NCBI GenBank assembly: GCA_944328495.1
Contig: CALVHR010000047.1
Coordinates: 1-63,171 of the forward strand
Length of the DNA: 63,171 bases
Source: an uncultured Clostridia bacterium
GTDB lineage: Bacteria > Bacillota > Clostridia > Christensenellales > Borkfalkiaceae
Reading direction: 5' to 3'
Position 1 is the stretch's first letter. Each line of letters starts with the position of its first letter. Of this stretch, positions 1 through 63,171 are shown one piece after another. A program made the position numbers and the translations under genes. The notes beneath the pieces are model-generated. The model made no database searches. It had not been told where the DNA came from and saw nothing but the letters and a program-made list of their open reading frames with translations.

Positions 1-26
1 TCTATGGTAAAATGTTTGTAGTTCAT
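1..26 (-). CDS. IS30-type transposase, 5' end only (runs off left edge)
   Basis: Reading leftwards on the minus strand, an AAGGAG ribosome binding site (33-38) stands 6 nt before an ATG (24-26) that opens MNYKHFTI and leaves the window. From memory, many IS30-family transposases begin with a similar M-x-Y-K-H-[FL]-T stretch just before their first helix-turn-helix. Only eight residues are visible, so the assignment rests on that resemblance, the good ribosome binding site and the hairpin around the start codon. It could be another small protein. Confidence 0.5.
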
Positions 27-88
27 ACAGATCTCCTTGGCAAAATTTTGGTTTCGCAACTCTATTTTACCACAGATCTGTATGAACT
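20..88 (-). promoter_or_regulatory. Inverted repeat sequestering the transposase start
   Basis: A perfect 15-bp inverted repeat, AGTTCATACAGATCT (20-34) and AGATCTGTATGAACT (74-88), is separated by 39 nt. In minus-strand RNA the 3' arm contains the ATG (24-26) and the edge of the ribosome binding site, so folding would hide the start. A second pair, TGGTAAAAT (5-13) and ATTTTACCA (64-72), interleaves with the first in pseudoknot order. Insertion sequences commonly use such structures to silence read-through transcripts from outside. Confidence 0.55.
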
Positions 89-103
89 CCTTTTTTTTCT
101 TTA

Positions 104-130
104 CCTGTTGCACTTAATAGTATAATTCAC
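104..130. repeat. Possible outer end of the IS30-type element
   Basis: The stretch around TGTTGCACTTAATAG (106-120) looks like the GTTGCACTT-type terminal inverted repeats I associate with IS30-family elements, and it lies at the right distance upstream of the partial transposase. The other end is outside the window, so neither the repeat nor a target duplication can be confirmed. Confidence 0.3.
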
Positions 131-140
131 CATAACGATC

Positions 141-187
141 AATCGGCACCTCGCGTTAAAGCGAGGTGCCGATTCTTTTTATTTTTT
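141..187 (+). terminator. Strong intrinsic terminator
   Basis: A perfect 14-bp stem, AATCGGCACCTCGC (141-154) and its complement (161-174), closes a 6-nt loop and is followed by CTTTTTATTTTTT. It faces rightwards. No complete plus-strand gene precedes it in the window, so its gene may have been separated from it by the insertion sequence. Confidence 0.8.
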
Positions 188-195
188 CTAATTCT

Positions 196-245
196 TCAAA
201 AAATATTTAAAAGGCCTATGCTTGAAGCATAGGCCTTTTAAATAT
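196..245 (-). terminator. Terminator of the dacF-rluB gene group
   Basis: A 19-bp perfect stem (203-221 with 227-245) around the loop TTGAA is followed on the minus strand by a U-rich run. It begins 18 nt after the rluB stop and ends the leftward gene group. It may also work in the other direction. Confidence 0.8.
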
Positions 246-262
246 ATCTTTTAGCGACAGTC

Positions 263-964
263 TCAAAGATTTTTCAGATAATATACTTCTTCGGGCGTGA
301 GCTTACGAACCTTTCCGCGGGGAAGAGAACCCAGTCCCAATTCACCGATCCGAATCCGCTTGAGAAATACAACCGTTTTCCCGATCACTTCGAACATCCG
401 TCTTACCTGACGATTGCGCCCCTCATTGATCGTAACATGCAATTTCGTATAACTTTTGTCTGTTTCAACAATTCGTATACGGCTTTTATTGGTTCGCTTT
501 CCGTCCAATTCTACGCCGGCTCGTAATTTATTTAGTTCGGCCTCCGTGACACTTCCTTCGATCTTTACAAGGTATGTCTTTCCGATTTCACTTTTCGGAT
601 GCGTCAACCGAAAAGCCAAATCGCCATCGTCCGTCAAAATTAACATACCTTCGGTATCGTAATCCAATCTCCCGACGGGAAACACCCTTCCAATCCCCTC
701 CGGAACCAAATCCATGACGGTCTTTCGGCCACGATCATCTTTGACTGAACAAATATATCCTTTCGGCTTATTCATCAAATAATAGCAATGCGACTCTTTA
801 TGAGCCACCACAACTCCGCCCGCAATTACTTCATCCCCATCAACGACTTCGTCACCCAAATGTGCAAGCTTTCCGTTTATGAGGACTTTTCCTTCTTCGA
901 TCAATTTATCACAGGCCCGCCTGCTCCCGACACCGCTCTCGGCAAGATACTTATTGATGCGCAT
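263..964 (-). CDS. rluB: Ribosomal large-subunit pseudouridine synthase B
   Basis: A 233-residue pseudouridine synthase of the RluB/RsuA family, which isomerises a uridine in 23S rRNA. Residues 1-48 form an S4 RNA-binding domain (begins MRINKYLAESGVGSRRA). The catalytic motif GRLDYDTEGML places the nucleophilic aspartate at 101, and the C-terminal GRNRQVRRMF motif is present. The ATG at 964 has a GAGGAAA ribosome binding site and lies inside the last 64 bp of the upstream carboxypeptidase gene. In Bacillus, rluB follows dacB-spmA-spmB; here it directly follows the carboxypeptidase. Confidence 0.93.
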   Translation of the reverse strand: MRINKYLAESGVGSRRACDKLIEEGKVLINGKLAHLGDEVVDGDEVIAGGVVVAHKESHCYYLMNKPKGYICSVKDDRGRKTVMDLVPEGIGRVFPVGRLDYDTEGMLILTDDGDLAFRLTHPKSEIGKTYLVKIEGSVTEAELNKLRAGVELDGKRTNKSRIRIVETDKSYTKLHVTINEGRNRQVRRMFEVIGKTVVFLKRIRIGELGLGSLPRGKVRKLTPEEVYYLKNL

Positions 965-2100
965 CCGTTTCCTCGCGTCATGTTTTTTTTCGCAATCTCA
1001 CGGATGATATCCGCAAAATTGCGATCAACATCCATTATACTAACGATTTTTTGTGAAAAAATCAACTGATTTTGCAGATAAAAATTGAGTTCACCGACTC
1101 TTTCTCCCTTTCTTACAGGAAGCGGCAGGATGCTCGGAAAATTTTCCTCCACGTGAATTACTCGCATCTCCTCGTCTGTCAAAGGATAATACACATCGCT
1201 TTCGCAAACCGCCTTGCATTTTTTCCACGCAAGCTCTGTGTTTAACTGTACCGAATATTTATTTTTATCGAAAATATGTCTCATAGAATACTTCGCAAAA
1301 CAGTTATCCAGCAATTCGGCACACCGCTCATACATCTGTGGACTATTCAAAACAACAGAAACCAATCGCATCGAATGTTGCGTCGCCGAAGCAACCAGGC
1401 AACGTCCCGCCTCTTTCGTATAACCTGTTTTTACACCATCCGCCCCTTCATATTGAATCAACATTTTATTCTTGTTCTGCAATACGCGATCATAGCCGCA
1501 TCCGCCATCCGGGACAACATGTTTTGTTGTCTGTACTATTTTTGAAAATTCAGCATTGCGCAATGCGTATGCTGCAATTTTACCGAGATCATGCGCAGTT
1601 GTCAGATGCCCCTCTCTCGGCAACCCATGCGGATTTTCGAAATTACTGTGCGTTGCCCCGATCCTTTCGGCTCGCTCGTTCATCACCTTCGCAAACGCTT
1701 CAATGCTTCCGCTATGATGCAGAGCAAGCGTTTCCGCACAATCGTTGCCCGATCGAAGCATCAAACCATATAACAGGTCACGAACGGAAATCTTTTCTCC
1801 TTCCGTAAGATATATGCTGGATCCCTCAATCCCGCAGGTTTGCGCAGGAACTTTCACGATTTCATCGAGATTACAGTCTTCAATGATTATAATGGCGGTC
1901 AGAATTTTTGTGGTACTGGCCGGAGGCAACATTTGATCTTCATTTTCGGAATAAAGCATTCGTCCTGTCTCCACCTCAAAAACCGCCTCACCTTTCGATA
2001 TCGTTGCAGCAAAAACGCGATTTTCCGTAATCACCATTCCAAATGACGATATAAAAACAAATATTGCATAAATAACCAATCCTATAAATTTTTTACTCAT
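901..2100 (-). CDS. D-alanyl-D-alanine carboxypeptidase (peptidase S11)
   Basis: A 399-residue penicillin-binding-protein-type DD-carboxypeptidase that trims the terminal D-Ala of peptidoglycan stem peptides outside the membrane. An N-terminal hydrophobic segment (about 5-30) serves as signal peptide. The three active-site motifs are complete: S62-T-T-K65, S117-G-N and K224-T-G. A C-terminal beta domain of the PBP5 type follows. Its position beside ytfJ and rluB matches the dacB neighbourhood of spore formers, so a role in spore cortex maturation is plausible. The last ~20 codons overlap rluB in another frame, so the extreme C-terminus may be an extension by read-on. Confidence 0.9.
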   Translation of the reverse strand: MSKKFIGLVIYAIFVFISSFGMVITENRVFAATISKGEAVFEVETGRMLYSENEDQMLPPASTTKILTAIIIIEDCNLDEIVKVPAQTCGIEGSSIYLTEGEKISVRDLLYGLMLRSGNDCAETLALHHSGSIEAFAKVMNERAERIGATHSNFENPHGLPREGHLTTAHDLGKIAAYALRNAEFSKIVQTTKHVVPDGGCGYDRVLQNKNKMLIQYEGADGVKTGYTKEAGRCLVASATQHSMRLVSVVLNSPQMYERCAELLDNCFAKYSMRHIFDKNKYSVQLNTELAWKKCKAVCESDVYYPLTDEEMRVIHVEENFPSILPLPVRKGERVGELNFYLQNQLIFSQKIVSIMDVDRNFADIIREIAKKNMTRGNGCASISILPRAVSGAGGPVIN

Positions 2101-2473
2101 CTGCCTTGCGCAATCCCTTTAACAAATCCGTTGCTTTGTCAATCAAATTATCCAAAGGGTCGTCTCCGGCATGGATATATTGACAGGTCTTTCCGTCATC
2201 CACTAAAAAACCCGCCGGTTTGAGCGAAACAACGGCACCGCTGCCGCCTGCAAACGGTACAGTCTCATCCGTTTTAATTACCTTTACTTCTCCTAGATCA
2301 CCGCCTCCGGACAGATATCCCATTGTCACTTTTGAAACAGGTATGATCTGATATCCGCTTGTCGTCATAATCGGATTCCCTACGACTGTATTTACATCCA
2401 CAAGATTGTTCAAATCCCGAAGTGATTTTTCAACCAATTTATTTACCTTGTTTTCAGCATTATTCATGTTCAT
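2093..2473 (-). CDS. ytfJ: Sporulation protein YtfJ (GerW family)
   Basis: A 126-residue GerW/YtfJ-family protein. The family signature is visible: GNPIMTTSGYQIIPVSKV, followed by the glycine-rich turn GYLSGGGDLG and GGSGAVVSLKPAGFLV. Members are widespread in endospore formers; in Bacillus subtilis YtfJ is made during sporulation and the family is linked to spore germination. It overlaps the upstream DUF2953 gene by 14 bp and the downstream carboxypeptidase by 8 bp, indicating translational coupling. The ytfI(DUF2953)-ytfJ pair is conserved in Bacillus. Confidence 0.9.
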   Translation of the reverse strand: MNMNNAENKVNKLVEKSLRDLNNLVDVNTVVGNPIMTTSGYQIIPVSKVTMGYLSGGGDLGEVKVIKTDETVPFAGGSGAVVSLKPAGFLVDDGKTCQYIHAGDDPLDNLIDKATDLLKGLRKADE

Positions 2474-3011
2474 CTTCTAATTTCTCCAAAATTTTTTGTA
2501 AAAAAATCTTAAAAGCTGCAATAAAGAGAATTAAAAAATTAAAGACCAAAACAACTCTTCCGCTTGCTTTTAAACATTTTTTATTTGCATATAATATAAG
2601 ATCTGTTTTAAAGGATGCACATTTCCTACCGGAAAAAATATAGCCGGCAACGATCGCGGAAACAATTTGCACCAAAGCAGAAAATGTTACTCCGACTGAG
2701 GCATCCTCTGTACCGATCTCGAATGTATGACTATATGCCAAAACATAAAAACCTTGTGTGATTTCAAATTTCTGCCCGCTATTAATGATTTCCCGATACG
2801 GTAACAGCGCGGCTTTGTTTTTTGTAAGATGAAATGCAATGCCTTCATCATACAAAGTAGCATAACCGCCGTAAATCTTTATAAAATGCAATACATAAAA
2901 AGCAAAATATAATTTTCGGCTATGCAAATCAATAAACAAATTTATATTCAAAAACACAGGAAACAATAAAAACAACAATACTCCAAAGATTGAAGCCAAG
3001 ATATAATTCAT
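2460..3011 (-). CDS. DUF2953 membrane protein (YtfI-like)
   Basis: A 183-residue protein with an N-terminal membrane segment (about 3-25) and a second near residues 150-170. The central part resembles DUF2953, whose genes precede ytfJ in spore formers; that adjacency is the main support. No clear ribosome binding site precedes the ATG at 3011. The upstream sequence is AT-rich, so translation may depend on coupling to the preceding dacF-like gene or on a nearby promoter. The biochemical function is unknown. Confidence 0.7.
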   Translation of the reverse strand: MNYILASIFGVLLFLLFPVFLNINLFIDLHSRKLYFAFYVLHFIKIYGGYATLYDEGIAFHLTKNKAALLPYREIINSGQKFEITQGFYVLAYSHTFEIGTEDASVGVTFSALVQIVSAIVAGYIFSGRKCASFKTDLILYANKKCLKASGRVVLVFNFLILFIAAFKIFLQKILEKLEDEHE

Positions 3012-3047
3012 TTTATTAAATTATGTGTGACATAATACATCGCAAAT

Positions 3048-4205
3048 TCAGTAATTCCAGTTTTCAGCCAGCTCTTTTAAGGAATCAAAATAACTGCTTT
3101 TACTCACATCTTCGTTTGCAAGCACCGCCGCACTGCAGATCTCTATATTATCTTTGTACACATGCACAATTCCAACATTATCTCCGCGTACAACCGGCGC
3201 CCTCACGGCATCAAAATTTATTTCATAAAAAATATTGCCGTCGTCCCCTTTCCGAGAAAAAACATAGATTGCATGGTCAATCATTACTGAAAGCAACTTT
3301 TCTTTCCCTCCGGACACCTCGCAAGAATAATCTTTTAAAACTCCTTCTTCCAGAACAAGCCGGTTCTCATAATTTGCAAAGGCATAATCAAACATAGCGG
3401 AAACACCGGAAAAACGACTTTTACTGTCTGACGCCCCAATCACCACCGAAAGAACGCGCATATTGCCCCGGACCGCAGATGCAGCCAGACAAAAACCGGC
3501 CTCTGCAGTATATCCGGTTTTCCCGCTGTCGCATCCCTGATAATTTCGTATCAGTTTATTCGTGTTTGCCATCTGCGTGACTCTTCCCCCGTCATGCTGA
3601 AAATCTTCCATCCAAATTTTACTGAAATTGAAATAAGCATCATGGCGCAAAAGTTCTCCGAACATAATTGCCACATCTTTTGCGCATGAATATTGCCCAT
3701 TTTTCGGCAGACCTGTACAGTTGACAAATACCGTATCATTCATCCCCAACGCTTTTGCCTTTTCATTCATCTTGGCCACAAAAATATCTTCACTGCCTGC
3801 TATCCGTTCGGCCATTGCGACACAAGAATCGTTGGCTGACGCAATACAAATGCTTTTGATTAGCTCCGAGACTTTATAGATTCCGCCAGCCTCTAAAAAC
3901 ACCTGCGAACCTCCCATACTGCTCGCCCTATCACTGACGCAAATCTCTTCATCAAAGGATAGGTCTCCCTTTTCAATTTCCTCAAAGCATAGCTGCATGG
4001 TCATTATCTTGCACATACTTGCAATCGGTAAATGCTTTGTTTCATCCTTTGTGTAGACGGGAGTTCCACTCCTCCAGTCACACAAATACGCAGATTTACA
4101 TGCAGGCGCAAGATCAACCTCACTTGTCTGTGCGCTAACGGATATGGTACTGACGCAAGAAATCGTCAATACACAAATAAAAAATAAGAGCATAACTTTT
4201 TTCAT
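3048..4205 (-). CDS. dacF: D-alanyl-D-alanine carboxypeptidase DacF-like
   Basis: A 385-residue secreted S11 carboxypeptidase. A classic signal peptide (MKKVMLLFFICVLTISCVST) ends near SVSA-QTS. The motifs are SMCK in LPIASMCKIM, SAN in IASANDSCVAM, and KTG in DSGKTGYTAEAG. SAN replaces the usual S-x-N variant SGN but conserves the Ser and Asn. The order deoB-punA-dacF is the same as drm-pupG-dacF in Bacillus, where spoIIAA-AB-sigF follow; here they do not. An 18-bp inverted repeat encloses the ribosome binding site and ATG. This is the second DD-carboxypeptidase within 4 kb. Confidence 0.88.
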   Translation of the reverse strand: MKKVMLLFFICVLTISCVSTISVSAQTSEVDLAPACKSAYLCDWRSGTPVYTKDETKHLPIASMCKIMTMQLCFEEIEKGDLSFDEEICVSDRASSMGGSQVFLEAGGIYKVSELIKSICIASANDSCVAMAERIAGSEDIFVAKMNEKAKALGMNDTVFVNCTGLPKNGQYSCAKDVAIMFGELLRHDAYFNFSKIWMEDFQHDGGRVTQMANTNKLIRNYQGCDSGKTGYTAEAGFCLAASAVRGNMRVLSVVIGASDSKSRFSGVSAMFDYAFANYENRLVLEEGVLKDYSCEVSGGKEKLLSVMIDHAIYVFSRKGDDGNIFYEINFDAVRAPVVRGDNVGIVHVYKDNIEICSAAVLANEDVSKSSYFDSLKELAENWNY

Positions 4206-4241
4206 AGCAAAATCTCCTTGCCTGTTATGCTCTTATTTTTT
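4179..4241 (-). promoter_or_regulatory. Perfect 18-bp inverted repeat enclosing the dacF start
   Basis: The arms at 4179-4196 and 4224-4241 (GTTATGCTCTTATTTTTT and its complement) are perfectly complementary. In dacF mRNA the 27-nt loop holds the AAGGAG site and the ATG, and the 3' arm is made of codons 4-9 followed by more U. It could control dacF translation, or act as a weak terminator for the upstream punA gene. Confidence 0.55.
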
Positions 4242-4279
4242 GTAATGTTTTTTATTTTATACTGCTTAAAATGACACGT

Positions 4280-5119
4280 TTACTCTTTACCGCTCAATAT
4301 GGCCGCACGTTTTAATAACTCTGCAAAAACTTTTTCACGTTTTTTTGATTGTGCAATCACATCCGAATGTTGAATTTCTCCGCAAAATAATCCGGCCGCT
4401 TTGTTTGTAATACAAGAAATTGCAGCCACATCCATTTTTAAATATCTTGCATAAATTGCTTCTATCGCAGTACTCATGCCCACAGCATCGGCTCCGAATT
4501 TTGCATATGCACGCACTTCCGCAGGAGTTTCAAAAGCCGGGCCGAGCACCTGCATATAAGTACCGTTTCGCACCGCTACACCCATTGAAGTGCAAACTTT
4601 ATTGAGCACGTCAGACAGCTTGGGATCATATACTTTCGACATATCTACAAATACCGGGTATTCAAGCGTCGGTCTTGCACCCTCTAAAGGATTTTTCCCC
4701 GTGAAATTGATATGATCGGATAAAATCATAAGATCTCCGACTTCAAACTCCGGATTTACACCGCCCGCTGCATTCGTCAAAATAATTCGATGCACCCCGA
4801 GCTCTTTCATTACCGCCACGGGAAGAGCGGCTTCACTCGCCAAATGTCCCTCATACATATGAATTCTTCCTTGCTGCAAAACGATACCGACACCATCAAG
4901 TTCACCAAGCACAAAATATCCTGCATGCCCAATTACCCCGCAATGAGGCATCCCGTCCAAATCTGCGTACGGAATCTTGTACATATTCTGCATTGCATCA
5001 ACAACACCGCCCCAACCGCTTCCCAATACGATGGCAATTTGTGGCCGAATATCGCATTTTTTCTTTATTTGCCCAGCAATTGCACGTGCCTTGGCCTGAT
5101 TCGAATATAGCTCTTCCAT
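4280..5119 (-). CDS. punA: Purine nucleoside phosphorylase (trimeric type)
   Basis: A 279-residue phosphorylase splitting inosine and guanosine with phosphate into base plus ribose-1-phosphate. Recognisable motifs are VLGSGWGG (phosphate site), QGRIHMYEGH, and TNAAGGVNPEFEVGDLM, with substrate-binding GMSTAIEA near the C-terminus. I chose the ATG at 5119 because AAAGGAG sits 7 nt upstream; an in-frame start at 5146 would add nine unconserved residues. The gene follows deoB directly, so ribose-1-phosphate made here can be converted to ribose-5-phosphate by the neighbour. Confidence 0.95.
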   Translation of the reverse strand: MEELYSNQAKARAIAGQIKKKCDIRPQIAIVLGSGWGGVVDAMQNMYKIPYADLDGMPHCGVIGHAGYFVLGELDGVGIVLQQGRIHMYEGHLASEAALPVAVMKELGVHRIILTNAAGGVNPEFEVGDLMILSDHINFTGKNPLEGARPTLEYPVFVDMSKVYDPKLSDVLNKVCTSMGVAVRNGTYMQVLGPAFETPAEVRAYAKFGADAVGMSTAIEAIYARYLKMDVAAISCITNKAAGLFCGEIQHSDVIAQSKKREKVFAELLKRAAILSGKE

Positions 5120-5130
5120 ATTTTTCTCCT

Positions 5131-6306
5131 TTATTTGATACAGCAAATCCTATTAAATATCACTTCGTCTTTTTGCAATGAAAAGGCCGCTTCTATGAAA
5201 TTTGCTATACAATCAAATCCTTTGATCGTCCCCAGATCGATCGGCTTTATATCTTTGCCGAAAATCAACAGCGGCACATATTCCCTGGAATGATCGGTTG
5301 ACGGAGTTGTCGGATCGCATCCGTGATCCGCCGTCAGAATTAAAATGTCTTCTCTTTTCAAATTATTTATAATTACAGGAAGCCTGTCGTCGATTGCTTT
5401 CAATGCGGATGCATAACCTTTTACGTTGTTGCGATGCCCGTACAACATATCTGTATCCACTAAATTTGCAAAAACCAGTCCCTCTTCCGCACTTACCGAA
5501 AGCTCGCAAAGCGCCGTAAGCCCTTCATCATTGTTTCCGGTATGAATGCTTTCAGAAATCCCGCGACCGCAGAAAATATCTTTGATTTTTCCAACAGAAA
5601 TTACCGGAATATTATTTGCCGCAAGCACATCGAGCATTGTTTTTCCGGGAGGCTCAAGAGCAAAATCCTTGCGATCTTCCGTCCGTATAAATTTTCCGTC
5701 AACATGTATAAAGGGACGCGCAATCACCCTTCCAACAGCGCGATCCCCAACCATTATCGAACGAACAGCCTCACAGATCCGATAAAGTTTTTCCAAAGGA
5801 ATCACTGAAGTATCCGCCGCAATTTGTAAAACGGAGTCTTGCGAAGTATATAATATCGGACATCCGGTTTTTAAATGCATCGGCCCTAACCTTTGAATGA
5901 TTTCCGTTCCCGAAGCAATTTCGTTTCCGATAAATCGTACTCCCGTAGCCTTTTCTATATCGCATACTACATCTGCGGGAAAAGTATGGTATACTTTAAA
6001 CGGTTTATCTAAAACAAGCCCGGAAATCTCATAATGTCCCGCCGTAGTATCCTTTGCCGGTGTTTTTTCGGCAAGGCGTGCATATGCGGCAAGAGGTTCT
6101 TTAACCGGTTGAATTTTAAATCCATTCGTAAATACCTTTGCATTGCCATCTATATTATTTAAGCCGAGCGATGCCATTACCGGCAATTCAAGACCAGTCG
6201 CAGCAACGATATTCCCATAAGTATCCGATCCTTCGTCACCATACTGCGCCGCATCGGGCAACGCGCCGATACCGAAACTATCGATCACAACCAAAAATAT
6301 TCGCAT
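5131..6306 (-). CDS. deoB: Phosphopentomutase
   Basis: A 391-residue enzyme of the alkaline-phosphatase superfamily interconverting (deoxy)ribose-1-phosphate and -5-phosphate. The N-terminal metal aspartate lies in VVIDSFGIGALPDA, the usual GSDTYGNI follows, and the C-terminal metal site is TADHGCDPTTPSTDHS. The ATG at 6306 has a GAGGT site. It forms a salvage operon with punA, the same arrangement as drm-pupG in Bacillus. Confidence 0.96.
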   Translation of the reverse strand: MRIFLVVIDSFGIGALPDAAQYGDEGSDTYGNIVAATGLELPVMASLGLNNIDGNAKVFTNGFKIQPVKEPLAAYARLAEKTPAKDTTAGHYEISGLVLDKPFKVYHTFPADVVCDIEKATGVRFIGNEIASGTEIIQRLGPMHLKTGCPILYTSQDSVLQIAADTSVIPLEKLYRICEAVRSIMVGDRAVGRVIARPFIHVDGKFIRTEDRKDFALEPPGKTMLDVLAANNIPVISVGKIKDIFCGRGISESIHTGNNDEGLTALCELSVSAEEGLVFANLVDTDMLYGHRNNVKGYASALKAIDDRLPVIINNLKREDILILTADHGCDPTTPSTDHSREYVPLLIFGKDIKPIDLGTIKGFDCIANFIEAAFSLQKDEVIFNRICCIK

Positions 6307-6354
6307 ACATATACCTCGCTTTCAGTATACCACAGAAATCTAAAAAAAGAAAGG

Positions 6355-6398
6355 CTTTACCGAAAAAGAGCGTTCCGAATTTTCGAAAACGCTCTTTT
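6355..6398 (-). terminator. Terminator of spoIVB
   Basis: An AAAAGAGCGTT stem (6364-6374 with 6388-6398) with a U run on the minus strand begins a few bases after the spoIVB stop. It separates the sporulation peptidase from the deoB-punA operon. Confidence 0.8.
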
Positions 6399-6402
6399 CT
6401 GT

Positions 6403-7404
6403 TTATTTACCGATCATATTTCCAATTGCTATGCCATACCCACGCGTCGGATCATTTAAAAACACGTGCGTCACAGCCCCGATCAATTTCCCGTCTTGCA
6501 AAATCGGGCTCCCGCTCATGCCCTGTACTATACCTCCCGTAGCCGACAATAACTGCGCATCCGTCACTTTTAATACAAAATTTTTATTTTGTTTGTTGTC
6601 ATCATCCACTTTGACAATACTGATTTCATATTCCTTGGGTTCAACTCCGTCCACCGTAGAAACTATACTGGCTTTACCGGGGTGCGCTTCCGAACAAACC
6701 TCTGCTTTTTTCAAAGCAGAAATATCCAAAGACTCTCCGAAATTTCCATATATTCCCGTTTCGCAATTTTTATCGGCGGTCGCGATTTTATTATCACCCA
6801 TGAACAAGCCTTTTAATTCTCCCGCTTTTCCTCGTTCTCCTTTGATCACGTTCACGATTGTACAACGATAGATATCCCCTCCGTCCAGTTCCATCAGCTT
6901 TCCGCCTTCATCCGAGACGGGATGCCCGAGTGAACCGAATCGCAGGCTTCCCTTTTCAATATACGTGACCGTTCCGATCCCGGAAACACTGTCACGGATC
7001 AAAATTCCTAACTTATATCTTCCGCTTGCCAAATCTTTTGCCGGCTGAATCTCCACTAGTTCATTTGCCTCACGGCCTTTAACCGTAACTTGCGACTTCC
7101 TGCCGTTACAACAGGAAAGCGCACTGCCGATATCTTCTGCGGAAGAAATTTTGATACCGTTGAAGGCTATGATAACATCGCCGACCTCCAATCCTGCTTC
7201 GCGCGCGGGACATGCAGCCCCGTTTTCCGTCAGGACCTCGCAAATCCCGACCACTTGTGCACCGCCCATTCCAAGTGTGAATCCGGCAGGCATTCCGCCA
7301 ATATACACCTCTGTCGCCGCGGAGCACGGTATTGCCCCCCAATACGCCAGTGCAATGAAAGCCACGGCGATCAAAAGTATAATTCTATTTTTCAGCTTAC
7401 GCAT
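6403..7404 (-). CDS. spoIVB: SpoIVB stage IV sporulation peptidase (S55)
   Basis: A 333-residue serine peptidase that in spore formers is secreted from the forespore and triggers pro-sigma-K processing in the mother cell. The start at 7404 is fixed by a GGAGGAG site. There is a membrane segment at about 7-27, a PDZ domain at about 35-125, and then the S55 domain. The catalytic residues match the family: His161 in FGSLGHPV, Asp282 in KVTDAQLL and Ser297 in QGMSGSPIL, with the Asp-Ser spacing of 15 as in Bacillus. It follows recN, as usual, but spo0A, which normally comes next, is not here. Confidence 0.94.
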   Translation of the reverse strand: MRKLKNRIILLIAVAFIALAYWGAIPCSAATEVYIGGMPAGFTLGMGGAQVVGICEVLTENGAACPAREAGLEVGDVIIAFNGIKISSAEDIGSALSCCNGRKSQVTVKGREANELVEIQPAKDLASGRYKLGILIRDSVSGIGTVTYIEKGSLRFGSLGHPVSDEGGKLMELDGGDIYRCTIVNVIKGERGKAGELKGLFMGDNKIATADKNCETGIYGNFGESLDISALKKAEVCSEAHPGKASIVSTVDGVEPKEYEISIVKVDDDNKQNKNFVLKVTDAQLLSATGGIVQGMSGSPILQDGKLIGAVTHVFLNDPTRGYGIAIGNMIGK

Positions 7405-7498
7405 TTGCTCCTCCGAATACGATATGTTCTTACTTTGCGCAATTTTGCGACGAATATGCAAAATAGATGTTTTTTATTAAAGCCTGAAAATATGATAT

Positions 7499-7535
7499 AA
7501 AAAAACCGCGAAACACATTTTCGTGTGCTCCGCGG
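7499..7535 (-). terminator. Terminator of nadK-argR-recN
   Basis: The minus strand carries CCGCGGAGCACACG, a short loop and a largely complementary arm (7506-7535), followed by a run of U. It lies 40 nt after the recN stop. Confidence 0.8.
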
Positions 7536-7575
7536 CTATTCGGCGACAATAAAACCATTGAATCACTCGGCAAAA

Positions 7576-9291
7576 TTATTCCGCCGATTGTCTGCATTTT
7601 CTTTTATAATCTTCGCTGAACTCCACCAATTCTTCCGCAAGGGTTCGCGCCGCCGTGCTTTTTTCCGTACCTCCTAAAAGGCGAACAAGTTCTGAAAAGC
7701 GTTCCGGCCCGAATAAAGGACGTATATCCGTTATTGTTTTTCCGTCCGCGCGTTCTTCTTTGAATATTAAAAAGTTGCTGTCCGCCATCGCAGCTATTTG
7801 TGCCAAATGGGAAACCGCAATGATTTGCTTTTTCAGCGAAATTTCCGCAAATTTTTCCGCAACTGTTTTTGCCGTCGCCCCGCTGATTCCCGCATCGATC
7901 TCGTCAAAAATATATGTTGCGATTTCATTGGACGAGGACGTTTTCGTTTTGATCGCCAACATCAAGCGACTCATTTCTCCGCCACTGATTACTTTATTTA
8001 AAGGCTTTAACGGCTCTCCCGCATTCGCAGAAAACATAAATGAAACACGATCAAGGCCATCAGGGCCCGCGCGCTCCGCATCTTCTTCAGTATAAGGCGA
8101 AAATTCCGCACAAAATTGCGCATTTTTTATATTCAACGTACGCAGCTCTTCTTCAACCGACCTGCAAAAACGTGCTGCAATTTTTTTCCTTTCCTCTGTA
8201 ATGCCAACACAACAGCGAAAAATTTCCGACAAATTTTTTGCTTTCTCTTCCGTCAGCTTTGCATACTCTTCGTCGCAATGCGAAAGAAGGTCGTATTCTT
8301 CTTCGATCGAATCTCTGTAAGAAAAAATCTTTGCGACAGAATCCCCGTATTTCTTTTTTAAGGCTCGGATATGATCCAGCCTGCTTTCTGTCTCTTCCGC
8401 TTCACGCTCATCATACGAAAGGTCCTCGGCCAAAGCGGAAAGGGTTTCGCTTAAATCTTCCGCTTCAAGAGCAGTGCTTTCCAACCTGTTTTCTAATTGC
8501 GCATATTCTTCACTCAACGAAGAAATTTCGCTCATCGATCTTCTTGCACTCCTGAGAAGGTCTGTCGCTGCTCCGTCACTTCCCATAAATTGCGCCGCTT
8601 CGGAAATTGCATGAATGATCTTTTCGGCATTTGCAAAAAACACCTTTTTTGCAAGCAACTCTTCCTCTTCACCGTCACGCAACTGCGCACGATCTATTTC
8701 ATCTATTTGGTAGCGCAAAATATCCAAACGTCTGCCGCGCTCGGTTTCGTCCCCGCCCAAAGACAGTAATTTTTCTGAAATCCTTTTTCGCTTTGCCAAT
8801 AAATCCGATAACACCCCCTTCTTTTTTAACAGAGGTTCACCCGCTTCTTTATCCAAAAGTTTCAATTGATTGCTTTCGCTGAGCAAATAAAAATGTTCGC
8901 TTTGTCCGTGCACATCCACAAGGTGAGACGTGATTTTCCGAAGCATCGAGGCATTTACATTGCAACCGTTGACCTTGATGTCTCCTCTGCCGTCCTGCCT
9001 GTACCTCCTGGACACAATGATCTCTTCATCCGCATCAATATCCATGTCGCGCAATGTTTCAAAGACAGGATTGTCCGATTCAGCAAGAAATACGGCGCGC
9101 ACCGAACACTCGTTCTCGCCGTAACGGATCATACTTTTATCTGCCTTTGCGCCAAGAGCAAAATTGATACTGTCCAATATAACAGATTTCCCTGCTCCGG
9201 TTTCTCCGGAAAGAACATTCAGGCCTGGCCCGAATTCAATTTCTGCCGCTTCTATCAGCGCGACATTTTTAACGATCAATCTGTTCAGCAT
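7576..9291 (-). CDS. recN: DNA repair ATPase RecN
   Basis: A 571-residue SMC-like ATPase involved in double-strand break repair. Walker A is GETGAGKS (29-36), the ABC signature is ISGGEMSRLMLA, and Walker B is IFDEIDAGISG. The middle (about 160-380) is Glu/Lys/Leu-rich and predicted coiled coil. Length is normal. It lies 6 nt after argR; the nadK-argR-recN-spoIVB order is standard in Bacillota. Confidence 0.96.
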   Translation of the reverse strand: MLNRLIVKNVALIEAAEIEFGPGLNVLSGETGAGKSVILDSINFALGAKADKSMIRYGENECSVRAVFLAESDNPVFETLRDMDIDADEEIIVSRRYRQDGRGDIKVNGCNVNASMLRKITSHLVDVHGQSEHFYLLSESNQLKLLDKEAGEPLLKKKGVLSDLLAKRKRISEKLLSLGGDETERGRRLDILRYQIDEIDRAQLRDGEEEELLAKKVFFANAEKIIHAISEAAQFMGSDGAATDLLRSARRSMSEISSLSEEYAQLENRLESTALEAEDLSETLSALAEDLSYDEREAEETESRLDHIRALKKKYGDSVAKIFSYRDSIEEEYDLLSHCDEEYAKLTEEKAKNLSEIFRCCVGITEERKKIAARFCRSVEEELRTLNIKNAQFCAEFSPYTEEDAERAGPDGLDRVSFMFSANAGEPLKPLNKVISGGEMSRLMLAIKTKTSSSNEIATYIFDEIDAGISGATAKTVAEKFAEISLKKQIIAVSHLAQIAAMADSNFLIFKEERADGKTITDIRPLFGPERFSELVRLLGGTEKSTAARTLAEELVEFSEDYKRKCRQSAE

Positions 9292-9297
9292 AATACC

Positions 9298-9747
9298 CTA
9301 TTTCAAAAATTCGTTGAGCTTCTCCACAACAATCTTTGCTTTTTCTTCATCCTGCGCCACAATCAAAAGAGTATCGTCACCCGCGATCGATCCCACTATT
9401 TCGGGAAGATTTAATTTATCTACGATCATGCCTGCATTGCTTCCGTTCCCGCGCAGTGTTTTGACGACTACCTGATTGAGTGCCGGACACATCGAAAGCA
9501 CGCACTCGCGAAACAAATTATGCATTTTGGGAGAAATTTTGTTGTTTCCGTCGTCAATATACGCATATTTATATTTTTTCTCTGTGCCGGCAACTTTAAA
9601 AAGGCGCAGCTCCTTGATATCTCTCGATACTGTTGCCTGGGTAACACTATAATTGCGTTTATTCAGTTCGGCACAAAGTTCTTCTTGCGTTTCGATTTCT
9701 TGTTTTGCTATAATGTCGAGAATTGCTGCCTGTCTTCCGCTCCGCAT
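9298..9747 (-). CDS. argR: Arginine repressor ArgR/AhrC
   Basis: A 149-residue hexameric arginine-responsive repressor. The N-terminal winged helix contains SVTQATVSRDIKEL (recognition helix), and the C-terminal oligomerisation and arginine-binding domain carries the conserved GSIAGDDTLLIV. The ATG has an excellent AGGAGGA site. It would act on arginine genes elsewhere; none are in this window. Confidence 0.95.
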   Translation of the reverse strand: MRSGRQAAILDIIAKQEIETQEELCAELNKRNYSVTQATVSRDIKELRLFKVAGTEKKYKYAYIDDGNNKISPKMHNLFRECVLSMCPALNQVVVKTLRGNGSNAGMIVDKLNLPEIVGSIAGDDTLLIVAQDEEKAKIVVEKLNEFLK

Positions 9748-9762
9748 TGCGTTTTCCTCCTG

Positions 9763-10569
9763 CTAATTGCTCCATTTATTGAGCTTAAACAAAAGCTTAC
9801 TGAAAAAATTACTGTTCTTCCGTTTGATAAATTCTACAAAAAAAGGGGCTTTGCGTAAAATCACCGAGTCACTATCGCAAATCGATCGGGCAAATTGCCC
9901 GTCCAAACACAACGACAATTTTGCACCTTTACCCGACAAAAACACACGCAATTCACTTGAATCCGCATAAACAATCGGACGATTATGCAAAGAATGCGCA
10001 CAGATCGGCGTCAGAATAAACGCTTCGATATCCGGAGTAAGAATAGAACCGCCCGCCGACAGTGAATAGGCTGTTGACCCTGTAGGCGTGCTTACAATAA
10101 TCCCGTCTCCGACAAACTCGTCCACTTTATTTCCGTCAATTTCCGCAGTAATTGAAACAACATTGTTTTCGGAGCGCTCATCGTAACGGCGCTGGAATAC
10201 GGCATCATTCAAAGCATACATCTTTTGTCCGCTGACTTCGATTTCAAGGACACTCCGCCTTTGAACGGCAAAATCTTCACACAAAAGAGTTACAGCCTCT
10301 TCCGTCTGCTCCCCTTCAAACTCCGTCAAAAAACCGAGATTCCCCGCATTGATACCCAATAAACGTATACCTCGGCGTCCGGCCTCAAGCGCAACGCGAA
10401 GAATCGTTCCGTCTCCCCCGAGAACGACCAAAACATCTATATTGCCGATTTCTTCCGGGCGATCATAAACCTCGTATGCTATATGGTTCTTTTCTAATCC
10501 GGCAAAAAGAGTTTTCTGGATCGGTATAAATTTTTTTGCACTTCGATTGCAATATACACCTACTTTCAT
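9763..10569 (-). CDS. nadK: NAD kinase
   Basis: A 268-residue NAD kinase that phosphorylates NAD to NADP. The invariant GGDG motif is at 51-54 (VLGGDGTILR), followed by GINAGNLGFLTEF, the ALNDAVFQ motif, and the GDGIIVSTPTGSTAYSLSAGG loop. I place the start at the ATG at 10569, which begins MKVGVYCNRSAKK as in the family; an ATG at 10596 would add nine residues. There is no ribosome binding site at either. A TATAAT box ends 6 nt before the chosen ATG, so the mRNA is probably leaderless. Confidence 0.94.
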   Translation of the reverse strand: MKVGVYCNRSAKKFIPIQKTLFAGLEKNHIAYEVYDRPEEIGNIDVLVVLGGDGTILRVALEAGRRGIRLLGINAGNLGFLTEFEGEQTEEAVTLLCEDFAVQRRSVLEIEVSGQKMYALNDAVFQRRYDERSENNVVSITAEIDGNKVDEFVGDGIIVSTPTGSTAYSLSAGGSILTPDIEAFILTPICAHSLHNRPIVYADSSELRVFLSGKGAKLSLCLDGQFARSICDSDSVILRKAPFFVEFIKRKNSNFFSKLLFKLNKWSN

Positions 10570-10575
10570 GCCAAT

Positions 10576-10604
10576 ATTATACAATATTTTATACATTTAT
10601 GCAA
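10576..10604 (-). promoter_or_regulatory. Promoter of nadK-argR-recN, predicted leaderless
   Basis: The -35 TTGCAT (10599-10604), a 17-bp spacer and the -10 TATAAT (10576-10581) are followed after exactly 6 nt by the nadK ATG. With normal sigma-A spacing the transcript would start at the A of the ATG. The -35 is only a half match; the -10 is perfect. Confidence 0.6.
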
Positions 10605-10679
10605 ATATATTGCATACTTTTTTGTGAAACAGGTAAACACTTTCCCTTCTGTGTATCTGCCATACAAATTTTCTCCCAT

Positions 10680-10723
10680 AAAACACAAACGGGGGATTTC
10701 TCTCTTAAAAAGAAATCCTCCGT
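10680..10723 (-). terminator. Terminator of the LTA-synthase-like gene
   Basis: The minus strand has ACGGAGGATTTCT (10711-10723), a 9-nt loop and the near-complementary arm (10689-10701), then TTGTGTTTT. It lies 38 nt beyond the stop codon. Confidence 0.75.
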
Positions 10724-10761
10724 TCAAAAAGCACAAAATTCAGAAAATTTTCTTTATACGT

Positions 10762-13179
10762 TCAGACAATTTTTGATACGAGCGCACTTATCGGCGCATA
10801 AGCAAAATAATCGGATGCGTACATTTTCTCAAGCATTGCCTGCTTTTCATAATAACCAACCGTCGCTTCCAAAAATGCCGTCACCGATGTTGACAAAATT
10901 CCTCTGCGATCACTGCCGGTTTTCGCATCTTCTGTCAACACGGCGTCAAGATCATAAACAATGAAATCACCTTTCACAAAGATAAAATCACGCTCTTCTT
11001 TTGCACTTAAAGTTACAACGCCGTTTGCCGTATCGATGGTGATCTTACCGCCCGAAAAAACAATTTCCCCATCCGCAGAGATTGCGCTATCGCCTTCTTT
11101 TTTTGCTTTCACGTAAACAGTATCGCCGTCCGTGTAAATGTATTCGTTGAACATACCCGATTCTCGGCTGACAAACACCGATTGCTCTGCATCGAATACA
11201 CTTATACCCTGATACAGATTGCAATTATATTCAAATCCTAACAAATCGAGAAGCGTCGGCAAGAGATCGAAAGAGTTGCAGAACTTTTTTATTTTTAATC
11301 CTCCGATATTTTCGCCGTTCGTTTTAAACTGCAAAGAATGATAATACGGACCGTCAGCGTAACTCTCTCCGTTGTACAGATCGCTTTCGACATTCAGATC
11401 CATACAATTTCCCGACCAAAAGAAAAACGGGATATTGTATAATTCGGTCTGCCATTGCGTACCCTTTTCATATCCTTTCATTTCATAGTTTTGATCAAAG
11501 TAATAAGCGGAATGGTCAGCATAGAAAACAAACAAGGTATCCTCCAACTCACCGCTTTTCTGCAATGCATCCAACAGGCGATTCACACCGACGTCCAAGT
11601 CCATGATTGTCGCCTGATAACGTTTATAACGAAGATATATATCCGTTTTATTACCTTGCGAGTCATATTGATCGGGAAATGAGGACATCGTCCCTTCTAT
11701 GCAATCTTCGACCGAAGGGAAAGAATAAATTTTTTCGTAATACGTTTCCATGTCGTGCAAGGCGCAGTTTTCAGAAAATTCCTTCTTCTGCTTTTCACTC
11801 ATATCCGACGTATAATCCCCTCTGTCCATCAGTTCGTCATAATCGCCGTGACTTGTGATCGTCATCATCATTGTAAAAAACGATTCATCATTTCCGTCGA
11901 TTTGCGTAAATTCGGGAATATAATTGGAAATAACATCACTGTCTCGCAAAAGATGATATATGTCCGCAGGTTCATCGTAACGGGCTATACGATTCATATC
12001 CTCCTTAAACGTATGATGATCAAATCCGTACAAATCCCCGAACGTATCGGAGCGCCCGTAAAATTCTCCTGCGTTTGCGTGAAAATAATTGGTCGTATAA
12101 CCGTCGCTACGCAAAATATTGGGAAGCGCGAATGCAAAATTGTGATCGGTCAGTCCGGTCGGGTTGCTCAAAGACGGCACAATCGAATTGGATAACTCAG
12201 CCGGATAACTGCCGAGAACGGACATTGCTTCCGAATGATTTGTCTTATCCCGCGCAAAATGTCGCACCATCGAAACCCCTTGGTTTGCAAGCGCATACAG
12301 CGTCGGCGTATACTTACGATTGATGGCATACCATTCCCCCGATTCGATCACGATAAGGACGACATTTTGTCCGTTCATCATGCCTGTTCTTATTTTTCCC
12401 TCGGCGTCATAAGGTGTCAAATCGAGATCATCCAAAGCCGAGGTCATCTGTCCGTTTGAAAAATAAGAATCCAGCTCTTTGTAGGCTCCTTCCCTGTTTT
12501 CTTCTCGCACAACCGGCTCGTCTTTGATAAAATTTTCAATATTTTTTAAATAAAACGCAAACGTACCGAATTTTCGATATGCTTTTGCGCTCAAAAACTG
12601 CGTATTGTATAAACTTTGATCATCTTTATAAAGATACATTACATCTTCTTCGGCCGCTTGCGCAAAAGATGATGCCTGTACAAAATAGCCGATGACAGAA
12701 AGGACGGAAGATACGCAAAATATAAAAACAAGTGTTACTACCGTCTGCAGACGGAATTGATTTCCCGCCCGTACTTTGCGCAAGCTGAAAAGGAAAGCAG
12801 CCTCCGCAAGCACGACAAAGACAAAAAACACCAAAAACGGAAGATTGATGAAACTGTTGTCAAAGACACCGCCGAGTTCATACAAAAGATTGAGCATGCT
12901 CAGATTGAGCACAAAGCCGCTCATCGAAAACAGCGCTTCGTTTGCAACGCCCAGCAAACACTGCAATGTCAACAAAAACAATATTATGACAATTTCTGCC
13001 GTAAAAGACGGTACGATAAAAATTACAGCAGCTATCAGAAAAAGGATCGCAATGTCCAACCAAAAATAGGTCGGAAAAACGGCGATCCCGATCACATTAA
13101 AAGAAATAAATTCGATAAGCAGCGCCAAAAGAAAATAGCTTCCGGCATATAAGCTCTTTTTTAACAATAATTTCTTCAT
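10762..13179 (-). CDS. LTA synthase-like phosphoglycerol transferase
   Basis: An 805-residue membrane enzyme of the LtaS family, which polymerises glycerol-phosphate from phosphatidylglycerol on the outer membrane face. About five membrane segments lie in residues 10-170, followed by the extracellular sulfatase-type domain. Metal and nucleophile residues are visible: Glu279 in LIVIESGEW and Thr313 in DKTNHSE, with the later FYADHSAYY motif. It is about 160 residues longer than Staphylococcus LtaS, with inserts and a long C-terminal tail. It lies 23 nt after lysC without a recognisable ribosome binding site. The exact polymer cannot be told from sequence. Confidence 0.85.
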   Translation of the reverse strand: MKKLLLKKSLYAGSYFLLALLIEFISFNVIGIAVFPTYFWLDIAILFLIAAVIFIVPSFTAEIVIILFLLTLQCLLGVANEALFSMSGFVLNLSMLNLLYELGGVFDNSFINLPFLVFFVFVVLAEAAFLFSLRKVRAGNQFRLQTVVTLVFIFCVSSVLSVIGYFVQASSFAQAAEEDVMYLYKDDQSLYNTQFLSAKAYRKFGTFAFYLKNIENFIKDEPVVREENREGAYKELDSYFSNGQMTSALDDLDLTPYDAEGKIRTGMMNGQNVVLIVIESGEWYAINRKYTPTLYALANQGVSMVRHFARDKTNHSEAMSVLGSYPAELSNSIVPSLSNPTGLTDHNFAFALPNILRSDGYTTNYFHANAGEFYGRSDTFGDLYGFDHHTFKEDMNRIARYDEPADIYHLLRDSDVISNYIPEFTQIDGNDESFFTMMMTITSHGDYDELMDRGDYTSDMSEKQKKEFSENCALHDMETYYEKIYSFPSVEDCIEGTMSSFPDQYDSQGNKTDIYLRYKRYQATIMDLDVGVNRLLDALQKSGELEDTLFVFYADHSAYYFDQNYEMKGYEKGTQWQTELYNIPFFFWSGNCMDLNVESDLYNGESYADGPYYHSLQFKTNGENIGGLKIKKFCNSFDLLPTLLDLLGFEYNCNLYQGISVFDAEQSVFVSRESGMFNEYIYTDGDTVYVKAKKEGDSAISADGEIVFSGGKITIDTANGVVTLSAKEERDFIFVKGDFIVYDLDAVLTEDAKTGSDRRGILSTSVTAFLEATVGYYEKQAMLEKMYASDYFAYAPISALVSKIV

Positions 13180-13202
13180 GCAAGTATAATCATACTATCC
13201 GC

Positions 13203-14528
13203 TCAGGAAAAAAATTCCCTGTATATCGCGCGGACACATTTTTCGTAATCATCATTGTCAATTCCGACAATAATATTGATCTCACTGGATCCCTGATCGA
13301 TCATACGGATATTGATCCCCGCATCCGAAAGTGCTTTGAAAAGCCTTGCTGACGTACCGATGTTTGAGGCCATCCCGTGCCCGACCGTCGCCACCAATGC
13401 GATGTTTTCCAACGCGTGAATGTAGTCAGGCTGCACCGCTTCGCTCAACTCTTTCAGCAAAGAATCCAAGGAGCCGTCTGCAAAATACTTGCTTTCAATC
13501 ACGAGAGAAAGCGTGTCGATACCGGAAGGCATGTGCTCAAAACAGATCCCCCGTCTTTCAAGAACAGACAACACCTTGCGAGCAAATCCGATCTCCGAAT
13601 TCATCATGGATTTTTCGAGGTAAATAACCGTAAAATCTTTTTTCCCCGCAATTCCCGTAACAATATTGCCGTGTTTCACATATTTTTTGGAAGGCAAAAT
13701 CAGCGTTCCGGCATCTTCCGGCCGAAACGTATTCTTAATTTTGATCGGAATGTCTCCTTTGCGGACAGGAAAAATGGAATCCGCATGCAAGACATTTGCA
13801 CCCATATATGAAAGTTCGCGCAGTTCTTTGAAGGAAATGATCTCGATCTTCTGCGGATGCTCGACAATGCGCGGATCACAGGCGAGAAATCCGCTTACAT
13901 CCGTCCAATTTTCATAAAGATCGGCATTCACGGCGCGAGCAACAATGGAGCCGCTGATATCGCTGCCGCCCCTCGAAAATGTCTTGATGTTGCCTTCCGC
14001 ATCCGTGCCATAAAAGCCGGGAATGACTGCCCCCTCGCATTTTTCGAGTTTTTCGGCAATCAACGGATAAGAGCGCGCCTCGTCGAATTGCCCGTTTTTG
14101 TCGAAAAATATTATATCTTTCGCATCGATAAAGGGAAGCCCCATCTTTGCGGCTACAACGCGTGCATTGAGGTATTCGCCGCGCGACGCCGTGAAATCTG
14201 CGCTCTTACGGGATTCGATCTCCCGTTCCGTTTCATCGAGTATTTTACCGATATCAAAAAAGGTATCCATGCCGAGTTCTTCGACAATTGAATAAAACCG
14301 TCTGCGTATCTTTTCGAAAGCGGCGGAACAATTTCCCTTTTCCTTGCTTTCCTTGTAGCATTCGTAAAGCATATCCGTCACTTTTATATCGCCCGAATAC
14401 CGTTTCCCGGGTGCCGATACAACGACAAAACGGCGCGCGGGATCACTCTTCACTATCTCCGTAACGCGCGTAATATTGTTCCCGTCCGCCAGCGAAGAAC
14501 CGCCGAATTTGCATACCGTAAGGCTCAT
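13203..14528 (-). CDS. lysC: Aspartate kinase
   Basis: A 441-residue aspartokinase, the first step to lysine, threonine and methionine. The N-terminal KFGGSSLADG motif, the FSRGGSDISGSIVARA nucleotide/substrate site, and two C-terminal ACT domains (ending IRMIDQGSSEINIIVGI) are present. The fused regulatory region is of the monofunctional allosteric type. An AAGGAG site precedes the ATG. It follows the DUF1015 gene after a single base, so they are co-translated. Confidence 0.94.
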   Translation of the reverse strand: MSLTVCKFGGSSLADGNNITRVTEIVKSDPARRFVVVSAPGKRYSGDIKVTDMLYECYKESKEKGNCSAAFEKIRRRFYSIVEELGMDTFFDIGKILDETEREIESRKSADFTASRGEYLNARVVAAKMGLPFIDAKDIIFFDKNGQFDEARSYPLIAEKLEKCEGAVIPGFYGTDAEGNIKTFSRGGSDISGSIVARAVNADLYENWTDVSGFLACDPRIVEHPQKIEIISFKELRELSYMGANVLHADSIFPVRKGDIPIKIKNTFRPEDAGTLILPSKKYVKHGNIVTGIAGKKDFTVIYLEKSMMNSEIGFARKVLSVLERRGICFEHMPSGIDTLSLVIESKYFADGSLDSLLKELSEAVQPDYIHALENIALVATVGHGMASNIGTSARLFKALSDAGINIRMIDQGSSEINIIVGIDNDDYEKCVRAIYREFFS

Positions 14529-14529
14529 T

Positions 14530-15717
14530 TTAAATCTCCTTGCCCTCTATATAATATCGCTTCTCCTCGCTTTCCCCCATGGAAAACGTCTTTCGCGGAA
14601 GACTTCCGTAACGTTCTACCTGCGCAAACAACTCGCTCTTTTTCATTTTCGGAAGGCATATCCCCACACTGTTCGGATCCGCTTGTGTCAGCTCTTTTAC
14701 AGCATCTTCTCCGTGAATATAATCAACCGTTCCGCCGTATTGTGCGATAAATTCTGATATGTATGCGTCCACCCCTGCCACAGCCGCAGGAACATCGGAA
14801 GCGACGCCATAATCCGTTCTCTTTCCGCCCGAATACAGAGCGCCTTTCCCTGTTCCGAAAGGCTTACATCCGCGCAGGAACTTTTCCGCATCGACGCCTT
14901 TCACGACACGATGGATCGCTTCAAAATAGATACCCGGATCGTGCAGGTTCACTGCTTCGCAGAGAGCATATCGAGCGGGATGATGCAAGCGTTCCGCATC
15001 GCTGAGGCCCCCTTTCTTTCGCTCCCAAATTGCTTTAGCCGTTGCCAAAGAGTGATTCCCGTCTCCGACCATAAATAATAAACCGTTCCGTACAAGTGAA
15101 TCAAAGACTTTTACTACCTTTTGATGATCGGAAATAAATTTGCCGCAAATGTGCCCGCCGCCCATATTCAAATCAAAATCATATAATACGGGAAGTTTGT
15201 CGCAGGCAACGGTGCGCATGACAATATCGTCCGGATCGTCGTAGAGCAACATAACATGAGGAAATTCCAGCGGAGCGCCTTCGCGGATTTTTATCCGCGG
15301 CGGAATGCGTTCCAGGATCGTCTGCTCGCTTGCTCGAATCATCGCATCGCTTTTTCTTTCATATGAGTATGCTTCCAGATCGATCGCAAGGACGATCCCT
15401 TTGCGCATCGATACATACGGCGTACTCCGTTCGGTCAAAATAAAACCCTGCGGCAGTTTGCGGAAAATTCCCTCCGCTTGATACCTGCGCATAGTTTCGC
15501 CGATCGCCGCAATTTTTTCGGAACAATTTCCGCTCAAATAAATTTCCGGAAGCGTCAGCCGCAATGTCGAAGGTTTCTTCCCGACAAGCGCCTCAAGCTC
15601 GTCCCAGTATCTAAGGTCGGACGTGTGCTGATCACACGCAATAACCGCCCATGCCGTCATGTCGACCGAGGGCACGGGCAGCAAAATCTGCGGTACATAT
15701 ATACAACTTTCAGGCAT
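14530..15717 (-). CDS. DUF1015 family protein
   Basis: A 395-residue cytoplasmic protein of the DUF1015 family. The N-terminal PQILLPVPSVDMTAWAVIAC and the conserved GDGNHSLATAKAIWE motif are characteristic. The biochemical function is not settled. In many Clostridia the gene sits near serine or amino-acid biosynthesis genes, and here it precedes aspartate kinase, which agrees with a role in amino-acid metabolism but does not prove it. The start at 15717 has a GGAG site and lies 21 nt after the small CdaR-like gene. Confidence 0.75.
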   Translation of the reverse strand: MPESCIYVPQILLPVPSVDMTAWAVIACDQHTSDLRYWDELEALVGKKPSTLRLTLPEIYLSGNCSEKIAAIGETMRRYQAEGIFRKLPQGFILTERSTPYVSMRKGIVLAIDLEAYSYERKSDAMIRASEQTILERIPPRIKIREGAPLEFPHVMLLYDDPDDIVMRTVACDKLPVLYDFDLNMGGGHICGKFISDHQKVVKVFDSLVRNGLLFMVGDGNHSLATAKAIWERKKGGLSDAERLHHPARYALCEAVNLHDPGIYFEAIHRVVKGVDAEKFLRGCKPFGTGKGALYSGGKRTDYGVASDVPAAVAGVDAYISEFIAQYGGTVDYIHGEDAVKELTQADPNSVGICLPKMKKSELFAQVERYGSLPRKTFSMGESEEKRYYIEGKEI

Positions 15718-15738
15718 AAGATCTCCGTATCGTGCGCA

Positions 15739-15858
15739 TCAACGCCCGTAATTTACTACAATAAAAACAACTACAGCCAAAACAATCGCCAACAATTTTA
15801 TGGGAACGTTGTCGATGAATATCCCGGCGACACGCCGCCAAAACCCTTTCTCTCTCAT
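15739..15858 (-). CDS. 39-residue CdaR-like membrane anchor (no YbbR domains)
   Basis: A small gene that overlaps the cdaA stop by ATGA and has its own GGAGG site 8 nt upstream. It encodes MREKGFWRRVAGIFIDNVPI, then a single hydrophobic helix KLLAIVLAVVVFIVVN, and stops at YGR. In Bacillota the gene after cdaA is normally cdaR, a membrane anchor of just this appearance (N-x-x-x-K-[IL]-[IL]-A-[IL]) followed by several extracellular YbbR domains. Here only the anchor remains. It could act as a minimal partner of CdaA in the membrane. Position, coupling and helix support the call. Confidence 0.7.
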   Translation of the reverse strand: MREKGFWRRVAGIFIDNVPIKLLAIVLAVVVFIVVNYGR

Positions 15859-16679
15859 AAACGTTTCCTCCCGTCCGCACTCAAATCCTTCCAATAATAA
15901 TCATTGAGTGTTCTCTTCAAAAGATCATAATCCGCGTAGCGAGAAATCTTTCCGCGCTGCGCGATCGTTATAATCCCGGTTTCTTCGGAAACGATAAGCG
16001 CAATCACGTTGCACGTCTCCGTGATACCGATTCCTGCGCGGTGACGCGTCCCAAGCTCCTTCGGAATGTTCGCGTTCTGCGTAAGAGGCAAAAAACAACC
16101 CGCCGCCTGTATGCGATAATTGTTCACGACCATGGCCCCGTCATGCAACGGTGCTTTCGGGAAAAATATTCCTTCGATCAATTGCGAGGAAATTTTCGCA
16201 TCCAATTGAACGCCGCTTTCCAAAATCTGCGACGGTATATTGTCGTTGGACAAAATGATCAGAGCGCCGATATTATCTTTTGACAAATTCTGCAATGCAC
16301 GTATGATATCGGAAATATACCGCTCTACTTCGTCTTTCGTCGCCGTCGGTTGATGCCCCTGTTTTTCTGTGAGGCGGTTGAATGAATTGAGGCTCATAAT
16401 GTCGCGCTTTACTTCGACATTAAAAATAACCAATACCAACCCCGCAAATACAATGGGGATTACCATATAAGCATCGCCGTGCAGTTCACTGTCGGAAATA
16501 AAAACAATACCGGTCGCCACGATCAAAAGCGCAAACACCGCGATCACCCCGATCGCATTATTATTTTTCAGTATCCTGAAAACATAATAAAAAACGAGCG
16601 CAAACAGAACGATCAGCAGTGCATCCACGGCATCGAACGAAGCGAATACATTTTTTAAATTGGCAACAAAATCTCCCAT
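15855..16679 (-). CDS. cdaA: Diadenylate cyclase CdaA (c-di-AMP synthase)
   Basis: A 274-residue membrane enzyme making cyclic di-AMP from two ATP. Three membrane helices (about 18-37, 42-62, 70-88) precede a DAC domain with the essential DGA (180-182) and RHR (212-214) motifs, both in their normal context (LHDGAMVV and GTRHRAGIGITE). The ATG at 16679 has a GGAG site. The usual cdaA-cdaR-glmM operon is broken here: a 39-residue CdaR remnant follows and glmM is absent. c-di-AMP controls osmolyte and potassium transport and cell-wall balance. Confidence 0.95.
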   Translation of the reverse strand: MGDFVANLKNVFASFDAVDALLIVLFALVFYYVFRILKNNNAIGVIAVFALLIVATGIVFISDSELHGDAYMVIPIVFAGLVLVIFNVEVKRDIMSLNSFNRLTEKQGHQPTATKDEVERYISDIIRALQNLSKDNIGALIILSNDNIPSQILESGVQLDAKISSQLIEGIFFPKAPLHDGAMVVNNYRIQAAGCFLPLTQNANIPKELGTRHRAGIGITETCNVIALIVSEETGIITIAQRGKISRYADYDLLKRTLNDYYWKDLSADGRKRL

Positions 16680-16762
16680 ACGGCTCTCCGATAGTACAAT
16701 GCAAATATTATTTTACATGAATTTTATAAAAAAAGAAAGCAATTCAGCATACCCAATTCCTG

Positions 16763-17767
16763 TTAATTATATTTTTCACCAAAAAAAAGGGCCGCATTCA
16801 CCTTCAAAAGTGCTCCTTGCGCGGATATCTTCCCGCTCTTAACCGAGTTCAGGGCGCAATTGCAAAACATAAAATATTTTTTTACCGTTTCAGTCCCCAT
16901 CGTTTCGGCTTGACAGCGGCTCATCTTCACCGCGTACTCTTTCATCCCGAGAACTTGCGCCGTATCAGAATCTGATTTCTTTAAAATCAAAATTTCAAAC
17001 ATTGTGCGAAAATAAGAACTCAGCGAATTGAGCACGGCTGTTTCATCAAAACTTTTGCTCATAAGCTCGGAAAGCACGGTCTCATATTTGGAAAAATTTC
17101 TTGCACCGATCGCACCTGTCATCTCATAAATTTTATAATCGGTGTCACGGTAAACCACGGTGTCTACATCACCCGCGCTTATTTTTTTACTTTCCGCAGC
17201 ATAAGCGATCAGTTTTTCCGTCTCGCCGACAACGCGAGACATGTCCGCCAGACAATAGCGCATAACCCTTTCGCAACTTTCGGTATCTGCCGCGATGCCG
17301 GCGCGTTTGAAGCGAGTGTAAATCCAGCGCAGCACCGTATCATCATCTGCCTTCGAACAATCCACCCATGTTACGTTCTTGACCTTTTTCAGGTCAAAAG
17401 ATTTACCCTTCGAGCGTGCGGTATTAACGATGAGCAGAATCGTATCTTTTTGCGGATTCTCAAAATATGAGCGAAGATATGTTTCATACTCTTTTTCGGT
17501 CGGATAAAAATCGGTAACTTTTACAATGCGTTTCTCACTCATAAACGGAAAACATTCCGCTGCCGAAATAAGCGTCGAAAGCGAACTCCCCTTCAGATTT
17601 TCCCCTTGAAAAGAAGTATAGTTCAAAGAAGGTTCACCGAGAAATTTTTCTTTCAACATTTGTTCGCCGCGCTCTTTAAAATACTCTTCTTCGCCGTCAA
17701 ATAAATAGATCGGCTGCGCGCCGTCTTCCAGGCTCTTTTTAAATAATACAAATTTCATTGCATTCAT
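16763..17767 (-). CDS. holA: DNA polymerase III delta subunit
   Basis: A 334-residue HolA-family clamp-loader subunit. The N-terminal PIYLFDGEEEYF and the segments around FPFMSEKRIVKV and SRVVGETEKLIAYA follow the family pattern, with the C-terminal helical collar domain ending GALLKVNAALFFGEKYN. The start overlaps the comEC stop by 4 bp (ATGA). comEC-holA adjacency is standard in Bacillota; the rpsT gene that usually comes next is not here. Confidence 0.9.
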   Translation of the reverse strand: MNAMKFVLFKKSLEDGAQPIYLFDGEEEYFKERGEQMLKEKFLGEPSLNYTSFQGENLKGSSLSTLISAAECFPFMSEKRIVKVTDFYPTEKEYETYLRSYFENPQKDTILLIVNTARSKGKSFDLKKVKNVTWVDCSKADDDTVLRWIYTRFKRAGIAADTESCERVMRYCLADMSRVVGETEKLIAYAAESKKISAGDVDTVVYRDTDYKIYEMTGAIGARNFSKYETVLSELMSKSFDETAVLNSLSSYFRTMFEILILKKSDSDTAQVLGMKEYAVKMSRCQAETMGTETVKKYFMFCNCALNSVKSGKISAQGALLKVNAALFFGEKYN

Positions 17768-19947
17768 CCCGATTTCTTTAACGAAATTATACCATCTTTG
17801 AGCGTAATTTGCAAGTCACCCATAGAATATAAACTGATTTTATTCTCTGCCTTTTCAAAACAAATCTGCATTTTTGCACTGTAGCCGTCCATGAAAGCAT
17901 ACAACTCTTTTGTCAATAGGATATCGACGTCCGGAACATCTTCTTGCGGCTCATCTGCACAAATCAATATTTCCGCTCCCTCAACATTTAAATACATTGC
18001 ATCCGCTCCGATAAAAAGCGCCGAACTTTCGCCAAAAGTAAAGAAGCCGCTTACCGTTTCGACCTGCAGTGTATGGAAAGTATTGACAAATCCGACACCG
18101 TCGGAAACATACAGCGTTTGAATATTTGCATATTGCAAAATCAGAGGAACAGACGTATTGATTTCACTCGCGGGAGCCAATATGATTACACCGTCCAAAG
18201 CGCGGATCCCCTCCGTCAAAAATATGCGCTCAAGATGTTTCCCGTCAGCCTCTCCCACGCATATCATATAATTTTGTGAACCTTGCCGCAAGAATATTGC
18301 ATTGCTGCCATAATACGAATGCAAAGTGATCAACGCGTCGCAAGCCGGCATAATGTTGCGCAACAGCATGAGCGCAATCAATGCCGCGCACAAAATCCCT
18401 GTTCCGATACATTTGGGCAAAGCCTTCAAATTGATTTTGTCCGACACAAAAAACATTGCAAGGTACCAAAGAATCGCACATCCTCCGAAAGAAAATCCGC
18501 AAATAAGCCAGACTTTGAATTCGAGCATCATGACAGGCATTACAGCAAGTTTCAGTAAAAATTCGGGGACAAATAATATAATTGCCGCAGCGAACGAAAA
18601 AATACAAGCAAGTACAGCCGCAACGAACAAAATCGAATACACCGCACTGATCAGCGGAATAAACAGCAAATTCAAAATAAAACTGATACCGGACACGTAT
18701 CCGAAACAATCGATCAAAATCGGAAACGTCGAAAGCTGTGCCGAAAAGGCAACCCCGATTGCAGAACAAACTTTTTCCGGCATACGCCTGTTCGCGATCT
18801 GTATTCTTCGCAGTGACCTCGAAAGGTGTCCTCCGAGAACAATGATTCCGGCAGCCGCCGCAACCGAAAGCTGAAACCCGACCGAAAACAAGTATACAGG
18901 ATCGACAGCCAGTAAAATGAGCGCAGCGAAAGAAACCGAATTCAACCGATCGTATTGCATTCCGCATGTTTCGGAAAGCATCAGCACAGTACACATTACG
19001 AGCGCTCGTACGGACGAAGGCGAAAAGCCGCATACGCCGCAATAAAAGAAAAGTATCGCAAAAATTACAGCAAATTGAATCACCCGATGCATCCGTATAC
19101 GGCGGCACAGTGCATTCAGCAATCCGTAAATCACCCCGATATGCAAGCCGGATACAGCAAAAATATGTGCGATACCGCCATATCGGAAATTTTGCAACAC
19201 ATCCTCTTCGATCAAACCGCTGCTCCCTGTCAGCATGGCATAAGCGAGCGATGCGTTTTCGCCGTCCATATTTTCAAAGAGCGTTCCGCGCAAGTCTTTC
19301 CGTACGCTTTCAAAAACATCCGTCCCTCCGCCGGACGATAGTATTATTTTATCCGGATCGACATTCGCGGAATACCGTATCTGCGAAATGATTGCGGAGG
19401 CATTCACCCTTCCGTATGTATAAGCCTCATTTGTGCGGATCTGCGCATCGAACGCACAGCGGGATCCTATCTCCAATTGAGACGATCCGTAAACATAAAT
19501 TTGCATGCGGCTGGCCGGCATATACAAATTTTCGCCGTCCGCTATCACGAGATCCCCTAATTCATATATCGTATAATCAGCAGATTCCGAAATTTCCTTT
19601 ACTTCGCCGATCACGGCATATTCCCCGGCAAGATACGCATCTTTTTCGAACGAAGATATACGCGCCCCAAACGCAAGGACACCGACCGAATAAAATGCAC
19701 ATAAGAGAGCCGAAAACAGTAAAATAATCCAAGCATTTTTGCCTGAAATTTTCTTGTAAACAAAAAATGCCGCCAGAGCAATAAACAAGCCCGCATTGAT
19801 ATAGAATGCCCGAAACCCAAGGAAAAAAGATAAAAATATCCCTAAGCCGAAACTCAAGGATATCAATAATATCGGCCGGAAATTGATAACACGGAAGCCG
19901 CGATAAAGAAAATGATCATCCGCCCTAAAAATCTTTATCTTTTCCAA
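17764..19947 (-). CDS. comEC: ComEC/Rec2 family DNA-uptake channel, degenerate nuclease-like domain
   Basis: A 727-residue polytopic protein. It has N-terminal membrane helices with a soluble DUF4131-like domain (about 80-215), then the Competence channel domain (about 240-520, containing FRYGGIAHIFAVSGLHIGV and FGFSPSSVRALVM-type segments), then a C-terminal domain. That last domain normally is a metallo-beta-lactamase fold with H-x-H-x-D-H. Here the corresponding stretch reads GVIILAPASEINTSV and has no histidines, so metal-dependent nuclease activity is unlikely. The start is TTG at 19947 with an AGGAA site. Confidence 0.88.
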   Translation of the reverse strand: MEKIKIFRADDHFLYRGFRVINFRPILLISLSFGLGIFLSFFLGFRAFYINAGLFIALAAFFVYKKISGKNAWIILLFSALLCAFYSVGVLAFGARISSFEKDAYLAGEYAVIGEVKEISESADYTIYELGDLVIADGENLYMPASRMQIYVYGSSQLEIGSRCAFDAQIRTNEAYTYGRVNASAIISQIRYSANVDPDKIILSSGGGTDVFESVRKDLRGTLFENMDGENASLAYAMLTGSSGLIEEDVLQNFRYGGIAHIFAVSGLHIGVIYGLLNALCRRIRMHRVIQFAVIFAILFFYCGVCGFSPSSVRALVMCTVLMLSETCGMQYDRLNSVSFAALILLAVDPVYLFSVGFQLSVAAAAGIIVLGGHLSRSLRRIQIANRRMPEKVCSAIGVAFSAQLSTFPILIDCFGYVSGISFILNLLFIPLISAVYSILFVAAVLACIFSFAAAIILFVPEFLLKLAVMPVMMLEFKVWLICGFSFGGCAILWYLAMFFVSDKINLKALPKCIGTGILCAALIALMLLRNIMPACDALITLHSYYGSNAIFLRQGSQNYMICVGEADGKHLERIFLTEGIRALDGVIILAPASEINTSVPLILQYANIQTLYVSDGVGFVNTFHTLQVETVSGFFTFGESSALFIGADAMYLNVEGAEILICADEPQEDVPDVDILLTKELYAFMDGYSAKMQICFEKAENKISLYSMGDLQITLKDGIISLKKSG

Positions 19948-19966
19948 TTTCTTTCGTTCCTGATCG

Positions 19967-20305
19967 TCAAATTACAATATAGATGCAGTACTCTCCGCCG
20001 ATCAGTACCGCATCCGCAAAAGATATCCTGTCCGAAGAATCGTAAACAGTCGAACCTTCCGCACGTGCAAGCAAAAACAAATCTCCGTATGTACTGCCAT
20101 AGGGCAAACGGTACATTCCCGGATTTTCTACTCCTTCGCCCTGTATCCAGACACAGATCTCTCCATCATAAGAGTCGGTAATATCGATGTCCGAATATAG
20201 CTTATCTGTTCGCGGCGGCGCCTCCGCACGCGAAAGCGCCACACACGCAACGATCAGCAAACAGCCGATCCCAATCAAAACATCAACAAGCAACTTATTT
20301 TTCAT
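19967..20305 (-). CDS. ComEA-like SLBB protein without helix-hairpin-helix
   Basis: A 112-residue membrane-anchored protein: one N-terminal helix (about 5-24), then an SLBB-type domain with CVWIQGEGVENPGMYRLPYG and the following alpha-beta pattern, ending at ...GEYCIYIVI. The equivalent part of ComEA is V-x-G-x-V-x-x-P-G-V-[YF]-x-L-P-x-G. ComEA then continues into a DNA-binding helix-hairpin-helix, which is missing here. Its position just before comEC supports descent from comEA. The ATG is 2 nt after the stop of the preceding helicase gene with no ribosome binding site, so it is probably translated by re-initiation. Confidence 0.65.
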   Translation of the reverse strand: MKNKLLVDVLIGIGCLLIVACVALSRAEAPPRTDKLYSDIDITDSYDGEICVWIQGEGVENPGMYRLPYGSTYGDLFLLARAEGSTVYDSSDRISFADAVLIGGEYCIYIVI

Positions 20306-20307
20306 TG

Positions 20308-23300
20308 TCAAGCAAGACTGATGCGATCGCTGATCGAACGCACAAAGATGGATTTTTTTACGCCGAGAGCAATGCATTCCTGTATGAATTCCATCAGCTT
20401 ATCGCTCGGACGGCTCACTTTCAACGCACTGCAAACCAGTCCGCCCAATTCGTCCGCATACAGGCTAACTTTATTTTCGAGCAACCCTTTCATAAGAGCA
20501 ATGATTTCATAAGGCGTAAAATCTTCTTCGGATTTGCGAATCGGATCACCGCTCTCCACCCGATAAAAATCATAGTTCAGACACTTATCTGTCTTGCGCA
20601 AATACGTTCTTCCGCAGAGCTCTTCATGCTTCAATTCACAAAGATTGATCAGATGCAGCATGCGCTCCTCAACCTTTCCGCCGTATTTTTGAATCCCCAG
20701 CGACGACAGACAGCGTTTTAATAAAAATCTTTCGGATATAGGTTCTTCCGTCGATGCAATCGTGCGCAGCCGCGCCGCGATCTCGGCATCGTTTTCACCG
20801 CAAGTTACATATTGCGAAATATTCTGCAAAACATCCAACTTTGCATATCGGTACGTCTTCCGATACTTTCCGAGATAATCGCGCCCCGTTTTATCTATGC
20901 CGGTGAGCCGATCAAGCATGTCCTTGATCTTTTTGATCTCACGTTTGGGGTTGTTAATAAAATTGATCGTAAACACGCGAACAACGTTCCAGTTGTTATG
21001 CTTTAAGGTTTGAATCTGTATAATATTCCGATCCTTTGCGCTCGAACGATATGCGGTTACCCCGTCGCACAAAATTGCCAAAATAAAGCGCTTTTTATTT
21101 TTTGGATCAACCACAGCGCAATCGATCTTGAAATCAGATACCCCGACGTCGTAGCGACATTCGTATCCGTACGTTTTAAGTTCTTTCGCGATGTATTTAC
21201 CGATACCGCTTCGGGATGTTTTCAGTTCTTCCGCATTGATCGCAAGCGTCGTCTTTCCCTTTTCCGCAAATTCCAAGAATGCTTTCAATCCCGCGACGCC
21301 TTTGCTGTTTGTCTTCGCAAGATTGATCATGGCAGATGTCATTGATGAAAATACGACCATTTCTTCCCGCGCACGCGACACGGCAACATTCAATCGGCGC
21401 CATCCGCCGACCTGATTCAGCGGCCCGAAATTCAATGAAACTCTGCCCGCCCTGTCCGGACCATAACATACGGAAAACAATATGACGTCGCGCTCGTCTC
21501 CCTGTACGTTTTCAAGATTCTTGACAAAAATGGGTTCTTCGCGTTCATATGCAACATCTTCAAGACGGTTCTTGACAAGTGCATCACTCAGCCTGCGCTC
21601 GATATAATCCTGCTGCGCCGTACTGAACGTAACAATGCCGATGCTCGATGCCGACAATTTGGAGTCTTTCAGGCGGCGGACGACCTCATTGACAAGCGCA
21701 TCCGCTTCCGCTTTGTTGCGCTTTGTAAATCCGCGATCATAGATGCCGTCTTCCACAAGAGCGAGCCGCACCTTGCTCTCCAACGCATCCGGCGAAGGGA
21801 AGGTGCAGAGTTTATTCCCGTAATACATGATATTCGAAAACGCAATCAAACTCTCATGCTTACTGCGATAATGCCAATTCAGATGTTTTTCGGGCATGCT
21901 GAGAGCCAGACAATCATCGAGAATGCTTTCAAGGTCTTCCGCATCGAGATTTTCTTCATCGACATAGCCTGAACTGAAAAACGACGTCGGAGGGAGCTGT
22001 TTCGGATCGCCCACAATAACGGCATTCTTCGCGCGCGCCAGCGCGCCGATCGCCTCGCTGGTCGGCAACTGCGATGCCTCGTCAAATACGACGAGATCGA
22101 AAAGATCGGGATCCGCTTTCAAATATTGTGCTACAGTTATCGGACTCATCAGCAGACAGGGCGCAAGCCTGACAGACAGCGCAGGAATCTCTTCGAGAAA
22201 TTCTTTTAATGTCATTCCGCGCATATTCCCTTTCAGAATACGCTGAAAAGCTAAAACTTCCAGGCTCAATTCTCCTTCCGTAGAAGTGTTTGGCAACGCC
22301 TCGATCAATTTGTTGCGAATATGCTCTTTGGATAACTGTGTAAACCGTTCATCCAAATTGCGGAAAAGCTCGATTTTCTCTTCCAGCACGGAAGCCGAAA
22401 ATTTAGAGAGCACCGGATCCGCCCCGATATTTGTTTCAATAAAATTACGATAGACATTCTTGCGGAAGCTGTCGAGAATATTATCCGATGTTATCGCGCC
22501 CGACTCCAGTGAATCAGTGATGAAATTTAGTCCCTCTTCATTGAGCTGCGCAGAAATATTCTTGAACATACACCACGCGGCAAGCATATCGATGTTATCG
22601 ATAAGCGCCGAAGCTTTTACGCTGAAATAGTCCAGGATATCCTCATCATAATATTTCTCGGGAACCGCAAAGATCACTTCGCAAAAGCGCTCACGGCTTG
22701 CCTCAAAACCGATGATGGCCTGACGCAAACCATCCAAAACAGGCTGCGCATATCTGCCCGGCATCGATTTTACGCAAACACTGTTAAAGCTGTCTGCGTT
22801 ATAGTCCATAAAAACGCCTTCGGCAAGCGCATGCATTTGCCTGAGATCTTCCATGAAATCATCCCTGCGCTTAAAATTAACTTTCCCGCCGCGATCACAG
22901 AAATTCACAGACAATTTTGTATTTGACTTGACAAGCTGCAAATCCTCATAAATTTGTGCGACAATGCCGATGTATTTCAGTTCATCGCCCGGGGCCAGCT
23001 TATCAAACGCACTCTTTCGCAGCTTTTTTGCGATCGAGCCCAGTACTTTCGAACTTTTATAATTTTCGCCCCAATTATCCAGTTCCTGTTCGATCACTGC
23101 AGGATCCGTATCGATATCGATCAACGTTTTGAAAATTTTAAAATAATTCCCCAGCAGACGATCCAAACGCCGATTGGCATTAAAAAACACATAAAATTCG
23201 TTTTCATCGCAGCCAAAATACTTATCGACGTCACCGCCGGTCAGCTTATCGATCAACTGCACGAGTGTATTTAATTTTTTCTGCGTAAATGCACTGATCC

Positions 23301-25983
23301 TCTGCCGATAGAAATCCAGAAAAAGATTCAGATAGCTGCGCAAATGCTTGATCTCGGCAAGAAGCACCTCCGCCGAATAATAGACGCGATTGCGGACGTC
23401 TTGGTCATATTCGCGAAGTTCGACATTGTCAAAAGGCGAACGATGCACGCCGCCGCATTGCTTTGCCGCCGCAGATACTTCAATGAGCAGTTTTTCGTAT
23501 CGTTCAAGTTTCTCTTTTGTCAAACTGTCATAAAAAGTACTTTCAATATCAAGTACGTCGGGTGCATTTTTATTTTTAAGATATATGAGTATTCCTTCAT
23601 AAACCGAAACGCCGAGCCTGCGCTTTTTATGAAGCGCGGTAATCGGTTCGTTGAGGGTACGGCGAACTTCCTCGATCTGCTCCGCCTTAGACAAAAATTC
23701 TGCATTATCCTGCTCGGAAGCAAGTGAAAGCGTCGCCTCCAAGCTCTTCAATATCTGCGATTTATCGACTTTATTGGAATGCAATTCGAGACAGAAATCC
23801 CCCAAGCCGATCGAATCCAGCCTTTTTTTGACAACGGAAAGAGCTGCCTGTTTTTCAGCGACGAACAAGACCCGCTTGCCGCGGTTCAGACAGTTGGCAA
23901 TGATATTTGTAATTGTCTGGCTCTTACCTGTTCCCGGAGGCCCGTGCAAAACAAAGCTGGCACCGCCGACCGCCTCCGCGATCGCTTCAAACTGCGAACC
24001 GTCCGCCGTCAACGGGCAGAGGATCTCCGCCGGAGAATATTCATCCTCCGCCTTGTTCTCAAGAACATTATTAGTCAGTTCCAGCCTGTTGTCAAGCAAA
24101 GAACGCACCATCGGATTTTTGCGGAATTTGTCTATATTCTTTCGGACATCATTCCACATCGCAAACCGTGCAAAGGAAAAATTCGCTAGATATACATCTT
24201 CCAGCACATCCCAGCGCTTCATATTCAATATTTCCATCTTGACCATCGCCAAGATTTCTGAAATTTTGATTCCGGAAGCAATATTGTCCAACCCGCGGAT
24301 ATCAATTTTGAATTCACGGAGCAAAAACTCAAGGAGCGTGCTGTTAAACTGCATTTCACTCTCGGTAAAACTGACGGAATATCCCTTGCCGCCTTTGCTT
24401 CGGAGAATTTTGACGGGACACAGCACCAACGGCGCGTATTTTGGTTCATTGCCGTTTGCCTCATACCACTTCAAAAATCCGAACGCCAAAAACAACACGT
24501 TCGCTCCCGCTTCTTCTTCTGCCGTCTTCCCCTTCTTTATGAGATAACGCAGGACATCTGCAATCTCTTCGCTCTCCGAAAAGGTGCGCAGGCGTCTGTT
24601 TTTCAACTCTACGCGCAACAGTTCCGACAAAGCAGACAAGCTCCCCGCGGCATAATAATTATCGTTAAGAGGAATCACCCCGCGCATGTCAGCCGTTTTT
24701 TCCACAATGAAAAACTGATCGCCTGTTGCAAGATTTTCGTATGTTTCATTGATATCTGATGAAATGATATGCAATGCATTTTTTTCCGCGCGAAAATTCA
24801 ACAGTGAATTTTTTAAAGAAAGATCAAGCAGTCGGCGTTCCCATTGTTTATTTTTGGTCGCTTTGCCGTCCAAACTCAGTTTGCGTGTCCCGGCTATAGC
24901 TTCCGGCGCGGCATTGATATCCGTTTCCGTTTCTCCCAGAAGCTCATACCCTTTGATCCCTTTCACTTTCAGCGGGAGAGAGAATATACGAGCAAGCCTG
25001 CAACGCTTTACGTCGATCACCGTATCATACCAGCCGTTGTCCGCTTTTTGCGCAAAATGTTTTTCTGCTGCCGTATAATTTACATTTTTTCCTGCAAATA
25101 TATCTTCGGCATCAAACATGCTTACATTGTTAATGCCGCCGGAAATATATTTTTGAAGCAACACAATGTCGTCGCTTACACTGTCCGAAAAACAGTTATC
25201 ATACAGCCACGCCCCGCAAGAAACCCCTTTTTCTCCCATCGCAATGACCGCATGCAACCCGGCACATTCCAAACAGGAAGCAAAAAACAACGTCAGCTCA
25301 AATGAAGTTCCGACTTTATTCTTTAAGATCTTTGTTATGTCACCGACGGGCATCGGATCGTTGTAACTGTATTCCGTTGCGGATTTTTCGATCGACTGTT
25401 TTTTAATGGCGGCAAAAATTGCGGCACAGATCTGACGGATCTTGTTTTTGTCTCCTTCTTCATAGCCGTTCCATTCACAGGAAATGCCCCACTTTTGCAA
25501 CTGTTCCTGCGCATCGTTTAAAACGCGCAGGCAGTCTGCCACTTTCGGACGGACAAAACAAGACAGCAGCTCGGCGTTCCCGCTCCTGCCGCTCCAATAA
25601 TCAAACGGGAGAACCGTCACTTCCGCCTTTTCTTCCGCCAAAACATCTTTCCCGTGCAAGACGCGAATGCAAACCGTTGTTCTCTTGACTTCCGAAAGCT
25701 CGGTAAGGTATAGCGGGGATACGATATTTGCAGCAGAAATCTCTACCGAACTTTCAAAAGGAACTTCATCCAAATGTTTTGAAAAAGGCAGCAAGAAACC
25801 ATCCGCATTTTCGACGACAACGTCGATATCTTCCAAAGCCTCTGCTCCCGCATTCGATAACTGTAAGGCAGTAAAAAGCGGAACGCGATTAAAATAATCC
25901 GCATATCCGTAAAATTGCTGGGCTTTGATATTGAGCGACGTACATTCACGCAACAAAACTTTTGCCGATTTCTTCCCTGCCAT
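20308..25983 (-). CDS. DUF4011 superfamily-1 helicase with C-terminal Vsr-like nuclease
   Basis: A 1891-residue protein. The N-terminal DUF4011 region is followed by an SF1 helicase core: Walker A GPPGTGKSQTITNIIAN near 680, DLVVFDEASQLPTSEAIG (Walker B) near 1300, GDPKQLPPTSFF, and NWHYRSKHESLIAFSN. Helicase domain 2 ends near LNVAVSRAREEMVVF. Around 1600-1690 is a Vsr/DUF559-like nuclease fold (YDVGVSDFKIDCAVVDP... ILAILCDG), then a DUF3320-like tail. Proteins of this build include single-gene anti-phage systems (named Hhe in published defence surveys), though some are housekeeping. It has its own promoter and a palindrome in the leader. Confidence 0.85.
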   Translation of the reverse strand: MAGKKSAKVLLRECTSLNIKAQQFYGYADYFNRVPLFTALQLSNAGAEALEDIDVVVENADGFLLPFSKHLDEVPFESSVEISAANIVSPLYLTELSEVKRTTVCIRVLHGKDVLAEEKAEVTVLPFDYWSGRSGNAELLSCFVRPKVADCLRVLNDAQEQLQKWGISCEWNGYEEGDKNKIRQICAAIFAAIKKQSIEKSATEYSYNDPMPVGDITKILKNKVGTSFELTLFFASCLECAGLHAVIAMGEKGVSCGAWLYDNCFSDSVSDDIVLLQKYISGGINNVSMFDAEDIFAGKNVNYTAAEKHFAQKADNGWYDTVIDVKRCRLARIFSLPLKVKGIKGYELLGETETDINAAPEAIAGTRKLSLDGKATKNKQWERRLLDLSLKNSLLNFRAEKNALHIISSDINETYENLATGDQFFIVEKTADMRGVIPLNDNYYAAGSLSALSELLRVELKNRRLRTFSESEEIADVLRYLIKKGKTAEEEAGANVLFLAFGFLKWYEANGNEPKYAPLVLCPVKILRSKGGKGYSVSFTESEMQFNSTLLEFLLREFKIDIRGLDNIASGIKISEILAMVKMEILNMKRWDVLEDVYLANFSFARFAMWNDVRKNIDKFRKNPMVRSLLDNRLELTNNVLENKAEDEYSPAEILCPLTADGSQFEAIAEAVGGASFVLHGPPGTGKSQTITNIIANCLNRGKRVLFVAEKQAALSVVKKRLDSIGLGDFCLELHSNKVDKSQILKSLEATLSLASEQDNAEFLSKAEQIEEVRRTLNEPITALHKKRRLGVSVYEGILIYLKNKNAPDVLDIESTFYDSLTKEKLERYEKLLIEVSAAAKQCGGVHRSPFDNVELREYDQDVRNRVYYSAEVLLAEIKHLRSYLNLFLDFYRQRISAFTQKKLNTLVQLIDKLTGGDVDKYFGCDENEFYVFFNANRRLDRLLGNYFKIFKTLIDIDTDPAVIEQELDNWGENYKSSKVLGSIAKKLRKSAFDKLAPGDELKYIGIVAQIYEDLQLVKSNTKLSVNFCDRGGKVNFKRRDDFMEDLRQMHALAEGVFMDYNADSFNSVCVKSMPGRYAQPVLDGLRQAIIGFEASRERFCEVIFAVPEKYYDEDILDYFSVKASALIDNIDMLAAWCMFKNISAQLNEEGLNFITDSLESGAITSDNILDSFRKNVYRNFIETNIGADPVLSKFSASVLEEKIELFRNLDERFTQLSKEHIRNKLIEALPNTSTEGELSLEVLAFQRILKGNMRGMTLKEFLEEIPALSVRLAPCLLMSPITVAQYLKADPDLFDLVVFDEASQLPTSEAIGALARAKNAVIVGDPKQLPPTSFFSSGYVDEENLDAEDLESILDDCLALSMPEKHLNWHYRSKHESLIAFSNIMYYGNKLCTFPSPDALESKVRLALVEDGIYDRGFTKRNKAEADALVNEVVRRLKDSKLSASSIGIVTFSTAQQDYIERRLSDALVKNRLEDVAYEREEPIFVKNLENVQGDERDVILFSVCYGPDRAGRVSLNFGPLNQVGGWRRLNVAVSRAREEMVVFSSMTSAMINLAKTNSKGVAGLKAFLEFAEKGKTTLAINAEELKTSRSGIGKYIAKELKTYGYECRYDVGVSDFKIDCAVVDPKNKKRFILAILCDGVTAYRSSAKDRNIIQIQTLKHNNWNVVRVFTINFINNPKREIKKIKDMLDRLTGIDKTGRDYLGKYRKTYRYAKLDVLQNISQYVTCGENDAEIAARLRTIASTEEPISERFLLKRCLSSLGIQKYGGKVEERMLHLINLCELKHEELCGRTYLRKTDKCLNYDFYRVESGDPIRKSEEDFTPYEIIALMKGLLENKVSLYADELGGLVCSALKVSRPSDKLMEFIQECIALGVKKSIFVRSISDRISLA

Positions 25984-26035
25984 AATATCCTCCGAACATC
26001 CGCCTGTGCCGATTGCTTGTAAACGGGCTACCCTT

Positions 26036-26049
26036 AATCCGATCGGATT
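26036..26049. promoter_or_regulatory. 14-bp perfect palindrome in the helicase leader (possible operator)
   Basis: AATCCGATCGGATT lies about 14 nt downstream of the predicted transcription start of the DUF4011 helicase and 53 nt before its ATG. The position suits a repressor binding site or a short mRNA hairpin. Confidence 0.4.
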
Positions 26050-26069
26050 GAAAGGTATCTTACAAAATA

Positions 26070-26098
26070 ATTATACAACAATTGTATTTTTTTGGCAA
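26070..26098 (-). promoter_or_regulatory. Sigma-A promoter of the DUF4011 helicase
   Basis: TTGCCA (26093-26098), a 17-bp spacer and TATAAT (26070-26075). The predicted transcript starts near 26063 and has an ~80-nt leader to the GGAGG site and ATG at 25983. The remainder of this 185-nt gap shows no gene. Confidence 0.75.
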
Positions 26099-26168
26099 GC
26101 GCAGGAACCAATTTCTTCGCAAGCCGCTAAAATACACTTTCTTTCGTTATTGCCCTCTCCGCGAGTGT

Positions 26169-26855
26169 TTATCCGTTCAACGTATCAATGATTTTAAGCA
26201 CATCATCATATGTCTTCGCTCGATAATCTGCAACGCTGCCTTGCATTTCGCGCCCATAAGGATCATACCAGATACAAGGGATATGCGCCGCATTTGCACC
26301 CGCAATATCCGAAGAAAGTGAATCGCCGATCACCAGACAATTTTCTCTCTCCAAGTTCTCTTTCTTTAAAAGATATTCAAAAAAACGAACATCCGGCTTT
26401 GCATATCCGATTTCGTCAGATACATAAATCCCGTCAAAAAACGAACGGATTCCTAAGGAATCGAGCCTTCCGTATTGAGCCTGCGGCGTTCCGTTTGTAA
26501 TCAGAAAAATTTTTCCGCGCTTTTTCAATTCCTTTAAAAATGCATCCGCACCTTCCAAAAGATAGCCTGTCCGAGATAATTTTTTAAAATAAATTGCATT
26601 TGCTTTTGACGGATCAGCCGTTACGTTAAGCTGCTTAAAAAAGCGCACGAAACGTTCTCTCGTCAGTTCTTTTTTGGTAATCCCACCACGTTCGTATTCC
26701 CGCCAAAGACCATCGTTTATGCTTTTATAAATCGCAAAGTCTTCCTCATGCCAGCAACTGCCGACGGCTTGCATCGCAAAACGAAGACTTTCTCTCGATG
26801 AACGAACAAAATCCAATATCGTTTCGTCAGCATCCAACAAAAAATTATCCCGCAT
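26169..26855 (-). CDS. HAD-superfamily hydrolase, YjjG-type nucleotidase
   Basis: A 228-residue HAD phosphatase of the YjjG group (pyrimidine 5'-nucleotidase). Motif I is LLDADETILDF, motif II is LITNGT, motif III the lysine in GYAKPDVRFFEY, and motif IV GDSLSSDIAGANAA. A helical C1 cap lies between motifs I and II. The GGAG site is embedded in the end of the helD gene, whose stop codon touches the ATG, so the two are co-translated. Confidence 0.85.
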   Translation of the reverse strand: MRDNFLLDADETILDFVRSSRESLRFAMQAVGSCWHEEDFAIYKSINDGLWREYERGGITKKELTRERFVRFFKQLNVTADPSKANAIYFKKLSRTGYLLEGADAFLKELKKRGKIFLITNGTPQAQYGRLDSLGIRSFFDGIYVSDEIGYAKPDVRFFEYLLKKENLERENCLVIGDSLSSDIAGANAAHIPCIWYDPYGREMQGSVADYRAKTYDDVLKIIDTLNG

Positions 26856-29237
26856 TTATTCTTCTCCGATCAGCGCAAGCTCTTTGAGAGCCCTCGTGTA
26901 TGCAATATATTTTTCATGCACGGTCATGCCCGCATCGGCAACGGCCACACAAGTAAATTCCAGTCCCTTCGATTCGTATACGGTCATAAGGTTGATGCGT
27001 TTTTTGGAAAGTTTGCCGCTTTCGCCCAATACATTATAACTCTTGCGCTTATATTTTTCCAACTCGCTTTCGGATACGATCACGGCTTTCAAGCCCTTCT
27101 TGTCACGGAAAAATCCGTTGATGCCGCGAATTCCGATCGCTTGCACCGGCGGCCCGTCAAACCCGATCGCCCGCATATTAATGTGCAGATGATCGGCCAC
27201 ATATTCGACGATCTGGTTGGTATTCCGATAGTTCTGATCAAGCATATAGACTGTTCCCGAACAGGCATCCGCCCAATCCGAAAGCCCGCGGTACGGCGTT
27301 ATATTCTGCGCAAGGTCACCGTAAATATTAAATACTGCATCTTCATTGATCGAATGCAAAAGTTTGTACTCGTTGACGGAAATATCTTGACCTTCATCGA
27401 TAAAGACCATCCCGAAACGAGGTTCAAGCTTCTTGCCCAGCAATGTCAGGATCAAACATAATACATATGCATCACAGCGAACTAAACCCTTACCCATTCC
27501 GAAGCGATTTTTCACTTTACGAACAATATCCTTATAGAACAATCGGGCAAGTTCAATCTGTGTTCCGCATTTACCGATTTTTACAAAATAATCATTGCCT
27601 CGCAAAGTTTCGAACAATTCACAAAAGCCGCCGAAACGTTCGGAAATTTCGGTTATGCCAGCACATATTTTATCAATTTCTTCAAGCAATTCGTTGCGCC
27701 GCTGAATGCGTTCCGCATACGTTTCAACTTCAATGCCGCCGCGGAATATTTTATACCTTCGCAAATCGGTGATTTCTTTACCGACTGTTTCTTTCAGCCG
27801 CTCCAAATCATTCAGCGCCGTATCCGTAACCCGATCGTGCATGGAAGCGATAAAACTTGCCGATCTGTAAAACGACAACAACCTCCGATAAAATTCACCG
27901 TAATTTTTTACTCTTTCGCTTTTAAGATCGGTTGAGAAAAATTCTTCGACCGCCGTGACGCAATTCATTAATTCGCGAAACGGTTTGGTGTAATACAACC
28001 CGCCTTCTTCCTTTTCCTTGATTTCTCCCAGCACAACACGGCGTATACGTACGCTTGCATTTCGTATATCGGCAAACAGTTCCAGCTGTCTGGCACAGCT
28101 GCGCGCCGACTCTTCAATGACTTGTATGCACTCATCGCTCGCAAACATCCCGAATATTCCTTCGTAAATTTTCGTGAGCCTATTTTTTACGTCCGCATAA
28201 AACTTGTCTGAATAAACATAATCCATGTAGCCCTGCGGCACTTTCTGTAACAAATCAATCTTCTCTGCTATATCTACTCCATCGTTTTTTAAAAGTTTCA
28301 AAAAATAATCGTCAATTGTTGTTGTCTGTACCTTTTCCAGCTCCAACACCTGCGACAACTCATCGATAAACGCATTGAATGAGTTGCTCGGCGTTATGAC
28401 CAGCACATCGCGCGGGCGCAGATTTTCATTATTGTACATCAGAAAACTCAAACGATGCAGCATGATCATGGTTTTCCCGCTACCGGCACATCCCTGTAAT
28501 ACAAAACTTTCTCTTTCCGCCTTCGTAATGATTTCGTATTGCTTTTCCTGGATCGTTTCAATAATATCCGAAATCTCCGACTGTTCTTTACGCGCGCGAA
28601 GAATTTCTTTCAGATAAGGATCAAAGATGATTTCTTCGTCACGCCCTGCAATTTCTTCTTTCGTAAGATAATTTTTTACACTGAGATACTCGTTTTTAAA
28701 ATCCAAAAGTTTGCCGTTCAACGTCCGCAACGCACGGCGCAGTATCAGTTTATAATTATAATCGTTGATCGAAAAAGCAATCTGGCTTTTCTGATAATAT
28801 TTCCGCGCGAGCGGAGCACGCCAATCCACGATCTCTAAATTAAGATCACCGCGCTTACCTATATAATAACTGTTGTACCCTTCCTGATCATCATACAAAT
28901 CCATACGGGCAAAATACGGTTCTACAAAAAAACCTTTATACCCTTCGATTTCTTCCTTCCACTTTTTAATGTCCGCGCTTTTGCGTATGATCTCCTGGTA
29001 ATTTTCTGCACTGAAATCATCCGTTCGTAACTTTGCGATCTCATCTTGCGCATTCCGGATCTTTAATTTCAGCTTATTGATATAACACGTTTTTAACAAA
29101 AACATAACCACGCGGATATGTTTCTCTTCATATTCGCGCTGTTTTTCGTTATCCAACAAATCAAGATAAAATTGTTTATCCGGCTCCTTTCGGCTGCTGA
29201 TATAACTATGCAATTCGTATAGTGAAGTTTCGGACAT
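26856..29237 (-). CDS. helD: HelD-type UvrD-like helicase (RNA polymerase recycling factor)
   Basis: A 793-residue superfamily-1 ATPase. The N-terminal ~70 residues form a predicted coiled coil. The HelD-specific YIGKRGDLNLEIVDWRAPLA is followed by Walker A GCAGSGKTMIMLHRL near 250, GMVFIDEGQDISVNEY (Walker B), LDQNYRNTNQIVEY and LMTVYESKGLEF. HelD binds core RNA polymerase and releases it from stalled or used complexes. The ATG at 29237 is preceded by GAGGGG; an upstream in-frame TTG at 29252 is less likely. Confidence 0.88.
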   Translation of the reverse strand: MSETSLYELHSYISSRKEPDKQFYLDLLDNEKQREYEEKHIRVVMFLLKTCYINKLKLKIRNAQDEIAKLRTDDFSAENYQEIIRKSADIKKWKEEIEGYKGFFVEPYFARMDLYDDQEGYNSYYIGKRGDLNLEIVDWRAPLARKYYQKSQIAFSINDYNYKLILRRALRTLNGKLLDFKNEYLSVKNYLTKEEIAGRDEEIIFDPYLKEILRARKEQSEISDIIETIQEKQYEIITKAERESFVLQGCAGSGKTMIMLHRLSFLMYNNENLRPRDVLVITPSNSFNAFIDELSQVLELEKVQTTTIDDYFLKLLKNDGVDIAEKIDLLQKVPQGYMDYVYSDKFYADVKNRLTKIYEGIFGMFASDECIQVIEESARSCARQLELFADIRNASVRIRRVVLGEIKEKEEGGLYYTKPFRELMNCVTAVEEFFSTDLKSERVKNYGEFYRRLLSFYRSASFIASMHDRVTDTALNDLERLKETVGKEITDLRRYKIFRGGIEVETYAERIQRRNELLEEIDKICAGITEISERFGGFCELFETLRGNDYFVKIGKCGTQIELARLFYKDIVRKVKNRFGMGKGLVRCDAYVLCLILTLLGKKLEPRFGMVFIDEGQDISVNEYKLLHSINEDAVFNIYGDLAQNITPYRGLSDWADACSGTVYMLDQNYRNTNQIVEYVADHLHINMRAIGFDGPPVQAIGIRGINGFFRDKKGLKAVIVSESELEKYKRKSYNVLGESGKLSKKRINLMTVYESKGLEFTCVAVADAGMTVHEKYIAYTRALKELALIGEE

Positions 29238-29303
29238 TTTACCCCTCATCAAATTGCTTCATCCGCAAAATAAAATGGTATCGCTTTAGTATAGCACATC
29301 TTT

Positions 29304-29341
29304 AAAAAAAAAGAAATACCTTTGTGAAATTTTTCACAAAG
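29304..29341 (-). terminator. Terminator of the gua gene group
   Basis: CTTTGTGAAA (29320-29329) pairs with 29332-29341 around a very short loop. A run of nine U (29304-29312) follows after a few bases on the minus strand. It lies about 50 nt beyond the stop of the second guaA. Confidence 0.75.
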
Positions 29342-29389
29342 ATATTCCCATAACACAAAGATAGTTATCTTTCGGCAAAATACGCACAC

Positions 29390-30370
29390 TTATTCCCATT
29401 CGATTGTTCCGCAAGGCTTTGGCGTAAGGTCGTAAAGAACACGGTTCACACCTTTCACTTCCTTTGTGATACGATCTGTAATATGCTCTAAAAGAGGAAA
29501 GGGAATATCCTCCACAGTCGCTGTCATTGCATCCACTGTGTTGACCGCACGCAATATGACAGGATATTCAAAAGAACGTTTTCCGGCCTTCACACCAACC
29601 GATTTAAAATCAGGTACGACCGTAAAATATTGCCATACCTTTCCTTCAAGCCCGTTTTTCATAAATTCTTCACGCAAAATTGCGTCGGACTCGCGCACGC
29701 ATTCCAGCCTGTCTCGGGTGATTGCTCCTAAGCAGCGAACGCCGAGTCCCGGACCGGGAAACGGCTGGCGATAAACCATTCCGTCGGGAAGTCCGAGCGT
29801 TTTACCAACAACGCGCACCTCATCTTTAAAAAGAAATTTTAACGGTTCAACAAGTTCAAACTTCAAATCCTCAGGCAAACCGCCGACATTATGATGCGCT
29901 TTGACCGGACCGCTCTCGAGAATGTCCGGATAAATAGTTCCCTGTGCCAAGAATTCGATTCCGTCCAATTTCCTTGCTTCTTCTTCAAAAACACGAATAA
30001 ATTCCGCACCGATGATCTTTCGCTTCATTTCGGGCTCCGCTACCCCTTTCAGCTTGTCCAAAAAACGATCAACAGCATCGACATAAACAAGGTTGGCATC
30101 CATTTGATTGCGAAATACCTCCACGACCTGCTCCGGTTCGCCTTTCCGTAACAGTCCGTGATTAACATGTACGCATACCAAATTTTTCCCGATCGCTTTA
30201 ATCAGAAGCGCTGCAACGACCGATGAATCTACCCCGCCGGAAAGAGCAAGCAAAACCTTTTTATCGCCTACCTGTTTTTTGACTGCGGCAATCTGTTCAT
30301 CAATGAAACTCTTTGCAAGAGCCTCCGTAGAAATTCGCTCCATACTTTCCGGTCTCTTATTATTCTCCAT
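29390..30370 (-). CDS. GMP synthase ATP-pyrophosphatase paralogue (no amidotransferase)
   Basis: A 326-residue protein corresponding to the second half of GuaA: the ATP-PPase P-loop [16 protein letters not shown], then [26 protein letters not shown] and the dimerisation domain ending in KPCGTIEWE. It lacks the class-I glutamine amidotransferase domain that the neighbouring full-length guaA has. It would aminate XMP with free ammonia, or borrow ammonia from another subunit, as the split archaeal enzyme does. It lies 45 nt downstream of guaA with a GGGGAGG site. The sequence is clearly diverged from guaA, so this is not a recent duplication. Confidence 0.9.
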
Positions 30371-30415
30371 AAATTTATCCCCTCCCCGGTAATTATAGTT
30401 TTTCGGAACTTAATC

Positions 30416-31951
30416 TTACTCCCACTCGATTGTAGCAGGCGGCTTTGACGTTATATCATAAACAATGCGGTTTGCATGCGCAACTTCGTTAATAATACGG
30501 TTGGAAATTTTTTCCAACACATCATACGGAATGCGAGCCCAATCGGCAGTCATCGCATCCACACTTGTTACTGCCCGCAACGCGATGACAGGCTCATATG
30601 TCCGAGCATCCCCCATAACACCTACCGTGGAAGTCGACGTAATAACGGCAAAATATTGCCAGATTTCTCGGTTAAGCCCCGCCTTTGCAATTTCTTCACG
30701 CATTATAAAATCAGCATCACGCAAAGTCTGTAATTTTTCTTCCGTAACTTCACCCATGATGCGGATGGCAAGCCCCGGTCCGGGGAAGGGCTGACGCTGT
30801 ACGACCGATTCGGGAAGTCCGAGTTCCTCGCCTACTTTTCTGACCTCGTCTTTGAACAGATCGCGAAGCGGTTCGATGATTTCTTTAAAGTCGACAACCG
30901 AAGGAAGCCCCCCGACGTTATGATGGCTTTTTATGACCGCCGAAGCGCCTTTACCGCTTTCGATCACATCCGGATAAATCGTTCCTTGCACGAGAAAATC
31001 AACAGCCCCGATCTTCTTGGCTTCCGCTTCAAATACTTTAATAAATTCGTCGCCGATTATTTTGCGCTTTTTTTCGGGATCGGTCACCCCCGCAAGTCTG
31101 GAAAGAAAACGCTCGCGCGCATCTGCCTTAATCAAGTTCATCCCAAGTCTATCGCGAAACACATCAACAACTTCTTCGGCTTCACCTTTGCGCAATAGTC
31201 CGTGATCGACGAATACACTTGTAAGATTTTCGCCTATGGCACGATGTATAAGTGTCGCAGCAACTGCGCTGTCCACACCGCCGCTCATTGCACATAGAAC
31301 TTTTTTACCCGACAGCTTTTTGCGCAAAACGGCAACCTGCTCGTCGACAAAATTAGCCATAGTCCAATCGCCGGTTGCCCCGCAAACATTGTAAAGAAAA
31401 TTATGAAGAATTTTTTCTCCTTCGATCGTATGGTGTACTTCTGTGTGAAACTGAATACCGTAAATTTTACGCTCGATATCTTCAAAACCTGCCGCGGGAC
31501 AAGTTGCAGTCTTTGCCGTAACCTTAAACCCCGAAGGCACCTCTTTTACATAATCAGTATGACTCATCCAGCAGATATTTTGTGATGTGACATTCTGGAA
31601 AAGCGCACTTTCTGCGGAATAATGAATATCGCTCTTGCCGTATTCGCGCGTTTTTGCATGCGCAACTTCCCCTCCGAGCATATACGCTATAAGCTGACAT
31701 CCGTAACATATCCCGAGAATGGGTACACCCAATCGAAATATTTCGGGATCAACCGAAGGGGCATCTTTTTCATAAACACTGTTGGGCCCACCCGTAAAAA
31801 TAATACCGATCGGATCGTATTCGCGGATTTTTTTCATGCTCATCGTGTAAGGAACAAGATCGCAATATACGTTCTGCTCACGTACGCGCCGCGCGATAAG
31901 CTGATTGTACTGTCCGCCAAAATCTAAAACCAATACTTTTTCGTGTCGCAT
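30416..31951 (-). CDS. guaA: GMP synthase (glutamine-hydrolysing)
   Basis: A 511-residue two-domain enzyme converting XMP to GMP. The class-I amidotransferase domain has the nucleophilic Cys82 in GICYGCQL with the later QFHTEVHHT (His) segment. The ATP-PPase P-loop [12 protein letters not shown] and the C-terminal dimerisation domain (ends KPPATIEWE) follow. It is 70 nt after guaB, with a perfect hairpin between them. Confidence 0.97.
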
Positions 31952-31981
31952 ATTTACTCCGTAATTTAACTTTTAAACGAC

Positions 31982-32005
31982 AATGTACCGCCGAAGCGGT
32001 ACATT
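31982..32005 (-). promoter_or_regulatory. Perfect hairpin between guaB and guaA
   Basis: In minus-strand RNA, AATGTACCGC pairs with GCGGTACATT around a UUCG tetraloop, an exceptionally stable fold. There is no proper U run after it, so it looks more like an mRNA-stability or processing element, or a partial terminator, than a full terminator. Confidence 0.6.
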
Positions 32006-32021
32006 TTGGATACAAATCAGC

Positions 32022-33488
<1,467 letters not shown>

Positions 33489-33535
33489 CTATCCTTTATT
33501 TTTATGTAAAATTTCAGACAAAATAAAATAATCGA

Positions 33536-34162
33536 TTATCCGGCACAATATGCCGCAAGAGAATCCGAAAAAGTTTTAAAATAATCGTAATCTTCTCCCG
33601 TGGGATGCAAAGAAGAGAGACGCCACAAAATATCGGAACAATACTCCTTATCGTCGGAAGTCATCGCAACGCTTGCCAAAAAAACAACCGCATTGCCTTC
33701 GCTGAACTGATTATTTCCCAGCGCAGAAAACGCTGTGTCCATTGCCGCGGCTATTCCCGTTTTATATTGCGACGCGGCAACAATTCCGACAAAATACTGA
33801 GAACTTTCTACTTTAACGCGAGAGGCTGCCGTACCTGGTGCCCCGCCATTCTTTTGATCGCACGCGGCACAATATGCCGAAAAATCATCCCGTTGCAAAA
33901 GGATGGCGCCATATTCCGCCGCGTCTCCATATCTTTCTGCGTAATAACTCCGCTCGACGGCAATTGCAAGATCGTTTACATCATCGGTATGCTTGTAAAC
34001 CGAGACGCTATATGAAGCGCACGCTCCGTCCATCCCCAATCCGTTCGTGATCGAAACCATCACAGAGGGAAAAAACAAACTGAAAACTCCGAACAGCAGT
34101 AATGCCAGAGCCAGTATGCACGCAAGTGTTATAAGCGCGGTTTTTGCAATCAATTTTCCCAA
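33536..34162 (-). CDS. Membrane-anchored protein of unknown function
   Basis: A 208-residue protein I do not recognise. An N-terminal hydrophobic helix (TALITLACILALALLLFGVF) anchors a mostly helical, presumably extracellular region. That region has regularly spaced Ala/Tyr-rich helices (DLAIAVERSYYAERYGDAAE, later LHPTGEDYDYFKTFSDSLA), which recall TPR-like repeats. I place the start at a TTG (34160-34162) because GAGGGAGAG stands 6 nt before it; an upstream TTG at 34192 would add ten residues without a ribosome binding site. It stands alone, divergent from the following lipoprotein. Confidence 0.6.
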   Translation of the reverse strand: MGKLIAKTALITLACILALALLLFGVFSLFFPSVMVSITNGLGMDGACASYSVSVYKHTDDVNDLAIAVERSYYAERYGDAAEYGAILLQRDDFSAYCAACDQKNGGAPGTAASRVKVESSQYFVGIVAASQYKTGIAAAMDTAFSALGNNQFSEGNAVVFLASVAMTSDDKEYCSDILWRLSSLHPTGEDYDYFKTFSDSLAAYCAG

Positions 34163-34200
34163 ACCGTTCTCTCCCTCAGTACAAAACTTCAATTGATAGA

Positions 34201-34271
34201 GACGTACAACCTCTCGATTCGGCTCGCTGCAGCCGTAAACGACTCCCTGTGAACCGAAAATTCAGTACGTC
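34201..34271. repeat. Nested inverted repeats between divergent genes
   Basis: Within the ~230-nt gap, GACGTAC (34201-34207) pairs with GTACGTC (34265-34271), TTCGG (34218-34222) with CCGAA (34254-34258), and CGGCT (34220-34224) with AGCCG (34231-34235). The rest of the gap is AT-rich and shows no gene. It may be an operator region or a small structured RNA. Confidence 0.3.
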
Positions 34272-34392
34272 ACAAAATATTTTAATTATTTTAGCACACA
34301 GCACAAAAAAAATCAACCTTATTGCGTAAAATAATCATTTTCTGCCGCATGAAAAAATAAAAATAAAATGAAATCTTTTGGAAGGTGAAAAA

Positions 34393-35073
34393 ATGAAACG
34401 AAAAATCCTGTCAATCCTTTCTCTCGTCGTTTGCCTCACCGCTCTCATATGGTGCTGCGGTTGTTCATCACAGCCCGATCTGACGAATTCTGTTTCCGAA
34501 TACAGAAGCGATATTTATGAAGGAACAGAAGGCGAATACAGCGTTTTTGCATCCTATACGGAGCGCGAATACCCCTATCTTGCCGACGGCTATGTCGGGA
34601 ATATGACAAAAATCTTCGAAGTCGTACTAACCGCGCCCGACAACACCAAGACATATGCAATACAATTTACAATCGGACAAAAACAATACTCCGCCGAATT
34701 ATCGTTCGACAGCGTGCGCATGATTCATTCCTGTTCGCAAACCATCGAACGGCCCGAAGAGGCTTCGATCACCTTTATCGTGACAGATATTGACTCCGAC
34801 TCCGCACCTGTAGCCACCGTTACGGCTTCCGACATCAGAAGCGATGAAATGCTTCCGCTCGGCCGGCTCCTGGAAAAAGTGCAAAGCGCAGAACAATCAC
34901 ATTTCGGAGCGCTCACTTCCGGAAAAAATTTTGCAGGAGAAATTTACGTAAGGCTGCTTTACGAGAACAAGCAATGCTATTATTACGTCGGCATCATTGA
35001 CCGAACAGGAAACACTTACGCCATTTTGGCGGATGCCGTAAGCGGAGAAATTCTTGCGACAAGAAATCAATGA
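34393..35073 (+). CDS. Putative lipoprotein, PepSY-like C-terminus
   Basis: A 226-residue secreted protein and one of only two clear plus-strand genes. The ATG at 34393 has an AAGGTG site. A signal peptide (KILSILSLVVCLTALIW) ends in CCGCSS, a possible but imperfect lipobox with Cys24. The C-terminal part (YYYVGIIDRTGNTYAILADA, then VSGEILA) resembles a PepSY domain. The middle segment is not recognised. No terminator is obvious after it; it is convergent with hemW. Confidence 0.7.
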   Translation: MKRKILSILSLVVCLTALIWCCGCSSQPDLTNSVSEYRSDIYEGTEGEYSVFASYTEREYPYLADGYVGNMTKIFEVVLTAPDNTKTYAIQFTIGQKQYSAELSFDSVRMIHSCSQTIERPEEASITFIVTDIDSDSAPVATVTASDIRSDEMLPLGRLLEKVQSAEQSHFGALTSGKNFAGEIYVRLLYENKQCYYYVGIIDRTGNTYAILADAVSGEILATRNQ

Positions 35074-35126
35074 TTTTTTGAATATTTCCGCCCGAAGGTA
35101 CCGCAAACGAGACAACTCCACCGATA

Positions 35127-36236
35127 TTATTGCAAAAAATCGATCAATATTGTATTTTGGACATACAGGAATTCATCCTTTATCTTGATACGACTGTTGG
35201 TAAGTTCCAAATATTTTGCATTTTTTTTAAGAGGTTCTAAAAAATCAGATGCAAAATCAGTCCCGAATTCTTGTTTGTATTCGCGTAGGCTGAGCCCTTC
35301 TTCGGTGCGCAACGCCAGCATAACTTTTTCAAACCGTGCATCCTGCGGGTCGATCAAAGCGTCATCGACTACAGGATAGTGATTTGACAAAATACATTTC
35401 ATATAGTCATCAAGATCGTGCGTGTTTGTAAATCTTCTGCCGAATATAAACGAACTTGCGGAAACCCCGAACCCGATATACTCTCCTCTTCGCCAATAAT
35501 TTAAGTTGTGCCGCGACTGTGCCCCGCTTTTTGCAAAATTTGAAACCTCATACCGCAAAAAGCCCTTTTCCTTCAAAAATTTACAGGCCGCTTGATACAT
35601 TTCCGCAACGGCGTCGGCATCGGGCAATTCACCGTTTAAATAATCGGTATATATCGGAGTTCCGTCCTCCGGCGTCAGTGCATACATTGAAATATGCCTG
35701 ACACCGCAATCCGACGCAAATTCGATGGATTTTTTGATATCGGATACGCTCTGATCTTTCAGTCCGATCATAATATCCGCGCTTTTATTAGCATCGCCCA
35801 ATAAGTCGCATGCAATTCGGAAATCTTTTGCCGCATGTATTCTGCCGAGATCTTCTAGCTGTGAGTCGATTGCCGATTGCAACCCGATCGAAAACCGATT
35901 GATCGCGCAATGTTTATATGCATCGACTTTTTGCTGATCGATTGTCCCCGGGTTCAACTCAATCGTAACTTCAGCACCGTCTGCTAGTTCAAAACACGCA
36001 CGGATCTGATTCATGCAGCCGACGATCCACTTAGAATCGATCACCGAAGGCGTTCCGCCTCCAAAATAAACAGTATCAAATTTTTTCCCTTTTAATTCTG
36101 CCGACCGCAGTTTCATTTCTTTTAAAACGCACGCCATGTACGCATCCGCAAACCCGATTTTCTGCGGATATGAAGTAAAGTCACAGTAGCGACATTTCGA
36201 CTTACAAAACGGAACATGAATGTATATTCCAGCCAT
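35127..36236 (-). CDS. hemW: HemW radical SAM protein
   Basis: A 369-residue radical-SAM protein of the HemN/HemW group. The cluster-binding cysteines are C11, C15 and C18 in FCKSKCRYCDF, followed by the FGGGTPS glycine motif and the HemN C-terminal domain. The single aromatic after the third cysteine and the lack of an N-terminal HemN extension fit HemW, a haem chaperone, rather than coproporphyrinogen oxidase. lepA-hemW is a conserved pair; here an alkyltransferase gene lies between them. Confidence 0.9.
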   Translation of the reverse strand: MAGIYIHVPFCKSKCRYCDFTSYPQKIGFADAYMACVLKEMKLRSAELKGKKFDTVYFGGGTPSVIDSKWIVGCMNQIRACFELADGAEVTIELNPGTIDQQKVDAYKHCAINRFSIGLQSAIDSQLEDLGRIHAAKDFRIACDLLGDANKSADIMIGLKDQSVSDIKKSIEFASDCGVRHISMYALTPEDGTPIYTDYLNGELPDADAVAEMYQAACKFLKEKGFLRYEVSNFAKSGAQSRHNLNYWRRGEYIGFGVSASSFIFGRRFTNTHDLDDYMKCILSNHYPVVDDALIDPQDARFEKVMLALRTEEGLSLREYKQEFGTDFASDFLEPLKKNAKYLELTNSRIKIKDEFLYVQNTILIDFLQ

Positions 36237-36287
36237 ATACCCTTCCTTTTATCAATTTATGTCAAACATAGTACATCGTATTTGATC

Positions 36288-36323
36288 AAATACCGCCGGC
36301 AATCAAGGTTGCCAGCGGTATTT
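36288..36323 (-). terminator. Stem-loop overlapping the alkyltransferase stop
   Basis: A 15-bp stem with one mismatch (36288-36302 with 36309-36323) has the TGA stop in its loop. No U run follows on the minus strand, so termination would be weak; on the plus strand ATTTATTTATA follows. Confidence 0.5.
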
Positions 36324-36626
36324 ATTTATATCAACATAATACAAGCCATCTTTCTGAAAAACTGCAACCCCCTCTTTTTTCAGCATTTCGCCCTGCACAT
36401 GAGGCCCGCCGAACGCAAAACCTGGCGCAAGGCGCCCCTCGCGATTAACAACTCGGTGGCATGGAATTATTCCGGGTAACGGGTTCACATGCAGTGCATA
36501 CCCCACCGCCCGCGAGGCATGAGGGTTGCCGCAGAGAACAGCAATCTGCCCGTAAGTTGCAACCATTCCGAAAGGTATGTTGCGCACTGCCGCATAGACT
36601 TTTTCAAAGAAATTTTCCGTTGTCAT
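36303..36626 (-). CDS. Single-domain DNA alkyltransferase (MGMT/Ogt family)
   Basis: A 107-residue protein made only of the C-terminal DNA-binding/active-site domain of O6-alkylguanine-DNA alkyltransferases. The active-site motif is IIPCHRVV with Cys56, so it is not an alkyltransferase-like (ATL) protein, which has Trp here. The helix-turn-helix YGQIAVLCGNPHASRAVG is intact. It probably repairs O6-methylguanine by suicide transfer, despite missing the N-terminal domain. Good GGAG site. It lies between lepA and hemW. Confidence 0.85.
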   Translation of the reverse strand: MTTENFFEKVYAAVRNIPFGMVATYGQIAVLCGNPHASRAVGYALHVNPLPGIIPCHRVVNREGRLAPGFAFGGPHVQGEMLKKEGVAVFQKDGLYYVDINKYRWQP

Positions 36627-36647
36627 TAAAAAACTCCGGCATTCGCC

Positions 36648-38453
36648 TCATTTATTTGTTTTCAGAATAGACATAAAAACTTCGGACGGCACCTCAACCG
36701 AGCCTATGCTGCGCATTCGCTTCTTCCCCTCTTTCTGTTTTTCGAGAAGCTTCTTCTTCCGCGTTATATCGCCGCCATAGCATTTTGCAAGAACGTCCTT
36801 TCGAACCGCCTTAACCGTTTCCCTCGCTATGATCTTCCCCCCGACAGCCGCCTGGATAGGGATCTCAAACAATTGACGCGGAATCGCATCTTTCAAGTTT
36901 TCCGCCAGTTCTCTACCTCGCGGATACGCACGATCTTTGTGTACGATCATTGAAAGCGCGTCACAAACATCACCGTTCAATAGTATATCCAATTTCACGA
37001 GTTCACTGCGCTCATACCCGATCAATTCATAATCAAAACTGGCGTACCCGCGCGTTCTTGATTTTATTTGATCAAAGAAATCATAAATAATTTCATTTAA
37101 AGGCAGCGTATAAAGAAGTTTGACCCTTTTCTTGTCGAGATAAGTCATATCTTTAAACACTCCGCGTTTTTCTTGGCAAAGGTCCATAATCGAGCCGATA
37201 TAATCGGGCGGAGAGTATATTTCCGCCTTTACGATCGGCTCCTCCATCCACTCAATATCCGCAGGCTCCGGTAAATGTGAAGGATTATCAACAAATAATT
37301 CTTGCCCGTCCGTCTTGTGAACGAGATACGATACGCTCGGCGCCGTGGTAATAATATCCAGATTGAACTCACGCTCGATACGTTCCTGTATGATTTCCAT
37401 GTGCAAAAGGCCTAAAAAACCGCAACGGAATCCAAAGCCCAAAGCCACCGATGTATCCGGCTCAAAGATCAACGACGCATCGTTAAGCTGCAATTTTAAA
37501 AGGGCGTCCTTTAAATCATTGAACTTGCTTCCGTCCAAGGGATATATTCCGCAAAACACGACCGATTGAACTTTCTTATATCCGGGAAGAGGTTCCGACG
37601 CCGGCTCCAGCGCATTTGTAACTGTATCGCCCACCGCAACATCCTGAATGCTCTTTATGCTCGCCGCAATATACCCGACCTCTCCGGCATTCAGCAAATC
37701 TTTTGGCAATAATTTCGGATTGAACGCACCGACTTCCGTCACTTCAAATTGTTTATCCGAGCGAAAGGTTTTGATCACATCGCCAACGCGAACGCTGCCG
37801 TCCTTGATCCGGACAAATAAAATAACCCCTTTATAATTGTCATAATAGCTGTCGAAAATCAGCGCCTTTAACGGAGCTTCCGTATCTCCCTGCGGCGCAG
37901 GAATATGTTCCACGATCTTTTCAAGTATATCTTCAATGTTCGTACCTTCCTTTGCGGATACACAGGGAGCATATGAAGCATCCAAGCCGATCACTTCTTC
38001 TATTTCCTTTTTCGTACCCTCAACATCCGCCGAAGCCAAATCGATCTTGTTGATCACCGGAATAATTTCGAGATCGTTTTCGAGAGCGAGATATACGTTT
38101 GCCAATGTCTGCGCCTCGATCCCCTGCGTCGCGTCAACCACAAGAAGAGCGCCTTCGCATGCAGCCAACGAACGGGAAACTTCATACGTAAAGTCGACAT
38201 GACCAGGTGTGTCAATCAAATTGAACTCGTACTCATTTCCGTCTTTCGCCGTATAATACATCCGAACCGGCGTCAATTTAATCGTAATGCCGCGTTCACG
38301 TTCCAAATCCATGGAGTCAAGAAGCTGATCTTCCATATCGCGCGCGGAAACCTGCCCGGTCAGCTCCATAATACGGTCGGCTATGGTGCTTTTACCATGA
38401 TCGATATGCGCAATGATGCAAAAATTTCGGATAAATTTACTCGGTTGGGACAT
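36648..38453 (-). CDS. lepA: Elongation factor 4 (LepA)
   Basis: A 601-residue translational GTPase. The P-loop is [14 protein letters not shown], followed by [15 protein letters not shown] (G3) and [12 protein letters not shown] (G4). The LepA-specific C-terminal domain ends in [18 protein letters not shown]. Length is normal. In Bacillus the genes gpr and spoIIP come just before lepA; here a hydrolase and dtd do. Confidence 0.97.
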
Positions 38454-38526
38454 TTATTACTCCACGCAAAAAATTTACAGCGGGGATTCCGCTTTTTAAA
38501 ATCGTTTCAGATAAATCAATAAAAAA

Positions 38527-39366
38527 TCAAAACTCTACCGTCAAGCCGTCATGCGCCGCGTAGAAACCTCTTTTTAAGGCTTCTGCCTCCATTCTCTCCA
38601 AAAAAGGCGCAATGTTGTGCGAAAAATGTGTAACATAGTACTTCGCATCTTCACAAACAAGCCCGTATTGAAGCAATTTTTGTCGCACGATTTCGTTTTG
38701 TTCAAATCCCATATGCCGCTCAGAATGCGGCCCCGGCGAATCTGCAAACGTACAGTCCATGCTGACAAACCCTGCTTTTATACCGTTCTTCGAAAGAAAT
38801 CGATAACATTCCTCTCGAAGCAACCCAGTATCGTTCAGATATAATAGAGTGCTTTCACCATTGCTTATGCAGTATAACAAGGCGTCTTCATTATTCGTAT
38901 GCGAAGCGGGAAGAGTCAAAATTTCATATTCCCCCGCCGAAAATTTTTCAAAGGGGCGAACCTGGATAAGTTGAATATGACTTCCTATATTCTCCGACAT
39001 CTCCCGCGCCGTTCCTTCGCGATACACGGAAAGAACTTCTGCATTGGCGTAAATTTGCAAATCGGATGATTGCATTTGTTTGGCAAAATTTCCGCCGCGA
39101 TTTACAAACTCTTGCGCATAAAAATGATCCGTATGAGAATGTGTGACCAGCAGATATTTTACGGCAGAGAAATCGATGCCAAATCGCAGAGAATGTAAAT
39201 ACGTATCCGGACAAAAATCCACAAGCAAATTTCCGTCAATTAAAACCTGTGAACGCGTTCGCAGTTCCTTTTTTAAATCGCCTCGAGCGGCTCGGCAATA
39301 TTCGCAATTACAAAATACGCCGGGAAACCCTTCCGCTGCGGCCGTCCCAAGATATTGAATCCGCAT
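38527..39366 (-). CDS. PhnP-like metallo-beta-lactamase-fold hydrolase
   Basis: A 279-residue metal-dependent hydrolase. The HSHTDH motif follows LLVTHSH, and there are further histidines in ASHTNNED and THFSHN. The N-terminal CNCEYCRAARGD resembles the structural zinc site of PhnP-type phosphodiesterases. No phosphonate genes are nearby, so a general cyclic-phosphodiesterase role is more likely. The start touches the dtd stop. Confidence 0.8.
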   Translation of the reverse strand: MRIQYLGTAAAEGFPGVFCNCEYCRAARGDLKKELRTRSQVLIDGNLLVDFCPDTYLHSLRFGIDFSAVKYLLVTHSHTDHFYAQEFVNRGGNFAKQMQSSDLQIYANAEVLSVYREGTAREMSENIGSHIQLIQVRPFEKFSAGEYEILTLPASHTNNEDALLYCISNGESTLLYLNDTGLLREECYRFLSKNGIKAGFVSMDCTFADSPGPHSERHMGFEQNEIVRQKLLQYGLVCEDAKYYVTHFSHNIAPFLERMEAEALKRGFYAAHDGLTVEF

Positions 39367-39812
39367 TAAACACCTCTGCTGTCGAATAGTATGGTTACAG
39401 GCCCGTCATTTTTTTGGTCAATCTTCATATCTGCCCCAAAGATTCCAAGCTTCACGGGGATCTGATAATCATTCAGCTTTTCTGCCGTTAACTTATATAA
39501 TCTGTTCGCCGGTTCGGGTCTTGCAGCAAGAATAAAACTAGGCCTGTTGCCATGAGCACAATCTCCGTAAAGGGTAAATTGAGAGACAAGTAAAGCCTCT
39601 CCTTTTACATCCGAAACAGAAAGATTCATCTTTCCTTGTGCATCTTCAAAAATGCGCATATGAGCGACTTTTTTTGCCACAATGTCCGCATCTTTCTCGG
39701 TATCGGCATGTGTTACCCCCAAAAACACAACAAGCCCTTTTTCAATTTTTGAGATGAGACGCCCCTCGACATAAAGCATCGCGCCCGACACCCTCTGCAC
39801 AACAACCCGCAT
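39366..39812 (-). CDS. dtd: D-aminoacyl-tRNA deacylase
   Basis: A 148-residue editing enzyme that removes D-amino acids (and glycine) from tRNA. The signature SQFTLYGD and the NDGPVTILFDSRG C-terminal segment (the cross-subunit Gly-Pro region) are intact. The ATG has a GGAGG site. Confidence 0.95.
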   Translation of the reverse strand: MRVVVQRVSGAMLYVEGRLISKIEKGLVVFLGVTHADTEKDADIVAKKVAHMRIFEDAQGKMNLSVSDVKGEALLVSQFTLYGDCAHGNRPSFILAARPEPANRLYKLTAEKLNDYQIPVKLGIFGADMKIDQKNDGPVTILFDSRGV

Positions 39813-39827
39813 CGTTTGCCTCCACTA

Positions 39828-39866
39828 TAAAGAAATGCCGCATTAACGCGTAAGGATAATGCGGCA
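39828..39866 (-). terminator. Terminator of pepQ-efp
   Basis: TGCCGCATTA (39836-39845) pairs perfectly with 39857-39866, followed on the minus strand by TTTCTTTAT. It starts 18 nt after the efp stop. Confidence 0.75.
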
Positions 39867-39883
39867 GTATTCTACTGATCAGA

Positions 39884-40441
39884 TTATTTAACGCGCTCCA
39901 TATATTCGCCCGTACGCGTATCTACGCGGATAACCTCACCCTCATTGACAAACATAGGAACCTGAATCTTGGCACCCGTTTCCAAAGTAGCCATTTTCGT
40001 AGCATTCGTCGCCGTATTTCCCTTGACCCCGGGTTCTGCTTCAACGATCTTCAATTCGACAAAGTTTTCACATTCAACGGAGAACGCCGTACCTTTATAG
40101 AAACGAACGGTCACAGTGTCGTTTTCCTTGATATATTTCAACGCATCCTCAACCTGATCATGGTTGAGCGGCGTCAAATTGAACTCTTCGTCCATAAACC
40201 AATACAATTCGCCGTCCGAATAGGAATAAGTCATTTTTTTCGTTTCGATATGTGCGTTTTCCACCTTTTCGGAAGGGTTGAATGTTTGCTCCAAAACCGC
40301 GCCTGTAACAACGTTTTTCAGCTTCGTACGCACGAACGCCGCACCCTTGCCGGGTTTTACATGCTGAAACTCAACCACGACATAAACGTTTCCGTTATAC
40401 TCAATGGTAACACCCTTTCTGAAATCACCTGCTGAAATCAT
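39884..40441 (-). CDS. efp: Elongation factor P
   Basis: A 185-residue EF-P that rescues ribosomes stalled on polyproline. The loop that contacts the P-site tRNA is [10 protein letters not shown] with Lys32 at its tip, the usual modification residue. The three KOW/OB domains have normal length. AAGGAG site. It follows pepQ, as is usual in Bacillota. Confidence 0.97.
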
Positions 40442-40502
40442 ATTCTGTTCTCCTTAATTTGATCGCAATTTATGGGAAAATCCCTCAATAAATACTAACG
40501 AG

Positions 40503-41555
40503 CTATAAGACCGTCAGCTTTTTATCCGCAGTCATGAAACTTTTTGTAATTCCTTTATCCAAGTATACAGTATCTTCGATACGTATACCGAACCGCCCTT
40601 CAAAATATACTCCCGGTTCGTTTGAAAACACCATTCCGTCTTTTAAAACCGCATCACTGTTAGGACCGAGAGTCGGGAACTCATGAATATTGATTCCGAT
40701 ACCGTGACCGAGTGAATGAGTAAAAAACTTGTCAAAATTGCGATAAGCAAGATAATCGCGCGCAAGCGCATCTGCCTGCCTGCCCGTTTTTCCCGGAACG
40801 ATCCCCTCGAATGCTGCCATATGCGCACCGTAAACGGCCTCGTAAACTTCTCTGAACTCTTCAGTCGGTTTCCCGCCAAACCAAAGTGTTCGCGTCATAT
40901 CCGAACAATAGCCGCAGTATTTGCAGCCGAAATCGAGAAGAATCGGCATACCCAAACGAAGCTTGTCATGCCCTGCCGCATGGTGCGGCACAGATGTATT
41001 GACGCCGAAAGCAACGATCGTTTCAAAAGATCGATCCTGTGCTCCGCCTTTACGCATTAAATATTCAAGATATCCGGCAACCTCATTTTCCGTTAAGCCT
41101 TCTTTTAACGACCCTAAAAGAGCTTCATATGCCGTCTGAGCAATCTCGCAAGCCTTTCGGATAAACTCTAATTCTTCTTCGCTTTTGACCGACATTGCCT
41201 TCGTGAATACAGGCATGCTGTCCGTCAATTTAAAGCGATATTGCAAAAGTTTTTCCTGCTCCTTTACCGTAAGACGATCAAGCGGCACGGCAAGTCGGCG
41301 AACCTTTTTGCTCTTTATATAATCCAGAACGGAATCCGCCGTCTGAGTAACATTTACACTGATATATTCGTTATGCAGAGCTGCCTTTGCCGCCTCTGCA
41401 TAGCGAGGGTCGGTAAAAAACACGCTCTCCTGCGCATCAGTATATACGAACCCGAAGGAACTCGGAAAACCCGTCAGATATCTGCGCAGATCTGGAGCCG
41501 CTGTAAGCATTCCGTCCGCCTTGATATAACGGAAAATTTTTTTCGTATTGTCCAT
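40503..41555 (-). CDS. Xaa-Pro peptidase (M24 family)
   Basis: A 350-residue metallopeptidase that cleaves X-Pro bonds. The creatinase-like N-terminal domain is followed by the pita-bread fold with metal ligands in LLDFGCKYCGYCSDMTRT (two Asp), HSLGHGIGINIHE (His), NEPGVY (Glu) and GIRIEDTVY (Glu). There is no ribosome binding site. A strong sigma-A promoter ends 6 nt before the ATG, so the mRNA is predicted to be leaderless. Confidence 0.92.
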   Translation of the reverse strand: MDNTKKIFRYIKADGMLTAAPDLRRYLTGFPSSFGFVYTDAQESVFFTDPRYAEAAKAALHNEYISVNVTQTADSVLDYIKSKKVRRLAVPLDRLTVKEQEKLLQYRFKLTDSMPVFTKAMSVKSEEELEFIRKACEIAQTAYEALLGSLKEGLTENEVAGYLEYLMRKGGAQDRSFETIVAFGVNTSVPHHAAGHDKLRLGMPILLDFGCKYCGYCSDMTRTLWFGGKPTEEFREVYEAVYGAHMAAFEGIVPGKTGRQADALARDYLAYRNFDKFFTHSLGHGIGINIHEFPTLGPNSDAVLKDGMVFSNEPGVYFEGRFGIRIEDTVYLDKGITKSFMTADKKLTVL

Positions 41556-41561
41556 AAAAAT

Positions 41562-41590
41562 ATTGTATCAAATTTTCCGCTATAAGTCAA
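41562..41590 (-). promoter_or_regulatory. Promoter of pepQ-efp, predicted leaderless
   Basis: TTGACT (41585-41590), a 17-bp spacer and TACAAT (41562-41567) lie exactly 6 nt before the pepQ ATG, so transcription should begin at the A of the start codon. The spacing is identical to that at nadK. Confidence 0.75.
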
Positions 41591-41676
41591 TTTTTCCCAC
41601 GAGTTTTTTATCGATATTTTATATAAACGCGTATTAAAGACACAAAATTTACGGAATTCCGATCTGTTTACCGAAA

Positions 41677-42522
41677 TCAAACACGTTCGTAAATCCGTTT
41701 CATTTCCAACGCGTCTTCCGCCTGTGTTCCTGCCGATTCACTGACAATATACGGCTCAAGTTTTAAGTCTTTCAGTGCGATCGCAAGCGGCTCAAACGAA
41801 GGGCCGTATATTTCATCTTCAAATGTCAAGTGACGAATTTCTCCCTTTGCTCCATATTGTATCTTAGAAAAATGCACATGGAAGTGTTTTACGCGCTCAT
41901 ACCCCAATTCTCCGATCATATACTCGAGGCGGGATTTATAGTCTGAAACAGAATTCAGGCTCCCCTGTTCGCGTGCATTGATGTGCCCGAAATCGATCGC
42001 AGGTAAAAACACGGTATCAATCTTGCACAGGCGAACAATTTCTTCCAATGTTCCGATCTGTGCGATTTTCCCCATCGTCTCCGGACAAAAATATAAATCA
42101 TTTAAGCCATTCAGATAGATGTAATCACGCAGCGTCTTCATACGCTCTTCGGTCAAGCGCAAAGCATCTTCCCGTTCTGCTTTTCCTTGCGTAGCACTAT
42201 GAAAAACACAACGTTTGCCCCCCATGAGCTTTAACGCCCTTCCGCTGTCCAAAACATAATTATAAGAATTTTGAGCACTTTCATCCGACGGATTGGCAAA
42301 ATTGATATAGTATGGCGCATGTACGCTTATCTCTATATTTTGTTCCGAAAAAGCTTCTCCGATCGAGATCGCTTTTCCTTCACTCATACGTACCCCGCGC
42401 CCGAACGAATATTCAAAGCAATCAAGCCCCATATCCCGGACAAATTTCGCCGCATCTTCGGTATGCGACAGCCCTTTTGCATAAAAACTCTCACTGTTGC
42501 CGCTCGGCCCAAACTTGATCAT
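41677..42522 (-). CDS. Endonuclease IV-like TIM-barrel protein
   Basis: A 281-residue protein of the AP-endonuclease-2/xylose-isomerase TIM-barrel family. Likely metal ligands of an Nfo-type site are present: His in SVHAPYYIN, His in CVFHSA, Glu in FCPETMG, Asp/His in IDFGHINA, the FHVHFSK pair and the Glu in VSESAG. This fits an endonuclease IV relative that repairs abasic sites, though related sugar isomerases share the pattern. Its start overlaps the ribF stop by 4 bp, attaching it to the nusA-ribF operon. Confidence 0.8.
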   Translation of the reverse strand: MIKFGPSGNSESFYAKGLSHTEDAAKFVRDMGLDCFEYSFGRGVRMSEGKAISIGEAFSEQNIEISVHAPYYINFANPSDESAQNSYNYVLDSGRALKLMGGKRCVFHSATQGKAEREDALRLTEERMKTLRDYIYLNGLNDLYFCPETMGKIAQIGTLEEIVRLCKIDTVFLPAIDFGHINAREQGSLNSVSDYKSRLEYMIGELGYERVKHFHVHFSKIQYGAKGEIRHLTFEDEIYGPSFEPLAIALKDLKLEPYIVSESAGTQAEDALEMKRIYERV

Positions 42523-43403
42523 CGTATTTTCTCCAAATCTTTCGTTAATTGTGCGGAAAGCTCTCCCGCCGAATCAAACTTCCGTATTTCTCGAAGCCAA
42601 AAATCAAAATATACGGTAATTTCCCTGCCATACAGATCACCGGAATAACCATCTGCAAACACTTCTAAAACTATATGCGCATCGCCAAACGTCGGACGCG
42701 GCCCGTAATTTGCGATGCCGCGATATACTTTCCCGTCAATGTCCGCCGATATCGCATAAACCCCTGCCTTCAACGGATATTTTTCAGGAGGGAGATGAAT
42801 ATTTGCAGTCGGAAACCCGAGCTTCCTGCCTATATGCCTTCCTTCGGTTGAAACCTTTCCTCGAATAAAATACCTGTCCCCGAGCATCTTGGCCAGTTCC
42901 GCTACTTTCCCTTCATCCAATAGCATTTTTGCCCGCGTCGCCGCTGCTTTCGCGCCGCCGATACTTACAAGCGGTTCTATATACAACGAAATGCCGCGCC
43001 GGTCACAGAATCGAGAAAGATCTTCAATTTTACCCTCTGCACCTTTGCCAAACGTAAAATCTTCTCCGCAAACAAAGGCCTTCACATTTAAATCATTCAG
43101 GACCCGCGCAAGAAAATCCAACGCTTTCGTCGTCCGAAAAGAATCATCATAATTTGCAGAATAAATAAAATCAAGCCCGAGCCTTTCAAAAAGCCATGCA
43201 CGTTCCGAAAATACATAAATCTGTTTTCCGTTTTTCTGCCCGCAAAACGTCATGATCCCTGCCGTACAATTTTCAGTCCGAGCAAGCTCTTTCGCACGGG
43301 ATATCAACTTGCGATGTCCCGCATGCACTCCGTCAAAGTACCCTAAAAGCAATATACACGGCTCTGATGCATGACCTTTCCCGTACTCAACAATCCGCAA
43401 CAT
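42519..43403 (-). CDS. ribF: Bifunctional riboflavin kinase/FAD synthetase
   Basis: A 294-residue RibF. The N-terminal FMN adenylyltransferase domain has GYFDGVHAGHRKLI. The C-terminal riboflavin kinase domain has GRHIGRKLGFPTANI and YRGIANYGPRPTF. It makes FMN and FAD. It follows truB by 9 nt in reverse order, as in Bacillus. Confidence 0.95.
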   Translation of the reverse strand: MLRIVEYGKGHASEPCILLLGYFDGVHAGHRKLISRAKELARTENCTAGIMTFCGQKNGKQIYVFSERAWLFERLGLDFIYSANYDDSFRTTKALDFLARVLNDLNVKAFVCGEDFTFGKGAEGKIEDLSRFCDRRGISLYIEPLVSIGGAKAAATRAKMLLDEGKVAELAKMLGDRYFIRGKVSTEGRHIGRKLGFPTANIHLPPEKYPLKAGVYAISADIDGKVYRGIANYGPRPTFGDAHIVLEVFADGYSGDLYGREITVYFDFWLREIRKFDSAGELSAQLTKDLEKIR

Positions 43404-43412
43404 AGGCTGACC

Positions 43413-44261
43413 TCACACCAACTTTACTTTTGTACGGATGACACCGCCTTGAATATTCGCGATCCCGTAAAATTCTCCGTCAAAATATAATTTATAATCC
43501 CCGTCGCCTCCTTCAAACGGCAACGCGATTCCGTTTGCCAGTTTTTTTGCCTGTCCGTCAGAAAAATATAGCGCAGGCATATCAAACACACTGTCTGTCG
43601 GAATTAATAAATCTTTTAAATTTGTCTCATTCAAATTGTCGGGTTTTACGCTTGATTCCAGCGAAAACGGGCCGCTCTTTTCGCGTACAAGCGATTCCAT
43701 GATCGCGCAGGTCCCGCATTTTTCGGCTATATCGCGCGCAAGCGACCGAATATACGTCCCTCCGCCGCAACTGATATAAAATTCAAACAAATCGCCGCAA
43801 ACATTTTCCAAAGAGATACTGTCAACCCGCACTGTTTTTGCCGACAAAGCAACTGCCTTCCCTTGTCTTGCAAGCTTATATGCGCGTACTCCGCCAATGC
43901 TTTTGGCACTGTATGAAGGAGGAATTTGATCGATTTCGCCGATAAACTCCGAAAGCACAGAACGAACCGTTTCTGCCTCGGGAATGGGTAATCCTTCACG
44001 CAAAATCACCCCTGTACTGTCCAAAGTATCTGATTCTACACCAAAACGGAAAATTGCGCGATAAACCTTATCCTTATTCAAAAAGTAATTAAAAAGTCTT
44101 GCCGCGTTTCCGATCGCAACCGGCAATACTCCGCTTGCAAGAGGATCCAATGTCCCCATATGTCCGCACGGCATGTGAGCGATCCTCTTGACTTTGGATA
44201 CAGCATAAGCACTCGACATCCCCGAAGGTTTATTAATATTGATAAAACCGCTCAGGCCCAT
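43413..44261 (-). CDS. truB: tRNA pseudouridine-55 synthase
   Basis: A 282-residue TruB. The catalytic aspartate lies in GHMGTLDPLASGVLPVAIG (Asp39). IPPSYSAKSIGGVRAYKLAR and GGGTYIRSLARDIA follow in normal spacing. I start at the ATG at 44261, which has GGAGGTAACA just upstream; an ATG four codons earlier overlaps that ribosome binding site. Confidence 0.95.
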   Translation of the reverse strand: MGLSGFININKPSGMSSAYAVSKVKRIAHMPCGHMGTLDPLASGVLPVAIGNAARLFNYFLNKDKVYRAIFRFGVESDTLDSTGVILREGLPIPEAETVRSVLSEFIGEIDQIPPSYSAKSIGGVRAYKLARQGKAVALSAKTVRVDSISLENVCGDLFEFYISCGGGTYIRSLARDIAEKCGTCAIMESLVREKSGPFSLESSVKPDNLNETNLKDLLIPTDSVFDMPALYFSDGQAKKLANGIALPFEGGDGDYKLYFDGEFYGIANIQGGVIRTKVKLV

Positions 44262-44291
44262 TGTTACCTCCATCCGCGCGCCGTTTTATAT

Positions 44292-44330
44292 AAAAAGAAA
44301 GGGCGTCGGCGCCAGCCGCGCAAAACACCC
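44292..44330 (-). terminator. Possible weak terminator between nrnA and truB
   Basis: Immediately after the nrnA stop, a GC-rich compound stem (44301-44330, including GGCTGGCGCC) is followed by TTTCTTTTT on the minus strand. It may trim transcription into truB-ribF. Confidence 0.5.
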
Positions 44331-45287
44331 TCAGTCTTCTAAATGCTGCACAATCGTATAGCGCAGTTTATCAATGACTTCTTCCAAACACCCCGACAGC
44401 ATGCATCCGCTCGCAAGTATATGACCGCCACCGCCATAAACCGCCGCAACAGCGTTTACGTCTGCTTTGCCTTTGGAACGCAGCGAAATTTTAAAACGTT
44501 CGTTCGCCGTTTCCAGCAGACAGACAGCGACCTCTACCCCGTCTACGGAAAGCGGAAAATCGATAAAGCCCTCCGTCTCTTCCGCAAGCGCTCCGCAATC
44601 AGCAAGCTGATCGCGTGTAACGCTGATAAATGCAATCCTGCCGTCCGCAAAGTAGCGGATCGCCGACATCGTCCGAGCAAATAGCAAAGCCCGCCCTGCC
44701 GACTGTTTTTTAAACATGTTATATTGAATTTCGTTAATATTCCCGCCGCAGGAAACTAATTTTGCCGCCGCAAGAAACGTACTCTCCGTTACATTTTTGT
44801 GCGCAAAATTTCCTGTATCGGAGCTCAGACCGAGCAACAGGTAATTTGCCGCCACAGCATTGAGCGGAACATCGAAATAAGCCGAAAGCTCCGTAATAAT
44901 TTCACATGTGGCCGCACGTTCCTCTACAAAACAATAATCACCGTAATGCGTATTGGAAATATGGTGATCAATATTGAATTTTGGTTTTTTTGCGCGAATA
45001 AACGTATCGCCCAGTGCCCCCAGCCGACGCTCATCGCTTGCATCGACCGCAATGTATGCCTCAGCCGAATCATCCGGTTTATTGCCGATTTCCGACATGC
45101 CTTGTAGAAAAAGGAACTTAGACGGAATTTTGCTTTCGCAGACAACACTCGCCAAAGCCCCATTGCTTTCCAAAAGCCATTTGAGTCCCATTGCCGCCCC
45201 GAGCGTATCGCCGTCCGGACGCATATGACAAAATATCACTGCACTTTTCAGTTTTTTTAATTGTTCCGATATTTCATTCAGTGTCAA
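44331..45287 (-). CDS. nrnA: NrnA-type DHH/DHHA1 nanoRNase / pAp phosphatase
   Basis: A 318-residue DHH-family phosphoesterase that degrades very short RNA and 3',5'-pAp. Motifs are CHMRPDGDTLGAA (metal aspartate), VDASDERRLG, FNIDHHISN (DHH) and the DHHA1 loop YGGGGHILASG. The start is TTG at 45287 with GAGG upstream. The rbfA-nrnA-truB order is conserved in Bacillota. Confidence 0.94.
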   Translation of the reverse strand: MTLNEISEQLKKLKSAVIFCHMRPDGDTLGAAMGLKWLLESNGALASVVCESKIPSKFLFLQGMSEIGNKPDDSAEAYIAVDASDERRLGALGDTFIRAKKPKFNIDHHISNTHYGDYCFVEERAATCEIITELSAYFDVPLNAVAANYLLLGLSSDTGNFAHKNVTESTFLAAAKLVSCGGNINEIQYNMFKKQSAGRALLFARTMSAIRYFADGRIAFISVTRDQLADCGALAEETEGFIDFPLSVDGVEVAVCLLETANERFKISLRSKGKADVNAVAAVYGGGGHILASGCMLSGCLEEVIDKLRYTIVQHLED

Positions 45288-45314
45288 AATATATCCTCAT
45301 TCCCGAATGCACAC

Positions 45315-45683
45315 TTACTGCGGATCTTCATCTTTATGGATCTGCTTGATCAGGCGATCGATTTTATCACCATATTCCATTGTATCATCCCATAAAAAGC
45401 GAAGCTCCGGAACCGTACGCATCTGCATCATATGCGCAAGTTCATAACGAATGAATCCCGCATTCTCTTTGATTGCACGAAAAGCAGCTTCACTCTCTTC
45501 AGGAGTTTTCCCCAAAATACTGATGTAAATTTTCGCATTTTTAAGATCGGGCGAAACATCTGCTTTCGTTACGCTGACAATACCTTTAATATCGGATGTT
45601 CTGTCTCTCAGCTTTGTAGCAATCACTTCATAAACCGCTTTTTGATATTCGGCGGACAACCGCTCTCCGCGCAACGATTTCAT
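45315..45683 (-). CDS. rbfA: Ribosome-binding factor A
   Basis: A 122-residue 30S maturation factor with a KH-type fold. The typical MKSLRGERLSAEYQKAVYEV start, VTKADVSPDLKNAKIYISIL and the C-terminal VPELRFLWDDTMEYGDKID are present. It lies 12 nt after infB. Confidence 0.94.
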   Translation of the reverse strand: MKSLRGERLSAEYQKAVYEVIATKLRDRTSDIKGIVSVTKADVSPDLKNAKIYISILGKTPEESEAAFRAIKENAGFIRYELAHMMQMRTVPELRFLWDDTMEYGDKIDRLIKQIHKDEDPQ

Positions 45684-45695
45684 CTCGATTCTCCT

Positions 45696-48515
45696 TTATG
45701 CGGGGATCTCTTCGGTAATATAACACTCGATCACATCGCCGACTTTGATCCCGTCAAACCCTTCAATACTTACGCCGCATTCAAATCCGCCCGAAACTTC
45801 TTTTACGTCATCTTTGAAGCGCTTCAATTGACGCACCGCACCTTCGACGATCATCACATCGTCGCGATAAATGCGAAGTTTGCCGCTGCGTACAATCTTT
45901 CCTTCCGTCACATAACAGCCCGCAACCATGCCGACGCCTGTGATCTTGAACGTCTGCAAAACATCGCATTTTCCGGTCATGACCTCGCGATACTTCGGCG
46001 CAAGCATACCCTTGAGTGCCGCCTGAATATCGTCAAGAAGTTCATAAATGATACGGTAGGTCCTGATATCAACATGACTTTTTTCCGCAAGCGCTTTTGC
46101 TTTGGTATCCGGACGCACATTGAAGCCGACAATGATGGCGTTGGACGAATCAGCCAACATGACATCCGATTCCGTAATTGCTCCTGCACCGCTGTGCAGA
46201 ATATTCACTCGGACTTCGTCATTTGAAAGTTTTAAAAGAGATTGTTTTACCGCCTCGACCGAACCTTGAACATCTCCTTTTACGATAATATTCAGGCCTT
46301 TGATCTTGCCCTCCGCAATCTTGCCAAACACATCGTCAAGCGTGACGCGGGTCTGCGACTTGATCATCGATTCACTTTCTTTGCGCTTGCGTTCATCGAG
46401 AACCTGCTTCAAAAGCTTATCTTGCTCGACGGCGATAATGGAATCCCCCGCATTGGGGACCTCTTCAAGCCCGAGAATCGACACAGCCATGGACGGACCC
46501 GCCGATTTTACCGCTCTGCCCTTATCATCGATCATAGCGCGTACACGGCCGGTCGTCATGCCGGATATAACATTGTCACCCGTATGAAGCGTACCGTTCT
46601 GAATAAGAACGGAAGCGACAGGGCCTTTCCCTTTATCCAGTTTTGCCTCGATAATGGTACCGCGCGCCATCTGATCAGGATTGGCTTTCAGCTCACGAAC
46701 TTCGGCAACGAGATTGATCGCATCCAACAGATCATCAATGCCCGCTCCGGTTTTTGCGGATACAGGCACAACGATCGCATCGCCGCCCCATTCTTCAGGC
46801 ACCAGCCCGTTATTTGTAAGGCCTTGCTTTACACGATCAAGATTGGCCTCCGGCTTATCCATCTTATTGACAGCCACTATTATGGGAACATTGGCCGCCT
46901 TCGCATGGTTAATGGCCTCGACCGTCTGCGGCATAATTCCGTCATCGGCGGCAACTACAAGAACAACTATGTCCGTAACGGACGCGCCCCTCGCACGCAT
47001 TGCCGTAAACGCTTCATGTCCGGGCGTATCCAGGAAGGTAATGGTCTTTCCTTTTACCGTGACGGAATAAGCGCCGATATGCTGTGTAATTCCTCCCGCT
47101 TCACCCGCCGTCACATTCGTGCTGCGGATCTTGTCGAGAAGCGATGTCTTACCGTGATCGACATGCCCCATGACCGTAACTACGGGCGGACGCGTGACCG
47201 CACCCTCACTGTTCCCGACTTCCTCTCTGTAAATTTCGTCGAGAGCCTCTTCGGCTGTCTTTTCAGGTTTATATTCCAACTCAATTCCCAAATCGTTCGC
47301 TATATATGCGGCCGTATCGTAATCGATGGAATCGTTGATCGTCTTTGCAATTCCTTCCTTGAAAAGGCGCTTGGTGATTTCAACCGCCGTGATCCCTAAC
47401 TTTTCACTCAGAACTTTCAGCGGAATGTTTTCACTGGTAACAACAGCATGTTCGATCTTAATGGTCTGAACTGTCTGCTGTTTTTGTTTCTTTACGCGCA
47501 ACTTTCTGTATCCGCTCTTATCTTCATCAAAATCGGACACCGAAACTTGCTGCTTGACAAGTGCACGCTTGTTGACCGTACGCTTTTGCTCGACGTAAGA
47601 TTTTTCGTACGTCTTTTTCTTTGCCGGTGCAGAAAAATTCTTGGAAGGCGCCGCGGGAGGCACGACGGGCGCAGCATTGAATCTCCCCCCCATTCCGCCT
47701 TGACGAAGTCCCGCTGTGGGACGGGGTCCCGTCGGAGTACGCGAACCTGCCGCGGGATTGCGTGCCGGAGCTGAAGGTCTCGCTCCGAAACGTGCAGGCT
47801 GAGAACCCGCCTGACCTTGCGGCCTTGTCCCGTACGAAGGCCGTGCATTGCCTTGCTGAGCAGCATATTGCGGCTTTTCTTCCGCATTGCGGCGATTTAC
47901 TGCAGGACGCTCTGCTTCCGCCTTATTTACAAAAGTATTGCGCGCCGCCTCTGCACGTGCTGCACGGCGATCTGCATATTGCGTGCGTATTATTCTCTCT
48001 TCCCCGTGCGCGGTCTTGCGCGTCTCTTCAACAAAAGAGGACGCTGTCTTCGTTTCTGCCGCGGGTTGCGCTTCAGCCGAAACGCTGGTCTTCTCCTCTC
48101 GCTTTTCCGCGACAGGCTCGGCAGCGATTATCGGAGTCGGCTCTTTTTCGGCAGGTTTCTTTACTTCTTTTTCCGCCGACTTTTCGATTTCCTTCTCCGG
48201 TTCCGCTTTTTTCTGTTCGGCCGTTACCTGAGAAGCAGTTTCCGTCTTTTCAGGAGCTTTTTCCTGTACCGGACTTGCTGCAACAGGCTCTTTTTCCTCT
48301 TTTACAGAAGCCGCAGGCGTTTCAGCTTCAGCGTGTGCTGCCTCTTCTTGCGCACGCTGACGGGCAGTCGCTTCGAGATCGGATAACTTTTTAAGAATGT
48401 CGCCGACTTTCTTTTCCGTATTCTGGACTTTCTTTAACAGCGCTCCGACGCCGTCCGCCCCCAACAAAGTGCCGATCTTTTCAATATTCGCGTAATTCTT
48501 TTTTGCCTCTGCCAT
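45696..48515 (-). CDS. infB: Translation initiation factor IF-2
   Basis: A 939-residue IF-2. The first ~320 residues are a low-complexity Ala/Glu/Lys then Arg/Gly/Pro-rich region with an S1-like weak pattern. The [18 protein letters not shown] IF2-N module comes next, then the GTPase: [12 protein letters not shown] near 450, DTPGHEAF and NKMDKPEAN. Domains II-IV end in [14 protein letters not shown]. The start has GGAGG with a rather long 12-nt spacing. Confidence 0.97.
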
Positions 48516-48518
48516 TTG

Positions 48519-48845
48519 CTAAATGTTGCCTCCCGAATATAAACTTATATTTTCATCCGTAGCCGACAGAATCGCCTTTGCCAGGTTCCGATCTCTCACT
48601 GCCGCCAATTTACAATTTTCACGTCCGACAATCGACTCCAGCGTTTTTCCGCGCAAAAGCAATATGTCGCATCCAAATTTATTCTTTAATTTCAGAGCGC
48701 TTTTTTTTGCGTTTTCCGATGCGGTTGCACACAGCAACAACAAAAACACATCTTTTTTTTGCTGTTCCACAGCATTAAAACCATACGTCAGTTTTCCCGC
48801 TCTGATACAAAACCCAATATAACTTTCCGCCTTACTTTTCAGCAA
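48519..48845 (-). CDS. ylxQ: YlxQ, L7Ae-family ribosomal protein
   Basis: A 108-residue L7Ae/L30e/Gadd45-fold RNA-binding protein (IGFCIRAGKLTYGFNAVE is the family start). The start is TTG with GGAGGATTTCT before it. It overlaps ylxR by 14 bp and lies 3 nt before infB. The function is RNA binding of unknown target. Confidence 0.88.
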   Translation of the reverse strand: MLKSKAESYIGFCIRAGKLTYGFNAVEQQKKDVFLLLLCATASENAKKSALKLKNKFGCDILLLRGKTLESIVGRENCKLAAVRDRNLAKAILSATDENISLYSGGNI

Positions 48846-49101
48846 AGAAATCCTCCTCGATCTTTTCGTAGACCTCCGAAGGGATGTCCGAAGAGAACAC
48901 TTTGTTCAAAAGCCTGCCTTTTTTTAACTTTTTTATGCAATCGGGATTATCGCAAATATAAGCGCCGCGCCCTGCCGCTTTCCCCGTGAAATCAATGAAA
49001 ACATCCCCTTCCTTCGGTTTGACGACACGCAGCATTTCCTTTTTCGGCTTCATTTCATGGCAAGCAATACACATCCGCATAGGTATTTTCTTCTCTTTCA
49101 A
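48832..49101 (-). CDS. ylxR: YlxR/RnpM family RNA-binding protein
   Basis: An 89-residue protein with PMRMCIACHEMKPKKEMLRV, the GRGAYIC and CIKKLKKGRLLNKVF motifs of the YlxR (DUF448) family. The Bacillus member, RnpM, binds the RNase P RNA. The start is TTG preceded by GGAGGAG. Typical nusA-ylxR-ylxQ-infB order. Confidence 0.93.
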   Translation of the reverse strand: MKEKKIPMRMCIACHEMKPKKEMLRVVKPKEGDVFIDFTGKAAGRGAYICDNPDCIKKLKKGRLLNKVFSSDIPSEVYEKIEEDFFAEK

Positions 49102-49131
49102 GCCGATCTCCTCCCTCTTTGCAACAAACGC

Positions 49132-50250
49132 TTATTCTTCTGCGGCTGATTCCTCGCCGGCGCCTTCATTGTCCGTTCCGTCTCCGGCATGAGCAAGTTC
49201 TTCCATTTTTGCCGCCGCACTTTCGCTCTTCACATCGATTTTCCAACCGGTCAGACGCGCCGCAAGACGTGCATTCTGTCCGTCACGGCCGATCGCCAAA
49301 GACAGCTTGTCGTCCGGAACAACCGCAATGGCAGATTTATCCGCAATTTCCGTAACAGAAATGACCTTCGCCGGAGAAAGAGCTTTCGCGATAAATTCCA
49401 AAGGATTTTCACTCCACTGGATAATATCCACTTTTTCTCCGCCCAGTTCAGCAACGACTGCGTTTACGCGCGCACCCTTGTTGCCCACGCAAGCACCGAC
49501 AGCATCCACCTGCGGATCCTCACTGTATATCGCCATTTTCGTCCGCTGGCCCGCCTCACGCGAAATCGCTTTTACAATGACCGTGCCCGCCTTGATCTCG
49601 GGAACTTCGTTTTCAAACAACCGCTTGACAAGCCCTGCCGCCGTGCGAGAAACAAGAACCTGTGCGCCCCTGCCGCCGTTTTTAATATTCTTTACATAAA
49701 CTTTAAGCCTGTCGTTTACTTCATACTTTTCACCCGGCACCTGGTCCTGCGGCAACATCACGCCTTCGATCTGCCCCTTGCCGAGTTCAACGTATACATT
49801 TTTCGCATCAACTTTGCGCACTACACAGCTCATCAGCTCGTCTTTCTTATCCGAAAATTCATTGAGCGTATTGTCGCGCTCCGTTTCATGAAGTTTTTGG
49901 AGAATGACCTGCTTGGCTGTCTGCGCAGCGATTCGTCCGAAATCCTTCGGAACGAACTCCTCATAGACCAAGTCTCCGGCCTTATAGCTTTTTTTGAGGA
50001 GCTGTGCATCGGCGACGGAAATCTCCTTTTCTCTGTCCGTCACTTCATCCACGGCCGTTTTTACGGTATAATATTTAATGCTGTTCTTTTCAGGATTGAT
50101 TTTGATGTCGACATCACCGGCTCCGCCCTCATATTGCTTTTTATAAGCGGAAATGAGCGCGCCGCGCAGCGCTTCGATAAAAATATCCTGACTGATTCCC
50201 TTTTCCGCTTCCAGATCGGCCAATGCCTCAAAAAACTCCTTGCTGACCAT
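49132..50250 (-). CDS. nusA: Transcription factor NusA
   Basis: A 372-residue NusA: N-terminal RNA-polymerase-binding domain, S1 domain (about 135-200), and two KH domains (with GACVGNKGARVNAVV and AIGRDGQNARLAARLTGW). It lacks the acidic repeats of proteobacterial NusA, as usual in Bacillota, but carries a short Ala/Glu-rich tail. I start at 50250 because of GAGGAGAAAACA before the ATG. It probably controls its own operon through the leader terminator at 50800. Confidence 0.96.
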   Translation of the reverse strand: MVSKEFFEALADLEAEKGISQDIFIEALRGALISAYKKQYEGGAGDVDIKINPEKNSIKYYTVKTAVDEVTDREKEISVADAQLLKKSYKAGDLVYEEFVPKDFGRIAAQTAKQVILQKLHETERDNTLNEFSDKKDELMSCVVRKVDAKNVYVELGKGQIEGVMLPQDQVPGEKYEVNDRLKVYVKNIKNGGRGAQVLVSRTAAGLVKRLFENEVPEIKAGTVIVKAISREAGQRTKMAIYSEDPQVDAVGACVGNKGARVNAVVAELGGEKVDIIQWSENPLEFIAKALSPAKVISVTEIADKSAIAVVPDDKLSLAIGRDGQNARLAARLTGWKIDVKSESAAAKMEELAHAGDGTDNEGAGEESAAEE

Positions 50251-50291
50251 TGTTTTCTCCTCAAAATTTATTGTTATTTTTGCTGCGATCC

Positions 50292-50765
50292 TCACTCGAA
50301 ATCGATCGCCTGTGACATCTTTACGATTTGATTCAGATTCAATTTGAATTTTTCCGCGCCCCTTTCAAGCGTGACGTTTCCGGCTCCCGGATTGTATTCC
50401 AACAAAACAGCTTCAAAAAACTTTTCTCCTTTATACGGAGCATACAGCTTGATCTCGACGCGTTTGCCGATATTCCGCAGATAATCTTTATCTTTTTTGA
50501 AAGGCCGGTCCAATCCCGGACTGCTCACGTTCAGCGTATACGGCTGACCAAACGTCGGGTCAAGATCGTCGAGCACGGGATCCGCCGCATTGTGAAATTT
50601 TTCGCATGCATCCAGATCGATTCCCCCTTCGCGATCCGTATCCAAAAATACCGTCAAAGAAGGATTCCGTCCCTGTTTAAAAACGATCTCGTAGATCTCT
50701 ACGCCGTTTTCTTGCGCCACCGGCAACAATGCGCTTTCGATCTCTTGTACCGACTTAACTTTCAT
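50292..50765 (-). CDS. rimP: Ribosome maturation factor RimP
   Basis: A 157-residue 30S assembly factor. The NVSSPGLDRPFKKDKDYLRN motif is the family hallmark, with the N-terminal YEIVFKQGRNPSLTVFLD. The start is the ATG at 50765 (an adjacent GTG is possible). It is the first gene of the operon ending at the endonuclease-IV-like gene. Confidence 0.94.
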   Translation of the reverse strand: MKVKSVQEIESALLPVAQENGVEIYEIVFKQGRNPSLTVFLDTDREGGIDLDACEKFHNAADPVLDDLDPTFGQPYTLNVSSPGLDRPFKKDKDYLRNIGKRVEIKLYAPYKGEKFFEAVLLEYNPGAGNVTLERGAEKFKLNLNQIVKMSQAIDFE

Positions 50766-50799
50766 CCGCACCTCGAAACTCAGGCAAAATACCTATACA

Positions 50800-50832
50800 T
50801 AAAAAGATTTGAGAGCGGGGACCCACTCTCAA
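50800..50832 (-). terminator. Leader terminator/attenuator before rimP-nusA
   Basis: TTGAGAG (50826-50832) pairs with CTCTCAA (50809-50815) around a GC-rich loop, followed by ATCTTTTTAT. It lies between the predicted start (about 50853) of the rimP promoter and the rimP ATG. In Bacillus subtilis an intrinsic terminator in the same leader is used for NusA autoregulation. It also ends transcription from ispG and the PolC-like gene. Confidence 0.7.
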
Positions 50833-50859
50833 TTCCAGCATTCATTATTCAGTATGTCA

Positions 50860-50888
50860 ATTATACCATATTCTTACGCTTTTGGCAA
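50860..50888 (-). promoter_or_regulatory. Sigma-A promoter of the rimP-nusA-infB operon
   Basis: TTGCCA (50883-50888), a 17-bp spacer and TATAAT (50860-50865). The -35 box lies inside the last codons of the PolC-like gene. Predicted start near 50853, giving an ~88-nt leader. Confidence 0.8.
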
Positions 50889-52436
50889 GCATTTTTTCAT
50901 CTTTATAAGCTCTATAAAGATTTTTGCCGTCGTAAGCGCATCATCCCAAGCCCGATGATGATTAAATGCTATTCCGAAATAATCTGCAACGGTATTTAAT
51001 TTATAATTTGACAAAAACAGCATGCTTTGCGCGAGCGAAACAGTATCGTAAGTTTTGTGTTCGAAAACATATTCTTCCTGCGCACTGTAATACTGTACAA
51101 ATTTATAGTCAAATTGTACATTGTGCCCGACAAGCAGACATCCGTCGCAAAATTTATAGAAATCAGGAATGACTTCGGAAATCTTCGGAGCACCTTTGAG
51201 CATCTCATCGGTAATCCCCGTCAATTTCACAATTTCCTCATCCAATTTGCGTTCAGGATCGACCAAGGTCGTAAACCGTTCGCGTATCTCGCCCCCGATG
51301 ATCTTAACCGCCCCGATCTCGGTGATCGCGTCCATTTTTCCTCCCGCCGGCGTATTCACAAGTCCGGTCGTTTCCAAGTCGAATACCACAAAGGTATTTT
51401 TGACGAGATCTTCGGGCATGATACTTTGCTCAAATAAATTCAGCTGGGTGTAATCCGTCAATTTCTCCGGGAAAACCTTGCTGTAACGAATCGGCGTAGC
51501 TTTCCCGGCGCGCTTTTCCGGCACAAAACCTTCCGGCTCCGAACCCCTGTTGATAAATTTTGCCGTAAAACTGAGCCTATCGTTAAAGAGCTCATTTGCC
51601 CCCGTGCATACGATCCAATCTCCTGCTTTCAGCGACCTTATCTTTTCTTCCGTCTTTTTTCTGGGAAAATACGAAAATGCGATTTTCCCCGTAGCATCGG
51701 CGATCGTAAATCGAAGATATGGCTTCCCTTGTTTTACCACAGCGCCCGTTTCATCCGTTTTGGGCTTTGTCTCGCGCTCCTGAATATAAGTGATTTCTCC
51801 GCACACAGTCAGCATATTGCTTGCGAAATCACAATCGGACAGATACGTCGCAACTTTTGGAACGTTTGCCTCATCGATCGTTTCAAAGTTAACGACGGGA
51901 AAGGTACGCGCAGGCCTATAATCAAAAACCTCTTCCTCCTCTTCTTCCGCATCTTCCGTGATACCGCCTTTATCTTTATAGACCAACTTTCCTTGAAACG
52001 TATTACAGAAATTGCGTCCCAACATCTTCTCAACGCGAGGCATCAGTTCCTCATTCTTCTCAAAAAAGCCGCGTTCCGCATCATCTACTCCGAATAAAAA
52101 TTCAACCGTATCCCCAAGTTTGACCTCGATATCCTCTGCGCGGATGCACGCGGATGCCGCCCGATGATTTTCGGCCAGGTATTCGATTATTTTATGGCGG
52201 ACAAGCTGGGGATCCGCAACCACTTTGCGGACCACGAGCTCCGCGCCGAGCGAAGGATCGACTGCCTGCCGCACGATCTGTTCTGCCGCAATTTCGTCTT
52301 CTTTGGAATACGCAAGATCGGTGATCAATGTAAAGATACACCGCCGCGCCCGTTTATCAAGCGTAATTTTATTCAGAACGGCGTGTTTCAGCCCCTCTCT
52401 TTCATGCACGCGCGACAAAAATTCTTCCTGCGTCAT
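50874..52436 (-). CDS. PolC-derived OB-fold/DEDDh exonuclease without polymerase
   Basis: A 520-residue protein in the usual place of polC (before rimP-nusA). Residues 1-200 resemble the PolC N-terminal region, about 205-300 form an OB fold (MLTVCGEITYIQERE... DWIVCTGANELFNDRLSF), and 345-515 a DEDDh 3'-5' exonuclease. The exonuclease residues are complete: Asp353, Glu355, Asp443, His494 and Asp499. PolC would have PHP sequence on both sides of the exonuclease and a ~700-residue polymerase after it. Here the reading frame simply stops and the rimP promoter begins. The PHP half expected before the exonuclease is also gone. Likely a stand-alone nuclease or proofreading factor. It overlaps ispG by 4 bp. 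Confidence 0.85.
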   Translation of the reverse strand: MTQEEFLSRVHEREGLKHAVLNKITLDKRARRCIFTLITDLAYSKEDEIAAEQIVRQAVDPSLGAELVVRKVVADPQLVRHKIIEYLAENHRAASACIRAEDIEVKLGDTVEFLFGVDDAERGFFEKNEELMPRVEKMLGRNFCNTFQGKLVYKDKGGITEDAEEEEEEVFDYRPARTFPVVNFETIDEANVPKVATYLSDCDFASNMLTVCGEITYIQERETKPKTDETGAVVKQGKPYLRFTIADATGKIAFSYFPRKKTEEKIRSLKAGDWIVCTGANELFNDRLSFTAKFINRGSEPEGFVPEKRAGKATPIRYSKVFPEKLTDYTQLNLFEQSIMPEDLVKNTFVVFDLETTGLVNTPAGGKMDAITEIGAVKIIGGEIRERFTTLVDPERKLDEEIVKLTGITDEMLKGAPKISEVIPDFYKFCDGCLLVGHNVQFDYKFVQYYSAQEEYVFEHKTYDTVSLAQSMLFLSNYKLNTVADYFGIAFNHHRAWDDALTTAKIFIELIKMKKCLPKA

Positions 52437-53488
52437 CCGTTCTCCTTCTCATAAAGCATTTTTTCGATCTCTCGCAAAAACGTTTGTTCCGCATCCGCTG
52501 CTGCGACCGTGCAAAACGGTTTTCCATAACGGAACAGAACACATTTATCTTTTCCGCCCGCGATGCCAAGATCGCAGTCTTTCGCCTCACCCGGTCCGTT
52601 CACGACACATCCCATAACGGCAAGTTTCAGCCGCTTATGCACACCGAACATGCGGGACTCAACCTTTTGCGCCAGTTGCATGCTGTTCCATTCACAGCGA
52701 CCGCACGTCGGGCAGGCAATCACTTCGACATATTCTGTTTCCAATCCGCAAGCGCGCAAGATACGCTTGGCCGCATAAATTTCTTCGACAGGATCGTCTG
52801 TCAGCGAAACGCGAATGGTGTCACCGATACCGTCAAGGAGCAGAGAACCGATCCCGACGCTGCTTTTCACAATTCCGCTCTCTTTCGTTCCTGCTTCGGT
52901 GACTCCGACATGAAGCGGATAATCCGCCATACCTGCCAGCAAACGGTATGACTCTACCGTCAGCGGGACAGAGGACGCTTTGACGGAGACCACTATATCC
53001 TGTACGCCGTACTTTTCAAGAATGCGCGCGTTGAAAAGAGCGCTCTCCACCAATGCGTTCGCGCTTTTTCCGTATTGTTCGTAAAAATGTTTTTCGATAC
53101 TGCCCGTGTTGGCCCCTACGCGAACGGGCACACCATGTGCTCGCACGCAATCCGCAACCGCTCGGATCTGTTCTTCCCCACCGATATTACCGGGATTGAT
53201 TCGTATCTTATCGGCACCATTCTCCACCGACAGGATTGCAAGGGCGGAAGAAAAATGAATATCCGCGACAATAGGAATTGATGTATTGTCCTTGATCGTT
53301 CGGATCGCACGCGCGTCCGCTTCGTCCCGAACCGCCACGCGAACGATCTCACACCCCGCATCGCATAAGCGTGAGATCTGCGAAAGGGTAGCCTCTGTGT
53401 CCGATGTATGCGTCGTCGTCATCGATTGAATTTTTACACTCGTCCCGCCCCCGACGGCAACGCCGCCGATATTTACTTTTCGGCGCAT
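52433..53488 (-). CDS. ispG: 4-hydroxy-3-methylbut-2-enyl diphosphate synthase
   Basis: A 351-residue iron-sulfur enzyme of the MEP isoprenoid pathway. The TIM-barrel start KVNIGGVAVGGGTSVKIQSM and the cluster ligands in ACPTCGRCEW and GCVVNGPGEA (third Cys and Glu) are intact. The ATG at 53488 has GGGAGGAATTT. In Bacillota ispG-like genes commonly precede polC. Confidence 0.95.
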   Translation of the reverse strand: MRRKVNIGGVAVGGGTSVKIQSMTTTHTSDTEATLSQISRLCDAGCEIVRVAVRDEADARAIRTIKDNTSIPIVADIHFSSALAILSVENGADKIRINPGNIGGEEQIRAVADCVRAHGVPVRVGANTGSIEKHFYEQYGKSANALVESALFNARILEKYGVQDIVVSVKASSVPLTVESYRLLAGMADYPLHVGVTEAGTKESGIVKSSVGIGSLLLDGIGDTIRVSLTDDPVEEIYAAKRILRACGLETEYVEVIACPTCGRCEWNSMQLAQKVESRMFGVHKRLKLAVMGCVVNGPGEAKDCDLGIAGGKDKCVLFRYGKPFCTVAAADAEQTFLREIEKMLYEKENG

Positions 53489-53514
53489 AAATTCCTCCCT
53501 GCAAAAAGAAGCCC

Positions 53515-54000
53515 TCATTCGGGCTTCTGCTGTGACTGTTTTGATTTGTTTTCGTTCATGAGCGCTTCCAGCTCATTCATGAAAGAAGATATATCCGTAA
53601 ACTGACGATATACCGACGCATACCGCACGTAAGCGACTTCGTCGATCTCTTTCAGCCCGTCCATCACCATTTCACCCAGCTTTTTGGACGTGATCTCCTG
53701 TTCCAGAGAATTATAGACCTGTTTTTTGATATCATCGACAAGTTTATCGATCTTTGACATCGAAACGGGCCGTTTTTCACAAGCTTTGATAATACCGTTC
53801 TTTAATTTATTCGGATCGAATGCCTGCCGATTGCCTCCGTTTTTCACAACAAGTACGGGCGTTGTTTCAATTGTCTCATACGTTGTAAAACGCCTCCCGC
53901 ACTGGATACATTCTCTGCGGCGGCGGATCGTTCTGCCTTCGTCCGTCGAACGGCTGTCGATCACCTTGCTTTCAAGACAACCGCAATACATACATTTCAT
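53515..54000 (-). CDS. nrdR: Transcriptional repressor NrdR
   Basis: A 161-residue zinc-ribbon/ATP-cone repressor of ribonucleotide reductase genes. The ribbon has [17 protein letters not shown] and [13 protein letters not shown]; the ATP-cone [18 protein letters not shown] follows. I start at 54000 (GGAG 6 nt upstream); an in-frame ATG at 54015 would include that site. It has its own promoter and heads the nrdR-ispG group. Confidence 0.95.
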
Positions 54001-54072
54001 ATCTTTCTCCTGCATAGGACGGACTGTACGGATTTTATCGCAAACGCACGCGTCCGAAACTTACTTTGTCAT

Positions 54073-54101
54073 ATTTTACCATACTATTGAAAATTTGTAA
54101 A
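54073..54101 (-). promoter_or_regulatory. Sigma-A promoter of nrdR
   Basis: TTTACA (54096-54101), a 17-bp spacer and TAAAAT (54073-54078), five of six matches at each box. Predicted start near 54066, about 65 nt before the nrdR ATG. Confidence 0.7.
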
Positions 54102-54117
54102 GCACTTTAAAAAGATA

Positions 54118-54152
54118 AAGGGAGCGCATAAGCGTTCTTCTCATAGGGATTT
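54118..54152. repeat. Left flank of the lipoprotein segment (imperfect inverted repeat)
   Basis: Contains CTCATAGGGATTT (54140-54152) preceded by GGGAGCGCATAAGCGTTC. A similar sequence in reverse orientation lies at 54865-54901 on the other side of the small lipoprotein gene. The 13-bp inner part is identical. Confidence 0.5.
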
Positions 54153-54164
54153 TTTAGGAACTAT

Positions 54165-54203
54165 AAAAGGATAGCAAAAATTTTTTGCTATCCTTTTCTT
54201 TTT
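54165..54203 (-). terminator. Bidirectional terminator after the small lipoprotein
   Basis: A stem of AAAAGGATAGCAAA with its complement (54165-54197) is flanked by T-rich sequence on both strands. On the minus strand it ends the small lipoprotein gene about 115 nt past its stop. The gap 54204-54311 shows nothing else. Confidence 0.7.
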
Positions 54204-54311
54204 GCTTTGCAAACACACGACTTAACAGGGTTAAGTATAGTGTGCTACACTTTTGAAAATCTTTCCGCAAAGATTAACAACTCGATAAATTGGAATTTGT
54301 AAAACATCGTT

Positions 54312-54728
54312 CTATTTTGCTGCATCTAATAATTCAACCAATTCGCTAATTTCTTCTTTGGTGCATTCAACTTCAATAATCTCTTGACCCTTAATGTTGC
54401 GTCCCAAAGGAGAATAAATGATTATGTGCCCTTCGTGTAAAGCAAAGTCGTATTTTCCAATTTCTACAAGGTATATATACTCGGGATAGAAAGGCACCGT
54501 TTCCGGTATGGGCTTGCCGTCTATAGAATTTACCAATTTTTCAAAAAACACAGGATCTTCTACAGGTAATTTCTCCTCACCCCTTTTTACCGTAATCTTT
54601 GGAGTTGTGTTTGGGTAATCGAAATACACCTTGCCGTCTTTGGTGCCGATTTCAATGGTTGATAAACTGCATCCTGCCAAGGAAAGAAACATTGTGGACA
54701 TCAAAATAATAGCGAAGATCTTTTTCAT
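54312..54728 (-). CDS. Small putative lipoprotein of unknown function
   Basis: A 138-residue lipoprotein: signal peptide MKKIFAIILMSTMFLS and the lipobox SLAGC (Cys20), then a hydrophilic domain I do not recognise (contains GTKDGKVYFDYP and IIEVECTKEEISELVELLD). GAGGAGG site. It stands alone between nrdR and the ATP synthase operon, with its own terminator and flanking inverted repeats, which suggests it arrived as a separate unit. Confidence 0.75.
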   Translation of the reverse strand: MKKIFAIILMSTMFLSLAGCSLSTIEIGTKDGKVYFDYPNTTPKITVKRGEEKLPVEDPVFFEKLVNSIDGKPIPETVPFYPEYIYLVEIGKYDFALHEGHIIIYSPLGRNIKGQEIIEVECTKEEISELVELLDAAK

Positions 54729-54811
54729 ACAAATAACCTCCTCGTCAAATTCTTATTTATCGGTGAGTTTATTGTACCACAAATTAATATTTTATGCAAC
54801 TTGTTATGCGT

Positions 54812-54847
54812 GGCAAAAGAAAACTCGACTTTTGATAAGTCGAGTTT
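54812..54847 (-). terminator. Terminator downstream of the ATP synthase operon
   Basis: AAACTCGACTT (54821-54831) pairs perfectly with 54837-54847; TTTTCTTTT follows on the minus strand. It lies ~60 nt past the atpC stop and 85 nt before the small lipoprotein start. Confidence 0.7.
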
Positions 54848-54864
54848 TATAATTTATTAAATTT

Positions 54865-54901
54865 AAATCCCTATGAGTGACGCCCTTAAGCGTTCCCCTC
54901 T
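54865..54901. repeat. Right flank of the lipoprotein segment (imperfect inverted repeat)
   Basis: AAATCCCTATGAG (54865-54877) is the exact reverse complement of the inner part of the left copy at 54140. The following GACGCCCTTAAGCGTTCCCC is a diverged form of the left outer part. Confidence 0.5.
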
Positions 54902-54904
54902 TTT

Positions 54905-55315
54905 TTATTCCATATGATTATGGTTCTTTACGCGAAGCCGTGCAAACGCACGTTGCAACGCCGCGCGATTCAGACGATATTCTGCCGCACTTCTGTTTCG
55001 CCGCAGCTGCTCTTCTGCCCGCTCGCGCGCTTCGGCAGCTCTGCGCTCGTTTATGTCTTCAGGCCATTCAACGGCTTCCGAAAACGCCACTGTTTCATCC
55101 GGACGCACTTCCACAAATCCTTCGCTCATAAAAGCTTCGCGGGTAACTCCGTCCGCCGTGATCAGAAGTGAGCCCGGTTCAGTCGCAAAAACCATCGGCT
55201 GATGCCCGGCAAGAATCGTACACGATCCCCCGATCGAAGGTATGTTTACGCTCTCCACTTCGCCGCGAAAAAACGTCTTTTCGGGAGTGATGATCTCCAG
55301 AAAAAATTTATTCAT
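54905..55315 (-). CDS. atpC: ATP synthase epsilon subunit
   Basis: A 136-residue F1 central-stalk subunit that couples gamma to the c-ring and can inhibit ATP hydrolysis. The N-terminal beta sandwich has FLEIITPEKTFFRGEVESVN and GSCTILAGHQPMV. The C-terminal helix pair is Arg/Ala-rich. Last gene of the operon; GGAGG site. Confidence 0.95.
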   Translation of the reverse strand: MNKFFLEIITPEKTFFRGEVESVNIPSIGGSCTILAGHQPMVFATEPGSLLITADGVTREAFMSEGFVEVRPDETVAFSEAVEWPEDINERRAAEARERAEEQLRRNRSAAEYRLNRAALQRAFARLRVKNHNHME

Positions 55316-55340
55316 TTGTTCATCCCTCCTGTTGCTGCGG

Positions 55341-56735
<1,395 letters not shown>

Positions 56736-56754
56736 TTATTACCTTCATTTTATT

Positions 56755-57615
56755 TTAACTCTGTGAGAATCTTCCCGAAGACAAGTCGAGAAGTTCCGTC
56801 GTGATCGCGCCCTGCCGCAACCGGTTGTAATCCAAATTCAAAGCTTCCAACATTTTGTCCGCATTCTTATTCGCATTCGACATTGCCAGCATGCGCGATG
56901 CATGTTCGCTTGCCGAAGAATGAATCAAAGCAGAATAAATCATCCCCGTCAAATACTGCGGAACCAGTACGTTCAAAACTTCTTTCGGCGACGGATCGTA
57001 ATAAATTTCACCGCTGTAAGTGGTTTTTACCTCCGCCTGAATATCTTTTTCTTCAATCGGAAGCAATTTTACCATCTGAGGATCGTGTTTCACCGTCGAA
57101 TACATCCGCGTAAAGACGAGATATACTTCATCCATCAGATTGCGATCGTACAGTTCCAGAATATCACGCATGATACCGCGCGCATCATGCAATGTCGGAT
57201 TCGTGACCGCATGCGTAAATTCGAGGTCGACCTGTTGCTTTTTGGACTCAAAAAATGCGCGCGCCATCTGCCCGATCGTAACGACATAATGCACGGGACG
57301 CTTCTGCATATGCTCCCAGGCAAGATTGAGGACATTGCTGTTAAAAGCTCCCGCCAATCCCTTGTCGCCCGCAATGACAATGTATGCCGTGCGAGTATCC
57401 GGCCTGTGCATGAGATATTTATTGCGGATATCCGTACTGTGGCGCATAATATCTTTCAGCGTATAGCGCACGGTATCGAAATATGCCGCACTGTATTGAT
57501 GTTTCAGCATTGCTTTGCGCATTTTTGCCACGGATATAAGCTCCATCGCTTTCGTGATCTGATGCGTGTCTTCAATGCTCTTGATCCTGTGACGGATTTC
57601 TGCGACGTCTGCCAT
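56755..57615 (-). CDS. atpG: ATP synthase gamma subunit
   Basis: A 286-residue rotor shaft subunit. The N-terminal helix RHRIKSIEDTHQITKAMELI and the C-terminal helix ASRMLAMSNANKNADKMLEA, which form the coiled-coil shaft, are conserved. GGAGG site; 2 nt after atpA. Confidence 0.96.
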   Translation of the reverse strand: MADVAEIRHRIKSIEDTHQITKAMELISVAKMRKAMLKHQYSAAYFDTVRYTLKDIMRHSTDIRNKYLMHRPDTRTAYIVIAGDKGLAGAFNSNVLNLAWEHMQKRPVHYVVTIGQMARAFFESKKQQVDLEFTHAVTNPTLHDARGIMRDILELYDRNLMDEVYLVFTRMYSTVKHDPQMVKLLPIEEKDIQAEVKTTYSGEIYYDPSPKEVLNVLVPQYLTGMIYSALIHSSASEHASRMLAMSNANKNADKMLEALNLDYNRLRQGAITTELLDLSSGRFSQS

Positions 57616-57617
57616 GA

Positions 57618-59156
57618 TTATGCCTCCGTCTCAGCTTGCTGTCCGCTGTCTCCGCCCACTGAACAGTTAATGTATTCCTCCGCCACGGACAAAATTTTGC
57701 TGCGAACCACTTCGCTCAGTTTCTGATCCGGATCAATCTCTTCAAGCAATTGTGTACTGTTGGTATGCATATAATCCAGCAGGCCTTCGTTGAACGCGGA
57801 CATCTTCTTTTCCGGAATCTTATCGGCCAAATCGCTCTGTGCTACGGTAAGCAGAATAATCATTTCTTTTACCGTATAATTCAGATACTGCCTCTGTTTG
57901 AGCGTATCCGTCATTTTTGCACCGCGGCTGAGCGTCTTTTGCGTTTCACTGTCCAAGTCAGACCCGAACTGCATAAAAATAGCAAGTTCCCTGTACTGCG
58001 CCAAATTGACGCGGAGCTGGCCGGATATCTGACGGATCGCCGCGCGCTGCGCGCTTCCGCCCACACGCGAAACCGACAACCCGACGTTGACCGCAGGCCG
58101 TACCCCGCTGTTGAACAATTCGCTTTCCAGATATATTTGTCCGTCCGTAATCGAAATTACGTTGGTCGGAATGTATGCCGAAATATCTCCGGCAAGCGTC
58201 TCCACGATCGGGAGCGCCGTGATCGACCCGCCTCCTTTTTCAGCAGAAAGCTTGGCCGCCCGTTCCAAAAGACGAGAATGCAAATAGAAGACATCGCCCG
58301 GATACGCTTCACGGCCCGCAGGACGCTTCAACAGCAAACTCATCGTACGATACGCCACGGCATGTTTGGACAAATCATCATACACGATCAATACGTCTTT
58401 GCCCTGATACATGAAATATTCGGCAAGCGCACATCCGCTGTACGGCGCAATATACTGCAACGGTACAGCGTCGTCTGCCGTCGAACTCACAATGCACGTG
58501 TATTCCATGGCCCCGGCATTGCGCAAAGTTTGCACGATTTTTGCCAACGAAGAAGCTTTTTGCCCGATCGATACGTAAATGCAAATAACGTCTTCGCCTT
58601 TTTGATTCAAAATCGTATCGATCGCAATCGCCGTTTTACCCGTCTGCCTATCCCCGATGATCAGCTCACGCTGTCCGCGACCGATCGGAATCATGCTGTC
58701 GATCGCGAGAATCCCTGTCTGCAAAGGCTTATTCACTTTGCCCCTGTCCATAATGGAAGGTGCGGGGAATTCGACCGGGCGGGTCTGATCCGTCTTGATC
58801 TGGGCAAGCCCGTCCAAAGGCTCTCCCAACGGGTCCACGATCCTGCCGATCAGCTCTTCTCCTACCGGCATCTGCACAGTTTCGCCCGTGGAATATACAA
58901 TATCACCATAACGAACTTTATCTTCACCCGAAAAAAGGACCGCGCCGACGCTGTCCTCCTGCAAATTCAAAGTAAGGGCACGATACCCGCCTTTTACTTC
59001 AAGAAGCTCGTTGTACTTCGCGTCATGAATGCCCGAAATATGTATGATCCCATCACCGGAATCAACAATCCTGCCGCACACGCGCTCATCTCTTTTATTC
59101 GGTATTCTTTCAACTTTATCGCGGATATCCTTCCCGATTTCTTTTACATTGATCAT
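57618..59156 (-). CDS. atpA: ATP synthase alpha subunit
   Basis: A 512-residue regulatory nucleotide-binding subunit. The P-loop is GDRQTGKTAIAIDTIL; the arginine finger region RVGGSAQ is present. The N-terminal ~25 residues (NVKEIGKDIRDKVERI) are present with normal length. That helix normally docks on the N-terminal domain of delta, which is missing in this operon. Confidence 0.98.
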   Translation of the reverse strand: MINVKEIGKDIRDKVERIPNKRDERVCGRIVDSGDGIIHISGIHDAKYNELLEVKGGYRALTLNLQEDSVGAVLFSGEDKVRYGDIVYSTGETVQMPVGEELIGRIVDPLGEPLDGLAQIKTDQTRPVEFPAPSIMDRGKVNKPLQTGILAIDSMIPIGRGQRELIIGDRQTGKTAIAIDTILNQKGEDVICIYVSIGQKASSLAKIVQTLRNAGAMEYTCIVSSTADDAVPLQYIAPYSGCALAEYFMYQGKDVLIVYDDLSKHAVAYRTMSLLLKRPAGREAYPGDVFYLHSRLLERAAKLSAEKGGGSITALPIVETLAGDISAYIPTNVISITDGQIYLESELFNSGVRPAVNVGLSVSRVGGSAQRAAIRQISGQLRVNLAQYRELAIFMQFGSDLDSETQKTLSRGAKMTDTLKQRQYLNYTVKEMIILLTVAQSDLADKIPEKKMSAFNEGLLDYMHTNSTQLLEEIDPDQKLSEVVRSKILSVAEEYINCSVGGDSGQQAETEA

Positions 59157-59174
59157 AAGCTACCTGTCTGCAAG

Positions 59175-59390
59175 TCAAACATTTTCTTTGATATTGTCAA
59201 GGCGGCTCCGCAAAGAACCATCAAATATCACATCTCCGATCTGTATGATTATACCTCCGATGATGTTTTCATCGATCTCATACGTGATCTTCCTTGCCCC
59301 GCGTTTTTTCACGAATTTCTCGATCTTCGCAAGCGTATCTTTATCCGCCTCCATGGCCAACGTCACCGTGGCCGTTACAGCCTTTTTCAT
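59175..59390 (-). CDS. atpH: Truncated ATP synthase delta subunit (C-terminal domain only)
   Basis: A 71-residue protein matching only the C-terminal part of delta: it begins MKKAVTATVTLAMEADKDTL and contains ENIIGGIIIQIGDVIFDGSL and RSRLDNIKENV, the conserved end of the family. Normal delta has ~180 residues, with an N-terminal six-helix bundle that holds the alpha subunits. The ATG at 59390 overlaps the atpF stop (ATGA) and has GGAG 6 nt upstream, so this is the real start and nothing precedes it. The b subunit contacts this C-terminal domain, so the stator would attach to b but lack the usual grip on the F1 head. Confidence 0.88.
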   Translation of the reverse strand: MKKAVTATVTLAMEADKDTLAKIEKFVKKRGARKITYEIDENIIGGIIIQIGDVIFDGSLRSRLDNIKENV

Positions 59391-59923
59391 TCTTCTTCGC
59401 TCCACTGCTCAATACAGTCTTCGATCAGTTTCTTATTATCCTGCGGCGTCAAATCCCTTGCTAAAACCTTTTCCGCAACGGCAATGGAAACATCCGAAAT
59501 CTGCTTTTTGATTTCCGACTGAAGCTTGTTCCTTTCCTCTTCCATTTCGCGCTCGGTACGCTCGACTAAATCTTTTGCCTCTTTGCGCGCACTCGATACG
59601 ATCTCGTCTGCTTTCTGATTCGCCACCCTGACGGCATTGTCATGAATTACGGAAGCTTGTTTCTTTGCTTCGTTCAACACCACTTCCGTGCTGCTTTTCA
59701 TGCTCTTGACTTCTTCGTTCAGATCATTGTTTTCCTGTTCGATCTTACGAATCTTCTCCTGACGCTCTTTGATCATTTTCTTTACCGGCTTAAAGAGCAG
59801 CAAATACAGCCCGACCGTAAGAATGATCAGCGCAATCAGATGAGCAACGATACTTTGCCAGTCAAAGCCCAGCGCATCAAATATATTAGCAAGCCGCTGA
59901 CTTTCGACATATCCCATATACAT
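59387..59923 (-). CDS. atpF: ATP synthase b subunit
   Basis: A 178-residue peripheral stalk subunit: one membrane helix (SIVAHLIALIILTVGLYLLL), then a long charged coiled coil. The C-terminus (SDVSIAVAEKVLARDLTPQD) is the part that binds delta. I start at 59923 (AAGGTG 4 nt upstream), although an ATG two codons later is possible. Length is normal, so it has not absorbed the missing delta domain. Confidence 0.94.
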   Translation of the reverse strand: MYMGYVESQRLANIFDALGFDWQSIVAHLIALIILTVGLYLLLFKPVKKMIKERQEKIRKIEQENNDLNEEVKSMKSSTEVVLNEAKKQASVIHDNAVRVANQKADEIVSSARKEAKDLVERTEREMEEERNKLQSEIKKQISDVSIAVAEKVLARDLTPQDNKKLIEDCIEQWSEEE

Positions 59924-59951
59924 TTTACACCTTAACCAATTCGTTCCGAAA

Positions 59952-60209
59952 TTAAGCAACAAAAATCAGCAAAATACTGACGAGCAAACCATAAATTGCA
60001 GTCGTTTCCGCAAAAGCAAGCCCGAGCAAAAGCATTGTACGGATCTTGCCGACTGCTTCAGGCTGGCGAGCCGTCGCCTCTACCGCTTTGCCCGTAGCAA
60101 TTCCCATACCGATACCGGCGCCCAAACCTGTCAGCGCCGCAATACCGGCACCGAGCAATGCACCGTCCGTTGCAAGCAGATTTGCCACCATAGTGATTAA
60201 AAGTTCCAT
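59952..60209 (-). CDS. atpE: ATP synthase c subunit
   Basis: An 85-residue two-helix ring subunit. The loop ARQPEA and the ion-binding Glu68 in [12 protein letters not shown] are conserved. The position equivalent to the sodium ligand Gln32 of Ilyobacter is Met35, and Val63 is Phe66; this argues for protons, although the E-T-T triad is like sodium-type rings. GGAGG site. Confidence 0.96.
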
Positions 60210-60249
60210 GCCTCTGTACCTCCGAAAGTAAATTCTGATATTTTATAAA

Positions 60250-61029
60250 TTAAGCAGCTTTTTCCGCAATCGCCGTTTGCAGAGTTTTCTTGTTCTTTTT
60301 TTGCCGTCGCGGCGGAACCTCGATCGCTTCCTGCACGAAAGTAAGTGTCAGCGATGCAAAAACATATGACTGGATAAACGCGTGGAAAAGAGTAAACAGC
60401 GGCGTCAGAACAGCCGGCAAAATCAACGGCAGTCCCAAATACCAAATACCTTCCACAAGTATATATATCATATCCATAATGACCATGCCGCTCAGAATGC
60501 TGCCGAACAGACGGAATGTCATGGACACCGGAACCGCAAGATCGGTCACAATGTTTATCGGATTAACGTAATGCAAAAGCCTGCGCGCTTTGTTCTTTGT
60601 AAATCCAAGCGTATGAATAAAAAGAAATGTGCAAAGAGCAAGTGCCATGCATGCACCCAAATCCGCAATGGCCGGACGAAGGCCAAACATTTCGATCAGC
60701 ACGCCGCAACATATATAAGCCGCAGCGCCCAATGTGTACGGCCCCATTAAGCCGCTGTACTCTTCCGTCATCTCATCCGCGCTTTTATCGAAGAAACACA
60801 CAAGCCATTCCAAAAACATCTGACCGCCTGTCGGCGTAGTCTTCCAATGGCGTATGATCGTAAGGCGCAGAATCAATGCCACAATCAAAAGCACAGCCAC
60901 AACTATAAATCCCGAAATCACGCTGTCATTGAGCACAAACCAGCCCTTTTCTACAACATGATGCGGGAAAATTTTTTCTGCCAAGCCCGAAAAATCAACG
61001 GCCAGCATATTATTCGCAAAGTTTTGCAC
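60250..61029 (-). CDS. atpB: ATP synthase a subunit
   Basis: A 259-residue membrane channel subunit. The essential arginine is Arg173 in VSMTFRLFGSILSG, and GLRPAIADLG and TPLFTLFHAFIQSYVFASLT are typical. The start is GTG at 61029 with a weak GGGG site; an ATG seven codons in is possible. First gene of the operon; there is no atpI upstream. Confidence 0.95.
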   Translation of the reverse strand: MQNFANNMLAVDFSGLAEKIFPHHVVEKGWFVLNDSVISGFIVVAVLLIVALILRLTIIRHWKTTPTGGQMFLEWLVCFFDKSADEMTEEYSGLMGPYTLGAAAYICCGVLIEMFGLRPAIADLGACMALALCTFLFIHTLGFTKNKARRLLHYVNPINIVTDLAVPVSMTFRLFGSILSGMVIMDMIYILVEGIWYLGLPLILPAVLTPLFTLFHAFIQSYVFASLTLTFVQEAIEVPPRRQKKNKKTLQTAIAEKAA

Positions 61030-61061
61030 GAATTTAACCCCGCTGTTTTAAACTTAAGGCT

Positions 61062-61090
61062 ATTCTACTACTTTTCCACCGTTTTTTCAA
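61062..61090 (-). promoter_or_regulatory. Sigma-A promoter of the ATP synthase operon
   Basis: TTGAAA (61085-61090), a 17-bp spacer and TAGAAT (61062-61067). The predicted start near 61055 lies ~26 nt before the atpB GTG. Confidence 0.7.
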
Positions 61091-61194
61091 GCAAATCGAC
61101 GGTCGCGTTCGATAAAAAATACTTATAGCTCTTTTCTTTCTTGTACTACACTTTCCCAAAATAGCCTGTTCTATATAAAAAATAAAACATACTC

Positions 61195-61223
61195 TTGCTT
61201 TTTCCGCTCCGATATGTTACAAT
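61195..61223 (+). promoter_or_regulatory. Sigma-A promoter of the PH-domain gene
   Basis: TTGCTT (61195-61200), a 17-bp spacer and TACAAT (61218-61223), 20 nt before the ATG at 61244. Divergent from the ATP synthase promoter. Confidence 0.7.
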
Positions 61224-61243
61224 GCTGTCAGGAGATTTTTGCC

Positions 61244-61708
61244 ATGAATACTTATAAATTCAAACTTTCAACGCCCGCTATTCTTCTTTCGCTTTTAGGC
61301 ATTCTTTTGGGCGGCGGAGGTATCGCTTTTACTATTTTTCGCATATTGAAATACGGATTTTCTTCCCCGCAACTGATCATCCAACACGTTGTCCTTCTCA
61401 TCGTATCCCCTTTGGCAATCGCAATTTTCGCCGCAATCTTGATTCGATCCGCTTACAAAGTATCTGATAAAGAAATTGTTTTATGGTTCGGTTTTATAAA
61501 ATCTACTTATAAAATAGCCGAGATCGAATCAATTCACCTGTTCTCCAAAACCAACAAACTTGTAATTTATTTTATCAACGATAAATATACCGTCATTGTC
61601 GTAAAACCCGAATGGTACAACGAATTCACAAAAGATATATTATCTCGGAACAGTAAAATTCGTTATGACGTTTCCACGACAGACAAAGACGATACCGATC
61701 CCCTCTGA
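61244..61708 (+). CDS. Two-helix membrane protein with bacterial PH-like domain
   Basis: A 154-residue plus-strand gene. Two membrane helices (ILLSLLGILLGGGGIAFTIF and VVLLIVSPLAIAIFAAILI) are followed by a beta-rich domain with SDKEIVLWFGFIKSTYKIAE and LVIYFINDKYTVIVVKPEWY, the pattern of bacterial PH domains. Function unknown. AGGAG lies 9 nt before the ATG. Confidence 0.7.
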   Translation: MNTYKFKLSTPAILLSLLGILLGGGGIAFTIFRILKYGFSSPQLIIQHVVLLIVSPLAIAIFAAILIRSAYKVSDKEIVLWFGFIKSTYKIAEIESIHLFSKTNKLVIYFINDKYTVIVVKPEWYNEFTKDILSRNSKIRYDVSTTDKDDTDPL

Positions 61709-61760
61709 ATAAGAGCAGATCACGAAGACATTCCTGATTTATAATGGCCGTATGATAACT

Positions 61761-61799
61761 ATGAATAAAGCCGAGCATGCGCTGCTCGGCTTTATTCAT
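61761..61799. terminator. Bidirectional terminator between convergent genes
   Basis: A perfect 17-bp stem (61761-61777 with 61783-61799, core GCCGAGCA) with a 5-nt loop, T-rich on the plus side. It serves the PH-domain gene and the ZIP transporter, which face each other. Confidence 0.85.
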
Positions 61800-61811
61800 T
61801 CTTTATTTTAT

Positions 61812-62681
61812 TTATACAAACAAGATAACAACTCCGACAAGCATTCCTGCAAGCATGGCAAAAGCGGGCGCTTTTGATCGCCACATGAGGATGGCTTCGG
61901 GAAGCAACTCGCCAAAGACGACATATAACATGGCGCCGCTTGCGAAACTAAGCGACAGCGCAAGCATGACAGGACTAAGCGAACCAAGAAAATATCCAAG
62001 CATAGCGCCAAGAATGGTAGGCGCACCGGTAATCGCCGTGAGTAACGATGCTTCCACCTTTTTCATCCCTCCTGCAACAAGAGGTACCGATACCGCCATT
62101 CCTTCAGGAATGTTGTGCAACCCTATGACGATAGCCATTGCAAGCCCGCCTACGCCGCCCGTAATTTCATCACTTGCATAAGACGCACCGATAACCATCC
62201 CCTCCGGGAAATTATGCAGCGCGATTGCAAACGCCATGACAAGTCCCGCAATAAAAAGTTGGCTCAATGTTTTTTGATCTTTCGCCTGTTTGTATTCCTT
62301 TCTATGTTCATCATAATGGTCACTGTGGATCAACTCCGACAGCTGGTCCGCCGTCTTGGGATGGTTTTTATCGATATGTTTGACTTGGGGATCCGTTCTT
62401 CTGTCGATAATTGCATTTAATAAAAAGATAAGGCCGAATCCTATGCCCGTCATTGCTACAACAAAAAATACATGGCCGACAGAATCAGGCACTTGACCGA
62501 GAGCATCCGCGAGCAAATCCAGGCATACAATGCAAAGCATGACGCCGCCCGCAAAACTCAGGAGCAAACTGACGATCTTTTCGGAGTTGCGCGTGAATAT
62601 GACCCCCAGCAAACCGCCTAAACCAGTCCCTACAACACCGGATATCGCCGTGATAATAACAACAAAAGCAAATGTACTCAT
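61812..62681 (-). CDS. ZIP family metal transporter
   Basis: A 289-residue divalent-metal importer of the GufA/ZupT branch with eight predicted helices. The metal-binding motifs HNFPEGMVIG (helix 4) and HNIPEGMAVS (helix 5) are complete. A His/Asp-rich cytoplasmic loop (HIDKNHPKTADQ and HSDHYDEHRKEY) lies between helices 3 and 4. A TTGGTG-17-TATTAT sequence lies just before the ATG, and a stronger promoter with an attenuator-like leader lies 300 nt upstream. Metal specificity (Zn, Mn or Fe) cannot be told. Confidence 0.92.
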   Translation of the reverse strand: MSTFAFVVIITAISGVVGTGLGGLLGVIFTRNSEKIVSLLLSFAGGVMLCIVCLDLLADALGQVPDSVGHVFFVVAMTGIGFGLIFLLNAIIDRRTDPQVKHIDKNHPKTADQLSELIHSDHYDEHRKEYKQAKDQKTLSQLFIAGLVMAFAIALHNFPEGMVIGASYASDEITGGVGGLAMAIVIGLHNIPEGMAVSVPLVAGGMKKVEASLLTAITGAPTILGAMLGYFLGSLSPVMLALSLSFASGAMLYVVFGELLPEAILMWRSKAPAFAMLAGMLVGVVILFV

Positions 62682-62754
62682 AAAGATAATACCTTATCCA
62701 TAGTAATGCACCAAGTTTCGTTTTGAATGTTATTGGATAAATGACTTTAACGCT

Positions 62755-62922
62755 TCATATCATACCACAAACAATCGCTAAGCACAACTGCTTACAATAC
62801 CCTTGTCTTTTTCTGTCAGTATTTTGATCCATTTTAAAATTATCTTCAACTTCTTGAAAAGCTGTAAACGGCAAATAATAAACCGTGATACCGATACGCT
62901 GCGTATCAATATCACGGCCCAT
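62755..62922 (-). CDS. Small orphan reading frame in an attenuator-like leader
   Basis: A 55-codon frame opens with MGRDIDTQRIGITVYYLPFT, continues through AFQEVEDNFKMDQNTDRKRQ, and ends LAIVCGMI. It has no ribosome binding site, and its first codons form the hairpin at 62883-62917. Composition looks coding-like, but it may be a remnant or leader reading frame rather than an expressed gene. Confidence 0.35.
   Translation of the reverse strand: MGRDIDTQRIGITVYYLPFTAFQEVEDNFKMDQNTDRKRQGYCKQLCLAIVCGMI
62873..62917 (-). terminator. Attenuator-like hairpin in the leader upstream of the ZIP gene
   Basis: In minus-strand RNA, CCGTGATA pairs with TATCACGG and GATACGC with GCGTATC inside it (62883-62917), followed by TTTATTATTT. 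A small CCC-AAGTAT-GGG hairpin (62918-62929) comes just before. A promoter and a short reading frame lie upstream, the layout of transcription attenuation. Confidence 0.5.
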
Positions 62923-62949
62923 ACTTGGGTTTAGTGGATAAAAATGCTA

Positions 62950-62958
62950 CCCCCCCCC
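62950..62958. repeat. Run of nine C (G on the minus strand)
   Basis: A 9-bp homopolymer inside a short leader reading frame that starts at 62972 (MSKEMGGG...). Nine G give a 13-residue peptide; one fewer gives 19 residues ending in KPKYGP inside the hairpin region; one more stops at once. It may be variable or an assembly error site. Confidence 0.6.
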
Positions 62959-62976
62959 ATTTCTTTGCTCATTCAT

Positions 62977-63005
62977 ATTATACCAAAATTCAACCATTTT
63001 GTAAA
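62977..63005 (-). promoter_or_regulatory. Sigma-A promoter of the leader upstream of the ZIP gene
   Basis: TTTACA (63000-63005), a 17-bp spacer and a perfect TATAAT (62977-62982). The predicted start near 62970 coincides with the ATG of the short G-tract reading frame. Confidence 0.7.
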
Positions 63006-63023
63006 TGATTTTGTCTTCTATAA

Positions 63024-63060
63024 ACATAAAGAAAACGAGCCGATATTATCGACTCGTTTT
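63024..63060 (-). terminator. Terminator of the gene entering from the right
   Basis: AAAACGAGTCGATA pairs with 63032-63045 with one mismatch and a minimal loop; TTTTCTTT follows on the minus strand. It begins 4 nt after the stop at 63064. Confidence 0.75.
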
Positions 63061-63063
63061 TCA

Positions 63064-63171
63064 TTATTCCACTACCTCTGTTATGCTTAACCCACCTTTT
63101 AGAAATATGACGATTGACCTATCTTTCATTACTCTTATCAAACCGACAAGCCGTCGAATCATTACATCATC
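63064..63171 (-). CDS. C-terminal end of an unidentified protein (enters from right edge)
   Basis: An open frame of 35 codons comes in from the right edge and ends at TAA (63064-63066), directly followed by a terminator. The visible residues are DDVMIRRLVGLIRVM then KDRSIVIFLKGGLSITEVVE. I do not recognise the family. Confidence 0.5.
   Translation of the reverse strand, partial: DDVMIRRLVGLIRVMKDRSIVIFLKGGLSITEVVE

Follow-up and report, generated by a model that had tools for sequence, protein, structure and literature searches.

The atp Operon and Its Delta Subunit

The stretch of DNA analysed here (the window, 63,171 nucleotides, contig CALVHR010000047.1) comes from an uncultured bacterium of the Clostridia (Christensenellales; Borkfalkiaceae) and carries an F-type ATP synthase operon (Table 1). 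The gene order, a-c-b-delta-alpha-gamma-beta-epsilon, is standard, and atpH sits between atpF and atpA. Each of the seven subunits scanned with profiles scored above its own Pfam cut-off, and the c subunit was identified by eye. The operon is thus otherwise complete and conventionally ordered, as originally predicted. The start of atpF was set at an in-frame ATG after atpE (the mechanical open reading frame extends to 59962), and the b subunit has a normal length.

Table 1. Genes of the atp operon in the window.
Gene	Product	Positions	Strand	Profile evidence
atpB	a subunit	60250..61029	-	PF00119, E 7.1e-28
atpE	c subunit	59952..60209	-	by eye (sequence and operon position), no profile scan
atpF	b subunit (peripheral stalk), normal length	59387..59923	-	PF00430, E 2.1e-18
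atpH	delta subunit cut down to its C-terminal domain, 71 aa	59175..59390	-	PF00213 positions 100-171, E 1.9e-16
atpA	alpha, 512 aa, own gene	57618..59156	-	TIGR00962, 714.6 bits
atpG	gamma	56755..57615	-	PF00231, E 6.4e-85
atpD	beta	55341..56732	-	TIGR01039, 777.5 bits
atpC	epsilon	54905..55315	-	PF02823, E 2.5e-18; PF00401, E 3.1e-8

The product of atpH matched PF00213 with 61 bits (cut-off 22.3) over the last part of the 172-position profile only. Positions 1–98, the N-terminal helical domain (NTD), were not covered, and the score against the TIGR01145 delta equivalog model (52.7 bits) was below its cut-off of 57.5. The C-terminal b-binding domain (CTD) of delta/OSCP is present, as indicated by the profile match and by an AlphaFold2 model with the order b-a-b-b-b-a (mean pLDDT 82, 42-row alignment). 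This order agrees with that of the C-terminus of chloroplast delta, described as four strands and two helices in the accessible part of a review (PMC6131620). Matches of atpH to delta chains in the PDB likewise fell within the C-terminal part of those chains. The claim that the gene encodes only the last ~70 residues of delta is therefore borne out. The start codon of atpH and the stop codon of atpF overlap as ATGA, and a GGAG lies ~9 nt upstream of the atpH start, both as predicted. This overlap leaves no room for an NTD at the locus. An 18 nt gap separates the atpH stop from the atpA start, so the delta CTD and alpha are separate genes in the window.

Two known variants of the F-type enzyme were considered for the window. 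Since b and delta are separate open reading frames joined only by the ATGA overlap, and do not form a single polypeptide, a b-delta fusion of the mycobacterial type was ruled out. The N-ATPase, an alternate F1F0 enzyme, is not known to carry a delta gene. The window proteins fell far below the alternate-type cut-offs (TIGR03324, 607.1 vs. 750.5; TIGR03305, 598.6 vs. 752; TIGR03321, 50.5 vs. 224.7), and alpha, beta and b exceeded the standard ones of TIGR00962, TIGR01039 and TIGR01144. Together with the presence of the delta CTD, this rules out an N-ATPase. Both are F-type enzymes with an altered stator, and the delta CTD is retained in the window.

The window c subunit retains E-T-T and a Tyr near the ion site and carries a Met there. 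Na+-type c-rings have Gln at the position of this Met, and H+ coupling of the enzyme consequently seems likelier.

The Truncation in Related Genomes

Comparison of AtpH with close relatives, which had been suggested as a check on the original prediction, showed the same truncation in almost every sampled genome of the genus. PF00213 was found once each in 33 of 36 same-genus genomes and in every case as the CTD only, with no match beginning ahead of profile position 90; the remaining three genomes had no match. At all 21 same-genus loci inspected (the window and 20 of the other 33), the open frame starts just upstream of the CTD. Selection on the delta CTD was estimated for the same 21 loci. 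The median dN/dS was 0.30 (range 0.09–1.0) when pairs with saturated dS were left out (137 of 210 remained), and the median pN/pS over all 210 pairs was 0.51. The CTD is kept under purifying selection, which, with frames that open just before it, argues against sequencing error or decay. An artefact or pseudogene reading of atpH, including a frameshift that hides ~180 codons, was ruled out by the congeners and by this selection.

The missing domain was then sought in the genome from which the window comes (2.12 Mb, 56 contigs, 91% complete). The atpH gene was its sole PF00213 match, which leaves no full-length copy elsewhere in the assembly. An NTD-only HMM built from 16 sequences gave no match in this genome even at E 1. 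Across 37 genomes, its only match with E < 0.1 was the full-length delta of one genome (G047, 1.4e-21); seven further matches with E 0.1–0.9, in seven other genomes, were taken as chance. A separate NTD gene in the window's own genome was rejected on the basis of both models.

Within the order, PF00213 matched in 176 of 396 genomes, with a full-length delta in 33 of the 176. The other 143 had a weaker delta match (best E 7.9e-18 or worse). Among the matches listed, 113 of these 143 genomes have rows; the rows are of the CTD type, and none begins ahead of profile position 78 apart from 11 that the search program had extended upstream across a stop codon. AtpA was found in 180 of the 396 genomes (E 1e-100), and 216 lacked an F-type alpha at that threshold; a missing delta match therefore mostly reflects a missing F-type enzyme. 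Four genomes had AtpA but no delta match, and the one checked (G273, locus L169) encodes a CTD-alpha fusion whose CTD was found by a custom model. A single alpha gene was present in 178 of the 180 AtpA-bearing genomes, and a second in only two. In a separate scan of named genomes the highest AtpA identity was 60%, and that scan probably passed over close kin. Two genomes of the order, G070 and G279, carry a full-length and a CTD-type delta at different loci along with two F-type alpha genes, which suggests distinct enzymes used together.

In the class, 147 of 243 genomes had a delta match. At least 20 class genomes outside the window's order had a CTD-only match (beginning no earlier than position 87), in several cases alongside a full-length delta. 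Full-length and CTD-type deltas at different loci were also seen in G454, G616, G646 and G661 of the class scan, and contig 84 of G656 holds a single 270-aa frame that matches a full delta and, after it, another CTD. In the phylum, 129 of 149 genomes matched, and 122 of these (all but G000, G680, G698, G717, G775, G804 and G809) had a match from position 11 or earlier to the C-terminal end. Three phylum genomes (G701, G738 and G770) combine a full-length delta with two or three extra frames of 132–171 aa whose match is confined to the delta CTD. Loss of the NTD from atpH is thus a genus-level trait that is common in the order, and the CTD-only delta is found elsewhere in the class and is scarce in the phylum at large.

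Architectures of the C-Terminal Domain

Architectures were called on fetched loci with custom models for the NTD, the CTD, b and alpha. The CTD is free in the window, L111–L122 and L124–L130, and is present as an unfused tandem pair in L123. It is fused to alpha in L131–L150 and others. In L151–L153, which belong to the window's family, tandem CTDs are fused to alpha; the b frames at these three loci are 234–268 aa long, with a C-terminal extension beyond the b match. Six loci (L038 and L155–L159) encode b'-CTD-alpha frames of 741–791 aa beside a separate b gene. An N-terminal hydrophobic helix was found in the b' part at six of six loci, and likewise in the separate b; for L155, the b' part was recognised from its position and this helix rather than by the b model. 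In an AlphaFold2 model of the L038 protein (mean pLDDT 73.1, 29-row alignment), the helical b', the CTD and alpha are distinct parts; b' has low confidence, and the model is uninformative about docking.

Fusions of delta to alpha with the NTD kept were found at L048, L052, L087, L095 and L098, under record titles that include Erysipelotrichaceae, Lachnospira and Subdoligranulum. Such full-length fusions are a possible step before NTD loss. At L043 (3842–4984), in a record titled Acidobacteria, a 381-aa frame with ~200 aa followed by a full delta lies near other b-matching frames and resembles a b-delta fusion.

The gap between delta and alpha had a median of 8 nt in 20 unfused loci (L111–L130; 19 free, one tandem) vs. 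21 nt in 72 full-length loci. An internal start preceded by a Shine-Dalgarno match of at least five of six positions was found before alpha in only two of 41 fusions. Because such starts and second alpha genes are both rare, the fused forms should carry three CTDs per F1. The b'-CTD-alpha frames stand beside a separate b gene, and three membrane-anchored b' per F1 are predicted for them. Both stoichiometries are deduced from gene structure and could be altered by post-translational processing.

The N-Terminal Segment of Alpha

The N-terminal segment that binds the NTD is conserved in canonical alphas. The window alpha lacks the canonical segment of the 'RPEEIS..IK' type. Motif counts were set aside in favor of an identity comparison because the patterns had been picked after the data had been viewed. 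At a core identity of 0.60–0.65, mean N-terminal identity was 0.36 among rows with a full-length delta (1305 pairs), compared to 0.187 where an NTD-less delta is unfused (86 pairs) and 0.179 where it is fused (155 pairs). At a core identity of 0.70–0.75, the unfused NTD-less rows showed no drop (0.494 in three pairs vs. 0.492 in 130 full-length pairs), and the fused rows did (0.327, 45 pairs). L129, an isolated NTD-less case, retains the canonical motif. These comparisons suggest that NTD loss was mostly accompanied by relaxed constraint on the NTD-binding segment of alpha.

Origins of NTD Loss

A tree of the alpha core was built from 139 rows and 468 columns. It comprised the window and L031–L170, with L001–L030 unused and with L089 and L103 dropped because a contig end cuts their delta or its surroundings. 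The window fell within a clade of 37 rows (SH-aLRT 99) that is solely NTD-less (19 free, 17 CTD-alpha, one tandem) and comes entirely from the window's order. A second clade of 22 rows, with Lachnospiraceae and others, held 15 CTD-alpha, three CTD-CTD-alpha, two full-length and two full delta-alpha forms. The b'-CTD-alpha forms made up a clade of their own (six rows, support 99), and L129 was a lone NTD-less row inside canonical rows.

A single clade of all 62 NTD-less rows was rejected by the AU test under both LG+G4 (p 4.2e-9) and a C20 mixture (p 3.9e-52), and one origin of NTD loss was rejected on this basis; the group in this test was set by trait rather than by tree, and long branches could bias it. 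Parsimony needed five changes, of which well-supported branches of the mixture-model tree force three. The NTD was therefore either lost repeatedly or regained after a loss, two histories that the test does not tell apart.

Comparison with Known Enzymes

The closest experimental counterpart is an engineered enzyme. According to the accessible text of Ueno et al. 2025 (PMC12229609), the delta NTD was deleted from the Bacillus PS3 FoF1 and the CTD was fused to alpha (deltaDeltaN-alpha); the fusion was chosen since free deltaDeltaN might bind unstably. The host was E. coli DK8, a laboratory strain without an FoF1 of its own. The stalks and a-subunits of this enzyme each numbered as many as three, and its H+/ATP was 5.8 vs. 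3.0. The construct also lacked the epsilon C-terminal domain, its ATP-driven proton pumping was below wild type, and three-stalk particles were rare in cryo-EM, which was blamed on loss during preparation. The authors concluded that the NTD, on the pseudo-threefold axis, restricts the enzyme to one stalk, and that the protons per turn equal the c-subunit number multiplied by the a-subunit number. The delta NTD is absent, and the CTD kept next to alpha, both in deltaDeltaN-alpha and in the window enzyme; the former is an engineered fusion, whereas the latter has a natural, separate CTD gene.

A natural CTD-alpha fusion in a relative (L081, 586 aa) aligned over both domains, with its residues 15–540 matching 5–532 of 9jc1_I, a delta-alpha fusion chain of 580 aa. 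Three PDB chains matched over alpha only outscored 9jc1_I for this protein. From its chain name and sequence, 9jc1_I appears to be the deposit of Ueno et al.

The accessible text of the same paper also reports a natural NTD-less delta-alpha fusion in Acidaminococcus fermentans (UniProt G4Q3K6, A0A1I2C5T3), probably multi-stalk (PMC12229609). The NTD is lost and the CTD kept in both this type and the window. The CTD is fused there but free in the window, and relatives of the window carry the fusion. We found no mention of tandem-CTD or b'-CTD-alpha forms in the parts of that paper accessible to us.

Compared to canonical delta and mitochondrial OSCP, the window protein has the same CTD sequence, the same predicted succession of strands and helices, and the same place between atpF and atpA, but it lacks the NTD and is paired with a diverged N-terminal segment of alpha. 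A 'Rosetta Stone' fusion of b and delta is known (PMC5709465, accessible part). Mycobacterial b-delta (PDB 7jg5, 'ATP synthase subunit b-delta') is another rearrangement of the peripheral stalk, and the b'-CTD-alpha relatives likewise join b to delta. In 7jg5, however, b-delta is not joined to alpha, and its match to the window CTD is confined to the C-terminal part of the chain.

NTD-less CTD-alpha fusions and their predicted multi-stalk nature (PMC12229609) and b-delta fusions were thus already known, as far as the accessible parts of these sources go. Our literature searches (bioRxiv and most subscription papers lay outside their scope) found no follow-up on natural multi-stalk enzymes; no free CTD-only delta, tandem CTDs or b'-CTD-alpha; and no account of the order-wide spread, the repeated origin or the relaxed alpha N-terminus.

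Discussion

We give about even chances to the view that atpH encodes a working, naturally occurring deltaDeltaN and that the F-type ATP synthase it belongs to is otherwise normal, plausibly with several stalks and a higher H+/ATP ratio. The free CTD would still bind the C-termini of b2 and would dock straight onto the N-terminal segment of alpha. With the threefold axis of the alpha3beta3 crown vacant, each alpha may take its own CTD, and the enzyme may carry two or even three CTD-b2-a stalks. Under the rule of Ueno et al., such an enzyme would have a higher H+/ATP ratio and work at a lower proton-motive force. RnfC is present in the window's own genome (E 4.1e-141), and PF00346, which we take to represent the large subunits of Complex I and energy-converting hydrogenases, had no match in any of 21 genomes. 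A modest proton-motive force is consequently plausible, which fits the multi-stalk reading as a circumstantial argument.

Extended to the order, the proposal is more tentative and, in our judgment, falls somewhat short of even odds. It holds that the order runs natural multi-stalk F-type synthases: repeated NTD loss would have lifted the one-stalk rule, and the CTD would then have been left free, duplicated, fused to alpha or built into b'-CTD-alpha, where three stalks would be obligatory, with turnover traded for the ability to make ATP when the proton-motive force is low. The b'-CTD-alpha genes are the best argument from genomes that some relatives really use three stalks. The three CTDs expected of the fused forms are not forced in the window because its CTD is unfused. 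The limitations of the engineered precedent given above also count against several stalks in the window, as does the unchanged N-terminal identity of alpha among the most similar unfused NTD-less pairs.

The main competing explanation, which we consider a realistic possibility at roughly one chance in three, is a single-stalk economy in which the CTD links one b2 stalk to the N-terminus of a single alpha and the NTD is simply dispensable. A free CTD could be made at one per complex, and the gene order and gene number in the window are ordinary. One alpha already touches the C-terminal region of delta in canonical enzymes, according to the accessible text of PMC12229609. The less conserved alpha N-terminus also fits one weakly held stalk. 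Yet a single stalk leaves the repeated fusion to alpha, with its three CTDs per F1, the tandem CTDs and b'-CTD-alpha unexplained, and with the axis vacant nothing obvious holds occupancy at one.

It is improbable that the place of the NTD on the crown is taken by a protein that went unrecognised, or by a diverged NTD whose gene lies elsewhere or in the 9% of the genome that is missing. HMMs can overlook strongly diverged domains and the genome is 91% complete, but none of the 33 CTD-only same-genus genomes has a second PF00213 piece, the NTD-only model recovered only the full-length delta of G047 below E 0.1 in 37 genomes, and conservation is lower in the alpha segment to which such a domain would be expected to attach. 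The original prediction had offered an unusual stator-F1 contact, a compensating protein or a domain encoded elsewhere. The first is favored by the absent NTD and the less conserved alpha segment in NTD-less enzymes, and the third gained no support from either profile. A compensating protein is unnecessary for the data: the engineered NTD-less CTD-alpha enzyme assembles and makes ATP, as stated in the accessible text of PMC12229609, and relatives carry such fusions naturally. The spread through genus and order and the possible rise in stalk number had been missed.

A degenerate or uncoupled enzyme, for example a decoupled ATPase heading for loss, is still harder to credit. The whole enzyme is often absent, as 216 of 396 order genomes lack an F-type alpha at the threshold applied, but in the window seven subunits exceed their Pfam cut-offs and c is present by eye, delta is under purifying selection, and the NTD-less clade is diverse. 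That a sequencing, assembly or gene-calling artefact masks a full-length atpH is next to inconceivable, even though the assembly is split into 56 contigs, of which the window is one, given the identical truncation in 33 of 36 congeners, the frames that open just before the CTD at all 21 loci, and the ATGA overlap.

The diversity of NTD-less bacteria indicates that the NTD is dispensable in nature. If the multi-stalk reading is true, the window enzyme would be the natural counterpart of the lab-made multi-stalk synthase and would make ATP from weaker proton gradients. NTD loss may raise the stalk number rather than just weaken the stator, and the b'-CTD-alpha genes give the strongest hint from genomes that a three-stalk enzyme may be obligatory in some relatives. 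This raises the testable question of whether cells set H+/ATP by the number of stalks in addition to the size of the c-ring.
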